From NCBI GenBank assembly GCA_903926465.1, contig CAIYJE010000029.1, positions 1-64,000 of the forward strand: DNA of 64,000 bases. Direction: 5' to 3'. The DNA comes from an uncultured Planctomycetales bacterium. Its GTDB lineage: Bacteria; Planctomycetota; Planctomycetia; Isosphaerales; Isosphaeraceae. The notes beneath the pieces were generated by a model. The model did not search any database. It was not told where the DNA came from and saw only the letters and a list, made by a program, of their open reading frames with translations. Below are positions 1 to 64,000 of the stretch, one piece after another. Numbering within the stretch: the first letter of the stretch is position 1; every line of letters begins with the position of its first letter. A program made the translations under genes and the position numbers.

Positions 1-71
1 GCGGTCATCTGCGGACCAAGAATGTCCAGCAGAGAAGTCAGATCATGGGTGTCCGTACCCAGTGGTGCCAT
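1..71 (-). CDS. Possible 5' end of a leftward gene, truncated by the window edge
   Basis: An open frame reads leftward from an ATG at 71 to the window edge, giving about 23 residues that begin MAPLGTDTHDLTSLLDIL. The composition is protein-like, but no family can be named from so few residues. No clear Shine-Dalgarno sequence precedes the ATG. It would be divergent from the giant gene starting at 296, with a 224-nt gap between them. This is a tentative call. Confidence 0.3.
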   Translation of the reverse strand, partial: MAPLGTDTHDLTSLLDILGPQMT

Positions 72-295
72 GCAAAGAGTTGAATGCCACGAAAGGCAAA
101 ATGCAAGGGGTTACTGAATTCGGCTGAATGCTTACAAATAATTCAAGTTCGCGCCTGAGGTTTTTGACCAAACGCCTGTATCTGAAGGCGGGAATTATCG
201 GCGCACCGATTTAGCCCCATCCGAATCACCGACCTCGTGCTATTTGTCCTGCACTTTCTGGACCTTGCCCGCTTCATTCCCAGGAGTCTCGCAAC

Positions 296-3200
296 ATGCC
301 GTTCCGAACCTTCGCCGCGCTCCGCAAGATGTTCGCCCGCTTCAGCGCCACCCAGAAGGTCCGCCGCCGCAAGGTCCGGTTCTTCAAGCGGGGCGAGTTC
401 TTTGAGGGGCTGGAAGACCGCCAGCTGCTCAGCACCTTCACCGTCACCAACACGCTGGATAACACCAACGCCGGCAGCCTGCGCTGGGCCATTGGTCAGG
501 CCAATTCGAACGCGGGTGCAGACACCATTAATTTTGACTCCACGGTGTTCAGCACCGCCCAGACAATCACCCTGGGTGGTACGCAGCTTGAACTGAGTGA
601 CACCACAGGCGCCACCACCATCACCGGTTCGGCCGCCGGCGTGACGATCAGCGGCAATAATGTCAGTAGGGTGTTTGCGATTAATGCCAATGCCTCGGCC
701 ACGATTTCCAGCCTGACCATCACAGGGGGGAAATCGACAGTGGGCGGCGGCGTGTACAACGCCGGCGAAGTCACCATCAACAATAGCACGTTAAGCGGAA
801 ACACTGCCGGTAACGGCGGTGGCGTGGCCAACTATGGTGCAGTCATGCTCACCAACTTCACCATCAGCGGAAATACCGTTACTAATGGTGGCGGCATATT
901 CAACCGTGGTACAGCCTCTCTCACCAGTTGTACCATCACGCGTAATTTGGCGACAAGTACTGGCGGTGGCATAGATGGCAACGGCACCACTTCTACCGTC
1001 TACATATCCAACACAATTGTGGCTAAGAACCAGGGCGGTCAGTACGGATCTGATGTGGCTGGACCAGTACGGTCCCAGGGTTACAATCTGAGTGGCGAAA
1101 CCGACGCTTCTTATGGTTGGGTAGCAACGGACTTGATCGGTACTGCTCAGTATCCCGTAGATCCAAAATTAGGCGCACTGGCTTGGAATGACGGCCCTAC
1201 CCAGACCATGGCTCTGCTGGCCGGCAGTCCGGCGATCAACGCCGGAACCAGTACGGAAGCCCCTGCCACCGACCAGCGTGGCTATGGGCGTTTAGGTGCC
1301 TATGACATAGGTGCTTATGAATACGGCTCAACCCGCAGAACCATCACCACCACGCGGGCCAGTTCGTTTAACCCCAGCAAGATTGGACAAAGCGTTACGT
1401 TCACGGCCACGTTGGCTGGGTTTAATCCCAACCCCACGGGCACGGTTACGTTCAAGGATGGATCCAGCACCCTGGGTACCGGGACATGGAGTAATGGCAG
1501 CGTGACGCTTACGACGTCGCTGTCGGCCGGCAGTCACAACATCTCGGCCGTGTATAGCGGCGATAGTGACCATGACGCCAGCACGAGTTTGATTTTGACT
1601 CAACTGGTAGGGCTTCCCGATATCACCACACAGCCCTCCAGCGTGACGGTGAACGGGGTCGGTGACACGGCGACGTTTACGGCGGCGGCTATTGGTGCTC
1701 CCGACCCTACGGTAAAGTGGCAGGTGAGCACTAACAGTGGCTCCACCTGGACCGATATTTCAGGCGCCACCAGCACCTCGTACACAACGCCCACACTCAC
1801 CAAGGCTTATAACGGATACCAGTACCGCGCGGTGTTCACGAATTCAGTGGGCACGGCGACGTCGAGTGCCGCGACGCTCGTGGTCCCCTTTGTCCCAACT
1901 ATCACCACACAACCCACAAGTCAATCGTTACTCGAAGGATCCACAGCCAGTTTTACGGCCGCGTCCGATGCTTCCCCCACTGCCGCAGTTCAGTGGCAAA
2001 TAAGCACCAATGGCACCACCTGGACCGATATCGGCGGTGCCACCAACCTGACCTATAGCCTCACTACGACTCTCAATGACAGCGGTAAGCAATATCGCGC
2101 AGTATTCACAACTTTGCTTGGCTCTGCTACCACCAATGCGGCCACTTTGACGGTGGGTGTGGCCCCGGTAGTTACCACACAGCCCTCCAGCGTGACGGTG
2201 AACGGGTCCGGTCAAACGGCAACGTTCACGGCGGCGGCCACTGGCTCGCCCACACCTTCCGTTCAGTGGCAGGTCACGAAACCCACGGCCACATCAGGGA
2301 CGTTTCTAGGAAAAGATACTACCACCCTGGGGACCTGGAAGGGAGTCTATGGTGAAGACGGATACTATATTGCCAATGATTCGTTCCAGAAACCGTCGTA
2401 TGCCAATGTATCCTTCGTCAATAACGGCGAGTATACGTGGAACGGCAGTACAACCGATTCACGGGCACTGCAAAAGGGGGCAGTGGGAAGCACGGATCGA
2501 CTGGCATCGTGTTATTACACGTACGGAAATTTGTTTTCCTCGGACAGCAATTTCACGATCCATGTTGACTTCACGGATGGCCAGACACACAAGCTCTCGC
2601 TGTATGCGCTGGATTGGGATAGCTTTGGCCGTTCTAACAAGTTCGAAGTCTTCAACTCTGCGAATAACCAGCTTCTTGATACACAGTCGTTGCCGTCTTA
2701 CACCGGTGGTTCCTGGTTTAGCTGGTGGCTCAGTGGCTCGGTGGATATCAAGGTCACGACTCTGACTCAAGGCGCAACCGTAAGCGGTGTGTTCTTTGAT
2801 ACCTTTACCAATATCCCAGGAGCCACCAGCACCACCTACACCACGCCCGCCCTGAATGGGTCGAATGATGGATACAAGTACCGTGCAGTGTTCACCAATT
2901 CATGGGGCGTCACGAATTCTAGCCTCGCCACGCTGACACTCGCCTATGCCCCAAGTATCATCACGCAACCCGCAAGTACATCGGCCTTTACGGGTGCCAC
3001 GGCCAGCTTCACGGCTGCGTCTGATTTTCCCACCACTGCCACCGTGCAGTGGCAAAGCAGCTCCAGCGGTACCACCTGGACGAACATCACCAACGCCACC
3101 AGCTCCACCTACAGCTTCACAGCGACTCCTGGTGACAGCGGCAAGCAATATCGCGCCGTGTTCACGAATGCAGGAGGCTCTACCACCACCAATGCGGCCA

Positions 3201-6200
3201 CGTTTACGTTGGTTACCTTACCAGCAGTTACAACACAGCCCGCAAATACCGGGACGTATGCTGGTGGCACAGCCACGTTCACGGCGGCGGCCAGTGGCGC
3301 GCCTACGCCCACCGTGCAGTGGCAAAAGGCCACAAAGCCAAGCAGCAACATTTCCTACTTGGGCAAGGATACCACTACCTTGGGGACCTGGAAGGGGGTG
3401 TATGGTGCAGAGGGTTACTACATTGCCAATGACTCGTTCCAGAAACCGTCGTATGCCAATGTATCCTTCGTCAATAACCTTCTCTGGACCTGGAACGACA
3501 GTACAACGGATACACGTGCCCTGCAAAAGGGGGCGACCGGAAGCACCGATCGGCTCGCATCGTGTTATTACTCGGACAGCAATTTCACGATCCATGTTGA
3601 CTTCACGGATGGCCAGACACACAAGCTCTCGCTGTATGTGCTGGATTGGGATAGCATTGGCCGTTCTAACAAGTTCCAAGTGTTTAACTCGGCAAACAAC
3701 CAGCTTCTTGATACTCAGTCGTTGCCGTCTTACACCGGTGGTGCCTGGCTGAGCTGGGTGCTCAAAGGCTCGGTGGATATCAAGGTCACGACTCTAACTC
3801 AAAGCGCAACGATAAGCGGTGTGTTCTTTGACTCTGCAACGACCTTTACCAATATTCCAGGTGCCACCAGCACCACGTACACTACCCCCGCAGTCTCGTT
3901 GGCTGACAATGGCAACCAGTACCGCGCTGTGTTCACAAATGTGGGTGGCTTTGTCTCTACTAATGCCGCCGCGCTCACGGTTGACCCCAATGGGTACTCA
4001 GCCAACGGTACCACGCTCAATTTGCAGGTATCTACGACAAATACGAGTGTGACCAGCACGGCGCTAGGTTCCTCGTACACGTTCGCGCTCAACACAAGCA
4101 CATGGGCTGGCTCGGCACCCGGTGTCACCAACAGCAACGGTACGCTGACGGTCGATGCCGCAACGTACTCCACCATCAACGTCACCACTGTTGGCACCGG
4201 TGATAGTTATACCTTTGCGAACAGTGGTTCCAACAAATATAGCAGCAGTATCAATGTGTCGATGGCCAACACCAATAATGTGGTCACCTTCATGGGGAGT
4301 AACGCATTCACTGGTTCAAATGGCCTGAGTGTCACAGACTCTGGGGCAATTGCCTTCCAAGGGGGCGCCAGCCTGAAAACCGTGGATGGCTCGATCTCGC
4401 TGGTTGGCAACCTTTCTGGCGTAACAACCGGTAACAATATTGGTGTCAATGTTAACAACAGCACGATCCAGGCGACTGGGTCTGGGAGTATTGTGCTGAA
4501 CGGAACCGGCAGTGCCGATGGTGCCAATTCCAATACTCTGAACGGTATTTTTCTGAATTCCAGCGTCGTGAACACCAATACTGGCAATATCAGCATCACC
4601 GGCAAGGGGGGTGGTTCCAACGGCAACACCGGCTATGACAAGGGTATGAACATTGTAAATAGCCAGGTGACCTCGTCTGGCGGAGGCGCAGTGACGCTCG
4701 TGGGAACCGGCAATGCGTTCGGCAGTTCCGGCTATAACTCGGGTGTTGCGATAGGTGGCACGTCCAAGGTTTCTTCGGCCGGTGGACCCGTTTCGGTGAC
4801 GGGTCAAGGTGCTGGCCCGAATGGGAGCAATTATGGTGTCTGGGTGGTTGATACTGCGTCCATCTCCGCAACGGCGGGTGGTTCGATCACGGTGGTGGGG
4901 ACCGGCGGCGGTAGCGGCGGCGCCCAATCAAATATCGGGATCTTTCAAGAGAGTTCTGGGGCTTCCATTTCTGCTGCCGGATCTGGCACTGTTTCGCTCA
5001 CGGGCCGGGGTGGTGCCTCGTCTGGTTCCTGGGATGATGGTGTGACTCTTCGCGGCACAGTTTCCACTGTGGATGGTGCTCTCACGATCACCGGCACCGG
5101 GGTGGGGTCTGGAGCCGCAACAGACGTTCGAGGAGTTGTGGTTCATGCTGGTGCGCAGGTGGGTGCCACCGGTTCGGGCAATGTCACGGTGACCGGCCAG
5201 GGTGGAAACACCACCGGTCACTGGAATCTGGGCGTTTATGTGACGGATGCCAACACCAGGGTGTTCAGCAACAGTGGGGCACTCAACGTCACGGGTATCG
5301 GTGGCGGTGGCGGAACGTCTCAGGGGGGATATGGAGTTGGGGTGCAGAGCGGTGCTCAAATTCTTTCAACGGGCGCCGGTAATGTGAACGTGGTGGGGAC
5401 CGGCGGTACTGGCACCGGTGGTATCAACTGGGGTGTCGTAGTTGTTCATGCCAACTCGACGATCAAGTCGACCGGCGGCAATGTGACGGTGACGGGCAAG
5501 GAAGGGGTTGGCAGCACGAGCTACGGGTTCAGGCTGGGTGCGCTGAGTACCGTGAGTGCACCAGCCGGCAGCATCTCGTTGAATATCGACAGCCTGGAGT
5601 CGGATGGTACGGGTGTGATGACAACCAACGCCACAACGGGCACCATCAGCCTGGCGCAGTACACCAACGGGGTTGGCATCAACCTGGGTTCCAGCAGCAC
5701 TGCGAATGGCGGCCCACTGCCGATTGACAACGCGAAGCTGGGCCGGATGACGGCCGGCACGATCACCCTGGGGAATGCGAATTCCGGGGCAGTCAGCGTT
5801 TCGGCGGCCGTGACAAGCCCCAGCAACCTGGTTGTGGCGGCCGCGGGTGGCATTACCCCGTCGGGTACCACCCAGGTGACTGCGACCGGCAAAACGCTGA
5901 GCTTCCAGTCTGGATCCGCGCTTAATATTGGGATCAGCGGCACCACCTTGGGCAGCGGTTACAACCAGCTCAATGTGGCGGGCACCGTGAACCTGACGAA
6001 TGCCGACCTGAAACTGACCGGCAGTTACAAGGCAGCAAACGGCACGGTATTCACCATCGTGTCGGCCACCAGCCGCACTGGCACCTTCAATAACCTGCCT
6101 GAAGGGGCGAGTTTTGCCTATAACGGGCTTGGGTACCGGGTGAACTACACGGCAACCTCAGCCACGCTGACGGTGGTGGCATCGGTTGCACCCAGCATCA

Positions 6201-9200
6201 CCACCCAACCGGTCGGCACCACGGTAAACGCCGGAGACACGGCCACGTTCACGGCGGCGGCCAGTGGCACGCCTACCCCCACGGTACAGTGGCAGAGCAG
6301 CACCAATGGTACCGACTGGTCCGATATCAACGGTGCTTCCAGCACCACGTACAGCTTCACCACGGTGGCCGGTGATAACGCCAGGCAGTATCGCGCGGTG
6401 TTCACGAATTCCGTTGGCTCTGTGACCACCAGTGCGGCCACGCTCACGGTGAATTCGGCACCGGCGGTCATCACGCAGCCGGCCAGCACCACGGTGGTCG
6501 CTGGGGCCACGGCCACGTTCACAGCGGCGGCCAGCGGTACGCCAACCCCCACCGTGCAGTGGCAGAGCAGCCCCAACGGCACCACCTGGAATGATATCGG
6601 TAGTGCCACCAGCTCCTCCTACAGCTTCACCGCGGCCGCCGGTGACAGCGGCAAGCAATATCGCGCGGTGTTCACGAATTCGGTTGGCTCTGCGACCACC
6701 AGTGCCGCCACACTGACGGTGAATGCGGCACCGGCGATTACCAGTCAGCCGGCCAGCACCACGGTGGTAGCCGGTGCCACGGCCACGTTCACGGCGGCAG
6801 CCACAGGCACACCGGCCCCCACCGTGCAGTGGCAGAGCAGCCCCAACGGCCTCAACTGGTCCGATATCGGCGGTGCCACCAACGCCAGCTACAGCTTCAC
6901 CACGGCCGCCGGTGACAATGCCAGGCACTTCCGGGCGGTGTTCACCAACGTGGTTGGAACTGTGACCACCACTGCTGCCACATTGACGGTGAATACAGCG
7001 CCGTTTATTACTCATTCGCCAACCAGTAAGTCGGTCATCGAAGGGGAGACGGTGGAGTTCATGGCGGTGGCCACGGGTGCACCCACTCCCACGGTGCAAT
7101 GGCAGAAGAGCACCAATAGCGGCTTAAGCTGGGTTGATATCAATGGCGCCACCAGCACCACGTACAGCTTCACCAGTACCCTGGCTGACGATGGTGTGCA
7201 GTACCACGCCGTGTTCAGCAACGGCATTGGCAGCCCTGCCACCACGAACGTGGCCACCCTTTCCGTGCAATCTGCCGGTTACACCGTTACCACCGAACCT
7301 ACTGACCAGACGGTGAACGCCGGTGCCACGGCCTCGTTCACGGCAGTCGCCGATGGTACGCCTACCCCGAATGTTCAGTGGCAGGTAAGCACCGACAAGG
7401 GTGAAACCTGGACCAACATTGATGGTGCCACCAGCACCACTTACAGCTTCACCACCGCGGCTGGCGACAATGGTAAGCAGTTCCAGGCGGTGTTCACGGG
7501 ATCAAGCGGCACGGCGGTAAGCACGCTCGCTACGCTCACCGTGAACTATGCCCCAAGCGTCACCAGCAACCCCGCGGATGATACGGTGGAAAGCGGCAGC
7601 ACGGCCGAGTTCATCGCAAGCTGTGATGCCAACCCCACCGCCAGCGTGCAGTGGCAGGTGAAGAGCGGTTCAGGAAGCTGGACGGATATTGCCGGTGCCA
7701 CCAGCAACATCTACAGATTCATCGCGTCCAATGCTGACAATGGCAGCATGTACCAGGCGGTGTTCACCAATACGCTTGGTACACTAACCAGCACGGCGGC
7801 CACCCTGACGGTGACCTATGCCCCAAGCATCACCACTGAGCCCAGCAGCACCACGGTGAACGCCGGAGACGTGATCACGCTGACGGCGGCGTCTGACGCC
7901 AGCCCCACCGCCAGCGTGCAGTGGCAGGTCAGCACCGACGACTGCGTGACCTGGAGCGATCTCCAGGGCGCAACCAGCGTCACCTACAGCTTCACGGCGA
8001 GCGCCGCCGATAACGGCAAGTGCTACCAGGCGATCTTCACCAACAGCGAGGGCGAGGCAATTACCACGGCCGCCGTGGTCACTGTGAACGACGCACCCAG
8101 CGTGGTGACCAACCCGGTCACCCAGGCGGTCACGGTGGGCAGCACGGTGGAGTTCACGGCGGCGGCCACGGGTAACCCCGCACCGTCGGTGCAGTGGCAG
8201 GTGAAGAGTGGTGCCGGAAGCTGGACCAACATCGTTGGTGCCACCGGCACCACGTACAGCCTGACCACGACCAGCGGTGATACTGGCAGCCAGTACCGTG
8301 CAGTCTTCACAAACAGCGTGGGAACGGCCAGAACCACGGCCGCCACGCTGACGGTGGGCACGGCCCCGGTGGTTACCAGCAGCCCGGCCGATACCGCAGC
8401 GAATGCGGGCCAGACGGCCACGTTCACGGCGTCGTGCACTGGCAGCCCCGCCCCCACAGTACAGTGGCAGTCGAAGACAGGTGCCGGAACCTGGACCAGC
8501 ATCAACGGCGCGACCAGCACCTCGTATACCACGGGTGTGCTGAGCGCAAGCGATACTGGCACGCAGTACCGCGCGGTGTTCACCAACGTGCTGGGAACGC
8601 AGACCACGCAGGCCGCCACGCTGAGCGTGAATTACCTGAGCGTGACCAGCCAGCCGAGCAGCCTCACGGTGAACGCACCGGCCTCGGCCTCATTCACCGC
8701 GATTGTGGTGGGGAATCCTGCCCCTAGCATTCAGTGGCAGAAGAGTACCAACGGCGGTAGCACCTGGAGCAACATTGCCGGCGCCATCGACGAGTCTTAT
8801 ACGATCTCGACCACGGCGGGCACCGATAACGGCAGCCAGTTCCGCGCGGTGGTCAGCAACGCGGCCGGCACAATCACCACCAACGTGGCCACGCTCACGG
8901 TGCGATACGCCCCCGTGGTTACCAGCAACCCAGCCAGCACGGCCGTGAACGCCGGCCAGACGGCCACCTTCACGGCGGCCGCCAATGCCAACCCGGCCCC
9001 CACTGTGCAGTGGCAGACTAGCACCAATGGCGGCACCACCTGGACCAACATCACAGGCGCCACGGGCGTGAGCTACACCACGGGCGTGCTGACCACGGCC
9101 AATGGTGGTACGCAGTACCGGGCCTCATTCGTGAACAGTGTGGGATCGGCCCTCAGCAGCGTGGCTGTGCTCGGCGTGAACCAGGCCCCCACCATCACCA

Positions 9201-9973
9201 GCCAGCCGGCGAGGGTGACGGCAAACACTGGCACCACCGCCACGTTCACGGCGGCGGCCACGGGCATACCGGCCCCCACCGTACAGTGGCAGGTGAGCAC
9301 CAACAGTGGCACCACCTGGAGCAATATCAACGGCGCCACCGGTACCAGCTACTCGGTGGTGGCCACGGGTAACACCGGTAGCCAGTACCGCGCGGTGTTC
9401 ACCAACACGGTGGGTACGGTCACCAGTAATGCCGCCACGCTGACCATTGCCACGGTGGCCCAGGTCACTGGTACGTCCATGGGCTGGGGCACCCAAACCG
9501 CCAATCTGATGACCAATGCCGATGGCCTGCGGTTGCTGCCTGTCGGCCGCGTCAACACTATTCCCTGGCTGGGCGTGAACAAGATCACGCTCACGCTGGA
9601 CAACCCAATTGCCAGCCTTGCGGCCGGCGATATCAGCTTCAAGAGCGCGGCGAACCTCAGCTACAGCGTGCAGAGCATCAGCGGCTCGGGCACAAGCTGG
9701 ACAATCACCCTGGCCAACAACGGCATGGTGAGCCCCGACAAGCTGACGGTAACCGTTGCCAACAGCAGCCTGGCCAGCTTTACCCGCCGGCTCGACGTGC
9801 TGCCGGGCGACGTGAATGACGACGGCATGGTGAGCTCGCTGGATATGAATCTGGTCCAGAAGCAGCTCACGCTGGGTTACGTCGCGTTCTTCGACGTGGA
9901 TGGAACCGGAACGATCACCACGGCCGACGTCACGGCTGTCAAGGCCCGCATCGGCAACAAGCTGCCCGCCTGA
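296..9973 (+). CDS. Giant secreted Ig-repeat / beta-helix protein with dockerin-like C-terminus (3225 aa)
   Basis: Very large predicted surface or extracellular protein. Residues 1-38 are strongly basic, followed by the LEDRQLLS signature (39-46) typical of giant secreted planctomycete proteins. Residues 47-350 are a choice-of-anchor-Q/beta-helix region ending DIGAYEYG. One Big_3-like Ig domain and five Ig-like domains (VQWQ...GATST...YRAVFTN pattern) reach about 1230. Two of these are interrupted by an inserted module (about 673-835 and 1023-1178). Residues 1235-1960 are Gly/Thr/Ser-rich, resembling filamentous-haemagglutinin beta-helix repeats. Twelve more Ig-like domains fill 1964-3055. 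The end has a conserved module and a dockerin-like pair of calcium loops ([24 protein letters not shown]). The start is supported by AGGAG about 10 nt upstream. Adhesion or scaffolding is inferred; no catalytic domain was recognised. Confidence 0.9.
2311..2801 (+). repeat. Module copy 1 inserted inside an Ig-like domain
   Basis: This stretch encodes about 163 residues starting [15 protein letters not shown] and ending SGVFFD. It separates the SVQWQV strand of an Ig-like domain from its [14 protein letters not shown] continuation. A close copy lies at 3361-3831. The copies share long identical stretches at DNA level (for example around [15 protein letters not shown]). The main difference is an extra TYGNLFS (21 bp) in copy 1. 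The module resembles an unnamed beta-sandwich-like segment that I recall from other giant bacterial surface proteins. That resemblance is from memory and unchecked. Confidence 0.75.
3361..3831 (+). repeat. Module copy 2 inserted inside an Ig-like domain
   Basis: Second copy of the 2311-2801 module, again placed between the VQWQK strand and the [14 protein letters not shown] continuation of an Ig-like domain. Both copies sit at the same point of the host domain. This suggests that the compound unit (Ig domain plus insert) was duplicated, rather than the insert landing twice. Confidence 0.75.
6185..9460 (+). repeat. Array of 12 Ig-like domains
   Basis: Twelve consecutive repeats of about 90 codons, each with a TQP/SNP-type entry strand, [17 protein letters not shown] and YRAVFTN motifs and an AATLTV exit. 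Neighbouring repeats share DNA-level stretches, so gene conversion or slippage is plausible. The GC-rich repeats also create long antisense open frames that are not genes. Confidence 0.85.
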
Positions 9974-10001
9974 TCAAGACTGGTAGCCCTTCTGTCAATT
10001 T

Positions 10002-10036
10002 GCCCACTCTTTCTCACTGGGCGGGAAAGAGTGGGC
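10002..10036 (+). terminator. Perfect 11-bp inverted repeat after the giant gene
   Basis: The arms gcccactcttt (10002-10012) and aaagagtgggc (10026-10036) are perfectly complementary around a 13-nt loop, 29 nt after the giant gene's stop. There is no T-tract, so it is not a textbook intrinsic terminator. It could be a 3'-end mRNA hairpin or a weak terminator before the PEP-CTERM gene. Confidence 0.45.
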
Positions 10037-10124
10037 GATCCTGCATCCTGGTCGAACCTACGGCTGGTGCGTTCTGGTGCAATGAGTTCGATTGATCTTT
10101 CAAACATTCTGAGGAGAGTAGCGG

Positions 10125-10757
10125 ATGAGACAGCAACGATTTCTGAGTCTGGTTGTGGTGGCGGCGGTACTCGGGCTCATGGCACCCGCAGCCACGCATG
10201 CAGACCTGCTGGTTTATGCCACCAATTCCAGTACTCCAGTGGGGGAAACTGGCTCGTTTGAAGTGGTGGTTCACAACACGGGCAGCACCAGTTACAACAT
10301 CACGTCTTTTAACACGCTGGTTGAGGTGGTCAATGGTACGGGGCTGACCTTCACCGGTGCCGATGGGTTAACGACGAGCTTTGGGTATATCTTCGGCTCG
10401 GTTCAGTTTTCCCCACTGGGGGTGGTTGATGGAGACACGATCACGCTTGCCGATTTTGAAGCCACGGGATGGGTGACGTTGGCGGCGGGTGCTTCTCTGA
10501 GTTTGGGGAATGTGACTTACAGTCTGGACGCTGGTGCGCCACTGAATGGCACCAACCCAATTGCCATCAATTTTGGCCTGACCCAGATTTATGACGATTC
10601 GGATCCCGCGCTGGAAATTACCTTGACCACACAGGGCGGAGCGGTGACCGTGACCGGTATTCCCGAACCTGGCACGCTGGTGCTGGCTGGGCTGGTCAGC
10701 GGCCTGGGCGGTGTGTGCGTTTACAAGCGCAGGCGGGCAGGCCAGGCCGTCGCCTGA
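10125..10757 (+). CDS. PEP-CTERM sorting-domain protein (210 aa)
   Basis: Secreted protein with a signal peptide at about residues 1-26 (hydrophobic core FLSLVVVAAVLGLMAPA, cleavage near THA-D). A beta-rich body of about 150 residues follows. The C-terminal sorting signal comprises the PEP motif (IPEPGTL), a hydrophobic segment (VLAGLVSGLGGVCVY) and a basic tail (KRRRAG). Proteins of this type are processed by an exosortase and are usually linked to exopolysaccharide. No exosortase gene is visible in this window. The start is supported by GAGGAG upstream of ATG. The body resembles other short planctomycete PEP-CTERM proteins of unknown function. Confidence 0.85.
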   Translation: MRQQRFLSLVVVAAVLGLMAPAATHADLLVYATNSSTPVGETGSFEVVVHNTGSTSYNITSFNTLVEVVNGTGLTFTGADGLTTSFGYIFGSVQFSPLGVVDGDTITLADFEATGWVTLAAGASLSLGNVTYSLDAGAPLNGTNPIAINFGLTQIYDDSDPALEITLTTQGGAVTVTGIPEPGTLVLAGLVSGLGGVCVYKRRRAGQAVA

Positions 10758-10836
10758 AAAATCAATCGAGTTCCTGATGATGCACTTTATAGATAGAACC
10801 ACGGTGCGGTGGTTTTATCTACGTGCCAAGCATGAA

Positions 10837-10866
10837 CAGCCGGGCGAAGTTTGCCCGGCTGTTTTT
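10837..10866 (+). terminator. Rho-independent terminator
   Basis: A perfect 9-bp stem, cagccgggc (10837-10845) with gcccggctg (10853-10861), has a 7-nt loop and is followed directly by five T residues. It lies 80 nt after the PEP-CTERM gene and is the expected end of that transcript. The short frame overlapping it (10851-11057) is not considered a gene. Confidence 0.85.
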
Positions 10867-11053
10867 ATGCGCTGAAAGTGTGGCACACGCTCAGGACTTG
10901 TTCTTCACAGACTTTTGGCATGGATGACGTGAAACAGATCATCCATGGAAAAAGCCAAGCAAAGGCAAGAGGTTCCAAAACGGTGGGTAGTCTTCGTAAA
11001 CTTAAGATCACTCACTTTCTGAACCTGTTTCCCAATGACCTACGGCCGTTCAC

Positions 11054-12715
11054 TTGAAACCGACCTGGCGGACCCTGCTCACGGTTTACCTCACTGTCCT
11101 CGTGTCATCCATCAGTCTGGCTGGCGATCCACCACCACTTTTTGAAGACATGACTGCCCAGTCAGGCATTCAGTTCCAGTTCCATTCGGGAACGCGTGGC
11201 AAACACGACCTTCCAGAGATCATGGCCGGCGGCCTGGCCTTGTTCGATGCCAATGGCGACGGCCGGCTTGACCTCTACCTTTGCAATGGCGGGCCGATCC
11301 AAGCCGACGCAGGCGCGGACGATCCTCCCTCTCGGTTGTTCCTGAACCGTGGTCACTGGCAGTTTGAAGATGTGACCAACACGGCAGGGGCACCTGGCCC
11401 CAGCTATGCCATGGGTACCGCCGTGGGCGACGTGGATGGCGATGGCCTTGATGACCTATTTGTCACCGGCTGGGGCGGCCAGCGGTTGTACCGCAACCTG
11501 GGCAACGCTCGGTTTGAGGATATCACCGAGAAGGCCGGCCTGACAGACTTGGGCTGGAGCACCTCGGCCGCGTTTGCCGACCTCGACGCCGATGGCGACC
11601 TGGACCTCTACGTCTGCCACTACGTGAACTATGATGCCGCTCGCCCGCCCTTTTGCGCAGCTCCAGACGGGAAGCGTGACTACTGCGGGCCCGAAGTGTT
11701 TGCCGCTCAACCCCATCGCCTGTATCGCAATGATGGACACGGGATCTTCCAGGATGTAAGCCGGGAGGCTGGAATTCTTGGCCTCGAAGGGCGGGGGCTG
11801 GGCGTGCTGGTGGCCGATCTCACGGGTGATGGCCGGCTCGACCTGTTTGTGGCCAACGATGGCTCGGCCTGCTGGTTGCTGGAGAATGAAGGGGCCTTGA
11901 AATTCAAGGAGATCGGCACCGATGCCGGGGTGGCCTACAACGGCCAAGGAGAAGCACTCGCCGGCATGGGGGTGGCGCTCGGAGACCTGGACGGCGACCT
12001 AAGGCCAGACCTGCTGGCGACCAATTTTTATGAACGTGGCACCGTGGCCTGGCGCTGCCTGAAACCGGGCCTGTTTCGCGATGACTCGGATCAAATCGGC
12101 CTGCGTGCGGCCACCCGCAACGTTGTTGGGTTTGGAATCGCCCTCGCAGATTTTGATGGCGACGGCGACCTGGACCTCTTGCAGGCCAATGGCCACGTGC
12201 TCGATCGCGAGCGTCTGAAAGTTCCACTGGCCATGCGTCCGCTGTACCTCACGAACGAGCGCGGGCGGTTCAAAGACGCCTCAACCCAAGCGGGTCCAGC
12301 CTTCACTCGTAAGATGCTGGGCCGAGGCGTGGCGGTGGGCGACCTGGATGACGACGGCCGTCCAGACGCCGTGGTTGCCACCCTCGATGGCCCGGTCTTG
12401 CTGTTACGAAACCAGGCTCCACAAGCCGGCGTAACTCTTGATCTGCGAACCCGCACAGGTCGCGGACAGGTACCGATCGGAGTCCAGGTTCGAACCGAGT
12501 TCGCCACGCAAACGGTTAAGCACGCACTCGTGGCAGGCGGGAGCTACCTTGCCACCTCCGCGCAAGAGATTCATCTGCCGGTGGGAATCTCTGGCAAGCT
12601 CGACCGCGTTGAAATTGAATGGCCGTCTGGTACCAGAGAAACCTGGCAGAATCTTGGTGCCGGCCAGCGGTACATCCTGATGGAAGGGACAGGAGATTTG
12701 CAGCGGAAACGGTGA
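11054..12715 (+). CDS. FG-GAP/VCBS repeat protein with C-terminal ASPIC/UnbV domain
   Basis: Predicted secreted 553-aa protein of the CRTAC1-like family. A signal peptide covers about residues 1-23 (LLTVYLTVLVSSISLAG). The mature part opens with FEDMTAQSGI. Repeated calcium-loop FG-GAP motifs follow (DANGDGRLDLYL, DVDGDGLDDLFV, DLDADGDLDLYV, DLTGDGRLDLFV, DLDGDLRPDLLA, DFDGDGDLDLLQ, DLDDDGRPDAVV), forming a beta-propeller. The last 90 residues match the ASPIC/UnbV module (GGSYLATSAQEIHLPVG ... VEIEWPSGTRETW). The start is TTG, because an in-frame TGA lies at 11036-11038 and no ATG or GTG intervenes. It converges with the zinc-ribbon gene at 12741. Biochemical role unknown. Confidence 0.88.
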   Translation: MKPTWRTLLTVYLTVLVSSISLAGDPPPLFEDMTAQSGIQFQFHSGTRGKHDLPEIMAGGLALFDANGDGRLDLYLCNGGPIQADAGADDPPSRLFLNRGHWQFEDVTNTAGAPGPSYAMGTAVGDVDGDGLDDLFVTGWGGQRLYRNLGNARFEDITEKAGLTDLGWSTSAAFADLDADGDLDLYVCHYVNYDAARPPFCAAPDGKRDYCGPEVFAAQPHRLYRNDGHGIFQDVSREAGILGLEGRGLGVLVADLTGDGRLDLFVANDGSACWLLENEGALKFKEIGTDAGVAYNGQGEALAGMGVALGDLDGDLRPDLLATNFYERGTVAWRCLKPGLFRDDSDQIGLRAATRNVVGFGIALADFDGDGDLDLLQANGHVLDRERLKVPLAMRPLYLTNERGRFKDASTQAGPAFTRKMLGRGVAVGDLDDDGRPDAVVATLDGPVLLLRNQAPQAGVTLDLRTRTGRGQVPIGVQVRTEFATQTVKHALVAGGSYLATSAQEIHLPVGISGKLDRVEIEWPSGTRETWQNLGAGQRYILMEGTGDLQRKR

Positions 12716-12740
12716 CAGTGGCGGTCGCGGGGTCGTCTAT

Positions 12741-13868
12741 CTACCGCCCAGGGCTCACCGGTTGGTTGGGAACGTACGCCGGGAATGAGGCCATACTCTT
12801 GGAAAGTTGCCCGATCAGTTCCGAGGCCGCGTCATTGAAGAAAAGCCGTTCGCTTTCCAGGTCTCTGGTGGTGCGAATGGCCAGCACTCCGGCAAGCCGA
12901 GCGGGAATCATGGGACAGGGCTGCCGAGTTCGTCCCTGGAGCTTGTTCTTCCACTCCACCGCGCCCGTGCGCATGAACTGTAGTTCCGCGCTGAGCACAA
13001 ATGTATCAAGAACCGAACTCATGTACTTAGCAGCACGTGTTTCGTTCAGTTCAATCGCCATTTTGAAGGGTGCCGATTGATTCCAGAGCGGTGTCAGCGG
13101 AGAGTTCTCACGAACCGGCAAATAACCCCGGCCAACCAGGATGAAATTCAGGGCCTTATCCAGGCCAGCCTGGCGATAAACCGTGTCTGGCTCATAAACA
13201 AAAACGCCACGCGGCGGTTCCACCACAATGCCCCGTTGTTCGATGATCCGCCCGGCCAGGTTTTCGACTTTCTGCCGGGCCGCCAAGGCGCGCGGGGTGT
13301 GAAGTGGTTGAACGGCCCGCAGCACGCGTTCACAGAGGTCTAACAGTGGTGCAGGATCAGCCTGGGCTCCGGGCACCAGTGTGCCGGCCACCACCAGGTC
13401 GGCCTCAACGCGTTCCAGCACCTGCTTCTCAGAACGTTCCGCCTGCTCTGTGGCCAACCGGGTCCGTTTGGCCTGAAGTTCTTCCACATGGCCGGGGCTG
13501 GTAAGGCCGGGCTCGGCAGCCAGTTGCAAGGCGGCGTCCAGGCGTCGAACGGCGGCATCGGTGCGGCCAGTCCGTTCATCTTCCTCCACCAGAAGCAGAA
13601 TCTGCTTCAAGGTGTTCTGGCGTTCGCCTTTCACCCGGCTCCGCACCATCTGGAACGTGATGTAAGCCAGCAACACAGACAGGCAACCGGTAACCACCAC
13701 GGCCGCCCAACCCGGCAACGGTCGTCGTTTCCGGGGCTTGACCAGGCGGGTCAGGTAGGGCAACTCCACCACGGTCTGGCACTGCGGACAGTTCATCCTC
13801 TGCCCGCGCGCATACGGGGGCAAGATGATTGGCACACCGCACTCAGGGCAAGCAAAGCTATCAGGCAT
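12741..13868 (-). CDS. Zinc-ribbon single-pass membrane protein of unknown function
   Basis: 375 aa. The N-terminal ribbon has C7-x2-C10 and C27-x2-C30 (FACPECG, MNCPQCQ). A basic stretch RKRRP precedes one membrane span at about 54-74 (WAAVVVTGCLSVLLAYITFQMV). The rest is helical and charged, probably partly coiled coil, and predicted extracytoplasmic. No enzyme motif is seen. The chosen start is the internal ATG at 13868, which has AGGA about 9 nt upstream. The ATG at 13886 lacks a ribosome-binding site. The ribbon spacing is identical to that in the two proteins at 60-64 kb. It lies downstream of the ExeA-like ATPase on the same strand. Confidence 0.75.
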   Translation of the reverse strand: MPDSFACPECGVPIILPPYARGQRMNCPQCQTVVELPYLTRLVKPRKRRPLPGWAAVVVTGCLSVLLAYITFQMVRSRVKGERQNTLKQILLLVEEDERTGRTDAAVRRLDAALQLAAEPGLTSPGHVEELQAKRTRLATEQAERSEKQVLERVEADLVVAGTLVPGAQADPAPLLDLCERVLRAVQPLHTPRALAARQKVENLAGRIIEQRGIVVEPPRGVFVYEPDTVYRQAGLDKALNFILVGRGYLPVRENSPLTPLWNQSAPFKMAIELNETRAAKYMSSVLDTFVLSAELQFMRTGAVEWKNKLQGRTRQPCPMIPARLAGVLAIRTTRDLESERLFFNDAASELIGQLSKSMASFPAYVPNQPVSPGR

Positions 13869-14021
13869 GCCCGTGGCTTCCTGCATGGCGTTGAGAATTC
13901 ACCAGCGGGAAACCGTTTCCCCTCGACGAATCCGAACTCACGTCATGCATTTCCAGGTCCCTTTAGCATGACGCATTGGATACCCGCGTGACCAGAGGAT
14001 TGGAATTGGCCACAACACACC

Positions 14022-14837
14022 TCAGATTGTCAGGGCGTGCGGATAAATCCCAGATTCCTGGACCGCCAGCGATACCGATTCGCCGTCGGCCAGTTCCGCC
14101 CCGGATGCAAACGCCACAAGCAGCGCCAGATCTGCCAACCGGTTCAACCGTCTGGGCAGTCCTTCGGAGGCTTGCTGTAACTGAGCCACCGCGTCGGGCG
14201 TGAACAAGGGCCGATTCCCACCAGCAATCCGCATGCGACCCATCAGATAGGCTTCGGTCTCGGGCAACTCCAGCGGCCCAACCAGCCCGCAGGCCGAAAG
14301 CCGGTCGGCCAGGGCCGGAGAGAGCCTGAGCAGCAGGTCGGTAGCGCCCACCAGCAACAGGCACAGATCCGGCGGGCCAGCCGAACTGAAGTTGAGCAGT
14401 AACCTGAGACATTCGAAGGTGGCTGGGTCATCAATCACATGAGCGTCATCGACCAGCAGCAGGGGACGCTGACCCTGAGCCCGGGCTGTTGCCAAAAATC
14501 CCCGCAAGGTTTTCAGTGAACTCGCCAGATCGGGCGGTTGAGCGGCAATTGGGGCAATGCCGAATTCATCGGCAATCACGGCCAGAAGTGACTCGGGCCG
14601 GAGCGCTGGGTAGGGTAGATGGGCGGTTGGACCTTCGAGAACGGCCGAGAGCCGACGGGCGAGTATTGTCTTGCCGGCCCCTGGGGGACCGTGCAGAACC
14701 ACCACCCCCGATCCTTGGTCTACGCCGTACCGGAGTCTACGGAGTACCGCTTCTCGACCAGGCAGGGGAACATAGGCCTCGGTTTCGAGGGTCTCGTCGA
14801 AGGGTCGGCGATCGAGATCGAAGTGCGAACAGTACAA
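14022..14837 (-). CDS. ExeA/GspA-like AAA ATPase
   Basis: 271-aa AAA+ ATPase that begins YCSHFDLDRRPF, as ExeA/GspA proteins do. Walker A is GPPGAGKT (about 50-57) and Walker B is LLLVDDAH (126-133). The C-terminal lid region ends with an arrangement usual for this family (LPRRLNRLADLALLVA). Homologues serve type II secretion or, in exosortase loci, accompany a tyrosine-kinase-like ATPase; which applies here is not known. The start codon is TTG, backed by a strong GGAGG 7-8 nt upstream. It lies 29 nt after the ExoP/CpsD-like gene, so they are probably co-transcribed. Confidence 0.8.
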   Translation of the reverse strand: MYCSHFDLDRRPFDETLETEAYVPLPGREAVLRRLRYGVDQGSGVVVLHGPPGAGKTILARRLSAVLEGPTAHLPYPALRPESLLAVIADEFGIAPIAAQPPDLASSLKTLRGFLATARAQGQRPLLLVDDAHVIDDPATFECLRLLLNFSSAGPPDLCLLLVGATDLLLRLSPALADRLSACGLVGPLELPETEAYLMGRMRIAGGNRPLFTPDAVAQLQQASEGLPRRLNRLADLALLVAFASGAELADGESVSLAVQESGIYPHALTI

Positions 14838-14866
14838 GCGGGTCCCTCCGCTGCGAGAAATTCGGG

Positions 14867-15670
14867 CTACAGATCGGTCTCGCCGTTGAGGTTAGATCCC
14901 GACGTCGCCAGAGCTTGGGAGGCAAAGGTTTCTGCGATGCCACGTACCGGCAGGCCACCTGCCTCAAGCACTTCGCGGGCACGTTCGATCGAGGTATCCG
15001 TGGTCAGGCCCCGGTGGACCACCAGAACGGCGGCATCCACCGAGCGATGCAACAGTGCCGCACTCAATCCCGCAAACAGTGGACTGCCATCAAGCAAGAC
15101 CAGGTCATACTCACGCCGGGCGCGGGCCATCAGGCAGGTCCACCCACCCGATGCCAGAAACTCTTTGGGCTGCAAAACTGGCGATCGCAGTGGTAACAGG
15201 TCCAGGCCGCCCACACCCGTCGGAATCACGGCATCCATCAGCGAGCATCGAGATTCCACCACATCCTGAAGACCAAGCAAACCAGGCGCTCGGAGCCATC
15301 GAGCCAGTGAGGGGCTGGTCAGGTCCGCATCCATCAGCAGGGTCTTGCCAGGCCGGTGGGCCAGAATTCGGGCCAGCGTCAGAACCAGGGTCGATCGACC
15401 TTCGGCACGATGGCAGCTTGTGAACAGGATCACCCGATCTGGGCGATGTTGCTCATCTTGAGCCAACCGGTTGGCCATCACCTGGAACCTGGGTCCATGG
15501 GCCTGCTCCAGAGCAAGCACTGTGCTGGGCCAGGCTAGAGACATTTCCGAAGGCCCAACCGTAGGCGGAGGAACAGCCACATGGGGCTTGGGCGGCGTAG
15601 CACCACGTGCCTCATGCACACGATTCTGCCCACCGTAAAGCCGTTCCAACGCGCGATCAACCTCCCGCAT
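14867..15670 (-). CDS. ExoP/CpsD-like P-loop ATPase (polysaccharide co-polymerase kinase family), with Arg in the P-loop
   Basis: 267 aa. The fold and motifs match the cytoplasmic half of bacterial tyrosine kinases: P-loop SCHRAEGRST (about 85-94), Walker A' MDADLTSP (113-120) and a Walker B-like VLLDGSPL. The invariant P-loop lysine is arginine (codon CGA). The C-terminus has no tyrosine cluster, so classical autokinase activity is doubtful. The start chosen is ATG at 15670, preceded by GGAGG with 8-nt spacing. It overlaps the upstream gene by 14 nt. The longer frame from 15724 has no ribosome-binding site. A role in exopolysaccharide production is inferred from family and neighbours. Confidence 0.75.
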   Translation of the reverse strand: MREVDRALERLYGGQNRVHEARGATPPKPHVAVPPPTVGPSEMSLAWPSTVLALEQAHGPRFQVMANRLAQDEQHRPDRVILFTSCHRAEGRSTLVLTLARILAHRPGKTLLMDADLTSPSLARWLRAPGLLGLQDVVESRCSLMDAVIPTGVGGLDLLPLRSPVLQPKEFLASGGWTCLMARARREYDLVLLDGSPLFAGLSAALLHRSVDAAVLVVHRGLTTDTSIERAREVLEAGGLPVRGIAETFASQALATSGSNLNGETDL

Positions 15671-16070
15671 GGGTCGAGTCCTCCGACCCGTCGTCCGGAA
15701 TAAGGTAACCGGCCGGTTTGACATCCAGTGTCACTCGCGGGCCGGGGCGATCTTCAACGTGGGCGGAAACCGCCGGCGTCAACGGATCGGAACTGGAGCG
15801 ATCCAGGGAACTTTGGGGCGAACCATACTCAGTCAGCAACGCGTGCGTGGGAACCGCAAAGCGAATGATGATTCCGACCAGAAATAGGACGATGAACGCC
15901 AAACCGGTGATCCTGACGCTGCGCTTGAGCCGCCGACGTGGCCGAGGCAGGGTGGTACCTATGCGTGAGGGTCGCCAGCCGTGGGGGGCTCGCGACGTTC
16001 CCCTGGTGACCCGAGTGGGGCCACCAGCAGCGTCCAGCGGCGTTGTGACTTCAGATTGCAAGATCAACAT
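15657..16070 (-). CDS. Small single-pass membrane protein of unknown function
   Basis: 137 aa. A basic cytoplasmic N-terminus (PRPRRRLKRS) leads into one membrane segment at about 51-70 (ITGLAFIVLFLVGIIIRFAV), followed by a Pro/Ser/Asp-rich extracytoplasmic tail. The start is ATG at 16070, about 10 nt after a very purine-rich AGGAGAGGGAGG. The frame stays open further upstream without another ribosome-binding site. Its stop overlaps the start of the ATPase gene, which suggests translational coupling. In polysaccharide systems the ATPase works with a membrane partner, and this protein may be a reduced one. That is inference. Confidence 0.6.
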   Translation of the reverse strand: MLILQSEVTTPLDAAGGPTRVTRGTSRAPHGWRPSRIGTTLPRPRRRLKRSVRITGLAFIVLFLVGIIIRFAVPTHALLTEYGSPQSSLDRSSSDPLTPAVSAHVEDRPGPRVTLDVKPAGYLIPDDGSEDSTHAGG

Positions 16071-17032
16071 GGACCATAGCCTCCCTCTCCTGAGGCAGGT
16101 GCCAGACACAAGCACAAAAATTCCCAGTTCGAATCCGTAGGCTATCCTGGTCACCAAGTACCCAGGAATCCCTTGACTCTCTCCATGAGATCGGCGCGGA
16201 CACCGGGAAACTTGAACGAAAGTAACGAAAAGAGGGATCAGGAAAAACAGACCGCCAACTCCTGATGAAATGGGAAGCCATTGCCAGGCCGAACCGGCTT
16301 GCAAGAGATGGTCTGGCTACCCCAAATCGGCCCAAGTTGCCAATGATCAGCCCACCCAAGTCCGTACCGGACTCAACCATGGCGAGGAAGATCAACACAT
16401 TCGGTGTGGTGCCCAAGTTGGAGGAGAGTTCTTTTGATCAAATCGTTAAGATGAGGCAACAGTTAACAATCAAGGATCGCGCCCCTGGATTTGCGGTGGC
16501 GCGAGAATTGGTTCTGGCAAAACCATGGGAATCGGAAATCACGAACATCATCCTTGTTTGCACCTCTAAACGACCTTTGCCAAACAGAAGCTGGAGAATC
16601 GCCCACCAGGCTCCGTTTTAGATTTGGCGTTCTGAGATTGGACTTTTCCTGGAAAGGGTCCGCTGGTATCTCCAAAAACTTCGCAGGAATTTGAACGATT
16701 ACGAGGGCGTGATCCGCGTCTCGGGTCTTGGCAGCTCGACAGGGCATTGTGAACCATACGGTCCGGCAGTCCTGGTCCGTGTCTCTCGACTACACTCCTG
16801 GGGGGGAAAGTGTAGCGGGAGTGCGGGCCAGGACTCCCTGACCGTAAAATTTAGAGACCAGAGTGCGGGGCACCGCAACGGATACCCCCTGGGGCAAATC
16901 CAAACGAGGCTGCACAGCCAAGCCCGGCCGACGGGGGATCGTCCAGCACGCCTTCGGCTTTCAAGACAGCCCGCCCGCCGAACCACCGGCCATAAACATC
17001 AACGCGAGTCAGCTGCTTGCAACCGGCCCAGT
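16071..17032. other. Region without a convincing gene
   Basis: About 960 nt with only short, overlapping frames on both strands. None has a recognisable protein, consistent codon use or a ribosome-binding site. The part next to 16070 must hold the leader and promoter for the leftward group. No tRNA, repeat or insertion-sequence end was seen. It could be a decayed gene. Confidence 0.5.
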
Positions 17033-17428
17033 TCAGTAAGCGCAGCCACTGGTGATGCGAATATTGGCGTACTGGGTGAACTCCGCCGTTCTGATGATTC
17101 CCTTGGTGCTTTCGGACTGCTCCCGAAATTCGTGGTGGGGAACCTCATCAACGTCCACATCGCCCACAATTTTGAGTAGTTCCTGGTAGAGCTTGGGACT
17201 GACCTCACTGGTCTCAGACGCCAAGCTCACGCTTTCGATCACAAGTTCCTCCGCAACCGCTCGCAACACATCGAGGAATCGGGGAATTCCAGGAATCAAC
17301 GTCAGGTCAATCACGTGGCTCTCGGGAGGGATTGCGTAGCCAGCATTCACAATGAGCAGCTCATCGCCATGTCCCAGTTCGGCCAGCAGCGAACAGATCG
17401 CTGGATTGAGAATGCCACCTTTTTTCAT
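17033..17428 (-). CDS. rbsD: D-ribose pyranase (RbsD/FucU family)
   Basis: 131 aa, normal length for RbsD. It begins MKKGGILNPAICSLLAELGHGDE, with the catalytic histidine in LGHGD, followed by VNAGYAIP. It ends with the family signature RTAEFTQYANI. The enzyme interconverts pyranose and furanose forms of ribose, and related FucU acts on fucose. The match to RbsD is closer. The start is ATG at 17428 with GAGG about 7 nt upstream. No ribose transporter or ribokinase lies beside it, so the physiological sugar is unproven. It is separate from the rhamnose operon some 23 kb away. Confidence 0.85.
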   Translation of the reverse strand: MKKGGILNPAICSLLAELGHGDELLIVNAGYAIPPESHVIDLTLIPGIPRFLDVLRAVAEELVIESVSLASETSEVSPKLYQELLKIVGDVDVDEVPHHEFREQSESTKGIIRTAEFTQYANIRITSGCAY

Positions 17429-17613
17429 CACGACCTCAGAGAATCAGGGCTGAACGGCTGAGACACTATATCCTTGAGAAACGATGATCTCGCCGCACCC
17501 AGCCAAAAAGCAGATTATAGTTGTTTGGGAGGGCGGCTCCAAGAGTAGGTACGTAAGTTGCGGCTCCCCGGTGAGCAGCAAGTCGAGCAAATTTCGCCTC
17601 CGAGACTCCTGAA

Positions 17614-19404
17614 ATGCGTCTGGTTCCTGTGATTCTTGGACTCCTGCTGCTGCTAACCTCAATTTCTGGGGCGCCCCCCTTACCCAAGATTCCCGCGCCG
17701 CCACCCATTCTAAAACTCGACGATCCTCGGTTGGCCAGCCTCAGCACGGCACGTGCTCACTGGAAAGAGCAGACCGTCAGGCACCGATCGGTAGGGGATC
17801 TGGTCGTACTCGTCTCCAATGTCGACACCTTTCTGGTCGCCATGAGCTACTGGACGCCCGACCTCTTCTTCCCCATTCTGATCGAAGAGCCCGAAACCAC
17901 GCTCAGGTTCATCCGCGCATTCCAACCAGCCCAGATCATCCGGCTTCCGGGGGCCGGCCCGGAAGCCCCCAGTCGATGGCGGGGGGCACAAAAGGCACTC
18001 GCAGCGGCCAGCTACAACCTCCCCCCCTCGCTCCTGTTAGGGAACGTGCTCCAGGATGCGAGAGCGACACTCCGAAGCGATGGCCTGGTGCTGACGAGCC
18101 CAGACAGCCCCTCGTTCCCTGGCGCAATTGCACTGGCTGCAGGCCGATTCCAGTCGGTGGCCAGATTCACCTCAAAAATCGCTGCCGAAGAGATTCTGAC
18201 CCAGGACGAGGCCTACAGCCTGGCCACACAGGTTGGGCAAGCGGTGAACCTGCTGTATAGCCATTTTGATACCCTGGGCGACGAGCTTGATTTTCTGACC
18301 ATCGCCTTACCCTGGCCAGATCGCTATCTGGGGACCGAGAACGGGCGAAAAACGCCGTTCGCCCTCGACGACCTGATCGGCAGGGTTGGATCCAGTGCCA
18401 ACCGATACGCATTCGTGGGCCGATTATCGAATTCCGAGCCAGACTCGGTTTACCAGGCGATGTGCAGCCTGTTCCTCCAGCCCCAAAAGGCGTTGCTGTT
18501 CAACTCTTACGACACCAAAATCCCTCCCTGGAGCGAGTATGAGATGTCGTCCGCGGCGGCGAGCCTGAATCCATTCTGCCAGACCGAGTTGTTCGAAGGG
18601 CCAGACCAAGGAAGCCGGGCAGACTGGCTTCACGCCGCCAAGCGGTTCTCGGCACACGACCTGGTGATGGTGAACACCAGTGGAAGCCCAACCTCGTTCA
18701 ACCTCCAGGAGGGTAATAAAGCCACCACCCAGGATATCCCCTGGAGTGTGCCTGCCGCGGTGTTCTTTATTCACAGTTTCTCGGCCGCTCGACCATGGGA
18801 TGACTCCACCCTGGCGGGGCGCTGGCTTACCAACGGGGCGTTCCTCTACTTCGGGGCCCTGGAGGAACCGTACTTGCAGTCATTCCGAACGCCCCGAATT
18901 CTCACGGAGCTACTGGCAGAAGGGGTTCCTGTGGCCGCAGCCGTGCACAAAGTTATTGGCGAGGATTCGTTTGGCCAGCCCTGGAGACTGCACTTGATTG
19001 GTGACCCCATGTATCGATTGGAACCAGCCTCAATACGTGAACGGCCCAGAATCCACGAAGGAATCCGGCTTCCCGATGGGAGCGTTCCCGTAGCGGCTTC
19101 TGCCGCCAGCCATGAAACGGCCAACTCTTCCAGCAGGATGCAAACCTGCTGGGACACCACCCTTAGCCAGACCGCCTCACAACCTGGGCAAGACCCAGGC
19201 TTGCCTCAACAGCTTGCCGCCATTGCAGCCACCAACCTCAACAGCACCGAGCAAGCCAGATACCAGACGCTGCTGGCCGAACTGGTGGTTGAGTCTCAAG
19301 AAAGCACCTGGAAGCCACTGGTGGACGCAATTCCCGATCCCCAGCGAACCGGAACGCTGAAGCGGGCGCTCGAAGTCCGAGCCACTTACGGCGATCTGCA
19401 ATAG
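17614..19404 (+). CDS. Secreted protein of unknown function, possibly with a caspase/gingipain-like fold
   Basis: 596 aa with a clear signal peptide (about 1-19, LVPVILGLLLLLTSISGA). The body has alternating hydrophobic strands and helices. A C-terminal block contains [32 protein letters not shown] and HLIGDPMYRLEP. The order 'no-place-to-hide' display, repeated assertion of a target list and a final GDP-x-x-RL motif recalls C25/caspase-like domains. I could not identify a His-Cys dyad with confidence, so a peptidase is not claimed. The gene is divergent from rbsD and converges with the CobB-like gene. Residues after about 480 look disordered, then helical. Confidence 0.7.
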   Translation: MRLVPVILGLLLLLTSISGAPPLPKIPAPPPILKLDDPRLASLSTARAHWKEQTVRHRSVGDLVVLVSNVDTFLVAMSYWTPDLFFPILIEEPETTLRFIRAFQPAQIIRLPGAGPEAPSRWRGAQKALAAASYNLPPSLLLGNVLQDARATLRSDGLVLTSPDSPSFPGAIALAAGRFQSVARFTSKIAAEEILTQDEAYSLATQVGQAVNLLYSHFDTLGDELDFLTIALPWPDRYLGTENGRKTPFALDDLIGRVGSSANRYAFVGRLSNSEPDSVYQAMCSLFLQPQKALLFNSYDTKIPPWSEYEMSSAAASLNPFCQTELFEGPDQGSRADWLHAAKRFSAHDLVMVNTSGSPTSFNLQEGNKATTQDIPWSVPAAVFFIHSFSAARPWDDSTLAGRWLTNGAFLYFGALEEPYLQSFRTPRILTELLAEGVPVAAAVHKVIGEDSFGQPWRLHLIGDPMYRLEPASIRERPRIHEGIRLPDGSVPVAASAASHETANSSSRMQTCWDTTLSQTASQPGQDPGLPQQLAAIAATNLNSTEQARYQTLLAELVVESQESTWKPLVDAIPDPQRTGTLKRALEVRATYGDLQ

Positions 19405-19448
19405 CCAGATCGCAACGGGTTTCCGGATTCACGCTCCCGGTTTCAAGC

Positions 19449-20855
19449 TCAGCGAGACACCGAGTTGAGCCGGGTTGATCTCAACTTGTGGTGGCTGGCG
19501 AACCCGGTGACCACATTGGTCAAGGCGCTCAGGTGCAGGTGCACCAAACTGCCAATCGCTTCCGACCGAAAGACGATGTCTGGCTCGGTGGACAGGAAGC
19601 CAAACCGCGATGGACAATCGTGAGGATTGGGGGCGGGCAACAAGTTCCAGCGCCCGGATCGGTAGCCCCGGACAACCGTACCCGATCGCGCCAGCCAGCT
19701 ATCGCTGGTCAGTTGCCGCTCAACCGGTTGTGGCCAGCCAGTCTCATCCACTAGCCTGGCATCAATGGGCAAGATTCCCGCCCCTGGGAAGACCTGAGCT
19801 CCAATCTGCATTGATCGACCCAGGTAGGCAGCCCCGCCGCCTTCGGCATAGATCCGTTGCCCTTTGCAAACATGCGCCTGAAGCTCGGCCATCATGCTGA
19901 TATTGGCAGAGAGCTGGGCGGCATGATGATCAGGAAATCCACATCCGATCATCACCAGATCCACACCCCTGGGTAAAGCTTCCGAGCGTAGGGGAGAGAA
20001 CTCTACCAGTTCGGCTCCCAGTAGCTCCAATGCTTCCAAGGTGTCTGGGAAATAGCCGCCAAATGCCTCATCCTGGGCGTAAGCCACGCGAAATCGACGC
20101 TCGCCGGATGTCAGCAGCCACGCCGGCACCTCCAGGCCAGCTTGATCGGGAGCTGGAAACTCTCGACTTTTGGCCAACCGGGATACCAGTCCCCAATCCA
20201 CGGTGTTCAGAAAACTCCGAATCAAGGGTTCGAGCAGGTCACGCGGAACCGGTCGGCCGGCGGGCCAGCCAGCCAATCCCGCACGAACGGCCGGTAAGGC
20301 TTCCAGGCCAGCGACCACCGGAGCGCCGGAACGCTGCTCAATCAACTGTTTTAACTGCTCAAAATGATGCCGATCCCTGACCCCATCCAGCAGCACGGCA
20401 TCCGCCTGCCGAGGGATCAACGGAAGCGAAAGCGGCTCGTTGGCCAGGCAATCCAGCACGGCGATCGCAGGCAAATCCAGAATTTCTAGCAATGGCGCAA
20501 TCGGTCCCGGAATCTCCCCGGAGCGACCGCAGGCTAATCCAGCCGCCTGGTCATTAACACGGGCAATGGGTGCGAATTCAAGAGATCCCTCGACCAGGGC
20601 CAGGTCGGTCTGTCGAGCGCCCCGAGTGAACACCGATCGACAAACACTGGGGGACATCAGCCACGCATCCAGATGCCGACCCGGTAAACCCGTGATTGGA
20701 CCAATCGGTCGGCTGGTAAGCGGACAGGCCCACGATCGAAAATGCTGGACCTTCCAACCGGTCGCCCCCAGCGCACCCAAAAACGCCAAGCTGGCCACGG
20801 ACGGATCGGGATCTGTTGGCGATGTTAAAAGTGCCAGGCGGGGCATGTGACCCAT
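19449..20855 (-). CDS. CobB/CbiA-like protein lacking the P-loop and the glutaminase cysteine
   Basis: 468 aa, the length and domain order of cobyrinate a,c-diamide synthase: an N-terminal dethiobiotin-synthetase-like half and a C-terminal class I amidotransferase half. Family features remain: RFRVAYAQDEAFGGYFPDTLEALELLGAEL, the strand before DLVMIGCGFPDHHAAQLSAN, and a final HLHLSAL histidine. The N-terminus reads RLALLTSPTDPDPSVA where a GxxxGKT P-loop is expected. The nucleophile site reads YAEGGGAAYLG instead of YAECGG; the Gly codon was verified on the reverse strand. ATP- and glutamine-dependent amidation by the usual mechanism therefore looks impossible. ATG at 20855 is preferred (AGGA about 8 nt upstream). 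No other cobalamin gene is nearby. Confidence 0.75.
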   Translation of the reverse strand: MGHMPRLALLTSPTDPDPSVASLAFLGALGATGWKVQHFRSWACPLTSRPIGPITGLPGRHLDAWLMSPSVCRSVFTRGARQTDLALVEGSLEFAPIARVNDQAAGLACGRSGEIPGPIAPLLEILDLPAIAVLDCLANEPLSLPLIPRQADAVLLDGVRDRHHFEQLKQLIEQRSGAPVVAGLEALPAVRAGLAGWPAGRPVPRDLLEPLIRSFLNTVDWGLVSRLAKSREFPAPDQAGLEVPAWLLTSGERRFRVAYAQDEAFGGYFPDTLEALELLGAELVEFSPLRSEALPRGVDLVMIGCGFPDHHAAQLSANISMMAELQAHVCKGQRIYAEGGGAAYLGRSMQIGAQVFPGAGILPIDARLVDETGWPQPVERQLTSDSWLARSGTVVRGYRSGRWNLLPAPNPHDCPSRFGFLSTEPDIVFRSEAIGSLVHLHLSALTNVVTGFASHHKLRSTRLNSVSR

Positions 20856-21352
20856 GAGGCGATCCTTTGCACGTGCCGACACTGGCAACCAAGTACAGCG
20901 GCGACCTTACGGTTCGTATGATGGTTCAAAACACCGAACCACCGGGTCAGCCTCTCATCCTCTGGATGATCGTCATAACCTATGGCCTTCACGTAGGGAA
21001 TCATTAGGAAGGGACCCCCTGGCGTCAAGATCAGACGCTCATCAACCAGCCGCTGGACGGCTGAGCTCAGCACCTACGTTACTGCAACCATTATGAAGGA
21101 AATACCCTGTCCAACAACCAATAAAAAAAGCCCAGGGAAGTCTTTCAACTCCGGCTGGGCTTCGGAAAGCATCGGCAATGGAATGAGGCGATTTCGGTCA
21201 TTCCTCTTTCATTACCACCGCTCATAGATCCATTCTGGCACAACTCTCTGAGACGTGTTCTTTAAGCCTTGACCAGCGTAAAGACTGGACCCGGAAAGTT
21301 GAGCGACATGGAATAATTCTCGGCTGCAATGAATCTGACCTCGCCCGTTGAA
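20856..21352. other. Intergenic region before sdhB
   Basis: Contains the 5' side of the CobB-like gene and the sdh terminator (21122-21161). A GTG-started frame at 20825-21073 on the minus strand was considered and not accepted. The remaining sequence from 21162 to 21352 shows no gene. Confidence 0.5.
21122..21161 (-). terminator. Terminator of the sdh operon
   Basis: Reading leftward, the stem agcccag/ctgggct (7 bp, with extra pairing possible in the 19-nt loop) is followed by seven T residues. It lies about 190 nt after the sdhB stop and points in the correct direction for the sdhCDAB transcript. Confidence 0.75.
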
Positions 21353-22123
21353 TCAGGATTCAACCGTGGGGCTGGCCTTGGGAACTTCGCCCGTGAGCAA
21401 GGCCCGCTTCACCTGGGAAATGGCCTTGGTCACCTGGATCCCACGTGGGCAGGCCTCGGTGCAGTTGAAAACGGTCCGGCACCGCCAGACTCCCTCGGCA
21501 TCGTTAAGAATTTCCAACCGCTCAGACGCCCCCCGGTCACGGCTATCAAAGATGAAACGGTGTGCGTTCACAATGGCGGCAGGGCCCACATACTTCCGGT
21601 CGCCCCAGAACGGAGGACAGGCCGTGGTGCAGCAAGCGCACAGAATGCACTTGGTGGTCTCATCGTAAACTTCACGTTCCGCCTGAGACTGCAAGCGTTC
21701 GGTAGTGGGTGCCGGATCATCGTTCACCAGGAACGGCATGACCGACTTGTAGTGGTCAAAGAACGGCTTCATGTCCACGATCAGATCTTTGATCACCGGC
21801 AGGCCCAAGATCGGCTCAACGGTGATCGTGTCACTGGTCAGTGATTTCACCAGAACTTTGCAAGCAAGCTGGTTACGTCCATTAATTCGCATAGCGTCAG
21901 AGCCACACACTCCGTGCGCACAGCTGCGGCGCAACCCCAGGGTATCGTCGTGATACCACTTAATATTCTGGATCACGTCCAGAACGCGATCCCAGGGTTC
22001 GGCATCCATGGGATACTGTTCCCAGTGCGGGCGCTCATCGGCTTCCGGGTTGAAGCGCATGATCCGAACAGTCAGATGTCGAACCTCCGAAGAGGCGGTC
22101 GGGCTGGTCGCGGATTGAGCCAT
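21353..22123 (-). CDS. sdhB: Succinate dehydrogenase iron-sulfur subunit
   Basis: 256 aa. It carries the three iron-sulfur clusters that pass electrons from the flavoprotein to quinone. The [2Fe-2S] motif is CAHGVCGSDAM with a further Cys in QLACK. The [4Fe-4S]/[3Fe-4S] region has CILCACCTTACP and CRTVFNCTEACPRGI. The sequence begins with about 15 low-complexity residues before the conserved VRIMRFNPE. It is the last gene of the sdhC-D-A-B series, 89 nt after sdhA, and is followed by a terminator. The length is normal for the family. Confidence 0.97.
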   Translation of the reverse strand: MAQSATSPTASSEVRHLTVRIMRFNPEADERPHWEQYPMDAEPWDRVLDVIQNIKWYHDDTLGLRRSCAHGVCGSDAMRINGRNQLACKVLVKSLTSDTITVEPILGLPVIKDLIVDMKPFFDHYKSVMPFLVNDDPAPTTERLQSQAEREVYDETTKCILCACCTTACPPFWGDRKYVGPAAIVNAHRFIFDSRDRGASERLEILNDAEGVWRCRTVFNCTEACPRGIQVTKAISQVKRALLTGEVPKASPTVES

Positions 22124-22212
22124 GGTCGAGAAATCCTGCTAGTCATCGGATCAAGCATGGGCGGGCAGATCAAGATCGGAACGCGAGACACTCGCGTTGA
22201 TCGGATAGAAGA

Positions 22213-24063
22213 TCAGTACTTCCGAATTTCCAGGGGATACTTGGGAACCTTCTGGCCATCCTTCTCGGTCCACAGAATGTCCACGGGACGGTAATCCACC
22301 TTGGCGCTGTTTTCGCCGTCTTTAGATGCAAAGGTGTGACTGAAGAACTGTTCGTCATTCCGATCCACGAAATCTTCACGCGAGTGGGCCCCGCGGCTTT
22401 CCTTGCGGGCCACGGCTCCGGCCACGGTGGCTTCCGCCAGTTCAAGCAAGTTCCCCAGCTCAAGAACTTCCAGCAGGCCAGTGTTGAACACGCTGCCCTT
22501 ATCCTGGACCCCAACCTGGAGAAATTGCTCTTTGAGACGGGCAATCGTGGTTTGTGCGCGCTCCAGCGTTTCTGCCGTGCGGTACACACCACAATCGTCC
22601 ATCATCACCCGCTGCATCTCATCTCGCAGCTTGACCCAGGGGAAACGGACGGGCTGAGACAGCAGTCGAGAAATCAGCTCTTTACTGTGTGTCTCAGGCT
22701 TGGCAGGCAACGCCTGGAACGGAGTCTCATGAGCATGCCTGGCCATATCGCGACCAGCCCGCCGACCATACACAACCAGGTCAACCAGGCTGTTCGTCCC
22801 CAGCCGGTTAGCCCCGTGCACGGAGACACAGGCCGATTCGCCAGCCGAGTAGAGGCCCGGAACCTGATCGCCCTGCACGTTACGCAGAACACGGCCCCAG
22901 ATATCGGTGGGAATTCCACCCATGCCGTAGTGGGCTGTGGGCTGAATTGGCACCGGCTCGTGGATGGGGTCAACACCCAGGTAAGTCCGTGCGAATTCGA
23001 TGATGTCAGGAAGCCGAGATTCGACCCAGCGGCTATCAACCTTGCTGCCGGTCGGGCTTGTCCCGTAACGGTTGATCGTATCGGCCCGGATGTCCAGGTA
23101 CACAAAGTCCCGGCCACCCACACCCCGGCCCGCACGAACTTCCTGATAAATGGAGCGACTGCAGACGTCGCGGCTGGCGAGGTCTTTCAGGTTGGGGGCA
23201 TAACGCTCCATGAAGCGTTCACCCTTATCATTGATCATCACGCCGCCGTCACCCCGGCAAGCTTCGGACAGGAGAATTCCCAGCCTGTAAATCCCCGTGG
23301 GATGGAACTGGTAAAACTCCATATCTTCAAGCGGCAGGCCATGACGGTAGGCCAAGGCCGGGCCGTCGCCCGTCAAGGCGTAGGCATTGGAAGAAACCTT
23401 GAAGATACGGCCGTAGCCGCCGGTCGCCAGCATCACGCTTTTAGCATGAAAGGTATGCAACTGACCGGTTGCAATCTCGATGGCGATGATGCCCCGGCAC
23501 TCACCATCCTCCATGATCAGATCGACCATGTGGAATTCGTCGAAGAACGTCACACCCTGCTTGATACACTGCTGATACAGCGTTTGCAGGATCATGTGAC
23601 CGGTGCGGTCGGCCGAATGGCAGGCTCGCATTACCGGAATACGAGGCCGGGCATTGGGCGTGCCAGGAGCGGCCGAGGGGTCATACTCAGGGTTGGGCTT
23701 GGTATGACCGCCGAACCGCCGCTGAGAAATCTTGCCGGCCGGCGTGCGGTCGAATGGCAGACCCATGTGTTCCAGGTCATAGATGCATTCCACGGCATCT
23801 TTGGCCAGAATTTCCGCAGCCGTCTGATCGACCAGGTAATCGCCACCCTTGATCGTGTCGTAGGCGTGGTTTTCCCAGGAATCTTCTTCCAGATTAGACA
23901 AAGCCGCAGCAATGCCACCCTGGGCCGCTCCCGTGTGGGAACGGGTTGGATAAAGTTTGGTGACAACCGCGGTCCCGGCCAGCTTGCTGGACTCGAGCGC
24001 AGCCATCAGGCCGGCACCGCCGGCACCAACGATCAAGCAATCGAAGCGGTGGTAGTTATTCAT
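22213..24063 (-). CDS. sdhA: Succinate dehydrogenase flavoprotein subunit
   Basis: 616 aa. It oxidises succinate to fumarate in the TCA cycle and holds covalent FAD. The FAD-binding start is [18 protein letters not shown]. The FAD-attachment histidine lies in [11 protein letters not shown]. Catalytic-region motifs include [13 protein letters not shown] and [22 protein letters not shown]. The C-terminal helical domain has the expected SHTF and YRPV motifs. It overlaps no neighbour and lies 3 nt from sdhD, consistent with one transcript. A 590-aa open frame on the opposite strand is a shadow. Confidence 0.97.
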
Positions 24064-24066
24064 CTC

Positions 24067-24546
24067 TTATCGTTCGACCACGATCGGGGCAGTGTGGGCG
24101 GGGTATAAAGCTTCGTTTTCAGCGCGAAGTTGTGGGTTGGCATCGTAGAAATCACGCAGGTACTTCTCATCCTTCTGGAAGTTGAGAATTGCGTAAGATC
24201 CTAACGCGATCAACGAAATGCAAGAGATCCAGAGCAGCGTGGAAACCAGCTTGCGGCGACCCGGGCTTTCAATCCACTCAGCCAAGATCTGACGCAACCC
24301 ATTAAAGCCGTGCAGCACGGCCAGGTTGATCATCGACAAATCCCAGAGACGCCAGATCACACCGGTCTTGGGATTGGCCCAGCGATTGGCCACGAATGCG
24401 TAATTGATGTTCTCAACGTTATTGAGGATGTGGGTAATGCACAGGTGGCCCAGCGCCAGCACCACCAACAGCAACCCCGAAACCCGCATGAAATACCACC
24501 ACCAGAGTTCAAATCCTGCTGATGGTCTCAGGTTACGCCTCGCCAT
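24067..24546 (-). CDS. sdhD: Succinate dehydrogenase membrane anchor subunit
   Basis: 159 aa with three hydrophobic helices (FMRVSGLLLVVLALGHLCITHIL; LSMINLAVLHGFNGLRQIL; STLLWISCISLIALGSYAIL). The histidines in GHLCITH and VLHGFNG are in the places used for haem or quinone contact in this family. The fold and gene order (C-D-A-B) fix the assignment even though anchor subunits are poorly conserved. It ends 3 nt before sdhA. Confidence 0.88.
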   Translation of the reverse strand: MARRNLRPSAGFELWWWYFMRVSGLLLVVLALGHLCITHILNNVENINYAFVANRWANPKTGVIWRLWDLSMINLAVLHGFNGLRQILAEWIESPGRRKLVSTLLWISCISLIALGSYAILNFQKDEKYLRDFYDANPQLRAENEALYPAHTAPIVVER

Positions 24547-24614
24547 GAGAGCCTGCTTTTCCCTTGAAAATCGGTGTAAGGTTCGTGTGTGCCAGGTTCA
24601 AGAAGTCCCACCAA

Positions 24615-25124
24615 TTAGTGGGTACCGGGGAAGTTCCAGAATTCCGGCGCCTTCAAAAGCGGCACGAAGACAAAATAGCTGGTAACCAGCATGATGACCA
24701 GGAAGACGAGCCCCACCACGCGGAACATTATCTTCTGGTGCGCGGCCCCTTCGGCCCAAAGATCGACCAGTGCCACCCGGACACCGTTGATCGCATGGAA
24801 AACCACACACGCAATCAGGCCAAACTCCGAAAGCCGAAAGACCCAGCGAAGAAACGGCAAGTAGAGGGGTTTACCTTCACTATCCGAAATCCAGCTCAGA
24901 CGACCGCCGTAAATCCCTACGGTGTGGTCATAAAGCCCCGGATAGGCGACCACGAAAAACGTGTCGATGATGTGGATAATCAGAAACAGCAAGATCCCCA
25001 TGCCGGTCACACGATGCAGCAACCAGGACCACTGGCCCACACCGTACTGAGAACCAAGCCCATCCGCGAGTCGTTTCCAGAGACCGGGGCGATACACATG
25101 CGGTTGCCGGATCGACGTGGACAT
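24615..25124 (-). CDS. sdhC: Succinate dehydrogenase cytochrome b subunit
   Basis: 169 aa, first gene of the operon. Three membrane helices are visible (TGMGILLFLIIHIIDTFFVV; LSEFGLIACVVFHAINGV; VVGLVFLVIMLVTSYFVFV). The family motif WLLHRVTGMG precedes helix 1, and histidines in LLHRVTG, IIHIIDT and VFHAINGVR are candidate haem b ligands. A 68-nt gap separates it from sdhD. The operon promoter should lie in the 820-nt region to the right. Confidence 0.88.
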   Translation of the reverse strand: MSTSIRQPHVYRPGLWKRLADGLGSQYGVGQWSWLLHRVTGMGILLFLIIHIIDTFFVVAYPGLYDHTVGIYGGRLSWISDSEGKPLYLPFLRWVFRLSEFGLIACVVFHAINGVRVALVDLWAEGAAHQKIMFRVVGLVFLVIMLVTSYFVFVPLLKAPEFWNFPGTH

Positions 25125-25944
25125 GAGATTGCTTGATCCAAAATCACGAGGGCGGAAAGAACGACCGTAGTTTCAAAACGATCAAGTAGATTCACCACGG
25201 AGAGCGGATGAATCTCTTTTAGGAGTCTCACGGGTCAGGGTCAAGAGGGGACCTCAAGAGACGTGACCCAATGTTGCAGTCAGGAGCTAGGTCACACCTG
25301 AAGACGCGGCAAACAGATCTGGTTCCCCAGTCTGCCACCTCATGCGTAATTGAATATCGTGTTCAGTTTACCACCCAAGATGCAAGCCGAAGGTGAAAGT
25401 TTAACCGCCGATGAACACCAAGATTGCAACCTCAATACCTCTATTCGAGTTATGAACGGTTCACAAGCCAAAGAATATGGAGCCACCCTAAGAGGGCAAC
25501 CCTGGGCTAGGAACAGACGTTCATCCATTGAGTTCAGATAGAGTACCATGCAACCATGAGTGCATTATAACTCCTACCGCATTTCGATGTTTCGTTTGTA
25601 TCCTGAAAATGAAAACACGCAGGAGATAACGCAGCCTGCATCCTCGAATCCGGCAGACCAATTTAGAAAATATTTCTGAGTTTCTAAGCGTCTACATAGT
25701 AATGGTTTAAAACACTTCTAGGCGGTATTTCACGCGAATTTCTTCGTCCGCTTCCACGGTTTTCAGACGGCTCACTCATCTATCCCTATGAGGGGCCAGT
25801 TTTTTTTGAGGACGGAGTCTGCATTTCATTTCGAGGCATGCACCACAGCACCGATCTGACTCCCTCTTCGATCACGAATCATACAGCTTCGCTTCAATCT
25901 CACGTTCAGACACGCACCGTCGTTTCTCACCAGGATTCCCAGCC
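25125..25944. other. Divergent intergenic region between sdhC and the second giant gene
   Basis: 820 nt, AT-richer than its surroundings, especially 25550-25830. It separates two divergent transcription units and must contain both promoters. No convincing promoter pair could be assigned by eye. Short frames at 25340-25549 are not credible genes. A T-run near 25800 lies before the giant gene. Confidence 0.5.
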
Positions 25945-28900
25945 ATGTCGATCTCCAAGACTCTGCAGCGGCTTTTCGGTTCTCGCCTGGTCCGAAAACC
26001 AAGATGGAAATCACATGCCAGACTCCTGGCCGGACTGGAGGGGCTGGAAGAGTTGTTACTCTCCAGATTGCCTCGCTGGGTTACTGGTCGTCGATTCCGT
26101 CATTGCCGAACCCAGCAAAGACGCAGTTTGAGCCTTGCTTTGTGGGTCCATGCACTTGAGGATCGCGTGGTCCCCGCGACCATCACGGTCAACTCCCTTC
26201 TGGACGGCGCAACTTCAGCGGGGCAGATCACTCTGAGACAGGCGATCGAGGCGGCGAACACCGACGCCTCTGTCAACGGTTCTGTAGCGGGATTGGGCGC
26301 GGATACGATTGTATTCGACCCCGCATTATTCAATGGTGGTGCGCAATCCATATCGCTCACCAGCTTCTCAGCCAGCACAGCCGGTTCACGCGCGCTCTTT
26401 ATCACGTCGGACGTCACAATTCAGGGACCGACAGGCAGTGCGGGACTGACCATCCACGTGGATAACACCAACTATACCGGCGGTATCTTCGAAGTGAGTG
26501 CGGCGGCAAGTCTCAACCTTAAGAACCTGACCCTTTCGGGCGGCACGGCGCGGGGTGGAGACGGCTCCTCGGGTGGTGGTGGTGGTGGCGGCATGGGAGG
26601 AGCGATCTTCAATCAAGGATCTTTGGTTGTCGATAGTTGCACATTTAACCAGAACCAGGCCATCGGCGGCAATGGCGGTGCGGCTGGTGCCACCGGTGGA
26701 TCAGGTGGTGGTTATTACTATTGGTACAACAACATTTATTACTCCAGCGACTATAGCATTAAATATGTCGAAAATTACTTTTATGGACTCTATGGTTCGA
26801 GCGGCTACAACGGCGGCTCTGGGGGTGGGACAAACGGCGGACTTCTCGGTTCCGGAGGGTATATCGTTGGAGCTGCTGGGGCTGGTGGTTTTGGTGGTGG
26901 TGGCGGCGGTGGAGGAGGCGGTGGCGGAGGTTCTGGTTCCGGTGGCACCGCAGAAGATGTTTACGTCTACCACAATTATTTTTTGGGGTCTGGATATTAT
27001 TACGACCATACAAATTACTATGGCTCGAATGGCAGTCCAGGTTACGCAGGTGGTCAGGGCGGTGCCGGCGGCTTTGGCGGCGGCGGGGGCGGTGGTGGCG
27101 GCGGTGGTTTCGGTGGTACCGCGTATCATGGTTCAGCAGGCTCAGGTGGGGTCGGAGGTGCTGCTGGTGCCAGTGGATTTGCAGGTGGCACAGGAGGGGT
27201 GGGTGCTTCGCCTGGCTCGGGTGGACAGGGGGGCGGCGGGGCCAGCCTGGGTGGTGCCATTTTCAACAATGCGGGCTCCGTTACTCTGCGCAATAGCACG
27301 TTCAGCGGAAACAGCTCGACGGGTGGGACCGGCTACACCCCAGGCCAGGCGCTTGGCGGCGCCGTGTTCAGCCGCAACGGCTCACTTACCGTTCTGAACT
27401 CGACAATCACAAATAACACGGCCGGAAATGGCGGACGTGGGATTTATGTACTGGGAGATGCTGATACCGCCACGGTGAGCCTGAACAATACGTTGATCGG
27501 TCAATCAGACACCTCTGTCAGCGACTATGGCGCTACGACCAATGCTGGCGGCACAGTGACGTCCTCAGGAACCAACAACCTGGTTCGCACTTATGTCGGC
27601 CAGGCTGCCCCCGGCGTGATTTCCATCGGCGATCCCTTGCTGGGCGTGCTTGGTAATAACGGCGGTCCGACCGCCACGGCGGCACTCAAGTTGGGTTCGC
27701 CGGCGATCGATTCGGGCAGCAACGTTGCAGCAGGCTCCCTGAGTACCGATCAGCGAGGTCTCTCTCGCACCTTCAACAGCATCACCGACATCGGTGCCTT
27801 TGAGTATCGCTTCGTATCGGCGACCACTACCGTCCTAACCAAGTCCATGGCTTCGGCCCTTTATGGTCAAGCCGTCACACTGTCGGCAACCATCACCGCT
27901 GTAACAGGGAGCAGTGGCACGCCCACGGGCTCGGTGCAGTTCCTGGTCGATGGTTCGAACTACGGTAGTCCTGTTGCCCTCTCAGGTGGCGTGGCCACGC
28001 TTGCGGCTGCCACCATTCCGGCGGGCGATCACCAGATATCTGCACAGTACCTGGGGCGAGATTCCTTTTACGCAAGCTCCTCAGCGTTTATTCAGACGAT
28101 TGCTGGCACGGGCACCGCCGGCTTCAGCGGAGACGGCGGCCCTGCCACCAGCGCCACCCTGCACTCACCAGGTGACGTGGTGATCGACAGCGATGGGAAC
28201 CTGTTCTTTGCGGATGTGGATAATCAAAGAATTCGCGAGGTCGTCAAGGCCACCGGAAACATCATTACGATTGCCGGGACTGGGACGGCCGGGTATAGCG
28301 GTGATGGTGGACCTGCCACGGCCGCGAAATTGAACACCCCGGTCGGCTTGGCTTTCGATAGCGCCGGCAACCTGTTCATTGCCGACCACAACAACAACCG
28401 AATCCGTGAGATCGTCAAGGCGACCGGAAACATCATCACCGTGGCAGGCAATGGAACCGGTGCCTACTCTGGCGATGGGAGCGCCGCGAGCGCAGCCTCG
28501 CTCTTCGGCCCGAATGGTGTTGCCTTTGACGCCAGTGGCAATTTGTTTATTGCTGACCAGGCCAACAACCGCATTCGCGAGATTGTCAAGGCGACTGGAA
28601 ACATTGTGACCGTTGCGGGTAATGGCACCGCCGGCTTCAGCGGCGATGGCGCTGCTGCCACCGCCGCAAAGTTGTCTGTCCCAATTGGCCTGACGATCGA
28701 TAGCGCCGGCAACCTGTTCATTGCCGACCTGGCCAATAACCGGATCCGTGAGATCGTCAAGGCGACCGGAAATATCATCACCGTGGCAGGCAATGGACCC
28801 GCGAGCTTTAACGGAGATGGCGGTGCAGCCACCAGCGCGTCATTGAATAGTCCGTATAGGGTGATTACCGATGGAACAGGCAACCTGTTCATTGTTGACC

Positions 28901-31900
28901 AGAACAACAACCGGGTTCGCAAGGTCGATCAGGCGACCGGCGTGATCACGACCGTGGCTGGTAACGGAACCGCCGGTTACACAGGCGATGGCGGCCCGGC
29001 CGGAAATGCGACACTGTACATTCCTCTGGGTATGTGCTTCGATTCTACCGGCAACCTTTACATCGGAGACTATTGTAACCAGGCCATCCGCAAAGTGACA
29101 TCATCGACAACGCTGCATGTTGGCGCTGCATCCACGGTGACTAATCTTTCGCTTTCCAACGCCTCTGCAACTTATGGTCAACCGGTTACCCTCACGGCCA
29201 CGGTGAACGCAGTGGCGCCAAGTACGGCCACACCTGCGGGCTCGGTGCAGTTCCAGGTGGATGGTGTGAACTTCTGGAGCCCGGTCACGGTGGTGAACGG
29301 CGTGGCGAGCCTGGCAACGGCCCAGGTTCCCGTCGGCATGCACGCGCTGTCCGCCAGCTTCACCGGTACCGATTCCCAGTTTAATAATAGTTCGGGAACA
29401 TTGGTCGGCTCAACGCTTTATGTGAGCACCGTGGCCGGCGGCGGTTCTGGATCTGGAGAAAATGTCGCGGCAACATCCATTTCCTTGCAGAATCCGCAAG
29501 CGGTGGCTGTTGATGCCCAGGGTAATATTTATTTTGATGACTCGGCGCGCCATCGCGTGCGTGAAATTGTCAAGGCCACGGGCAATGTCATCACGATCGC
29601 TGGTAACGGATTGCAAGGGAGCACCGGCGATGGGGGTCAGGCGACCGCCGCAAGACTGGATTTACCCGCTGCGCTGGCGGTCGATTCTTCAGGCAATCTG
29701 TTGATCGCCGATTTCAATGCAGGGTTCGTTCGCAGGGTCGATAAAGCGACCGGCGTGATCACCACCGTGGCCGGTAACGGTCTTTCTCAAGGATCACTCG
29801 GCGATGGTGGACAAGCCACGGCCGGCATGCTGATCAATCCCACGGCATTAGCGTTGGACGCTTCGGGGAATCTGTTCATTTCTCAAAGCGGTGGTCGAGT
29901 TCGCGAGGTTCTCAAATCGACGGGTATCATCTCTACGGTGGCCGGGAATGGAACGTATGGGTTCAGTGGAGATGGCGGGCCGGCAACCGCCGCGAGCTTC
30001 AGGTCTCCGGAAGGGATCGCCGTTGACGGAGCAGGCAATATCTATATTGCAGACCTCGGTAACTATCGCGTGCGTGAAGTGGTGAAATCCACGGGGAATA
30101 TCATCTCCATCGCGGGGAACGGTTCCTCGTCGTCCTCTGGCGATGGCGGGCCAGCAACAGCAGCCTCGTTCACGCCCTATTTCCTGGCTCTGGACAGTGG
30201 CGGGAACATTTTCATCACAGATGGGTCTCATCAACGCATTCGTGACATCAGCAAAGCAACCGGAAACATTTCCACGATTGCTGGAACCGGCACAGCGGGT
30301 TTCAATTCAGACGGTATTCCCGCATCAACGGCCCTGTTGAATGGTCCGAATGCGATCGCCACCGATAGCGCTGGTAATATCTACTTTACAGACAATGGCA
30401 ATAATCGGATTCGGGAACTGACCACACCTGCGCTGGTTGTTCAGCAAACAGCCACATCCATGAACCTGGTCAGTTCGTCCAGCCCCATCGCTGCCGGCCA
30501 GAATGTGACGTTCATCGCAAATGTGATTGCCAGTGCACCAAGTACGGCCACTCCCTCGGGCGGCACCGTGCAGTTCCAGGTCGATGGAATGAATGTTGGC
30601 AACCCGGTTGCGCTGGTCAATGGAGTGGTCACCCTGACGACGACCACCCTGTCTCCTGGCGTTCACATTATTCTGGCTGCCTATTCGGGCGACGGCCTGA
30701 GCTTCAAGAGCAGTTCGGCTCCGGCGATCTCACAAACCGTGAATCATGCGGCCACGGTCACCACGGTTGGCAGTAATCACAACCCCAGCGTGTATCGTGA
30801 CTACGTGGGATTCACTGCCACGGTCACCGCGGGCGCCACGGGTAACGTGACCTTCATGGACGGCACAAGCACACTGGGGAGCTGTCCGATCAGCAATGCC
30901 CAGGCAGGGTTGTCAACGTACACTCTGTCCGCGGGTAGCCATCTCATCACGGCCGTTTATGAAGGCGATCTTTACCATGATGGCAGCACAAGCAGCGTCT
31001 TGACCCAGATTGTGAACCAGACGCAGAGCTCGATCAGTGTGTCGAGTACTCTTAACCCCAGTCTTTACCAGGATTCCGTCACATTCTGGGCCTCGGTGTA
31101 TCCAAATCCTGGCCAGACAGGCCAGGTGACCTTCTTTGACGGTACAATGGTTCTCGGCGTGGCGGATTTGAGTTCGGGTCCTGGCATGTATAACAATGTG
31201 CCATTCGTGACATCGGACCTGAGTGTTGGTGAGCACAATATCACGGCGGTCTATAGCGGTGACGCTAATTATTTAGGCAGCACGAGTGCGGTGTGGACCC
31301 AGACTGTTAGCCCGGCCGTTACAACAACCACCCTCGCGATCCCGACTGGTCCGATTGTGTTTGGCCAGCCAGCCAACATGACGGCGAAGGTTTCCACGGG
31401 TGTTTGTACCCCCACAGGTGTAGTTCAGTTCCAGGTGGATGGATCGAACTATGGTAACCCTGTGAATCTGGTTCAGGGTATTGCGACACTGTCTGTCTCG
31501 CAGATTTGGGCCGGTACCCATCAGATTTCGGCTTTCTATCTGGGAGATAGTGCCAATCTTGCAGCAAGTGCCGACACTGTTGGCGTGATCAGCACGGTTG
31601 CTGGAGATGGTAACTCGGGCTTCAGCGGTGATGGAGTTGCGGCCACCAGTACCGCCCTCTGGCATCCGCAGGGGGTTGCCGTGGATTCTTCCGGGAATCT
31701 CTATATTGCGGATACCTATAATAACCGTATTCGTGAAGTTCTGAAGGATTCGGGGACGATCATCACGGTGGCCGGCAATGGCGGGACTGGCTTTGGTGGT
31801 GATGGCGGCGCAGCGACCAGTACCGCCCTCTGGTATCCGCAGGGGGTTGCCGTGGATTCTTCCGGGAATCTCTATATTGCGGATACCCAAAATAACCGTA

Positions 31901-34821
31901 TTCGTGAAGTTCTGAAGGATTCGGGGACGATCATCACGGTGGCCGGCAATGGCGGGACTGGCTTTGGTGGTGATGGCGGCGCAGCGACCGATGCGAACCT
32001 GAATGATGTGACTGGAATCGCCGTTGATACCGCCGGTAATCTGTTCATCGCTGATTCCTCCAACAACCGTGTTCGTGAGGTACTGAAGGATTCGGGGACG
32101 ATCATCACGGTGGTCGGCAATGGCGACTGGGGTTACAGTGGTGATGGTGGTTCCGCAACGGACGCGCAGATCAGTGCTCCTCATTCGGTTGCCGTGGATC
32201 GTTCAGGAAACCTGTTCATTGCCAGTCCGTTCAATCAAGCGATTCGCGAAGTCGTGAAGGCCACGGGACAGATCATCACGGTCGCCGGTAACGGTTTGTA
32301 TGGATCACAGGGCGACGGCGGGCCCGCGACAAGCGCGATGCTTCAGTTCCCGTACTCTGTCGCGGTGGACGATGCTGGAAACATTTACATTGCCGATAAT
32401 GATAGTGCACGGATCCGAAAAGTGTTTGCGTCGACAGGCGTGATCACCACGGTGGCTGGCAATGGTAATTATGGAACAACGGGTGACGGTGGCCAGGCAA
32501 CTGACGCCACCTTCAATGCACCGGCGGCAATAGGTCTGGATGGATCCGGCAATCTGTTTATTGCCGATGTCAACGTCATCCGAATGGTGAGCGCGGGTCA
32601 GCATCTCACGATCGATTCGGCCATAGCGGCGACCCGTATCTCTACCTCTTCGAGTTCCGTGAAGTATGGCGATAGCGTGACGTTCACGGCCACGGTCAGT
32701 GCAGATGCCCCCAGTGCCGCCACGCCCTCCGGCGGCTTGGTGCAGTTCGTGGTGGATGGAGTGAACTACAAGGATGTCGTCACTCTGGTGAACGGCGTGG
32801 CAACGCTGGATTCCAGTGACCTGAGCGTGGGGAGCCACAGCGTCACGGCCGTCTATGCCGGTGATGGGTTGAACTTCCAGGGGAGTACCGCCCCTGCAAT
32901 CACCCAGACCGTGAACAAGCTGGCCAGCACGACCACACTGGCATCATCGGCCAACCCGAGCACCTATGGTAATTCCGTGACCTTCACGGCCACGGTGCCG
33001 GCTGGTGCCACGGGTACGGTGACGTTCAAGGACGGTGTGTCCACGTTGGGCACGGGCATCATCAGCGGAACCACGGCCACGTTCAGCACGGCTACCCTGA
33101 CCGGTGGCAGCCACAGCATCACTGCCGTCTATGGCGGCGATACCAACTACGCTACCAGCACCAGCAGCGCCGTGAGTCAGACGGTGAACACCGCCAGTAC
33201 CACCACAACGCTGGCATCATCGGCCAACCCGAGCACCTATGGTAATTCCGTGACCTTCACGGCCACGGTGCCGGCTGGTGCCACGGGTACGGTGACGTTC
33301 AAGGACGGTGTGTCCACGTTGGGGGCGGGTACGATCAGCGGCGGCCAGGCGACGTTCAGCACGTCGAGCCTGACCGGTGGCAGCCACAGCATCACTGCCG
33401 TCTATGGCGGCGATACCAACTACGCTACCAGCACCAGCAGCGCTGTGAGCCAGACGGTGTACACCGCCAGTACCACCACAACGCTGGCTAGTTCGGCCAA
33501 CCCAATCACCTATGGCAACAGCGTGACCTTCACCGCCACCGTCACCAGCGGTGCAACCGGTACCGTGACCTTCAAGGATGGCTCGAACACGCTGGGCACG
33601 GGCATCATCAGCGGAACCACGGCCACGTTCAGCACGGCTACCCTGACCGGTGGCAGCCACAGCGTCACTGCCGTCTATGGCGGCGATACCAACTACGCTA
33701 CCAGCACCAGCAGCGTACTGACACAAACGATGGCGGCGGCCCCAGTGGTCACAGCTAGCCCAAACTCAGTATCAGTCAACTCGGGTGCCACAGCCACGTT
33801 CACGGCAGCGGCCATTGGCAACCCGGTGCCGACCGTTCAGTGGCAAATCAGCACCACTAACGGCATATCGTGGGCCAACATCACAGGTGCCACCAACACG
33901 AGCTACACCACGACGGCTATTACTCTGGCAAATGACGGCAGCCAGTACCGCGCGGCGTTTACTAACAGCCTGGGATCGGCTATCACCAGTACGGCCACGC
34001 TGCGGTTGAATCAGGCTCCGGCTATCACCAGTCAGCCGCTCAACGTGACCATGAACACAGGTCGCATTGCCACGTTCACGGTCACGGCATCCGGGTTCCC
34101 AGTGCCCAGCGTGCAGTGGCAGGTGTTAGGCACGGCCATTGGCAGCACCTGGACCGATATTCCTGGTGCCACCAGCACCAGCTACAGCACGTTGGCCTCG
34201 GGAAATAGCGGTAACAAGTTCCGCGCAGTTTTCACCAACACGTTCGGGACAGCTACGACCAATGCTGCCACGCTGACGATTGGAGTTGTGGCCACGGTTA
34301 CCGGTACCTCGGTGGGCTGGGGCACTCAAACCGCTAACCTGTTTGATGCTGGGAATGGCCGGTTACTGCCCCGCGACACCAGCACTGGTAATCTCCGGGC
34401 GATCGACATCCCCTGGCTGGGGATCAAGACGATCACGCTTACGCTTGACCAGTCGATTGCCAGCCTTGCTGCCGGCGATATCACGCTCAAAAGTGCGGGT
34501 GGCTTCATTTACAGCGTGACAAGCGTGACCGGTTCAGGGACCACCTGGACCATCAACTTGGGTGGACCTGGCTTCGTGAACGCCGACAAGGTGAATGTGA
34601 CCGTGGGCAACAGTAGCCTGGCCAGTTACAGCCGGCGCCTGGATGTGTTGCCTGGCGATGTGAATGATGATGGCTTGGTCAGCGCGCTCGATCAGTTGCT
34701 TGTCTCTCGTCAGCTCACTGCGTCCTACATCGTGTTTTACGATATCGATGGAAACGGTTCCTTGACGTCGAACGACGTCAGCCTGATCAAAACTCGCATA
34801 GGTAATAAGCTACCAGGATAA
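25945..34821 (+). CDS. Giant secreted NHL-propeller / Ig-repeat protein with dockerin-like C-terminus (2958 aa)
   Basis: Predicted surface or extracellular protein. A long basic N-terminus (1-70) precedes the signature LEDRVVPA (71-78). A choice-of-anchor-Q/beta-helix region runs to about residue 625 (ending DIGAFEYRF). It is interrupted by a Gly-rich, Tyr-rich stretch at about 205-435. Big_3-type Ig domains then alternate with three blocks of six NHL repeats each (about 719-1053, 1160-1492 and 1882-2220). Three near-identical Big_3 domains, two VQWQ-type Ig domains, and the same C-terminal module plus dockerin-like loops (DVNDDGLVSALD, DIDGNGSLTSND) as the 3225-aa protein complete it. AGGA lies about 9 nt before the ATG. 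Function unknown; ligand binding or adhesion is inferred. Confidence 0.9.
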   Translation: MSISKTLQRLFGSRLVRKPRWKSHARLLAGLEGLEELLLSRLPRWVTGRRFRHCRTQQRRSLSLALWVHALEDRVVPATITVNSLLDGATSAGQITLRQAIEAANTDASVNGSVAGLGADTIVFDPALFNGGAQSISLTSFSASTAGSRALFITSDVTIQGPTGSAGLTIHVDNTNYTGGIFEVSAAASLNLKNLTLSGGTARGGDGSSGGGGGGGMGGAIFNQGSLVVDSCTFNQNQAIGGNGGAAGATGGSGGGYYYWYNNIYYSSDYSIKYVENYFYGLYGSSGYNGGSGGGTNGGLLGSGGYIVGAAGAGGFGGGGGGGGGGGGGSGSGGTAEDVYVYHNYFLGSGYYYDHTNYYGSNGSPGYAGGQGGAGGFGGGGGGGGGGGFGGTAYHGSAGSGGVGGAAGASGFAGGTGGVGASPGSGGQGGGGASLGGAIFNNAGSVTLRNSTFSGNSSTGGTGYTPGQALGGAVFSRNGSLTVLNSTITNNTAGNGGRGIYVLGDADTATVSLNNTLIGQSDTSVSDYGATTNAGGTVTSSGTNNLVRTYVGQAAPGVISIGDPLLGVLGNNGGPTATAALKLGSPAIDSGSNVAAGSLSTDQRGLSRTFNSITDIGAFEYRFVSATTTVLTKSMASALYGQAVTLSATITAVTGSSGTPTGSVQFLVDGSNYGSPVALSGGVATLAAATIPAGDHQISAQYLGRDSFYASSSAFIQTIAGTGTAGFSGDGGPATSATLHSPGDVVIDSDGNLFFADVDNQRIREVVKATGNIITIAGTGTAGYSGDGGPATAAKLNTPVGLAFDSAGNLFIADHNNNRIREIVKATGNIITVAGNGTGAYSGDGSAASAASLFGPNGVAFDASGNLFIADQANNRIREIVKATGNIVTVAGNGTAGFSGDGAAATAAKLSVPIGLTIDSAGNLFIADLANNRIREIVKATGNIITVAGNGPASFNGDGGAATSASLNSPYRVITDGTGNLFIVDQNNNRVRKVDQATGVITTVAGNGTAGYTGDGGPAGNATLYIPLGMCFDSTGNLYIGDYCNQAIRKVTSSTTLHVGAASTVTNLSLSNASATYGQPVTLTATVNAVAPSTATPAGSVQFQVDGVNFWSPVTVVNGVASLATAQVPVGMHALSASFTGTDSQFNNSSGTLVGSTLYVSTVAGGGSGSGENVAATSISLQNPQAVAVDAQGNIYFDDSARHRVREIVKATGNVITIAGNGLQGSTGDGGQATAARLDLPAALAVDSSGNLLIADFNAGFVRRVDKATGVITTVAGNGLSQGSLGDGGQATAGMLINPTALALDASGNLFISQSGGRVREVLKSTGIISTVAGNGTYGFSGDGGPATAASFRSPEGIAVDGAGNIYIADLGNYRVREVVKSTGNIISIAGNGSSSSSGDGGPATAASFTPYFLALDSGGNIFITDGSHQRIRDISKATGNISTIAGTGTAGFNSDGIPASTALLNGPNAIATDSAGNIYFTDNGNNRIRELTTPALVVQQTATSMNLVSSSSPIAAGQNVTFIANVIASAPSTATPSGGTVQFQVDGMNVGNPVALVNGVVTLTTTTLSPGVHIILAAYSGDGLSFKSSSAPAISQTVNHAATVTTVGSNHNPSVYRDYVGFTATVTAGATGNVTFMDGTSTLGSCPISNAQAGLSTYTLSAGSHLITAVYEGDLYHDGSTSSVLTQIVNQTQSSISVSSTLNPSLYQDSVTFWASVYPNPGQTGQVTFFDGTMVLGVADLSSGPGMYNNVPFVTSDLSVGEHNITAVYSGDANYLGSTSAVWTQTVSPAVTTTTLAIPTGPIVFGQPANMTAKVSTGVCTPTGVVQFQVDGSNYGNPVNLVQGIATLSVSQIWAGTHQISAFYLGDSANLAASADTVGVISTVAGDGNSGFSGDGVAATSTALWHPQGVAVDSSGNLYIADTYNNRIREVLKDSGTIITVAGNGGTGFGGDGGAATSTALWYPQGVAVDSSGNLYIADTQNNRIREVLKDSGTIITVAGNGGTGFGGDGGAATDANLNDVTGIAVDTAGNLFIADSSNNRVREVLKDSGTIITVVGNGDWGYSGDGGSATDAQISAPHSVAVDRSGNLFIASPFNQAIREVVKATGQIITVAGNGLYGSQGDGGPATSAMLQFPYSVAVDDAGNIYIADNDSARIRKVFASTGVITTVAGNGNYGTTGDGGQATDATFNAPAAIGLDGSGNLFIADVNVIRMVSAGQHLTIDSAIAATRISTSSSSVKYGDSVTFTATVSADAPSAATPSGGLVQFVVDGVNYKDVVTLVNGVATLDSSDLSVGSHSVTAVYAGDGLNFQGSTAPAITQTVNKLASTTTLASSANPSTYGNSVTFTATVPAGATGTVTFKDGVSTLGTGIISGTTATFSTATLTGGSHSITAVYGGDTNYATSTSSAVSQTVNTASTTTTLASSANPSTYGNSVTFTATVPAGATGTVTFKDGVSTLGAGTISGGQATFSTSSLTGGSHSITAVYGGDTNYATSTSSAVSQTVYTASTTTTLASSANPITYGNSVTFTATVTSGATGTVTFKDGSNTLGTGIISGTTATFSTATLTGGSHSVTAVYGGDTNYATSTSSVLTQTMAAAPVVTASPNSVSVNSGATATFTAAAIGNPVPTVQWQISTTNGISWANITGATNTSYTTTAITLANDGSQYRAAFTNSLGSAITSTATLRLNQAPAITSQPLNVTMNTGRIATFTVTASGFPVPSVQWQVLGTAIGSTWTDIPGATSTSYSTLASGNSGNKFRAVFTNTFGTATTNAATLTIGVVATVTGTSVGWGTQTANLFDAGNGRLLPRDTSTGNLRAIDIPWLGIKTITLTLDQSIASLAAGDITLKSAGGFIYSVTSVTGSGTTWTINLGGPGFVNADKVNVTVGNSSLASYSRRLDVLPGDVNDDGLVSALDQLLVSRQLTASYIVFYDIDGNGSLTSNDVSLIKTRIGNKLPG
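26560..27250 (+). repeat. Gly-rich / Tyr-rich low-complexity insertion in the beta-helix region
   Basis: Codes for runs of glycine (up to ten or more) alternating with two Tyr/Asn-rich segments, YYYWYNNIYYSSDY near 26715 and YHNYFLGSGYYYDHTNYYG near 26970. It interrupts the beta-helix region, which resumes with SLGGAIFNNAGSVTLRNSTFSGN. Confidence 0.7.
28100..29105 (+). repeat. NHL block 1 (six repeats)
   Basis: Six NHL-type repeats (SDGNLFFADVDNQRIREV, SAGNLFIADHNNNRIREI, ASGNLFIADQ, SAGNLFIADL, GTGNLFIVDQ, STGNLYIGDY). Six blades match one closed beta-propeller. Confidence 0.8.
29425..30420 (+). repeat. NHL block 2 (six repeats)
   Basis: Six more NHL-type repeats (AQGNIYFDDS, SSGNLLIADF, ASGNLFISQS, GAGNIYIADL, SGGNIFITDG, SAGNIYFTDN), preceded and followed by Big_3-type Ig domains. 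Confidence 0.8.
31590..32605 (+). repeat. NHL block 3 (six repeats), with a nearly exact 171-bp blade duplication
   Basis: Six NHL-type repeats (SSGNLYIADTY, SSGNLYIADTQ, TAGNLFIADSS, RSGNLFIASPF, DAGNIYIADND, GSGNLFIADVN). The first two are nearly identical at DNA level with a 171-bp period (31646-31816 and 31817-31987). Confidence 0.8.
32938..33756 (+). repeat. Three tandem Big_3-type Ig domains, 273-bp period
   Basis: Each unit encodes 91 residues starting LASSANP(S/I)TYGNSVTFTATV and ending near SAVSQTV. Repeat starts are at 32938, 33211 and 33484. Units 1 and 2 are almost identical over their first half, and units 1 and 3 are nearly identical in the GIISGTTATFSTATLTGGSH part. That patchwork suggests gene conversion. 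Confidence 0.8.
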
Positions 34822-35161
34822 GGCTTTGGTACCGCGATCGTCTTACTGGTTAAATAAGCCAGGGGTTTCGGCCATCCTTGTCCAACAACCAGTAAGGCTA
34901 TGGCTTCAAACATGGCAACCGCCCGGGTCTTCGTCAATCAATTTTACCTTGAGCGGTTGCCAACGATCTCCTGCGTGTTCGATGGAGCATTCATACGGGC
35001 ATATTTGCTTCAACAGCGAGCGGACCATACGGGTTTATCACCTGGCTTGGCGGATGTTGCCGGTGATCCTTGAAAAAACCAGGGCGATTGTCCAGATCAG
35101 GTGCTGGGTGCGCGGATTGTGGACCCAAATCACAACCTCGAAGTCAGGATCCGGGCAAGCC
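34822..35161. other. Intergenic region between the giant gene and the convergent kinase gene, with an inverted repeat
   Basis: 340 nt without a credible gene. A 10-bp inverted repeat, cttactggtt (34842-34851) with aaccagtaag (34887-34896), begins 20 nt after the giant gene's stop. A second potential pairing, aagcca near 34856 with tggctt near 34901, would cross the first in a pseudoknot-like way. There is no T-tract. It may form a 3'-end structure. Confidence 0.4.
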
Positions 35162-38100
35162 TTATCTGGAACTACGAGCACTGCCGGAATCAGGTAAGTC
35201 CTTAACTCCGAAATCCACCAGCTCAGGCGCTTCCAGCAGGCTTACTCGCCCTTTCTCATCCACCGCCACCAGCGTGGTTCCATCGGGAGAAAACGCCACA
35301 CTGCGTACTTCGCCTGTTAGAACCTTGTCTCTCAGAAGCTGGCCGCCGGAGGTTGCATCCCAGACTGCCACCGAGCCATCATCGCCACACGAGGCGAGTT
35401 CCTTTCCATTGGGATGAAAAGCCAGCCCCAGCACGCCCCCGGTACCAGAATGGGCACGAAGCACACGTTTCTGCATTTCAGGCCAGCTAACCAAGGTGAT
35501 TGTTCCTGAGTCATCGCCGAACGCAATCATGTCTGCTTTTGGCGAAAAGGCAACCGTTGGCACAGATTGAGACCCCTTCTTGCTGTAAACCTTCTGGTAG
35601 GTCGTAAGGTCATAAACGCTCTGTTCACCGGCATTATCCCCAATCGCCAGATACCGGCCATCGGGAGAGAAGGCCACACAGCGAACATGTTCCCCTCCAT
35701 CGACCTGCTTGATCAGGCGAGACGGCCTGGCAGGATCGGCCAAATCCCAGAGCCGCGCTGTACCGTCTTTACTACCAGTTGCCAACCACCGACCGTTGGG
35801 GCTCACGTCCAAGGTGCGCACCGCATTGGTGTGGCCGCTCAGCACACGCTCAATCTGCCCATTCTTTGCGTTAATTATCGGTATATTGCCAGACGTATCC
35901 CAGCTTGCCAGGGCGAGGCGTTGCCCATTCTGAAAATACCTCAACGCGGTAATTCCGTTATCACCCAACCGGAACAACCGGCCGTCCCTCAACGAAGCCC
36001 TTGGGCCCATCCAAAGAACACCGTTCTCTCCGCCCAGCGCAATCGACTGACTATCAGGACTGACCGCTCCGCTAAAGAGTTCAAAGTTGTTCTGGAGCTC
36101 GCGAGGTAGGCTTGTTGAGAGTGGAAGGGGGGCGTTTTCTTTGGGCCTCAGCCGCCCTTCGGCATCCAGATGCCAGCACCAGATCCTGGGGTCTTTATCC
36201 GAGATGTTGTAGAGGGTCTGGCCGTCTGGGCTGAAAGCCAGCCCGTTGATGAAGAAGGCCTCTGTGTTCAAAGTTTGCCTGAGCTCGCCAGTGGCCACGT
36301 TGCGGACCTCGATGCCGCCGTTCTTGATCCCGTAAGCAAGCAACCGGCCATCGGGCGAAAAGGAAACCATTCCAGCGCCTGGGGCCTGGGCCAGAAGCCG
36401 GGTTTTTCCCGTGGCAAGCTCCACAAGTTGAACGATTCCACTTGTGGACTTATGGTCCGTCACGATCGCAATCTGACCACCATCTGGAGAGAAGGCCAAG
36501 CATCTTCTGTCGTGAAAGCCAAGGAACGAGCCGGCAACTCGGTTTAAACGATATTCGTTATCCACAGATTTCAGAAGATAAAGCGAGGCTTCTCCCGCCT
36601 TCATTTTGCCATCAGACTTATCGGATCGCAGCATGAGAGCCACGGATTGACCGTCTGGGCTGGCCAGCGTTGCAACCGGTAGGGCGTCAAGAGAAACGGA
36701 AGCAATCCGATCGAAGGTGGTCGCATCACGAATCTCGCCACGTGGCTCGTTCGCGCTGGTCACGAACAGAGTGTTTCCAAGGAAGGGGGCAACGAATGGG
36801 TGGCCGTTGCCAGATGATGGAAAAGCAAAAGTTCGATCGATCTGGAGGGTTTTGGTGTCGTAATGCTGAAGTCTTTTTTCCTGAGGCGAAGTCCCGGGCA
36901 CATCAGAAAAAAACCATAAACCGGTGGGGTCGCCTTGAAACGAATGAAAACTGAGCCCAACCTGGTTGATCCAGGCAAGTCTTTGCCGGGAGATAGGGTC
37001 CCACAACGTCAATCTGTGGCCCAGGTAATCAGAAATGGCTAACCATTGCTCGTCCCCTTTGGATAAGAAGAGCAAATCCGTCAGATCATTCTGCACTTCG
37101 GTGTCGATCAACGACAATCGCCGGTCGATCCGGTGCCAGAGCACCCGAAACGCAAAGCCAAGATCGAGGCCCGGTGATAATGTCTTCCAAAGATCCTGAA
37201 GAATCTGGCTCCCACGTTCAAGATCACTCTCGGATTCCATCTTCTCAGCCTGCTGCACTGCCCCCACACTGGCGTACCATTCAAGTTTTCGTTTTTGATC
37301 CGCCAGGCTGGCAATGAAGTAAACCGTTCCACAAACGAGAGCCAGGGTGGCCAGCATCACGGTGACTACGAGTGTTGCCTCCGTTGGCCTTCGTCTCGCC
37401 CAGCGAACCGTGCGTTCCAGACCTGAGATCGGCCGCGCCGAGATCGGCCGACTTTCCAGGAACGCGTTCAGGTCGTCCTCAAGGTCCGCGGCATTCGCAT
37501 AACGTCGTTCAGGATCCTTTTGCAAGCACTTCAGGCAGATGGTTTCCAGGTCTCGTGGTAGCCGTGAGCGTAGCAATCGCGGTGAGCGCGGTTCGCTATG
37601 GAGCAACTTCCGAACAATTTCCCCCTGGCTCTCTCCACGATAAGGCAGTGCCCCTGTGAGCAGCTCATAAAGAATCACACCCAGCGCGTGGATATCCACC
37701 GCGCGGCCCTGGCCCTTCCGGCCTTCCGCTTGCTCGGGTGCCATGTACGCCACCGTGCCAGCCCGGTTCAGCACGCCGCTCTCCAGATCAACGTCGATCT
37801 CGCTCGAAAGGCCGAAATCGGTGATGCGCGGCACCAACCGCTCTGGCAATCCCTCAATTCCCTTGGCTGTTGGTGAGTTGGTCTGAAGCAATACGTTGGC
37901 AGGTTTCAGGTCGCGGTGCACCACACCGCTTTCATGACAGCAATGAACACCACTGGCCAGCAATGCCACCAGGCTTGCTGCCGCTCGGAACGGAAGTACA
38001 TTCTCCCGATCCCGTTGTTTCAACCAAGCGGCCAGCGACTGCCCCTCAATAAACTCCGTGACCAGGTACGGCGGATCGTTTTGCCATCCGTGATCGATGA

Positions 38101-38530
38101 CCGGTACCACGTTCGGGTGGTGGACCCTCTGGCCGGCCCGAATTTCCTGGTTCGACCAGAAATGCGCTGGCCTGTCTTCACGGGGAATCTTGATCGCCAC
38201 CGGATGTTTGGTCGCTGTGTCAATCGCACGGTAAACGTGGCCAAAACCACCCGTGCCGACACAGGGGCCAATCTTGTAGCGACCGATAACTTCGAGTAGC
38301 GGCGGTGAAGGCTGCCGCGGTCGGTTCCGGCTGACTGAACCACGCTTCAGGATTTCCTCGAATAGCCCATCAATCGCCTGGGAACTCAGGGAGAGCGGCG
38401 GCTCAGGTGCTGGCTCGTTCCAGAACTCCTCGGAATGGATGTTCAAAATGACTGAACGTGAAATCGGTTGAGAATCGCTGGTATCCGTATTCTGAGCTCG
38501 ATCACCCGGCCGAGGTTCACTCGATGCCAT
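35162..38530 (-). CDS. Membrane Ser/Thr protein kinase with C-terminal WD40 repeats
   Basis: 1122 aa from the chosen start. The kinase domain begins at about residue 84 (RYKIGPCVGTGGFGHVY). It has the invariant Lys in VAIKIP (about 114), the catalytic loop HRDLKPANVLL (205-), DFG (238-240) and APEQ, so it should be active. A membrane helix follows at about 384-408 (ATLVVTVMLATLALVCGTVYFIASL). The extracytoplasmic part carries many WD40-type repeats (SPDGRLLAYG, SPNGRWLATGSKDGTARLWDL, SPDGRYLAIGD, HPNGKELASCGDDGSVAVWDA). ATG at 38530 overlaps the sigma-factor stop by 14 nt, so the two are probably translationally coupled. Such kinase-propeller proteins are numerous in planctomycetes; the signal is unknown. 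Confidence 0.9.
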   Translation of the reverse strand: MASSEPRPGDRAQNTDTSDSQPISRSVILNIHSEEFWNEPAPEPPLSLSSQAIDGLFEEILKRGSVSRNRPRQPSPPLLEVIGRYKIGPCVGTGGFGHVYRAIDTATKHPVAIKIPREDRPAHFWSNQEIRAGQRVHHPNVVPVIDHGWQNDPPYLVTEFIEGQSLAAWLKQRDRENVLPFRAAASLVALLASGVHCCHESGVVHRDLKPANVLLQTNSPTAKGIEGLPERLVPRITDFGLSSEIDVDLESGVLNRAGTVAYMAPEQAEGRKGQGRAVDIHALGVILYELLTGALPYRGESQGEIVRKLLHSEPRSPRLLRSRLPRDLETICLKCLQKDPERRYANAADLEDDLNAFLESRPISARPISGLERTVRWARRRPTEATLVVTVMLATLALVCGTVYFIASLADQKRKLEWYASVGAVQQAEKMESESDLERGSQILQDLWKTLSPGLDLGFAFRVLWHRIDRRLSLIDTEVQNDLTDLLFLSKGDEQWLAISDYLGHRLTLWDPISRQRLAWINQVGLSFHSFQGDPTGLWFFSDVPGTSPQEKRLQHYDTKTLQIDRTFAFPSSGNGHPFVAPFLGNTLFVTSANEPRGEIRDATTFDRIASVSLDALPVATLASPDGQSVALMLRSDKSDGKMKAGEASLYLLKSVDNEYRLNRVAGSFLGFHDRRCLAFSPDGGQIAIVTDHKSTSGIVQLVELATGKTRLLAQAPGAGMVSFSPDGRLLAYGIKNGGIEVRNVATGELRQTLNTEAFFINGLAFSPDGQTLYNISDKDPRIWCWHLDAEGRLRPKENAPLPLSTSLPRELQNNFELFSGAVSPDSQSIALGGENGVLWMGPRASLRDGRLFRLGDNGITALRYFQNGQRLALASWDTSGNIPIINAKNGQIERVLSGHTNAVRTLDVSPNGRWLATGSKDGTARLWDLADPARPSRLIKQVDGGEHVRCVAFSPDGRYLAIGDNAGEQSVYDLTTYQKVYSKKGSQSVPTVAFSPKADMIAFGDDSGTITLVSWPEMQKRVLRAHSGTGGVLGLAFHPNGKELASCGDDGSVAVWDATSGGQLLRDKVLTGEVRSVAFSPDGTTLVAVDEKGRVSLLEAPELVDFGVKDLPDSGSARSSR

Positions 38531-39119
38531 GCAGAATCTCCAGCCGGAGCTCGAGTTCGGGCAGGACCGAGAGATTGAAACGGTTCCAGGCCGCATCACT
38601 CGAACAACCCAGCTTTGCACCCACCTCATCCCACTTCAAACCAAGTTCGCAGCGATAATAAACCAGTGTCTGGTCACGTGGGGTCATCTCTTGAATGGCC
38701 GCTCGAATCAGAGTGACGAGTTCCTTATCTCGCAGTTTTTCTGAAGGGGACCTGCTGGTGTTGATCAACTGCTCGATCAATGATTCTGGACCAGTTGCCA
38801 TGATATCGTCCAGGCTCTGGTTTCCCACGCGGTTCTTGCGCAACTCCATCAATAAGAAATTGGTGGCGATCATTCGGACCCACATCAACCACTCGCCATC
38901 GATATGGCCCCGAAACTGATCATGCTTCTGAAGTACGCGCTCGCAGGCATCCTGAACGATATCGGACGCCGAGATATGCCCCCCAACCGAGGCTCGGCCA
39001 AGTTCCCATTCAATCCGGCGCTTGAGGTCAGGCCGACATTGCTGGAGCTTTGCACCCAGAATCTCTCGATCACCCTGCTTGGTTCCGTTCAACCAATCAT
39101 CCTGGAGTGGATTCCGCAT
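38517..39119 (-). CDS. ECF-type RNA polymerase sigma factor
   Basis: 200 aa. Sigma region 2 contains SASDIVQDACERVLQKHDQFRG and EWLMWVRMIATNFLLMELRKNR. Region 4 contains MTPRDQTLVYYRCELGLKWDEVGAKLGCSSDAAWNRFNLSV, the helix-turn-helix that reads the -35 element. The start is placed at ATG 39119 (MRNPLQDDW), because upstream residues in the same frame are not sigma-like. No clear ribosome-binding site is seen. It overlaps the start of the kinase gene. ECF factors paired with a membrane kinase probably receive their signal through it; direct phosphorylation here is inference. Confidence 0.88.
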   Translation of the reverse strand: MRNPLQDDWLNGTKQGDREILGAKLQQCRPDLKRRIEWELGRASVGGHISASDIVQDACERVLQKHDQFRGHIDGEWLMWVRMIATNFLLMELRKNRVGNQSLDDIMATGPESLIEQLINTSRSPSEKLRDKELVTLIRAAIQEMTPRDQTLVYYRCELGLKWDEVGAKLGCSSDAAWNRFNLSVLPELELRLEILHGIE

Positions 39120-39357
39120 TGGGCAATCTCGGGTTGGTTCTGTCGATCCGGTCAGTCCAAAAAACTTACGATGACAAAAAAAACTGAAAATAACGCACGG
39201 TTTTTTGGCTATAACTGCATCTAGGACTCTAGCATAATTCGGTCGTTCAGCTTTTGCAAAAGGTTGGGGCACAGTCCACTTAAATAAGTGCAATCTGACC
39301 ACGAACATTCGGCACGCCAGTGAGCTGAGTGCCTCTCCGTCTGGAAGCGAGCTGGAT

Positions 39358-39824
39358 GGAAAGAAGCGACGTGGCAGGTTCGTAAGCCGGATTCTGTTGA
39401 AGGGTAAACCCTTCCGATGGTCATTTCTCTGGGTCACCGATTACTCGGCGCCTCAAGCGACCTACCCGGGAGTCGAAAACGGTTCAGGTCGACCCGTGAA
39501 AGCCGCCGGATCCGAAAACCCAGTGCTTTCTGCTCCCTTATTTGGCCTTGCTCCCGGTGGGGTTTGCCAAGCCAGACCGGTCACCCGGCCTGCTGGTGAG
39601 CTCTTACCTCACCGTTTCACCCTTACCACCTTGCTTGGCCTGAGCTTTGCAAGATGGCGGTCTACTCTCTGTTGCACTTTCCCTACCCTCACGAGCGGTG
39701 GGCGTTACCCACCACCGCGACCCGATGGAGTCCGGACTTTCCTCCCAGGCATGGCTCTTACCAGCAACAAAGCTGCCGGCAAAACGCCTGAGCGACCATC
39801 CTCACCCGCCACGCCACTCTTTCC
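39358..39824 (-). ncRNA. rnpB: RNase P RNA (type A), about 467 nt
   Basis: Catalytic RNA that trims the 5' leader of tRNA precursors. Read leftward, it contains the conserved block GAGGAAAGTCCGGACTCC near the 5' side, AGGGTAGGGAAAGTGCAACAG, GGTAAGGGTGAAACGGTGAG, and the 3' block GTAAGCCGGATTCTGT read on the plus strand at 39382-39397. The ends pair in a long P1 helix: ggaaaga near 39824 with tctttcc at 39358, plus gcgtggc with gccacgt. It exceeds the roughly 380 nt of a standard type A RNA, in line with the enlarged P13-type helices reported for planctomycetes. A TATAAT box lies just upstream. Confidence 0.93.
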
Positions 39825-39831
39825 AATCGCG

Positions 39832-39837
39832 ATTATA
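39832..39837 (-). promoter_or_regulatory. -10 element of rnpB
   Basis: A perfect TATAAT on the minus strand, 7 nt before the inferred 5' end of RNase P RNA at 39824. A -35 box is not clear: the hexamer at the expected spacing is ATGTGG. Confidence 0.6.
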
Positions 39838-39997
39838 CGCAATAACCCCACAAACCACATCATCACTCTAGCCCTTCAAACCAGAACACCAGCCAAGAAA
39901 ACCATCAATTTAACTTCACCAAACCTCCCATATTCACATTCAAGGTGTTAGATTTTCCCGGCATCAAAGCTGAACAGGACGTTGCGGAGTAGCACCA

Positions 39998-40492
39998 ATG
40001 AGCATCAGAGATTACTTGCGTAACCGAAATGTGCCGTTCATGGCCCTGCTTCACCGGCCCGCCCCCTCGGCCACCAGACTCGCGCAAAGCATTCACGTCG
40101 ATGGGAAGCAGGTTGCCAAAGGGGTGTTGATCCGGACCCACCATGGGTTTGTACTGGCGGTCATCCCATCCACGCATCGGGTCTCGCTCGAGCGTCTGGC
40201 CGAGTTTCTGGGCGAGACGTCTGTCTGCCTGGCAAGCGAAGCCGACCTTCATCAAGTTTTCCACGATTGCGAGTGCGGCGCCATCCCGCCGTTTGGCCGG
40301 GTCTACGGCCTGGCCACCGTCATTGATACCACGCTCGTCGGCCGATCCGAGTTGATCTTACAAGGGAACACCAGACACGAGGCGATCCGGATCCGATACC
40401 GCGACTATGAACAGGTTGAGGCACCCCGGCGTGGTCGCCTGGCCGAGCCAATTCACCCACCCAAACGCAAACTCCAGCGCCAGGCCGGCTAA
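39998..40492 (+). CDS. YbaK/ProX-type aminoacyl-tRNA deacylase domain protein
   Basis: 164 aa, a single YbaK/ProX/EbsC-like domain that hydrolyses mischarged aminoacyl-tRNA in trans. Diagnostic motifs are HVDGKQVAKGVLIR (about 32-45, with the substrate-binding lysine) and ECGAIPPFGRVYG (about 89-101). The substrate specificity (Cys-tRNAPro, Ala-tRNAPro or another) cannot be read from this. The C-terminus has a short basic, Pro-rich tail. The start is supported by GGAG about 9 nt upstream. It is divergent from rnpB and converges with PutA. Confidence 0.85.
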   Translation: MSIRDYLRNRNVPFMALLHRPAPSATRLAQSIHVDGKQVAKGVLIRTHHGFVLAVIPSTHRVSLERLAEFLGETSVCLASEADLHQVFHDCECGAIPPFGRVYGLATVIDTTLVGRSELILQGNTRHEAIRIRYRDYEQVEAPRRGRLAEPIHPPKRKLQRQAG

Positions 40493-40541
40493 CCCAAACG
40501 TTCCGCCAAGCCAGAGTACTGGCGGTTTCGGGTGCCCTGGT

Positions 40542-43500
40542 TCAAAGGGAGTCTGCGTCTTGGCCCTCGGGTTCGGGCGCAAATCCTCGCCGCATTGTGT
40601 TCTCGGTAATGGTGCGCGGAATCAGAAATTCCCGAAGGTAATCGGGGCCGCCCGCCTTGGTGCCAATTCCTGAGAGCTTGAATCCACCGAAAGGTTGCCG
40701 GTTGACGATGGCCCCGGTGATTGACCGGTTGATGTATAGATTGCCCACACGCATCCCGCGCCTGACACGCTCAATGTGGGCCGGGCTCCGCGAGTACAGG
40801 CCGCCGGTCAACGCATATTCGGTTCCGTTGGCAATCGCAATCGCCTGGTCAAGGTCAGCCGCACGCAGGATGGAGAGTACCGGCCCGAAGATTTCCTCCT
40901 GGCCCAGCCGTGAGTCTGGCAACACGTCCGCCACAATGGTGGCACCTACGTAGTGACCGCGTGACGACAGGGAGGAAACATCGCCCTGAAGCATGACCCG
41001 GCCCTCACTCCGGGCAAGCTGCTGGTAAGACTCCACCCGCTGGCGGGCTTCGGCATCGATTACTGGTGGAATATCGGTGCCAGGATTCTCGGCAGGCCCA
41101 ACCGCCAGCGCACGGGCCGCTTCCGTCAGGCGGGCCACAAAGGTGCTGTACACGCTGTCCAGAACGATGGCCCGTGAGCAGGCCGAGCACTTCTGGCCGG
41201 CATAGCCAAACGCGCTATGGAGCACCCCCAGAGTGGCCTCATCCAGGTCGGCATCGTCATCCACGATGATGGCGTTCTTCCCGCCCATCTCGGCAATCAC
41301 ACGCTTGACATGGTCCTGCCCCCTGGGCGTGTCTGCCGCCTGGCGATTGATCAGCAGGCCGACATTGCGGGAACCGGTGAAGGCAATGAGATCGACCCGG
41401 CGATCATTCACCAGCGCCTGGCCCACGTCTTCACCAATCCCTGGCAGATAGTTCAGGACTCCGGGCGGCAGGCCGGCCTCTTCCAGAATCGTGGTCATCA
41501 GCCAGGCCACGGCCGGTGCCTGTTCGGCCGGCTTGAGCACCACCGTGTTCCCGGTCACCAGCGCAGCCACCGTCATTCCGCACGGGATTGCCAGCGGAAA
41601 ATTCCAAGGCGGAATGACCACCGCCACTCCCCGCGGCTGGAACTCCAGAAGGTTCGATTCGCCGGCCACATCGCGATGCTGGGGTTCGGCCAGCCTGACC
41701 ATTTCACTCGCATAGAACTCACAGAAATCAATCGCCTCGGCCACATCGCCGTCGGCCTCTCGCCAGGGCTTGGCGCACTCGAACACCTCCCAGGCGGCCA
41801 GTTCCAACTTCCGCCGCCTCATCTCGGCCGCGGCTCTGATCAGCACGGCCGCACGCTCAGACGCCGGCGTGGAGGCCCACGGGCCGGCCGCGGCCTGGGC
41901 CTCGGTCAGCGCCTGGTCGGCATGAGCCGCCGTAGCACATGAAGACCTGGCCACCAGCCTGGCTGTTTCTGACGGATCTCGTGATTCAAGCGTGTCCACG
42001 GTCTCCACTCGCCGGCCGCCAATCAGCAGCGGAAGACTCAACCCAAGCTGGCCGCGCACCTGGTTAAGGGCGGTTTGCATCGCTTGCCGATTCTCACTCC
42101 GGCTGAAATCGGTCAGAGGCTCATTCTGGAACGGTGCCAGAGGCGCGGCCAACCGATGATCGAGCGTCTGACGGCGGGTCTTGGCCTGCATGGCACCAAT
42201 CTCCTCGGGGTTCCTGAGTAATAGATCGACCGGCACATCCTCGGAATGGCTGGCGTGCAGAAACGACTCATTCGACGTGTTTTCCAGTAACCGTCGCACC
42301 AGGTAGGCCATCCCCGGCAGCATCGAACCATAGGGCGTGTAAATCCGGACCCGAATTCCCAGGCTCGCCAGCGCCTGCGCAATGGGCTCTCCCATCCCGC
42401 ATAGAACCTGGCATTCAAAACCGTCTCGGGGAACTCCATTCGCCTCGGCCGCGGCCAGGCCGGCCGCCAGGCTGCGGATATTATGGCTGGCCAGAGCAGG
42501 GCGGAGCCACGCCTGATTCTCCATGAGAAACCGCGTACAACGCTCATATTGAGCATCGCTTCGCCATTTTTGCTGGAACACGGGCACCGGCCAGCCAAGC
42601 TGGCGTGCGTGCGTGACCTCGTAATCCCAATAGGCCCCTTTGACCAGCCGGATTGTGATCGGCGTGCCTCGCTGCACGGCCCAGGCCCTCAGCCTTTCCA
42701 GATCTGCGGGCGTCTCTGGCAAATAGGCCTGGCACACAATTCCAACATCGGGCCAGTCACGAAATTCAGGCTCCTGAAGCACGCGCCTGAAGATTTCAGA
42801 TGTGAGGTCCTTGAAGGCATACTGCTCCATATCCACATGAACGTAAGCACCCAGATCACGGGCCGTTCTCAGGATCGGGCGGAACCGGCTGACCACACGC
42901 CTGAAGGTGGCCTCGGGATCTATGGGATCAAATTGTGAGGTCAGGCTTGTGAGCTTGAGCGAAAGGTTGACCCTGGGAATTGGCCCGTTGTGATCACGGT
43001 CAATAAGCGGGATCTCTGGCTGATCCGCCAGCGGGCGGGCCAGGCTGCGTAGAATTTCCAGGCAGGTTGCCTGGTACTGATCGGCCTCGCTCTCGCTGAT
43101 CACGGCCTCACCCAGCAGGTCTGCCGTGAAGGCCAGGTGCTGGGCCCTGAGCCGGAGCACGGTCTGCAACGCTTCCCTGGGGTTGGACCCCGCAATGAAC
43201 CGACGCGCCATCTGGCTGGCGCCGTTGCGAGCCGCTTCGCCGATCAATTTATCTCCAAGGGCACCCGGTGGAACCAATTTCAACGGCCCCTGAACGGCCC
43301 ATGGCACGTTCGGTCCCGCTTCCTCCAGGTATTCCTGAAGATGTCGCCGTACCGAAGCGTTGGAACGCAGGGCCGGCAAGGCATCTATGAACCGGAAAAG
43401 CTGAACCTTGGTTGCCTCGTCCCCCATGGTCAGGGACATCATCTGATCGTCCCACCAGGCTCGTTGCCAGATTCGAGGGCCACGGCCAATCCGATCAAAC

Positions 43501-43607
43501 AGCATTCGACCAATGGACCGGGTCCGAAACTCGAGCGCGTTCGGCTCATTCGCGCGCCCGGCCGGCAAAGGATCACCTGCGGAATGGGCTGGGATCAGGG
43601 CTGGCAT
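40542..43607 (-). CDS. putA: Bifunctional proline dehydrogenase / L-glutamate gamma-semialdehyde dehydrogenase (PutA)
   Basis: 1021 aa. It oxidises proline to glutamate in two linked steps. The N-terminal FAD barrel contains VNLSLKLTSL, VHVDMEQYAFKDLT, TIRLVKGAYWDYE and LASHNIRS. The C-terminal aldehyde dehydrogenase domain contains PPWNFPLAIPCGM, FTGSRNVG, the general base region AEMGGKNAIIVDD and the nucleophile GQKCSA (Cys near residue 807). There is no N-terminal ribbon-helix-helix DNA-binding domain, so unlike the enterobacterial protein it should not repress itself. It lies 153 nt downstream of the rhamnose transporter on the same strand, where co-transcription is possible but unproven. 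Confidence 0.95.
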   Translation of the reverse strand: MPALIPAHSAGDPLPAGRANEPNALEFRTRSIGRMLFDRIGRGPRIWQRAWWDDQMMSLTMGDEATKVQLFRFIDALPALRSNASVRRHLQEYLEEAGPNVPWAVQGPLKLVPPGALGDKLIGEAARNGASQMARRFIAGSNPREALQTVLRLRAQHLAFTADLLGEAVISESEADQYQATCLEILRSLARPLADQPEIPLIDRDHNGPIPRVNLSLKLTSLTSQFDPIDPEATFRRVVSRFRPILRTARDLGAYVHVDMEQYAFKDLTSEIFRRVLQEPEFRDWPDVGIVCQAYLPETPADLERLRAWAVQRGTPITIRLVKGAYWDYEVTHARQLGWPVPVFQQKWRSDAQYERCTRFLMENQAWLRPALASHNIRSLAAGLAAAEANGVPRDGFECQVLCGMGEPIAQALASLGIRVRIYTPYGSMLPGMAYLVRRLLENTSNESFLHASHSEDVPVDLLLRNPEEIGAMQAKTRRQTLDHRLAAPLAPFQNEPLTDFSRSENRQAMQTALNQVRGQLGLSLPLLIGGRRVETVDTLESRDPSETARLVARSSCATAAHADQALTEAQAAAGPWASTPASERAAVLIRAAAEMRRRKLELAAWEVFECAKPWREADGDVAEAIDFCEFYASEMVRLAEPQHRDVAGESNLLEFQPRGVAVVIPPWNFPLAIPCGMTVAALVTGNTVVLKPAEQAPAVAWLMTTILEEAGLPPGVLNYLPGIGEDVGQALVNDRRVDLIAFTGSRNVGLLINRQAADTPRGQDHVKRVIAEMGGKNAIIVDDDADLDEATLGVLHSAFGYAGQKCSACSRAIVLDSVYSTFVARLTEAARALAVGPAENPGTDIPPVIDAEARQRVESYQQLARSEGRVMLQGDVSSLSSRGHYVGATIVADVLPDSRLGQEEIFGPVLSILRAADLDQAIAIANGTEYALTGGLYSRSPAHIERVRRGMRVGNLYINRSITGAIVNRQPFGGFKLSGIGTKAGGPDYLREFLIPRTITENTMRRGFAPEPEGQDADSL

Positions 43608-43760
43608 GGCGGTGGAAACCCTCCTGGGACAATCGACCTCAACCTTGGCGAGATCGAGCGTCTCAGAAGATTCTACGATGTGGGCAGCCGATTGGACGAA
43701 GAGAACCGCGGAATCCTGGTTCTGAACAGGCCCATCCCAGGGCCAGCTCCAGGCACGAAC

Positions 43761-45884
43761 TCAGAAATCGAACTGATCAATATTGTCTTTGTCGAACGTG
43801 AATGGGGTACCAAGCAAGATGTTGTCACCCACTATCTCGACCTGACCCAGACGGCCGGCGTCAATTTCGGTGGCGCCCGGCTTCACGTTCCCTCTGGCCA
43901 GGGCGTCGGCCGCCAGCACGGTGAGGTACCCCAGATCGGCCGTTTTCCAGAGGATGATGCAATCGGTTACCCCATCCTTCACGAACGACTTGTTCATGTT
44001 GGGGAGGCTGAGGCCCATCACCTTGACATCTTTCCGGCCAGACTGCTTCACCGCCTCGGCGGCCCCGGGCGGGGCAGGGGAGCAAATTCCCATGATAACC
44101 CCAACACCCGGGTAAGCATTGAGAATGGTGGTTGTCTCGTCGAACGCCTTCTTCTGGAGGTCATCACAGGGGCGTAACGCCACCATCTTGATGTCTGGGT
44201 ACTTGGCCGCGCGGCGGATCTCAATTTCCTTCTGCCAGTCAATCATGTTGCTGGCCGTTAATGAGGCCGTGATGATGGCAAACTCCCCTTTGCCGCCCAG
44301 AATCCGCGCGGTGTTATCCATCAGGGCTTCGCCAATTCCCCGGGGCGTGGCCTGATTCACGAAAAAGCTGCGAGCATCGGGCTCGGCATCGGCATCCCAG
44401 GTAATCACCTTGATCCCCCGGCTCTGCGCCTTGCGCAGAACCGTGGAGATTCCAGCCTTGTTTTCCACGGCCACGGCAATCACATCCACCCCGCGCGTGA
44501 TCCAGTTATCAATCACTTCGTTCTGCTTGGCGGGGTCGGGATCGGTGGGACCGTCCCAGATCAGCTCAACCCCAAGCGCCTTGGCCGCTTCCTCGGCCCC
44601 CTTCCGGCAGGCCACAAAATACGCGTTTCCCTTGCTCTTGGGCATCATGGCCACGGTGATTGGCTTGCCAGACTTCGGGCCAGGCGCACCGGCCACCGCC
44701 GGAACACCGGCCGCGGCCTGGCCGCCTGCCAGAATCGACCGCACCAGCACCCAGTTACTGGCCGCAATCATGGCCGCCGCCAGCAGAATCACGCCACACA
44801 GAACGGCCATCTGCGAGTTCTTCATGTTCAGACCCTCGGAATCCGCGTCAATCAAGTGCGCGGAATTGGGATGTCGAGAAAGCAGAGATGTGGCTCTGGA
44901 CTGGAGTCGATCCAGGCTGAGGGCCACCAGCAAAAGCCCACCGGTTAGAATGCCCGCAAGCTCGGACGGCAGATCCGAGAGGCGAAGCCCGTTTTGAAGA
45001 ATGGCAATGGCGAACAGGCCCAGCAGCGTGCCGAGAATGCTCCCCCGGCCGCCAAAGATGGAGGTGCCGCCCAGCACCACCGCCGTGATGGCCAGCAGCT
45101 CATAGCCTGTGCCGGCGTCGGCCTTGGCTTGGCCCAGATGCGCCACGTAAATCACAGCAGCCAGGCTGGCGACAACCCCGCATACCACGTAAACCAGGCC
45201 AATTCTACGCTCGACCGGAATGCCGGCGTAACGCGCCCCCTCGCCTGAAAAGCCAATGGCGAACAGCGCCCGGCCAATGGTCGTCCGATGCACCAGCAGC
45301 CAGAAACAGACCGCCACCGCCACAAACAACGGCAACTGAGCAGGCAACCAGCCCAGCAGATAACCCTGACCCAGAAACAAGAAACTCTCAGGAAATTTGG
45401 TGAAGTTATCCACCCCGCCAGTAATCCCTTCCGCCAGCCCCCGGAACAAAGAAAACGAACCGAGCGTGACAATGAGGGGCGGAATTCTGAGCCTGGTAAT
45501 CAAAACCGCATTGAGCCCGCCGGCAAGCAACCCCACCACCAAGGTCAACGGAATCGCCAGCCCGATCGGCAGCCCGGCGTCTCGCCACAGCTTGCCAAAC
45601 AGCACCGCCGACAGCCCCATCAGTGAACCCACCGAAAGGTCAATACCGCCCGTCAGAATGACCGGGGTCATCGCCAGTGCCAGCAGCCCAATTTCCACAC
45701 TGAGCCGGGCAATCTCAAAACCGTTATTCACGGTCCAGAAGTTCGTGCCGCTTCTGGCAAACACCGCCACTTCCAGCGCCACCAGCAGAACCAGGCCAAT
45801 CTGGGGCGAGGCCAAAAGCTTGAGCCAGTGTCCGGGGCTGCCCGAACGGGTCTGGGCCGGAGAATTTATCTGTTCGCTGGACAT
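43761..45884 (-). CDS. Sugar ABC transporter permease fused to a periplasmic binding protein (rhamnose type)
   Basis: 707 aa. Residues about 1-345 are a ribose/rhamnose-type (CUT2) permease (LALAMTPVILTGGIDLSVGS; AITAVVLGGTSIFGGRGSI). After a linker, a further membrane helix (MAVLCGVILLAAAMIAASNW) leads into a complete sugar-binding protein (about 395-707: PITVAMMPKSKGNAYFVACRKGAEEA; IDNWITRGVDVIAVAVEN). The order predicts the binding domain tethered outside. The start overlaps the preceding permease stop by 1 nt. An internal ATG at 44825 has GAGGG 7 nt upstream and would give a free 354-aa binding protein. Rhamnose as substrate is inferred from rhaA in the same operon. Confidence 0.88.
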   Translation of the reverse strand: MSSEQINSPAQTRSGSPGHWLKLLASPQIGLVLLVALEVAVFARSGTNFWTVNNGFEIARLSVEIGLLALAMTPVILTGGIDLSVGSLMGLSAVLFGKLWRDAGLPIGLAIPLTLVVGLLAGGLNAVLITRLRIPPLIVTLGSFSLFRGLAEGITGGVDNFTKFPESFLFLGQGYLLGWLPAQLPLFVAVAVCFWLLVHRTTIGRALFAIGFSGEGARYAGIPVERRIGLVYVVCGVVASLAAVIYVAHLGQAKADAGTGYELLAITAVVLGGTSIFGGRGSILGTLLGLFAIAILQNGLRLSDLPSELAGILTGGLLLVALSLDRLQSRATSLLSRHPNSAHLIDADSEGLNMKNSQMAVLCGVILLAAAMIAASNWVLVRSILAGGQAAAGVPAVAGAPGPKSGKPITVAMMPKSKGNAYFVACRKGAEEAAKALGVELIWDGPTDPDPAKQNEVIDNWITRGVDVIAVAVENKAGISTVLRKAQSRGIKVITWDADAEPDARSFFVNQATPRGIGEALMDNTARILGGKGEFAIITASLTASNMIDWQKEIEIRRAAKYPDIKMVALRPCDDLQKKAFDETTTILNAYPGVGVIMGICSPAPPGAAEAVKQSGRKDVKVMGLSLPNMNKSFVKDGVTDCIILWKTADLGYLTVLAADALARGNVKPGATEIDAGRLGQVEIVGDNILLGTPFTFDKDNIDQFDF

Positions 45885-46831
45885 CAGCGTTTTCTCCCCC
45901 CCACGGCGTCTGACGCCACGGCTGCCAGAATGATGAGGCCTTGGACCGCCTTCTCCCACTGGGGCTCAAATCCCAGGAACACCAGGGCCGGGCCAATCGT
46001 ACCCAGCAAAGCCACGCCGATCAGCGTGCCAATTAACGTGCCGCGACCACCAGAAATCGCCGTTCCACCCACCACGGCCGCGGCAATAACCTGAAGTTCC
46101 AGGCCCACCCCAGAATTTGGGTCCACCACGCCAAACTGGACCGCGTTCAAGAGCGAGGCCAGCCCCACCATCGCCCCCATCCCCACAAAGATTGCGAACA
46201 CCACGGCCTGGGGCTTCAAACCGGCCAGCCGAGCAGCCTCCTGGTCAGATCCAACCGCGTAAACGGCCCGGCCACCCGCCAGATTCCGAAGGCTCCAGGC
46301 GGCTACGCAGAACACCACGCCCGCAACCGCGACAATGGCCCACTGGCCGGTTTGCTGACCCAGGCCAAACCACTGAAAGTTCGCCGGAAGGCCAAACACA
46401 AACTCCCCTTCACGCCACCACCGCAAGGTCTCTCGGAAAATGGCCATCGTCGCCAACGTGACCACAATCGACGGCAACCCCAGCAACGCCACCAGCACAC
46501 CGTTGCAGGCACCCATCAGTGACCCCGCCAGCACCGTACCCAGCGCCACCAGCGGCATGGGCAACCCAGACTGGGCGAGTAAGCCGGCAATCACGCCACA
46601 GACCGAGAACTGGGAACCCACCGAGATGTCGATCTGACGGGCCACAATGACCAGCGTCATCCCCACCGCGGCAATCAAAACCGTAGACTTACTGACCAGC
46701 AGGCCACGCAGATAGTCTGGTTTGTAGAACGCAGGGGCCAGAAACGCCAGCAAGACCAGCAATACCAGATAGGCCAACGCCACCGACCACTCTCGCAGGT
46801 GACGGTTCCAGCCGCTGCCTGGGCGACTCAT
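45884..46831 (-). CDS. Sugar ABC transporter permease (rhamnose type)
   Basis: 315 aa, a CUT2-family permease with about eight to ten hydrophobic helices. Family motifs are AVGMTLVIVARQIDISVGSQF and VIAAAVVGGTAISGGRGTLIGT, parallel to those in the fused permease. The two presumably form the heterodimeric channel, like RhaP and RhaQ of rhizobia. It starts at an ATGA overlap with the ATPase gene and ends overlapping the next start by one base, so translation is tightly coupled. Confidence 0.9.
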   Translation of the reverse strand: MSRPGSGWNRHLREWSVALAYLVLLVLLAFLAPAFYKPDYLRGLLVSKSTVLIAAVGMTLVIVARQIDISVGSQFSVCGVIAGLLAQSGLPMPLVALGTVLAGSLMGACNGVLVALLGLPSIVVTLATMAIFRETLRWWREGEFVFGLPANFQWFGLGQQTGQWAIVAVAGVVFCVAAWSLRNLAGGRAVYAVGSDQEAARLAGLKPQAVVFAIFVGMGAMVGLASLLNAVQFGVVDPNSGVGLELQVIAAAVVGGTAISGGRGTLIGTLIGVALLGTIGPALVFLGFEPQWEKAVQGLIILAAVASDAVGGRKR

Positions 46832-48372
46832 GGCCCCACCCCCGCGCTCTGTGCCAGCTCTTCTGGCGTGTGGCCAAGCGCCATCGCCAGCAGGTTTTCC
46901 TGGGTGGCACTCGTGCGGTCTACCAGCCCCACCACCTGGCCTGCGTGCATCACGGCAATCCGATCACTCATACCCAGAATCTCAGGCAACTCCGAAGAGA
47001 TCATGATGATGGCCAACCCTCGTTCCGCAAGGTCGCACATCAGGCGGTGAATCTCGGCCTTGGCCCCCACGTCAATCCCCTGCGTGGGCTCATCCAAAAT
47101 GAGCACCGAGGGCTCCGTGGCCAGCCACCGCGCCAGCGCCACCTTCTGCTGGTTGCCGCCCGATAGGCTGCCCGCCGGAGCCGCAATCGAGGCGGTTTTC
47201 ACCCCCAACCGTTCCACAAACGATGCGGCAAGCGCGGCCTCTTTGCCGAAATTAAGCCAGCCCCTGTTGCTGATGCTTTTGAGGACCGCCAGCGTGGAAT
47301 TATCCGCCACCGACATGTCTAGAATCACGCCGTGCCGCCGCCGATCTTCTGGCACGTAGGCAATACCGTGCGACACCGCCTCACCAGGGTTCGCAATTCG
47401 GATCGGTTTCCCGTCCAGCAGAATCTCGCCGGCATCGATCGGGCTCAGACCAAACAAGGTCCGAGCCAGCTCCGTTCGGCCCGCGCCAATTAACCCGGCC
47501 AGTCCCAGAATCTCACCCGAGCGCACGCTGAAGCTGACATCGTGAACCCCCTCAGCCTTGGATGTCATACCCCGGACTTCGAACCGGGTATCTCCCTGCG
47601 CCACCTGCCGCTTGGGGAACACGGCCGAAATCTCGCGCCCGACCATCATCCGGATCAGGTCTGATCGGTTCACCGAACCCATCGGTTGCGTGCCCACCAG
47701 CGTACCGTCCCGCAGTGCGGTCACCCGATCTGCCACCTTCGGCAATTCTTCCAGCCGGTGAGAGATGTAGATAATGCCCACCCCTTCCGACCGCAGTTCG
47801 CGGATGACCCGGAAGAGGTTATCAACCTCTTTCTCACTCAGGGAGGCCGTGGGCTCGTCCATGATCAAGATCCGAGAATCGGCCCCAAGGGCCCTGGCAA
47901 TTTCCACGAGCTGCTGCTCGGGCATTGTCAGCCGCCGCACCTCGGTCTCTGGATCAATCTCCGCGCCAATCCGGTCCAGCAACGCCCGGGCCTGGGCCCG
48001 ACGCCGTCCCCAGCGCACCCGGCGCCATGATCCTTCCGGCTCAAGCCCCAGTGCAATATTCTCTGTGACCGTCAGGTCCGGGAACAGCGCCGGCTGCTGA
48101 TAAATGGCCCGAATGCGCAGGTTTCGGGCCGTCGAGGGATTGTTCTCGTCAATCAACTGGCCATCCACCTCAATCGTCCCCTCGTCGGGCACCACCGCCC
48201 CCGTGATCGTCTTGATCAGGGTCGATTTCCCCGCGCCATTCTCTCCCACCAAGGCATGGACCTCGCCTGCCTTCAGGTCGAACGACACCCCACGCAACGC
48301 CTGAATCCCAGCGTACGCTTTCGAGATGTTCGTCAGTTTCAGCAGAGCACGCACGGTTCCCGCCTCATCCAT
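46828..48372 (-). CDS. Sugar ABC transporter ATPase, duplicated nucleotide-binding domain (rhamnose type)
   Basis: 514 aa with two ATPase domains in tandem, as in RbsA/AraG/rhizobial RhaT. Domain 1 has Walker [10 protein letters not shown], a signature that departs from LSGGQ ([15 protein letters not shown]) and Walker B ILIMDEPT. Domain 2 has [13 protein letters not shown] in place of a canonical P-loop, an intact [15 protein letters not shown] and [14 protein letters not shown]. One degenerate P-loop is usual for this family. The start is ATG at 48372, overlapping the rhaA stop by 8 nt. It powers uptake with the two permease genes downstream. Confidence 0.92.
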
Positions 48373-49660
48373 CGCTCTGGACCCGCTCCGAGAGTACGCT
48401 GCGTTCATACTGCCGCACGTGCTCCAGCCAGGCCCGACCCACTGGAACATTCATCCGCTCGCACCAGGCGTCCCACACCGCGCCAAATGGCAACGTCTTG
48501 ACCTCTTCCAGGCAAGCCAGCCGGCCCGTGAAGTCTCCGTCGGCCTCCAATTGCCTCAGCATCGCCGTGGGTTCAAGCAACGCCAGTAGTAGCGCCTTCA
48601 GCATGGCGCGGGTGCCAATGACCCAGGCCGCCACCCGGTTGATACTGGCATCAAAGAAGTCGAGCCCAATATGAACCCGGTGCAAATAATCGCCCCGGAC
48701 CAGCTCCTGGGCTATCGCCTCCAGCTCATCACCCAAAATCACCACATGGTCGCTATCCCAGCGCACCCCGCGGCTCACATGCAGCAGCACCCGGTCCAAA
48801 TACTGCAACACCGCCGACAGCTTGTCTGAAACCACCTCCGTAGGGTGGTAATGCCCCGTATCCAGGCAAAGCAATTTCTCTCGCGAAAGGGCATACCCCA
48901 GATAGAACTCCTGAGACCCCACCACATAGCTCTCTGACCCGAGCCCGAATAACTTCCCCTCAACCGCGTCCAGGTGGAACCGAGAATCCAACGGCTCCGA
49001 AAAGATCGTATCAAGCGATTCGGCCAGCAGCAGCCGTGGCCCCTTACGGTCGATTGGCGTGTCTTTCATACCGTCAGGAACCCAGAAATTGGTCACGCAC
49101 GGCGTTCCCAGTGCCCGGCCAATCTCGACCCCAATCTTCCGGCAGGCAACTCCATGGTCAATCCAGAACTTGCGGATCGATGCATCGGGGTGGGCCAGCG
49201 TCAGGCCGTCACTCGCCTTGGCGTGGGCAAAGTACGTTGGGTTGAAGTCGATGCCAATTTGCCGGGCCTTGGCCCAAGAGATCCAGTTGCCGAACAGGTC
49301 GGGGGTCAGTTGATCTCGCTCAATCCGCCGCCCGCTCAGCTCGGCATAGCTGGCGTGCAGGTTCAGCCGGTGCGTGCCTGGAATGAGCGAGAACGCCAGA
49401 TCCAGGTCAGCCCTCAGCTCGTTGGCCGTTCGAGCCTTGCCAGGGTAGTTTCCCGTAACGGCCAGACCGCCACCAATCTCTTGCCCGGAATTCTCGAAGC
49501 CACCAACATCGTCACCCTGCCAGCAATGCAGCGAAATCGCAACCAGGCCCAACCGTTTCAAGGCTTTTTCAACATCCACCCCCCACTCGGCGTACCGCTC
49601 TTGCGCACAGACGAAGTCTCGCTCAACCGTCTGCCGGTTCTGGGAACGGGGTGAAGTCAT
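48365..49660 (-). CDS. rhaA: L-rhamnose isomerase
   Basis: 431 aa, converting L-rhamnose to L-rhamnulose. It is similar to the E. coli-type enzyme along its whole length: [24 protein letters not shown]-like [27 protein letters not shown]-like [13 protein letters not shown], metal-ligand regions [24 protein letters not shown] and VRWDSDHVV, and [19 protein letters not shown]. The chosen ATG (49660) gives the usual length; the 30 upstream residues in frame are not conserved. It heads the operon. Rhamnulokinase and rhamnulose-phosphate aldolase are not in the window, so the rest of the pathway must lie elsewhere. Confidence 0.95.
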
Positions 49661-49835
49661 GAATCGACCCGTGGGCAAGTGGGTGCCTGAAGCAGGGAGA
49701 ATTTGAGAGTAGTCCGAGATGACCAACGAAACCACTCTTTTTTCCCACAATCGAGCAGAGACTGTCGCTTCCAGGCAATCGGCGTGATAATGAGCACCAG
49801 AAATCGTTCATTGAAGCGCAGAGAGGATCACGGTC
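49661..49835. promoter_or_regulatory. Divergent promoter region of the rhamnose operon and the cyclase-family gene
   Basis: 175 nt between divergent starts. It must contain promoters in both directions and any rhamnose-responsive operator. On the plus strand a GATAAT box at 49786-49791 is a possible -10 for the cyclase gene, without a good -35. No regulator gene adjoins. Confidence 0.35.
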
Positions 49836-50870
49836 ATGAATCTGAAAAACTGGGCCTGCGGGCTTGTGACGCTTGCCGGGCTGGGGCTGGCGGCCCCGGC
49901 GTTGACCCACGGGGGAGAACCTGGCCCCGGCTGGGTCCAAGGGAAAGGGTATGGCTGGATCTGGGGCAAAGACGACGAAGTTGGCAGCCTGAACGCCATG
50001 ACCGACGCCACCCGGGCAGCGGCGCTGGCTACCGTCAAACAAGGCGAGACGTTTGATCTGGGCCTGAATTACAGCCGGCGTTCGTATCGCTGGCCCGGCC
50101 ATAATCCCGGCGAGATCATGAGCTTTCGCTCACCCGAGGGAATCGACCGCATGGGTGATCCCGACGCTCCACCACGTGAAGGGAACCCCGACCGGGTGTT
50201 CTGGCACTCTGGCGCCCTGTTCATTAGCGATAACGTGGCCACCCAGATTGACGGCCTGGCGCACATTACCGCTGGCGACGATTACCACTGGTACAACGGC
50301 TTCAAAGAGGCCGACTGGGGTGGCGACTTCGGACCGCGAAAGTGCGATGCCTCCACCATTCCACCGATTGTTGCTCGCGGTGTGATGATTGACGTGGCCG
50401 CCTACAAAGGTGTGGATGCCTTGCCCAAACACACAGCCATTTCCCCCAGCGACCTGAAGGGGGCCCTCAAGGCGCAGGGGACCGAGCTGAAACCGGGCGA
50501 TGTGGTACTGATCCGTACCGGAACCGCACGCTACTGGGAGGGTGAGGGGGCCAATCACACCAAGATCGCCGAACACGACAGCGCGGGGATTACCCTTGAG
50601 ACCGCGAAATGGCTGGTTGAAGAGCAGGGGGCCATGCTCATTGCCTCTGACACAAGCGGCCTGGAAGTGAATCCGCCCGCGCCTGGCGCAGGCAGCGGCA
50701 TTCCAGTCCACAAGTACTTGCTGGTGGACCAGGGAGTGCACATTGGTGAATTTCACAACTGTGAAGGCCTGAGCCTGGCCAAGGTCTACACGTTCTGTTA
50801 CATCGCCAGCACCAACAAGATCAAGGGCACAGCCGCGGGATTTGCGATGCGGCCACTCGGGCTGAGGTGA
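49836..50870 (+). CDS. Secreted cyclase-family protein (kynurenine-formamidase-like)
   Basis: 344 aa with a signal peptide (about 1-24, LVTLAGLGLAAPALTHG). The rest matches the metal-dependent cyclase/formamidase superfamily: the metal region around residue 135 reads NVATQIDGLAHI, then TIPPIVARGVMIDV, LKPGDVVLIRTG, MLIASDTSGLEV and VDQGVHIGEFHNCEGL. In the canonical HxGTHxDxxxH motif the second histidine is replaced by glutamine (codon CAG), while Asp and the last His remain. The variant also occurs in other members of this family, so loss of activity cannot be assumed. The substrate is unknown; export implies an extracytoplasmic compound. Confidence 0.82.
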   Translation: MNLKNWACGLVTLAGLGLAAPALTHGGEPGPGWVQGKGYGWIWGKDDEVGSLNAMTDATRAAALATVKQGETFDLGLNYSRRSYRWPGHNPGEIMSFRSPEGIDRMGDPDAPPREGNPDRVFWHSGALFISDNVATQIDGLAHITAGDDYHWYNGFKEADWGGDFGPRKCDASTIPPIVARGVMIDVAAYKGVDALPKHTAISPSDLKGALKAQGTELKPGDVVLIRTGTARYWEGEGANHTKIAEHDSAGITLETAKWLVEEQGAMLIASDTSGLEVNPPAPGAGSGIPVHKYLLVDQGVHIGEFHNCEGLSLAKVYTFCYIASTNKIKGTAAGFAMRPLGLR

Positions 50871-51043
50871 GAAACGGAACACCATGGAGTGAATCAGGCC
50901 GCTTCCACAGATGTTTTCAGAAGGAGGGCTCACGCATTCGATTAGCACCAAACTCGGAAAACTTGACATCTCCACGGTTTTAGGTATAAGTTGAATAGGC
51001 TTTTGATCTATTTCAGCATCTTTGGCCTGTTGATGTGATTTTT

Positions 51044-51685
51044 ATGAATGCCCAACCATTACCCATTTGGAAGTTCATTGCCTGTATTACAAGTACGGCA
51101 TTGGCGGTGCCGGCATTGCACTTGTTAGGTTGGAAAGGATCAACCGAGGCCATCACGCTCACTGTGGGTGCTCTTTCGATTGCCTTCTTATTCACACGTC
51201 ACTTTCTACGTGACAACCTTAGGGTTTGTTACCGCAACGTGTCTCCAATACCCCTTGCACTATTTACGATTTTGGCATGGATTCCGTTTGGGTTTGTTAT
51301 TGCTCCTGGAATCTACACAGCAATTTTGATAGACAGGCAGATCGATAAAGCTGTGATCGTTCTTGAAGAGAAGATAAATGGGACCATTGAAATAGAACAC
51401 AAAGAAATACTGAAGATAATCAGCGAGGACGCGGGACGATGGTACTGGCCACCAAGTTGGGGAACATTCGTAGAACGAAAGGTTATTGAGACGATTGATG
51501 AGACAATCTACCATCCAGCGAAACTGTCGGTCCTTTTTCTCTTTATCGCGGTCTCGTGGGTAATGCTTGCATTTCAATTTATTTTCTATGCGAGCTTGGT
51601 GTTCATCCTTGTAAAATCACTAATGCTTATAGGGGCACGCTGCGCAATAAAGAACGGTGCCGAGATTGAGTTTACCCTACCTTAG
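51044..51685 (+). CDS. Integral membrane protein of unknown function
   Basis: 213 aa from ATG 51044; a GTG at 51035 is an alternative. Hydrophobic segments lie near residues 8-28, 37-56, 69-95 and 165-195. A hydrophilic stretch between them contains acidic and aromatic residues (EEKINGTIEIEHKEILKIISEDAGRWYWPP). No family was recognised. The gene is AT-richer than the surroundings and stands immediately before the gene at 51699, so they probably form a pair. Confidence 0.65.
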   Translation: MNAQPLPIWKFIACITSTALAVPALHLLGWKGSTEAITLTVGALSIAFLFTRHFLRDNLRVCYRNVSPIPLALFTILAWIPFGFVIAPGIYTAILIDRQIDKAVIVLEEKINGTIEIEHKEILKIISEDAGRWYWPPSWGTFVERKVIETIDETIYHPAKLSVLFLFIAVSWVMLAFQFIFYASLVFILVKSLMLIGARCAIKNGAEIEFTLP

Positions 51686-51698
51686 AAAGAGGCAGTTT

Positions 51699-52382
51699 AT
51701 GATATCTGTCTTACGCTCGGGCGGCACGACAATGGTCCCCTGCACCCGAAAACAACGGATCTACATTCGTCATGATAAAGAGATCCACTCTGATCCGACC
51801 ATTCTGGTCACCACGGGAGTTCCAAGACCCGGACAGGCGACGTTTTCGAGGATCATCAAGAATTCCTTCCTGATGCAAGAGGTCTCCATAAAATCTTCCG
51901 AAATCCACGGCACTTTCGAGATCAAATGCCTTGGAGGTAAGGAACTTATCCTTCTTGAACTGGAAGCGAATGACAGATTAACAGTCAACTTCACGCATCT
52001 GATCGGGTTCTCGGAAAGCCTGAAATTCAAAAGCTGCGCCAATCTCTCGGTTACTGCGTTTGCCTGTGATCGCAACTTCGTCAGCATTGCACAAGGGCCA
52101 GGCTTCGCGATTCTGGAAACTCACGGTAATTACACGATCCATCGAGATTCAACGATCGTCATCGATCCTGAATTGTTAATTGCATGGGACCCTCGAACTC
52201 GGTTTAGACTGTCTGGTGTCCATAGGTGGCGGGACATCTACTTCAATCGGCTTAGAGTATCTTGCAACCTGACACCCGGCTTATCTCCACTTATCATCGA
52301 CTCAAAATCGATCAATCCGCGAACCTCAGCGAATCCACTCCTTCGTATGATCAAATCCGTGTATCTGCCTCGTCTGAATTGA
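51699..52382 (+). CDS. Possible AIM24-like beta-rich protein
   Basis: 227 aa. It is mostly beta-strand. The pattern LLELEANDRLTVNFTHLIGFSESLKF, then FVSIAQGPGFAILETHGNYTIHR, resembles the core of AIM24 family proteins, in which a hydrophobic gatekeeping strand precedes a GxG-type turn. That assignment is tentative. The start is ATG 51699 with GAGG about 7 nt upstream, rather than the GTG at 51657 that overlaps the previous gene. The base composition, like that of the upstream gene, is less GC-rich than the flanks. It converges with the toxin gene. Confidence 0.55.
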   Translation: MISVLRSGGTTMVPCTRKQRIYIRHDKEIHSDPTILVTTGVPRPGQATFSRIIKNSFLMQEVSIKSSEIHGTFEIKCLGGKELILLELEANDRLTVNFTHLIGFSESLKFKSCANLSVTAFACDRNFVSIAQGPGFAILETHGNYTIHRDSTIVIDPELLIAWDPRTRFRLSGVHRWRDIYFNRLRVSCNLTPGLSPLIIDSKSINPRTSANPLLRMIKSVYLPRLN

Positions 52383-52400
52383 GGAAGAACCCGAACGCGG

Positions 52401-52940
52401 CTAACCGCTTGCGAGAGGGGGAAAACCGAGCCCCCTGATGACGTGCATGGAGAGGAACAGATGTTTTGGATCATCCAATAGTGGCTTGAAACCGAACCTC
52501 TGGTAGAACCGGCATGCAGCGTCGTCGATCGCATCGACTTCCACAGCCCTGACCCCTACATGCTGGGCAAGGTGCTGGGCTCTACGAAGAGCATCGATGA
52601 GGAGCAGCGATCCCACCCCTTGGCCTTGGGCGGAGCGATCCACGGCAAGGCGTCCAAGCAGCACCACGGGCACATCCAGACGCGGTAATCCCTTTGCCTC
52701 CGCCGTAGGGAGCACCGCGTGCAAAACGCGGTGGTTAGCGATTGCGTAGTGCCCCAGGACAAGCTGGGCTGTGCCCTTTGTAGCCACATAAGTACGGGCC
52801 AGATCACGCTTCTCAAACTGGCTTGCTCTCAGGTTGAGCCAACTGTTGAGAAGATCGTTCCCGCAGTCAAAGACCGTGCGGTCGTGCCTCGGTCGCAACC
52901 GCTCAATGGCCCAGCCATCCTGATAGGAAGGATTATCCAA
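52401..52940 (-). CDS. GNAT acetyltransferase toxin (TacT-like)
   Basis: 179 aa GNAT-fold protein: FDCGNDLLNSWL near the N-terminus, VVLLGRLAVDRSAQGQGVGSLLLIDALRRA (acetyl-CoA-binding loop R/Q-x-x-G-x-G/A), and AIDDAACRFYQRFGFKPL. This combination is that of the acetyltransferase toxins that block the amino group of charged tRNAs. The start is best taken as TTG at 52940. It overlaps the antitoxin stop (ATTGGATAA) and has AGGA a few bases upstream. The frame continues further but would run deep into the antitoxin gene. It is paired with the DUF1778 antitoxin just upstream. Confidence 0.82.
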   Translation of the reverse strand: MDNPSYQDGWAIERLRPRHDRTVFDCGNDLLNSWLNLRASQFEKRDLARTYVATKGTAQLVLGHYAIANHRVLHAVLPTAEAKGLPRLDVPVVLLGRLAVDRSAQGQGVGSLLLIDALRRAQHLAQHVGVRAVEVDAIDDAACRFYQRFGFKPLLDDPKHLFLSMHVIRGLGFPPLASG

Positions 52941-53211
52941 TTTGCTTCCTATAGTTATTCGCCGCCTTGAGTAGGGCCGCGTTTGGCTTGGCATCCGTGT
53001 CGTCAAGGATCTGGATGAACCGTTCTCGATCGCGATCACTCAAGAAGGTTGCGTCACGCTGTTCAATGACCGTACGGGCTTGCTGTACGAGCGTACTGAC
53101 CGCGAAGTCACTGACCGACTGGCCAAGCGAAGTGGCCGCTTCTTCAATTACTTCTTTGAGTTCGGCTGAGAGCCGAAAATTAAGGCGAGCCTCAACAGCG
53201 TCAGTTGGCAT
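52933..53211 (-). CDS. DUF1778-family antitoxin (TacA-like)
   Basis: 92 aa. It begins with a ribbon-helix-helix-like DNA-binding part (EARLNFRLSAELKEVIEEAATSLGQSVSDFAVSTLV). The C-terminal segment (FIQILDDTDAKPNAALLKAANNY) normally wraps the toxin. Typical members neutralise the GNAT toxin and repress the operon, and the 8-nt overlap with the toxin start fits that role. Autoregulation would act in the 277 nt before the divergent FG-GAP gene. Confidence 0.85.
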   Translation of the reverse strand: MPTDAVEARLNFRLSAELKEVIEEAATSLGQSVSDFAVSTLVQQARTVIEQRDATFLSDRDRERFIQILDDTDAKPNAALLKAANNYRKQIG

Positions 53212-53488
53212 AGCAGTTCTCCTTGATTGTAGCTAACCAGGGTTGTCCACCATAAACCTATCCTATCTCCTCTTGTGGCAGATTGCCACATGTCGGGTTT
53301 TTGCACCTATACTCTGCGCAATACCTCTATTCCGGGGAATTCGCTCACACGACTCAGTGCCAATTCGCCCTAATCCACCCCGTTTCTGGCAACCAGGCGA
53401 GGGGCCGTGTAGGCTAGAGTCATCGAGATCTCGCGGGCTGGCCGGTGCGGTCGCTGGGCGATTTCCAGATTTCCAAGGGAGTTTTGTC

Positions 53489-55240
53489 GTGTCTTTTCAT
53501 CCTCTGCGTCTGGCAACGCCCGCGATTCTGGCCTGGCTCATCTGTTCCGTAGCAATTCAGGCCGACGACAAGTCCTACCAGATCCACTCCTTCAGCCGCC
53601 AGCAGCTCACCGATGAGTACCTGTCTGAAGGGATCGCGGCCGGCGACCTGAACCGTGACGGCCAGATTGACATGATCTACGGCCCGTACTGGTTCGCCGG
53701 TCCCAAGTTCACCGAAAAACATGAGCTTTATCCCCCCAAGCCCCAGAACAAAGAAGGGTACGCCGATCACTTCTTCGCCTGGGTGCATGACTTCAACGGC
53801 GACGGCTGGAACGACATCCTGACCGCCGGGTTCCCCGGTACCCCCGGCTTTGTTTACGAGAACCCAGGGGCGGCCGGACACGGCAAGCACTGGCCCAAGC
53901 ACCAGGTTCTGAACTCGGTCGGCAATGAGTCGCCCCAGTTCCTCAACATCGTGGGTGACGAAACGCCCGAACTCGTCTGCTCCAATGATGGCTTCAACGG
54001 CTACGCCACGTTTGATCCCAAGCGACCGTTCGAACCCTGGACCTTCCACGCCATCTCGGAACAGGTCGCACCCAAACCGTTTGGCCATGGGCTGGGCTTG
54101 GGAGACGTGAACGGCGACAAACGGATGGACGTGCTCGTCAATAACGGTTGGTTCGAGCAACCTGCCGAACTCGCCGCAGGCAAGACCTGGGCCTACCACG
54201 CGGTTCCCTTTGCCGCCGGTGGCGCCGACATGTTTGCCTACGACGTGGATGGCGACGGCGACAACGACGTGATCACCAGCCTCAACGCTCACGAGTTCGG
54301 CCTGGCCTGGTATGAACAAGCCGCTGACGGCAGCTTCAAGCGCCACCTGATCATGGGCGACCGGCCGGCCGACAATCGTTACGGTGTGCTGTTCACAGAG
54401 CCACACTCGGTTCAACTGGCCGATATCGACGGCGACGGCCTCAAGGACATCATCACCGGCAAGACGTACTACTCACACCACAAGGGAAGCCCACTCTGGG
54501 ACGCCGGCGCCGTGGTGTACTGGTTCAAGCTGGTCCGTACTCCCGAGGGGGTCGATTTCGTGCCGTTCCAGGCCGACGGTGAGGCAGGCATCGGCCGTCA
54601 GCTTGTGGTTCACGATATCAACAAGGACGGGCTGCCCGACCTGGCCTCTGGTGGCATGAAAGGGGCACACGTGCTGATCCACCAGCGCGAGGCGGTCGAC
54701 AAAGCCCGCTGGCAGGCGCATCAGCCCAAGGTTTTGCACACGGAACCTGCCCCAGAACCAGTCAAAGGAACGCCCGCCAAGCTCGACGACCAGACCGGCC
54801 GAGTGCTGGGCGCCATCGAGGCCGAAGCACTGACCGTACTGGCAACCAGCGGTGGTAAGGCCGGCATCCAGGAGATGGCCGGTTTTGCCCCCAAAACCTG
54901 GAGCGGCGATACCCAGCTCTTCTGGGGTGGGGCCAAGCCCGGTGACCGGCTGGAACTTGAGTTCCAGGCACCCTCAGCCGGTGAGTTTGACGTTCTGGCC
55001 GCGTTCACCATGGCGCGTGATTACGCCATGGTTCAGGTTCTGGTTGATGGCGAACCGATCGGCAAGCCGCTCGACCTGTACAACTCGCCCGATGTGATCT
55101 CATCGGGCGAGTTCCAACTGGGTCCCAAGAAGCTGATGGCCGGCAAGCACAAGCTGGCGCTAGAGATCAAAGGGGCAAACCCATCGGCCGCCCAGGCTTT
55201 CATGGTCGGCCTGGACTATCTGCGGCTGGCACCCAAGTGA
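53489..55240 (+). CDS. FG-GAP/VCBS repeat secreted protein with C-terminal beta-sandwich
   Basis: 583 aa. The signal peptide is at about 1-26 (LATPAILAWLICSVAIQA). An FG-GAP propeller has motifs DLNRDGQIDMIYG, DFNGDGWNDIL, DVNGDKRMDVLV, DVDGDGDNDVIT, DIDGDGLKDIIT and DINKDGLPDLAS. The last 150 residues resemble a carbohydrate-binding-like sandwich (FEAEAL-like IEAEALTVL ... YAMVQVLVDGEPIGKPLDLYN ... GLDYLRLA). A role in binding or degrading polysaccharide is possible; no catalytic site is recognised. The start is GTG at 53489, with AGGGAG 8 nt upstream and a good signal peptide. The frame remains open upstream to 53243 without such support. Confidence 0.8.
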   Translation: MSFHPLRLATPAILAWLICSVAIQADDKSYQIHSFSRQQLTDEYLSEGIAAGDLNRDGQIDMIYGPYWFAGPKFTEKHELYPPKPQNKEGYADHFFAWVHDFNGDGWNDILTAGFPGTPGFVYENPGAAGHGKHWPKHQVLNSVGNESPQFLNIVGDETPELVCSNDGFNGYATFDPKRPFEPWTFHAISEQVAPKPFGHGLGLGDVNGDKRMDVLVNNGWFEQPAELAAGKTWAYHAVPFAAGGADMFAYDVDGDGDNDVITSLNAHEFGLAWYEQAADGSFKRHLIMGDRPADNRYGVLFTEPHSVQLADIDGDGLKDIITGKTYYSHHKGSPLWDAGAVVYWFKLVRTPEGVDFVPFQADGEAGIGRQLVVHDINKDGLPDLASGGMKGAHVLIHQREAVDKARWQAHQPKVLHTEPAPEPVKGTPAKLDDQTGRVLGAIEAEALTVLATSGGKAGIQEMAGFAPKTWSGDTQLFWGGAKPGDRLELEFQAPSAGEFDVLAAFTMARDYAMVQVLVDGEPIGKPLDLYNSPDVISSGEFQLGPKKLMAGKHKLALEIKGANPSAAQAFMVGLDYLRLAPK

Positions 55241-55255
55241 ACCACGGTGTCACCG

Positions 55256-55277
55256 GGCCCCACGGCAACGTGGGGCC
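55256..55277 (+). terminator. Hairpin after the FG-GAP gene, possible terminator
   Basis: A stem of 9 bp (ggccccacg/cgtggggcc) closes a GCAA loop, 15 nt after the stop codon. There is no T-tract, so termination strength is uncertain. Confidence 0.45.
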
Positions 55278-55324
55278 GGTCTTCTACGGGTAAGCCCAGG
55301 GTTTTAAGCTCCAAAAAGAGCCAC

Positions 55325-55353
55325 TTGACGACGCACGGGGGGTGCGGCATACT
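55325..55353 (+). promoter_or_regulatory. Possible sigma-70 promoter for the thrC group
   Basis: TTGACG (55325-55330), a 17-nt spacer and CATACT (55348-55353), matching 5 and 4 of 6 consensus bases. It lies some 360 nt before the GTG of threonine synthase. Confidence 0.35.
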
Positions 55354-55711
55354 CAAAGCTCATAATTCGGCACGCATCTTATCCAGAGTGGTTGAGGGAC
55401 AGGCCCGACGACGCCACAGCAACCGGTTCACCCCAGAGGTGAGCGCTGGTGCTAACTCCTTCCCTGCTTGGCTGATTTTTTTCAGTCCAAGTTGTGGGAC
55501 AGATGAGATGGTTCGCGAGAAGCGGGGACAACATATCCCCACAGACTGCGGTTTTCCGCGCAACCAGCCAATCAAAAGTGAGTTTGCCTGTCTCCGCCGA
55601 CCCAATCGAGCGACTGTTGTCGCTTGAATCAGGTCTGTTCCAGTGAGATGCGTGCCTGCTGTCCAGGTTTGAACAGACCTGGGCCGGCTCCCTCTCGCTG
55701 GAGATTTCGCG

Positions 55712-56992
55712 GTGTCGCACGCCGATCACGATACGCGGGTTCGTGGCCTGAAATGCCGCCTGTGCGGGAAACTTTACCCCAAACAGGCGTTGAATTTTTG
55801 CACCGACGATTTTGGCCCACTCGAAGTGGATTATGACTACGAGGCTGTAGCCCGATCCCTCGACCGGGCCACCATCGAACGACGCCCACGCACCATGTGG
55901 CGCTATCGTGAACTGCTGCCCGTGGATGGTGAACCAACCGTGGGGCGACACGTCGGCTGCACGCCGCTGGTCAAGGCAGACCGGCTCGCCAAGGCCATTG
56001 GTCATACCGGTCCGCTCTACCTCAAGAACGACGCGGTCAACCACCCCACGCTCTCGTTCAAAGATCGGGTGGTGGCCGTGGCACTCTCCAAGGCCGTGGA
56101 GCTCGGCTTCAAAACCGTTGGGTGCGCCTCTACCGGCAACCTGGCCGGCAGCGTGGCAGCCAACGCCGCAGCCGCAGGCCTTGAAGCCTACATCCTGATC
56201 CCAGACAACCTGGAACAGGGGAAGGTGCTCGGCTGCACCGTATATGGCGCAAAAGTGGTGGCTATCCACGGCAACTACGACCAGGTCAACCGACTCTGCT
56301 CCCAGATTGCCTTCCGCTACGGCTGGGGCTTCGTGAACGTCAACCTGCGGCCGTTCTACGCCGAAGGTTCCAAGACCATGGGGTTTGAGATTGCCGAAGA
56401 CCTGGGATGGGTTGCTCCCAACCAGGTTGTGGCCCCCATGGCCGGCGGCAGCCTGATCGGCAAACTCCACAAGGCGTTTGGCGAACTCCAGAAACTTGGC
56501 CTGATCCCCAAAACGCACACCCGGATGTTTGGTGCCCAGGCCACCGGCTGCAACCCAATCACCAACAGCGTCAAGACCGACGCCCTCAAGGTCCGTCCCA
56601 TCCGTAACCCCCAAACCATCGCCAAGAGCCTTGCTATTGGCGACCCCGCCGATGGCTACTTTGCCTCGCTCATGCTCAGAGACTCGGGGGGCTGGGGCGA
56701 AGATGTTACCGACGATGAGATTGTGCAGGGCATGACCTTACTGGCCGAAACCGAGGGGATTTTCTCAGAGACGGCTGGCGGCGTTACCCTGGCCGTGGCC
56801 CGCAAACTGATCGCGCAAGGCAAACTCGACCCCACCGCTTCCACCGTGCTCTGCATCACCGGGAACGGACTGAAGACCCAGGAAGCGCTCCTCGACCACA
56901 TCCCTCGCCCCAAAGTGATTGATCCCAAGCTCGAACAGTTTGAAGCCTTGGTAGGTGCGGCACCCGCCGAGTTCGCAACCGTCGGGGCCTGA
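55712..56992 (+). CDS. thrC: Threonine synthase
   Basis: 426 aa PLP enzyme of fold type II, converting O-phosphohomoserine to threonine. The PLP lysine is K117 in HPTLSFKDR, the phosphate-binding loop is STGNLAGSVAAN, and the C-terminal region has SETAGGVTLA and ITGNGLKT. The N-terminus has a Cys pair (CRLC, 15 and 18) followed by Cys30, as in the longer bacterial ThrC that carry a ribbon-like start. The start is GTG with GGAG about 8 nt upstream. It is followed by a MoaD/ThiS carrier, an E1-like enzyme and a cysteine desulfurase, an unusual setting. An alternative role using sulfur from the carrier should be kept open. Confidence 0.93.
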   Translation: MSHADHDTRVRGLKCRLCGKLYPKQALNFCTDDFGPLEVDYDYEAVARSLDRATIERRPRTMWRYRELLPVDGEPTVGRHVGCTPLVKADRLAKAIGHTGPLYLKNDAVNHPTLSFKDRVVAVALSKAVELGFKTVGCASTGNLAGSVAANAAAAGLEAYILIPDNLEQGKVLGCTVYGAKVVAIHGNYDQVNRLCSQIAFRYGWGFVNVNLRPFYAEGSKTMGFEIAEDLGWVAPNQVVAPMAGGSLIGKLHKAFGELQKLGLIPKTHTRMFGAQATGCNPITNSVKTDALKVRPIRNPQTIAKSLAIGDPADGYFASLMLRDSGGWGEDVTDDEIVQGMTLLAETEGIFSETAGGVTLAVARKLIAQGKLDPTASTVLCITGNGLKTQEALLDHIPRPKVIDPKLEQFEALVGAAPAEFATVGA

Positions 56993-57143
56993 GCCTCAGG
57001 CCTGCAAACCCCGCTCGTCTCGTCAGCGTTCACCCTCTCCTGCATGTTTCTCAAGCACAAGATTTCAAGGCCAGGTCCGGCAGCTCGCGAACTCGAAGCC
57101 AATTCCGGTCTTGAAACCGCTCTCCCAAAAAGGCGTTCCACCC

Positions 57144-57413
57144 ATGCCCAGTGTTTTAATTCCCACTCCGCTCCGGCCGCACGCCAGCGGCCTCGACAAC
57201 GTGACCGGGCAGGGAGATACCGTGGGCGCAGTACTGCTGGATGTGGTGACGCAGCATCCTGCGCTTCTGGAACGCCTGTTCGATGGCGACGATCTCCGTC
57301 GCTTCGTGAATGTTTATGTGAACAATGAAGATATTCGGTTTCTCGACGATCTTCAAACGGCGGTCACCGCAACCGACGAGATCAGCATCATCCCCGCCAT
57401 TGCCGGCGGCTGA
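57144..57413 (+). CDS. MoaD/ThiS-family ubiquitin-like sulfur carrier
   Basis: 89 aa, beta-grasp fold with the C-terminal GG (IIPAIAGG) that is adenylated and converted to a thiocarboxylate. Central motifs are LRRFVNVYVNNEDIRFLDDL and TDEISIIPAIAGG, closest to the MoaD/CysO type. The start is the ATG at 57144; the open frame upstream overlaps the thrC end and is not conserved-looking. It lies 151 nt after thrC and 67 nt before the E1-like gene. No molybdopterin genes are present, so a role in cysteine or methionine sulfur transfer is as likely as molybdopterin synthesis. Confidence 0.85.
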   Translation: MPSVLIPTPLRPHASGLDNVTGQGDTVGAVLLDVVTQHPALLERLFDGDDLRRFVNVYVNNEDIRFLDDLQTAVTATDEISIIPAIAGG

Positions 57414-57480
57414 TCCCGCTTGCGGCAGCCACCATCTTGTGCTTCTCCAAGTCTCTCTCTAATGAAACTGGGTTGGAACC

Positions 57481-58533
57481 ATGGCTTTTGCAGACGACGG
57501 CCGCGATCCACTTGAGCGTTACAGCCGCCAGATGCGGTTCCCTCCCCTGGGTGAAGATGGGCAGCGCAAGCTGGCAACCAGCCGCGTAACCATTTGCGGC
57601 TGTGGTGCGCTCGGAACCGTGCTGGCCAACCATCTGGTTCGCGCCGGAGTGGGCCATGTGCGAATTGTGGATCGCGACTTTATTGAAACGCACAACCTCC
57701 AGCGCCAGATTTTATTCGATGAAACCGATGTGGCGGAGAATTTGCCCAAGGCTGAGGCCGCCGCACGCAAGCTGCGGCTGATCAACAGCCAGGTCCAGAT
57801 CGAAGCGGTTGTCACCGATATCGACCACGCCAACATTCTGGATCTGGTCTCTGATGCCGACCTGATCCTGGACGGGACCGACAACTTTGAAACCCGCTAC
57901 CTGATCAACGATGCGGCGGTGAAGCTGGGCAAACCGTGGATCTTTGGCGGAGTGATTGGCAGCGAGGGGCAGTCGATGACGATCAGGCCGGGGATTACCC
58001 CTTGCCTGCGCTGCGTGATTGAAAGCAGCCCGCCACCGGGGATGACCCCCACCTGTGAGACGGCCGGCGTGCTTGGGCCGGCCGTGTCGGTGATTGCCAG
58101 TTTTGAGGCCGTTGAAGCCATCAAATTGCTGGCCGGCAAGCTGGATGCCCTGAACACCGAACTGATCATGGTGGATATCTGGAACTGGTCGTTCCGGCGT
58201 CTGAAGATTGCGGGCCTGAAGGGGAAGGTGGACTGTCCCACCTGTGTACGCGGCGAGTTTTCCTGGCTTGAAGGAGAATTTGGCACGCACACCACCACAC
58301 TTTGCGGACGCAATGCCGTTCAGGTAGCGGTTCGCAGGGGAGAGCCGCTCAATTTTGGCGAACTCGCGGGCCGACTGCGGGCGCTGGGCGAGGTTAAACA
58401 GAATGCCTTTATGCTCAAGTTTTCAACCGAAGGATATGAGTTCACCATTTTCCCGGATGGTCGTGCCATCATCAAAGGGACGAATGACATTGCCCGGGCC
58501 CGCTCTTTGTATGCCCAGTTCGTGGGCAACTGA
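57481..58533 (+). CDS. MoeB/ThiF-family E1-like adenylyltransferase
   Basis: 350 aa. It activates the C-terminal glycine of a sulfur carrier with ATP. The nucleotide-binding motif is GCGALGTVLANHLVRAG, followed by DRDFIETHNLQRQ with the arginine finger region. The adenylation site is DGTDNFETRYLIND. The catalytic cysteine loop reads PTCETAGVLGP, and zinc-binding pairs are CLRC and CPTC. There is no C-terminal rhodanese domain. Instead there is a roughly 70-residue tail (FMLKFSTEGYEFTIFPDGRAIIKGTND) as in Bacillus-type ThiF. Sulfur must therefore come from a separate donor, plausibly the desulfurase encoded 47 nt downstream. Confidence 0.9.
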   Translation: MAFADDGRDPLERYSRQMRFPPLGEDGQRKLATSRVTICGCGALGTVLANHLVRAGVGHVRIVDRDFIETHNLQRQILFDETDVAENLPKAEAAARKLRLINSQVQIEAVVTDIDHANILDLVSDADLILDGTDNFETRYLINDAAVKLGKPWIFGGVIGSEGQSMTIRPGITPCLRCVIESSPPPGMTPTCETAGVLGPAVSVIASFEAVEAIKLLAGKLDALNTELIMVDIWNWSFRRLKIAGLKGKVDCPTCVRGEFSWLEGEFGTHTTTLCGRNAVQVAVRRGEPLNFGELAGRLRALGEVKQNAFMLKFSTEGYEFTIFPDGRAIIKGTNDIARARSLYAQFVGN

Positions 58534-58580
58534 TCCAGATTTCCAACGCCCCAGATACGGCCACTCGCAGAGGACCAGGC

Positions 58581-59762
58581 ATGAGTACGACGGCTGTTCC
58601 GATTTACCTTGATAACGCGGCCACTTCGTTCCCCAAACCGGAGCCCGTGTATCTGGCGCTCGACCAGTTCGCGCGGACGAGCCTGGCCAACCCAGGGCGT
58701 TCTGGGCACCGCATGGCCAAAGAGGCCGAGCGCACCATCGAGCTGGCTCGAAGTGCGCTCAACCGGTTCTTCCAGGGCGAGTCTGCAAACCGCTGGATTT
58801 TCACCCTGAACTGCACCGATGCCCTCAACATCGCCATCAAGGGGTCCATTCAACCCGGCGACCACGTGATCACCTCGGACCTGGAACACAACTCGGTTAG
58901 CCGGCCGTTGCGCCGGCTTGAGAAAGACGGTGTGATCACCCTCACCCGGCTGGAATCCAGTGAAGGCTATCTAGACGCCGACCAGGTTCGCCTTGCCCTT
59001 ACACCCCAGACCCGGCTGGTGGCCCTTACGCATGCCGTCAATGTGCTGGGCACGGTCCAACCCATTGAGGCGATTGCGGCAATTGTCAGAGAGGCCGGCG
59101 CTCTGCTGCTGGTGGATGCCGCACAGTCTGCGGGCGTGGTCCCTATCAACCTCAAATCCACACCCATTGACCTGCTAGCGTTTCCCGGCCACAAGGCGCT
59201 TTATGGCCCTACGGGGACCGGGGTCCTGTATGTAGGGCGTCGGGCCAAGCTCAGACCCTGGCGAGAAGGCGGCACGGGGGGAGACTCCAAGAGCGTGCTT
59301 CAACCGGAGGAGTTGCCCTTTGCGCTGGAAGGCGGCACTCCAAACGCGCTGGGGATTGCCGGCCTGGCGGCAGGGATTGAGTGGGTCACCCGGCAGGGGG
59401 TCGAGCAGAACCGGCTGCATGAAGTGGCCCTGCTTCAGAGGGTTGTAGACTGGGTAGAGGCCGAGGGAAGCGGCTATGGGTGGAACGTGGCCGGCCGCTG
59501 GGATGCGGCAAGCCATGTTGGGGCACTGTCCCTGATCACACCCAACCTGGATGACTTTCACCCCCAGGTCATTTCAGACATTCTGGATACCAGCTTTGGG
59601 ATTGCCGTGCGTTCGGGGCTGCACTGTTCGCCTTACATTCATCAGCGAATCGGCTCATTCCCAGACGGAACCGTACGACTGAGCCCTGGTCCGTTCAATA
59701 CCGAGGCACACATCGACGCGTTTCTGGAGGCCCTGCAAGCGATCTCGGTGGGAATCCTTTGA
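58581..59762 (+). CDS. Cysteine desulfurase family protein (class V aminotransferase)
   Basis: 393 aa. It begins IYLDNAATSFPKPEPVY, the start typical of the EF2568-type desulfurase subgroup. The PLP lysine is K205 in FPGHKALYGP, after DAAQSAGVVPI. The persulfide cysteine is probably that in RSGLHCSPYIHQR near the C-terminus, followed by VRLSPGPFNTEAHIDAFLEAL. It would take sulfur from cysteine and pass it to an acceptor. The acceptor could be the E1-carrier complex encoded just upstream or the Fe-S assembly system. The operon position favours the first; this is inference. Confidence 0.9.
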   Translation: MSTTAVPIYLDNAATSFPKPEPVYLALDQFARTSLANPGRSGHRMAKEAERTIELARSALNRFFQGESANRWIFTLNCTDALNIAIKGSIQPGDHVITSDLEHNSVSRPLRRLEKDGVITLTRLESSEGYLDADQVRLALTPQTRLVALTHAVNVLGTVQPIEAIAAIVREAGALLLVDAAQSAGVVPINLKSTPIDLLAFPGHKALYGPTGTGVLYVGRRAKLRPWREGGTGGDSKSVLQPEELPFALEGGTPNALGIAGLAAGIEWVTRQGVEQNRLHEVALLQRVVDWVEAEGSGYGWNVAGRWDAASHVGALSLITPNLDDFHPQVISDILDTSFGIAVRSGLHCSPYIHQRIGSFPDGTVRLSPGPFNTEAHIDAFLEALQAISVGIL

Positions 59763-59867
59763 GATTTGCGCGCCAGAGCTTGAACTTTCAGGCGGGTTGA
59801 TGCATCGTAAATTGCAATCACTCTGCTTCAATTCCCCCCTTCACGATCTTTCTGGGGGCTTGAGTTC

Positions 59868-61304
59868 ATGCCCATTTCCATTGCGTGCCCCGGCTGTGAT
59901 ACACGGTACACACTCTCCAACTCGGTGGCCGGCAAAACAGCCCGCTGCAACAAGTGCGATCAGGTGTTTCGTGTACCGGTTCCCGTTCCCACGGATGGCG
60001 AATCGACCGATGCCACGGCTGGGCTCACCATTCCAGCCCCAGCCAACACAAACCAGACGTGGACCGACCGGTCCCACAATTCGTTCGATCATTTTGGATC
60101 GGATGAGATTGTGGATGAGCGGCCAGAATCAACGACCCCGTGGAACACCAGGCCTGCCGGTAACAGGAAACGAGCGGCGACCACAGCAGAGGTGAAGGTC
60201 AAGAAGCCATTCTGGTCCAGATCACTGCCATCCGCATTCTCAGGGATTTCGGCTCTGATCGCGGTTGCGTTCATCGGACTGAGGCTTTTCAAGGCCTACA
60301 CGCAAATCATGGGCGCAGCGAACGGGCTCCCGGATAACCCGTTGCCTGTGGCAAAACCCCAGGTGTTCAACGGTGAACGGTTCCCGGTCTTACCCGAGCC
60401 CGCCAGGCTGAATCCAGGCGATCCCGTGCCAGGCAGTGGGCCGCGCGCCACCTTGCCACCACCGGCCCGAGGGCTTTATCCGGCCGGAACCGCACCACCA
60501 AACGTTAGCTTCACCCCCCTGGGCCGTCCAGGAATGATGACTCGGCACAGTGTCGAACACGATTTCGGCCTGGAAGAGATCGACAGGCTAACAACGCTCC
60601 TGGAACGCATCAGCGACGAAGCCAGCCTTGAGCAAGTGCGGCCCGACCTGAACCGCCTGACGCAGGACCAGCCCGATATTTACAACCGGATCGTCGCAAG
60701 CCTGCCACGGCTTCAGCCTGAGGAAACAGACCAGTTGGCCCGCCGATTCTCGGCACCGGCTCAGAAAACGCTCGATGCGCTCCACCAACAGCTCCAAAGA
60801 ATCCAGGCGATACCCACGCTCAGGGCCCAAGGCGCGGAAATCGAATCGGCGATCTCCAAGCTGACCAAGGGCTATCAGGACTTGATCAAACACGCGGGCC
60901 AGCTTGAGCCCGAATCTGATCCTTATGTCGAAGTCTTTATCAGTGACGTCCCCGACGCGGAGACCTGTTCTGAAATTGCCCAGATCTTGCTGAATGAAAG
61001 CTCTGCTCCCGCACTCGGTGGCCAGGTTTCGGTTTGGGGCAATGGAAAAGACTCGGCGTTTCGGATCTGGAGCATTTTACGCACCACAGATTTCGCGACC
61101 CGACTCTTCCCACCACCCGCACACTTTGTTGTCAAGAACCACCAGATCTTCGTCAACAATTACCGACGCAACCCGGCAAGTTCTACTGGGCTGGAGTTCC
61201 CGAACCCCAACCCAGAACAACCGTTCAAGCCTGAAAGTACGCCCGAAGAATCTCACCAGGAACCCGCCCAGGCTGATGGCGAACCGGTTCCTGACAAAGA
61301 TTGA
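59868..61304 (+). CDS. Zinc-ribbon single-pass membrane protein, paralogue 1
   Basis: 478 aa. The ribbon has C7-x2-C10 and C27-x2-C30 (IACPGCDTRYTL, ARCNKCDQVFRVP), the MJ0042-like layout. A Pro-rich linker follows, then one membrane span at about 118-140 (ISALIAVAFIGLRLF). The extracytoplasmic part has a helical segment (223-340) and an alpha/beta block (345-437: PYVEVFISDVPDAETC ... FRIWSILRTTDFATRLFPPPAHFVV) shared with the next gene. The C-terminus is acidic. No catalytic site was found. It forms a tandem pair with the gene at 61475. Confidence 0.8.
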   Translation: MPISIACPGCDTRYTLSNSVAGKTARCNKCDQVFRVPVPVPTDGESTDATAGLTIPAPANTNQTWTDRSHNSFDHFGSDEIVDERPESTTPWNTRPAGNRKRAATTAEVKVKKPFWSRSLPSAFSGISALIAVAFIGLRLFKAYTQIMGAANGLPDNPLPVAKPQVFNGERFPVLPEPARLNPGDPVPGSGPRATLPPPARGLYPAGTAPPNVSFTPLGRPGMMTRHSVEHDFGLEEIDRLTTLLERISDEASLEQVRPDLNRLTQDQPDIYNRIVASLPRLQPEETDQLARRFSAPAQKTLDALHQQLQRIQAIPTLRAQGAEIESAISKLTKGYQDLIKHAGQLEPESDPYVEVFISDVPDAETCSEIAQILLNESSAPALGGQVSVWGNGKDSAFRIWSILRTTDFATRLFPPPAHFVVKNHQIFVNNYRRNPASSTGLEFPNPNPEQPFKPESTPEESHQEPAQADGEPVPDKD

Positions 61305-61474
61305 TTGCCAGACATGGGTGAACTCCGGACAGGTTAAAAACCGATGCATCCTGGTTCGCGCGGGCGTGAATTGGTTTTATGATTGTAAGATCCTGTCTGA
61401 CGGAAGAGCCGCTTGATGCCTGACCGGCATTGACCCAGATCGTTTTGACCTTGCACGTGCTGGAGATTCGCACG

Positions 61475-63919
61475 ATGCCCATCACCATTGCCTGCCCTGG
61501 CTGTTCCACGCGTTATTCGCTGCCCGATGCCACGGCCGGCAAAACGGCGAAGTGCAAGAAGTGCGACCAGGTGTTCCGGGTTCCCGTGCCACGTCAAACG
61601 GGAAACGCTGGTTCCGAAAGCTCGCCCAATACCGAGCGGCCCGGGCTCGCAGATCGGGATGACGATATTCCGCCACAAGCCCCGCCCCGGCCATCAACCA
61701 GCCACCGGCCGGTGCCACCACCGGTCGCCGCTCCGGCGGAATTCCGCCATGAGGATGCGCCGCCCGAGCCCCCCAGACGCTTCATCAAAGCCGCGAACAT
61801 GCCACCAGAACCGTCAAGGCGGGCCGCAGAACCTGCACTCGACGACTTTGGCGCCCATGAGGTCCTCGACGATTTCCCAGAAGTTGAAGCCGACCTGCCG
61901 CCATCGCCCGCCTGGTCCATGCAGAAACCCAAAGGATCCAGGTCCAAGAATTCAGGGCAGGGGATTCTGGGCAAACTTCAGGGTGCCCCACTGCCGGCGC
62001 TGATCTTTGTTGGCGGCAGCGCAGCCCTTTGGCTGTTCTTGCTCACCGTGGTTGTCCCCTCAATGGCTGGACAGGGGGCCGCCGCCGATGCCGCCCAGGC
62101 CGTGGTCGCCGTTCCAGCCCCAGTTCCCGCCCAGGCCGTGGTCGCCGTTCCAAACGTACCCGGCGCGGCCGCAACCGGACTGCCAAACCCATCAACCCTT
62201 GCCCAGACCAACCCACCCATGCCTGGTGGGGCCCCCTCAGGATTTGGTGGGCCTGGCAACCCCACTCCGGGCGGGCTCCCAGCCGCCATGGAAGGGTTTT
62301 ACGCCGCTGGCACCAATCCGGCCAGCCTGCCAAAACCGCCCATCCGCCAGGATCTGATCACACGGCACATGCAAGTGCTCCGGGGTGGACTCAAAGCCGT
62401 GAACGACCTCACCGCCATCCTTCGCACCATTAGCGACGTGAACACCTTTCAGCAGGCCGGCCCCAGGGTTCAACAGGTCATTCAGACTCAGGCGACCAGT
62501 TTTGCACAGCAACTGCCCACGCTTCCACCACTCTCAGCAGCCGAAGATCGAGAGATGGCCAGGCAACTAGTGAACGAGGCTCTCGCGACCAACCAAGGGT
62601 TCAAGGCCGAGGTCGAACGGCTGCAACGGATCCCCGCCCTGAGTGCCAACGCCGCCCAGATGAGCATCGGGCTCGCAAAGATGACCTCCGGCTTCAACGA
62701 GCTGGTCACTGTCGCCAACCAACCGGAACCCGGCCCTATACCCTACATTGAAGTTCTGATGAACGACGTACCCGACGGCGAAACCAATGCCGCGATTCTG
62801 GAAATGGTGATAAAAACCGTGAGTGGCTCTGGCGGACAGATGAGTCTCTGGAATCGCGGTTCGGTGTCAACGTTCAGGATCTGGCCTGTGGCAGATCCAG
62901 CGGCCTTCGCCGCCAAGGCGTTTCCGGCACCAGCCAGGGTCGAGGTCAGAGGGTACCAGATTTTCGTCACCGGGCATCAGCCAGACCCCGCACAAGTGGC
63001 CGCCATTAAAGTTAAACGGGCTGAGGAAGAAAAAGCCCGCGCCATCGCTAACGCCCCCGATCCCTCGGTTGCACCCGGCACACCACCCATTGATGCCGCC
63101 CTCATCAAACTCAAGAGCGGCAAAAACCACCTTGTTCAGCAGGCCGCCCAGGAACTGGCCAGGGTCGTGCCCGAAGATGCACGCAAGGCCGAGGTAACCA
63201 AAGCGCTCATTCCACTGGTCGCAAGCTCTGATAACGGCTCGGCCAAAGAGGCCATCAACGCGCTTGGGAACTGGAAAGCCCAGGAAGGTGAGGCGGCCAT
63301 TCAGCATATCCTCACGGCCACCACCGATGGCGGTGTCCGCGAGGCTTCCATCAAGAGTCTGCTCGCTTTCGATACACCAGAAAGCCTCAAAGTACTCGCC
63401 CAGTTCATGCTGGAAACCACCGACGGCTTCAAGTCAAAGGATGTCCTCACCGCCCTGATCAAGAAGGGCACACCCTCCGTTGTCCCCTACCTGATCCAGT
63501 ACCTGGAGAAGTCGCAGGATGGTTTCGGTCGGGCTGAAGCCATCAAAGCCTTGGGCCGGATGAAGGCCGTGGAAGCCGCGCCCGCAATCGTCGCCCGCAT
63601 CAAGGACAACCTGTTTGAGGTCCCCGATGCCCTCCGCGCCCTCGGCCCGGAAGCCGAACCGGCCGTGATCCCCTTGCTCAAGAATTCCGACTCCCAGATC
63701 CGGAAACTTGCTTGCGAGGTGTTGCGTGATATTGGCGGCCAGGAAACTTTGGACGTGATGAAAAAACTCCCGGCTGACCCCGACGTGTTCGTCAAGCAGG
63801 AAGCTGCCAACGCCATGCAGGCCATCAAGGCCCGGCTCAAGAGCCAGAAACCAGACTCCGCGCCAGCCAAAGAGGGTGAGAATCCGTTTGGAAACCGGCC
63901 GGTGAAGGCCCGCGGTTGA
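61475..63919 (+). CDS. Zinc-ribbon single-pass membrane protein with HEAT-like repeats, paralogue 2
   Basis: 814 aa. It has the same ribbon (C7, C10, C27, C30; IACPGCSTRYSL, AKCKKCDQVFRVP), a Pro-rich linker, a membrane span at about 171-197 (LPALIFVGGSAALWLFLLTVVV), and the helical and alpha/beta block of the previous protein (about 290-508: PYIEVLMNDVPDGETN ... FRIWPVADPAAFAAKAFPAPARVEV). Unlike it, this protein continues with a roughly 260-residue set of HEAT/armadillo-like helical repeats (AKEAINALGNWKAQEGEAAI; GRAEAIKALGRMKAVEAAPAIV). The start is ATG 61475 with GGAG about 9 nt upstream. A scaffolding role at the envelope is inferred from architecture only. Confidence 0.85.
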   Translation: MPITIACPGCSTRYSLPDATAGKTAKCKKCDQVFRVPVPRQTGNAGSESSPNTERPGLADRDDDIPPQAPPRPSTSHRPVPPPVAAPAEFRHEDAPPEPPRRFIKAANMPPEPSRRAAEPALDDFGAHEVLDDFPEVEADLPPSPAWSMQKPKGSRSKNSGQGILGKLQGAPLPALIFVGGSAALWLFLLTVVVPSMAGQGAAADAAQAVVAVPAPVPAQAVVAVPNVPGAAATGLPNPSTLAQTNPPMPGGAPSGFGGPGNPTPGGLPAAMEGFYAAGTNPASLPKPPIRQDLITRHMQVLRGGLKAVNDLTAILRTISDVNTFQQAGPRVQQVIQTQATSFAQQLPTLPPLSAAEDREMARQLVNEALATNQGFKAEVERLQRIPALSANAAQMSIGLAKMTSGFNELVTVANQPEPGPIPYIEVLMNDVPDGETNAAILEMVIKTVSGSGGQMSLWNRGSVSTFRIWPVADPAAFAAKAFPAPARVEVRGYQIFVTGHQPDPAQVAAIKVKRAEEEKARAIANAPDPSVAPGTPPIDAALIKLKSGKNHLVQQAAQELARVVPEDARKAEVTKALIPLVASSDNGSAKEAINALGNWKAQEGEAAIQHILTATTDGGVREASIKSLLAFDTPESLKVLAQFMLETTDGFKSKDVLTALIKKGTPSVVPYLIQYLEKSQDGFGRAEAIKALGRMKAVEAAPAIVARIKDNLFEVPDALRALGPEAEPAVIPLLKNSDSQIRKLACEVLRDIGGQETLDVMKKLPADPDVFVKQEAANAMQAIKARLKSQKPDSAPAKEGENPFGNRPVKARG

Positions 63920-64000
63920 TGCCCACCGATGAACCAAGACCGGGCCTCAGGCCCTTCGACCTTGAGAAGCGGGCTAGCGATTGCCTATGCTGACAAGGTT

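Follow-up and report, generated by a model that had tools for sequence, protein, structure and literature searches.

The question posed by this locus is what a full-length homologue of the CobB/CbiA amidases does when neither of its catalytic sites is in place. The gene lies in a window of 64,000 nucleotides (the whole stretch of DNA analysed), from a host assembly of 6.9 Mb that is 99.7% complete. The initial annotation had placed an open reading frame at 19449-20855 and read its product as a maintained, repurposed CobB homologue minus both sites. The coordinates are right, and to them can be added the strand, which is minus: the ATG start is at 20855, the stop is at 19449, and the 468 codons run without interruption. 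The interpretation is supported as well. We put at roughly 55% the probability that the protein is a conserved pseudoenzyme, descended from the CobB/CbiA tetrapyrrole amidases, that acts as a sensor or adaptor by binding a ligand in its old glutaminase pocket. The features on which the argument draws, all on the minus strand, are as follows.

19449..20855, minus strand: CobB-like pseudoenzyme gene, 468 amino acids (open reading frame, CobB homology, orthologues in 39 of 45 family genomes)
20136..20855, minus strand: N-terminal domain, residues 1-240, with a BioD/MinD/CTP-synthase-like nucleotide-binding fold lacking the P-loop (AlphaFold2, Foldseek, VIA)
20796..20831, minus strand: residues 9-20, the LLTSPTDPDPSV region, which stands in for the CobB P-loop (alignment; family conservation average or below)
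20655..20684, minus strand: residues 58-67, PGRHLDAWLM, the kept counterpart of CobB NLDTWM, among the most conserved segments (alignment, conservation)
19488..20099, minus strand: class I glutamine-amidotransferase-like domain, residues 253-456 (Pfam GATase_3; VIA Z about 17 to HisH, GatD and PdxT-type glutaminases)
19941..19943, minus strand: Cys305, newly fixed, in a GCG loop where CobB has GGG; 83 of 88 members (alignment)
19818..19850, minus strand: nucleophile elbow YAEGGGAAYLG, residues 336-346, with Gly339 in place of the catalytic Cys (sequence, alignment)
19647..19670, minus strand: residues 396-403, RGYRSGRW, replacing CobB RGHEFHYS (alignment)
19539..19541, minus strand: His439, counterpart of the catalytic His, kept in 75 of 88 members (alignment)

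The former nucleotide and glutaminase sites

The best family match of the protein is CobB (NCBIfam PRK01077, E 4e-41, residues 53-441), with a score of 141 bits that falls below the model's cut-off of 254. Pfam GATase_3 (PF07685) is matched at 52.6 bits, above its gathering cut-off of 27, and a Pfam profile search did not detect the CbiA nucleotide-binding domain. An annotation that relied only on resemblance to GATase_3 or CobB could mistakenly imply cobalamin production. Sequence searches of the PDB, with either the protein or its profile as query, returned chance-level matches only, and among open-licence papers we found nothing on this family. An AlphaFold2 model of the whole protein, built from nine sequences, reached a pLDDT of 74.8, a moderate confidence, and a model of the N-terminal domain alone reached 79.7; by prediction, each domain retains its fold. 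Dethiobiotin synthetases head the Foldseek list for the N-terminal domain, and VIA comparisons give Z scores of 11-13 to structures of MinD, FleN, Ffh (SRP), CTP synthetase and dethiobiotin synthetase.

We aligned 88 members of the family, 39 from the window's own taxonomic family and 49 others, and used 40 real CobB proteins for comparison. The CobB P-loop AGTHSGSGKTT aligns with LTSPTDPDPSV in the window protein, just as the description of a Pro/Asp-rich replacement would have it; no P-loop occurs elsewhere in the protein according to the alignment with the 40 CobB sequences, and the motif G-x4-GK[ST] is found in none of the 88 members. At the nucleophile elbow, the Gly seen in place of the catalytic Cys holds up equally well, since Gly339 aligns with the CobB Cys without gaps. 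Across the 88 members this position is Gly in 81, Cys in four, Ala in two and Val in one. A misaligned P-loop or Cys was considered and rejected, given the lack of any GK[ST] P-loop in 88 members and the gapless elbow. More broadly, of 66 positions that hardly vary among the 40 CobB proteins, own-family members retain 19 and have lost 36, the losses including the P-loop, K39, G41-P42-D43, D46, D95, C335 and the HEFH motif; in the window protein the GPDFIDP, FDG and RGHEFHY motifs are all absent. As judged from these alignments, the protein has lost its ATP site (P-loop, switch and acidic residues on the Walker-B side) along with the glutaminase nucleophile, and it presumably amidates nothing any more.

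The two former sites have not fared alike. Conservation lies at the 91st-99th percentile for the first GATase loop, FSPL, GCG and elbow loops and at the 97th-100th for the RHLDxWLM segment of the N-terminal domain, versus the 29th-58th for the old P-loop, switch and Walker-B-side segments. The double loss proposed initially stands, but the proposal missed both this conserved glutaminase site, set against a drifted nucleotide site, and the newly fixed Cys305. The latter is present in all 39 own-family members and in 44 of the 49 others, at a position where CobB has Gly. Profile alignment pairs the GGG loop of CobB with that of a GatD chain, and the CobB Cys with the GatD Cys. By analogy with the class I glutaminase fold, Cys305 would sit beside the old nucleophile; His439 aligns with H437 of CobB.

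These residues invite a different explanation, that the protein is still an enzyme in which the reactive Cys has moved from the elbow to the oxyanion loop, making it an ATP-independent Cys hydrolase or transferase with His439. Its near-universal Cys305 in a loop matching that of GatD, the widespread His439 and the highly conserved loops around the site all speak for it, and if true, planctomycetes would have turned a tetrapyrrole amidase into a different, ATP-independent enzyme. We nevertheless consider it unlikely: 13 members are without His439, and most of these still have Cys305, which may instead be structural, or bind a ligand or a metal. Moreover, the four members with Cys at position 339 also have Cys305, which argues that there was no simple swap of one for the other. 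The sensor or adaptor reading is limited to this extent, that Cys305 and His439 leave room for other chemistry.

The four members with a nucleophile Cys (L155, L158, L051 and L053) come from two taxonomic families, f5 and f120, use the codon TGC in every case, and all lack a P-loop; Gly is found in L157, which shares its taxonomic family with L155 and L158. By parsimony on a FastTree tree, this position was Gly at the root and changed five times, and tree support around the Cys members is so weak that retention and regain of the Cys look the same. Glutaminase activity may therefore persist in some members, and the spread of states (Gly 81, Ala or Val three, Cys four) offers material for tracing the loss stepwise. 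Together with E89 and His439, these relatives are what could be cited for an amidase that still works, through an atypical ATP site or with free ammonia as its source. We regard that as very improbable. Nothing remains of the P-loop Lys, of the Asp residues in the switch and on the Walker-B side or of the HEFHY motif, the former nucleotide site has not been conserved, and most hosts have neither CobB nor CobQ.

Ancestry and maintenance

Intact, full-length orthologues occur in 39 of 45 Isosphaeraceae genomes, Singulisphaera and Tautonia among them. When only good-quality genomes of this family are counted, 24 of 26 have an orthologue, both absences falling in one genus (g18). Elsewhere in a class sample of 297 genomes, 21 others carry a family member, and in a second order (that of G127) diverged members are found in 50 of 246 genomes, about 20%. 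Scores against the family profile separate sharply in the class sample, with members at 445 bits or more and real CobB proteins at 278 or less; no other match in the phylum sample exceeds 291 bits, and each of the 26 lower-scoring matches inspected has a normal P-loop and ECGG. A maximum-likelihood tree splits the family from CobB with support of 100/100 and places the own-family members in a single clade, also at 100/100. The question whether one clade shares the Gly and the missing P-loop, which had been raised from the window protein alone, is answered positively for the P-loop and, in 81 of the 88 members, for the Gly.

Purifying selection, too, was found where it had been proposed to look for it. 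Nei-Gojobori dN/dS for related pairs within the family ranges from 0.04 to 0.27, overlapping the values for two CobB pairs, 0.12 and 0.14. The window gene against its nearest relative gives 0.23, with synonymous sites near saturation and the value less reliable for it, as is true of the more distant pairs in general. Clade-wide conservation and purifying selection bear out the suggestion of a maintained protein, and with the absence of CobB from the genome they are the reasons for regarding it as a repurposed CobB homologue.

The same absence could be read in the opposite sense, as the mark of a decaying CobB pseudogene left over once cobalamin synthesis was lost. The genome does lack both CobB and CobQ, which was half of what the initial annotation named as pointing to a pseudogene; the other half, frameshifts or decay in relatives, is not borne out. 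Full-length retention in most of the family, dN/dS well below 1, a clade distinct from CobB and the coexistence of both genes in several genomes leave this explanation next to no credibility, and we reject it on conservation and dN/dS. That a whole family and part of a second order should keep a CobB paralogue of full length whose two active sites are disabled clearly illustrates how pseudoenzymes evolve out of cofactor biosynthesis.

Gene neighbourhoods and cobalamin synthesis

The genes identified within about 5 kb of the window gene encode succinate dehydrogenase subunits, a FucU/RbsD protein and a weakly TIGR03790-like protein. None is a cobalamin gene, in keeping with what had been noted of its immediate surroundings, and no dsr genes are among them. 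Elsewhere in the window, the product of a minus-strand gene at 14867-15724 resembles polysaccharide tyrosine autokinases (Wzc/CapB type), with AEGRST in its P-loop where its PDB relative BceF has GKS; this gene adjoins one at 14022-14837 for a protein like the XrtA/PEP-CTERM-associated ATPase. On the plus strand, 25945-34821 is an open reading frame of 2958 amino acids. Its product, probably a giant protein of the cell surface, contains Gly-rich stretches, Ig-like repeats and NHL-like units in repeated copies (GDGGPAT...NNRIRE).

At the loci of relatives, neighbours were delimited by codon-based gene calling, the DNA being high in GC. They include MscS, a 600-residue protein without a Pfam hit, DacB-like protein, HtrA, RNase III, PdxJ, DapA and MgtE, several of these names coming from sequence reading rather than profile search. 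Neighbours vary and are usually not tightly spaced, so function is not deducible from guilt by association, and no conserved operon surrounds the pseudoenzyme at the family loci compared. The commonest co-directional upstream gene encodes an HtrA-type protease, found on the same strand at about 20 of the 49 loci outside the own family (L040-L060, L147-L174), with RNase III, PdxJ, DapA or MgtE genes nearby; it mostly lies 100-450 bp away, a spacing that suggests inherited gene order rather than an operon. The pseudoenzyme appears to be a stand-alone gene, outside any cobalamin operon.

A search for a normal CobB in the window's own genome, which the first reading had called for, found no second CobB-like protein, and no CobQ was found there either. 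Across the family, CobB occurs in nine of 45 genomes and CobQ scores above cut-off in 11 of 45, largely the same ones, and the pseudoenzyme occurs both with and without them. Eight of 16 CobB loci have a tetrapyrrole methylase gene, mostly just upstream; no cluster of this type was seen at pseudoenzyme loci. Because CobB and CobQ are missing from its own genome and CobB is so infrequent in the family, the pseudoenzyme probably has a role separate from cobalamin synthesis, having been reused for a non-B12 job. B12 may still matter to this organism, as its genome has one cobalamin riboswitch (G000:C118:3957-4181, L138; 88 bits), with no B12 gene evident in the 3.2 kb of its locus that was covered.

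A corrin ligand, suggested at the outset, is weakened by the occurrence of the protein mostly in genomes without CobB or CobQ and by loss of the CobB motifs HEFHY, GPDFIDP and FDG. Our analysis found no tetrapyrrole link for the pseudoenzyme. However, the CbiA family includes amidases for several tetrapyrroles (PMC10504309, PMC7242693), and by that analogy a tetrapyrrole ligand is possible.

A proposed role, and comparison with known systems

The location of the conserved residues suggests that the pseudoenzyme binds a ligand. The old glutaminase pocket, comprising D262, F265, Y268, FSPL, GCG, EGGG, RGYxxxRW and H439, would together with the RHLDxWLM segment of the N-terminal domain hold a small molecule or a protein segment, and the cleft between the two domains would transmit the binding.

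Pseudoenzymes often serve as structural or regulatory partners, and this one may belong to another complex as a subunit that binds no small molecule at all. Such behaviour is common, and the predicted retention of both folds would suit it. No conserved neighbour indicates a partner, though, and conservation is highest at the old active-site loops, so we hold it to be a possible but distinctly less probable explanation than a ligand-binding sensor or adaptor.

Compared with CobB/CbiA, the window protein has the same length, domain order and GATase_3 domain, an NLDTW-like motif, the EG of the Walker-B side and a catalytic-type His. It differs in lacking the P-loop, the nucleophile Cys and the HEFHY, GPDFIDP and FDG motifs, in having the new Cys305, and in the position of its gene away from cobalamin genes. 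DsrN and CfbB, the siroheme and Ni-sirohydrochlorin amidases homologous to CbiA (PMC10504309, PMC7242693), belong with the window protein to one homologous family of tetrapyrrole amidases. CfbB, unlike the window protein, is a glutamine- and ATP-dependent amidase, and against the CfbB model the window protein scores 111 bits, below the cut-off of 560. The class I glutaminases GatD, HisH and PdxT share the fold of the C-terminal domain, with the Z score of about 17 extending over some 180-195 residues; these glutaminase subunits have a catalytic Cys, whereas the window protein has Gly and is fused to a dead nucleotide-binding domain. That domain, in turn, shares its fold with dethiobiotin synthetase and the MinD-type NTPases, from which it differs in the missing P-loop.
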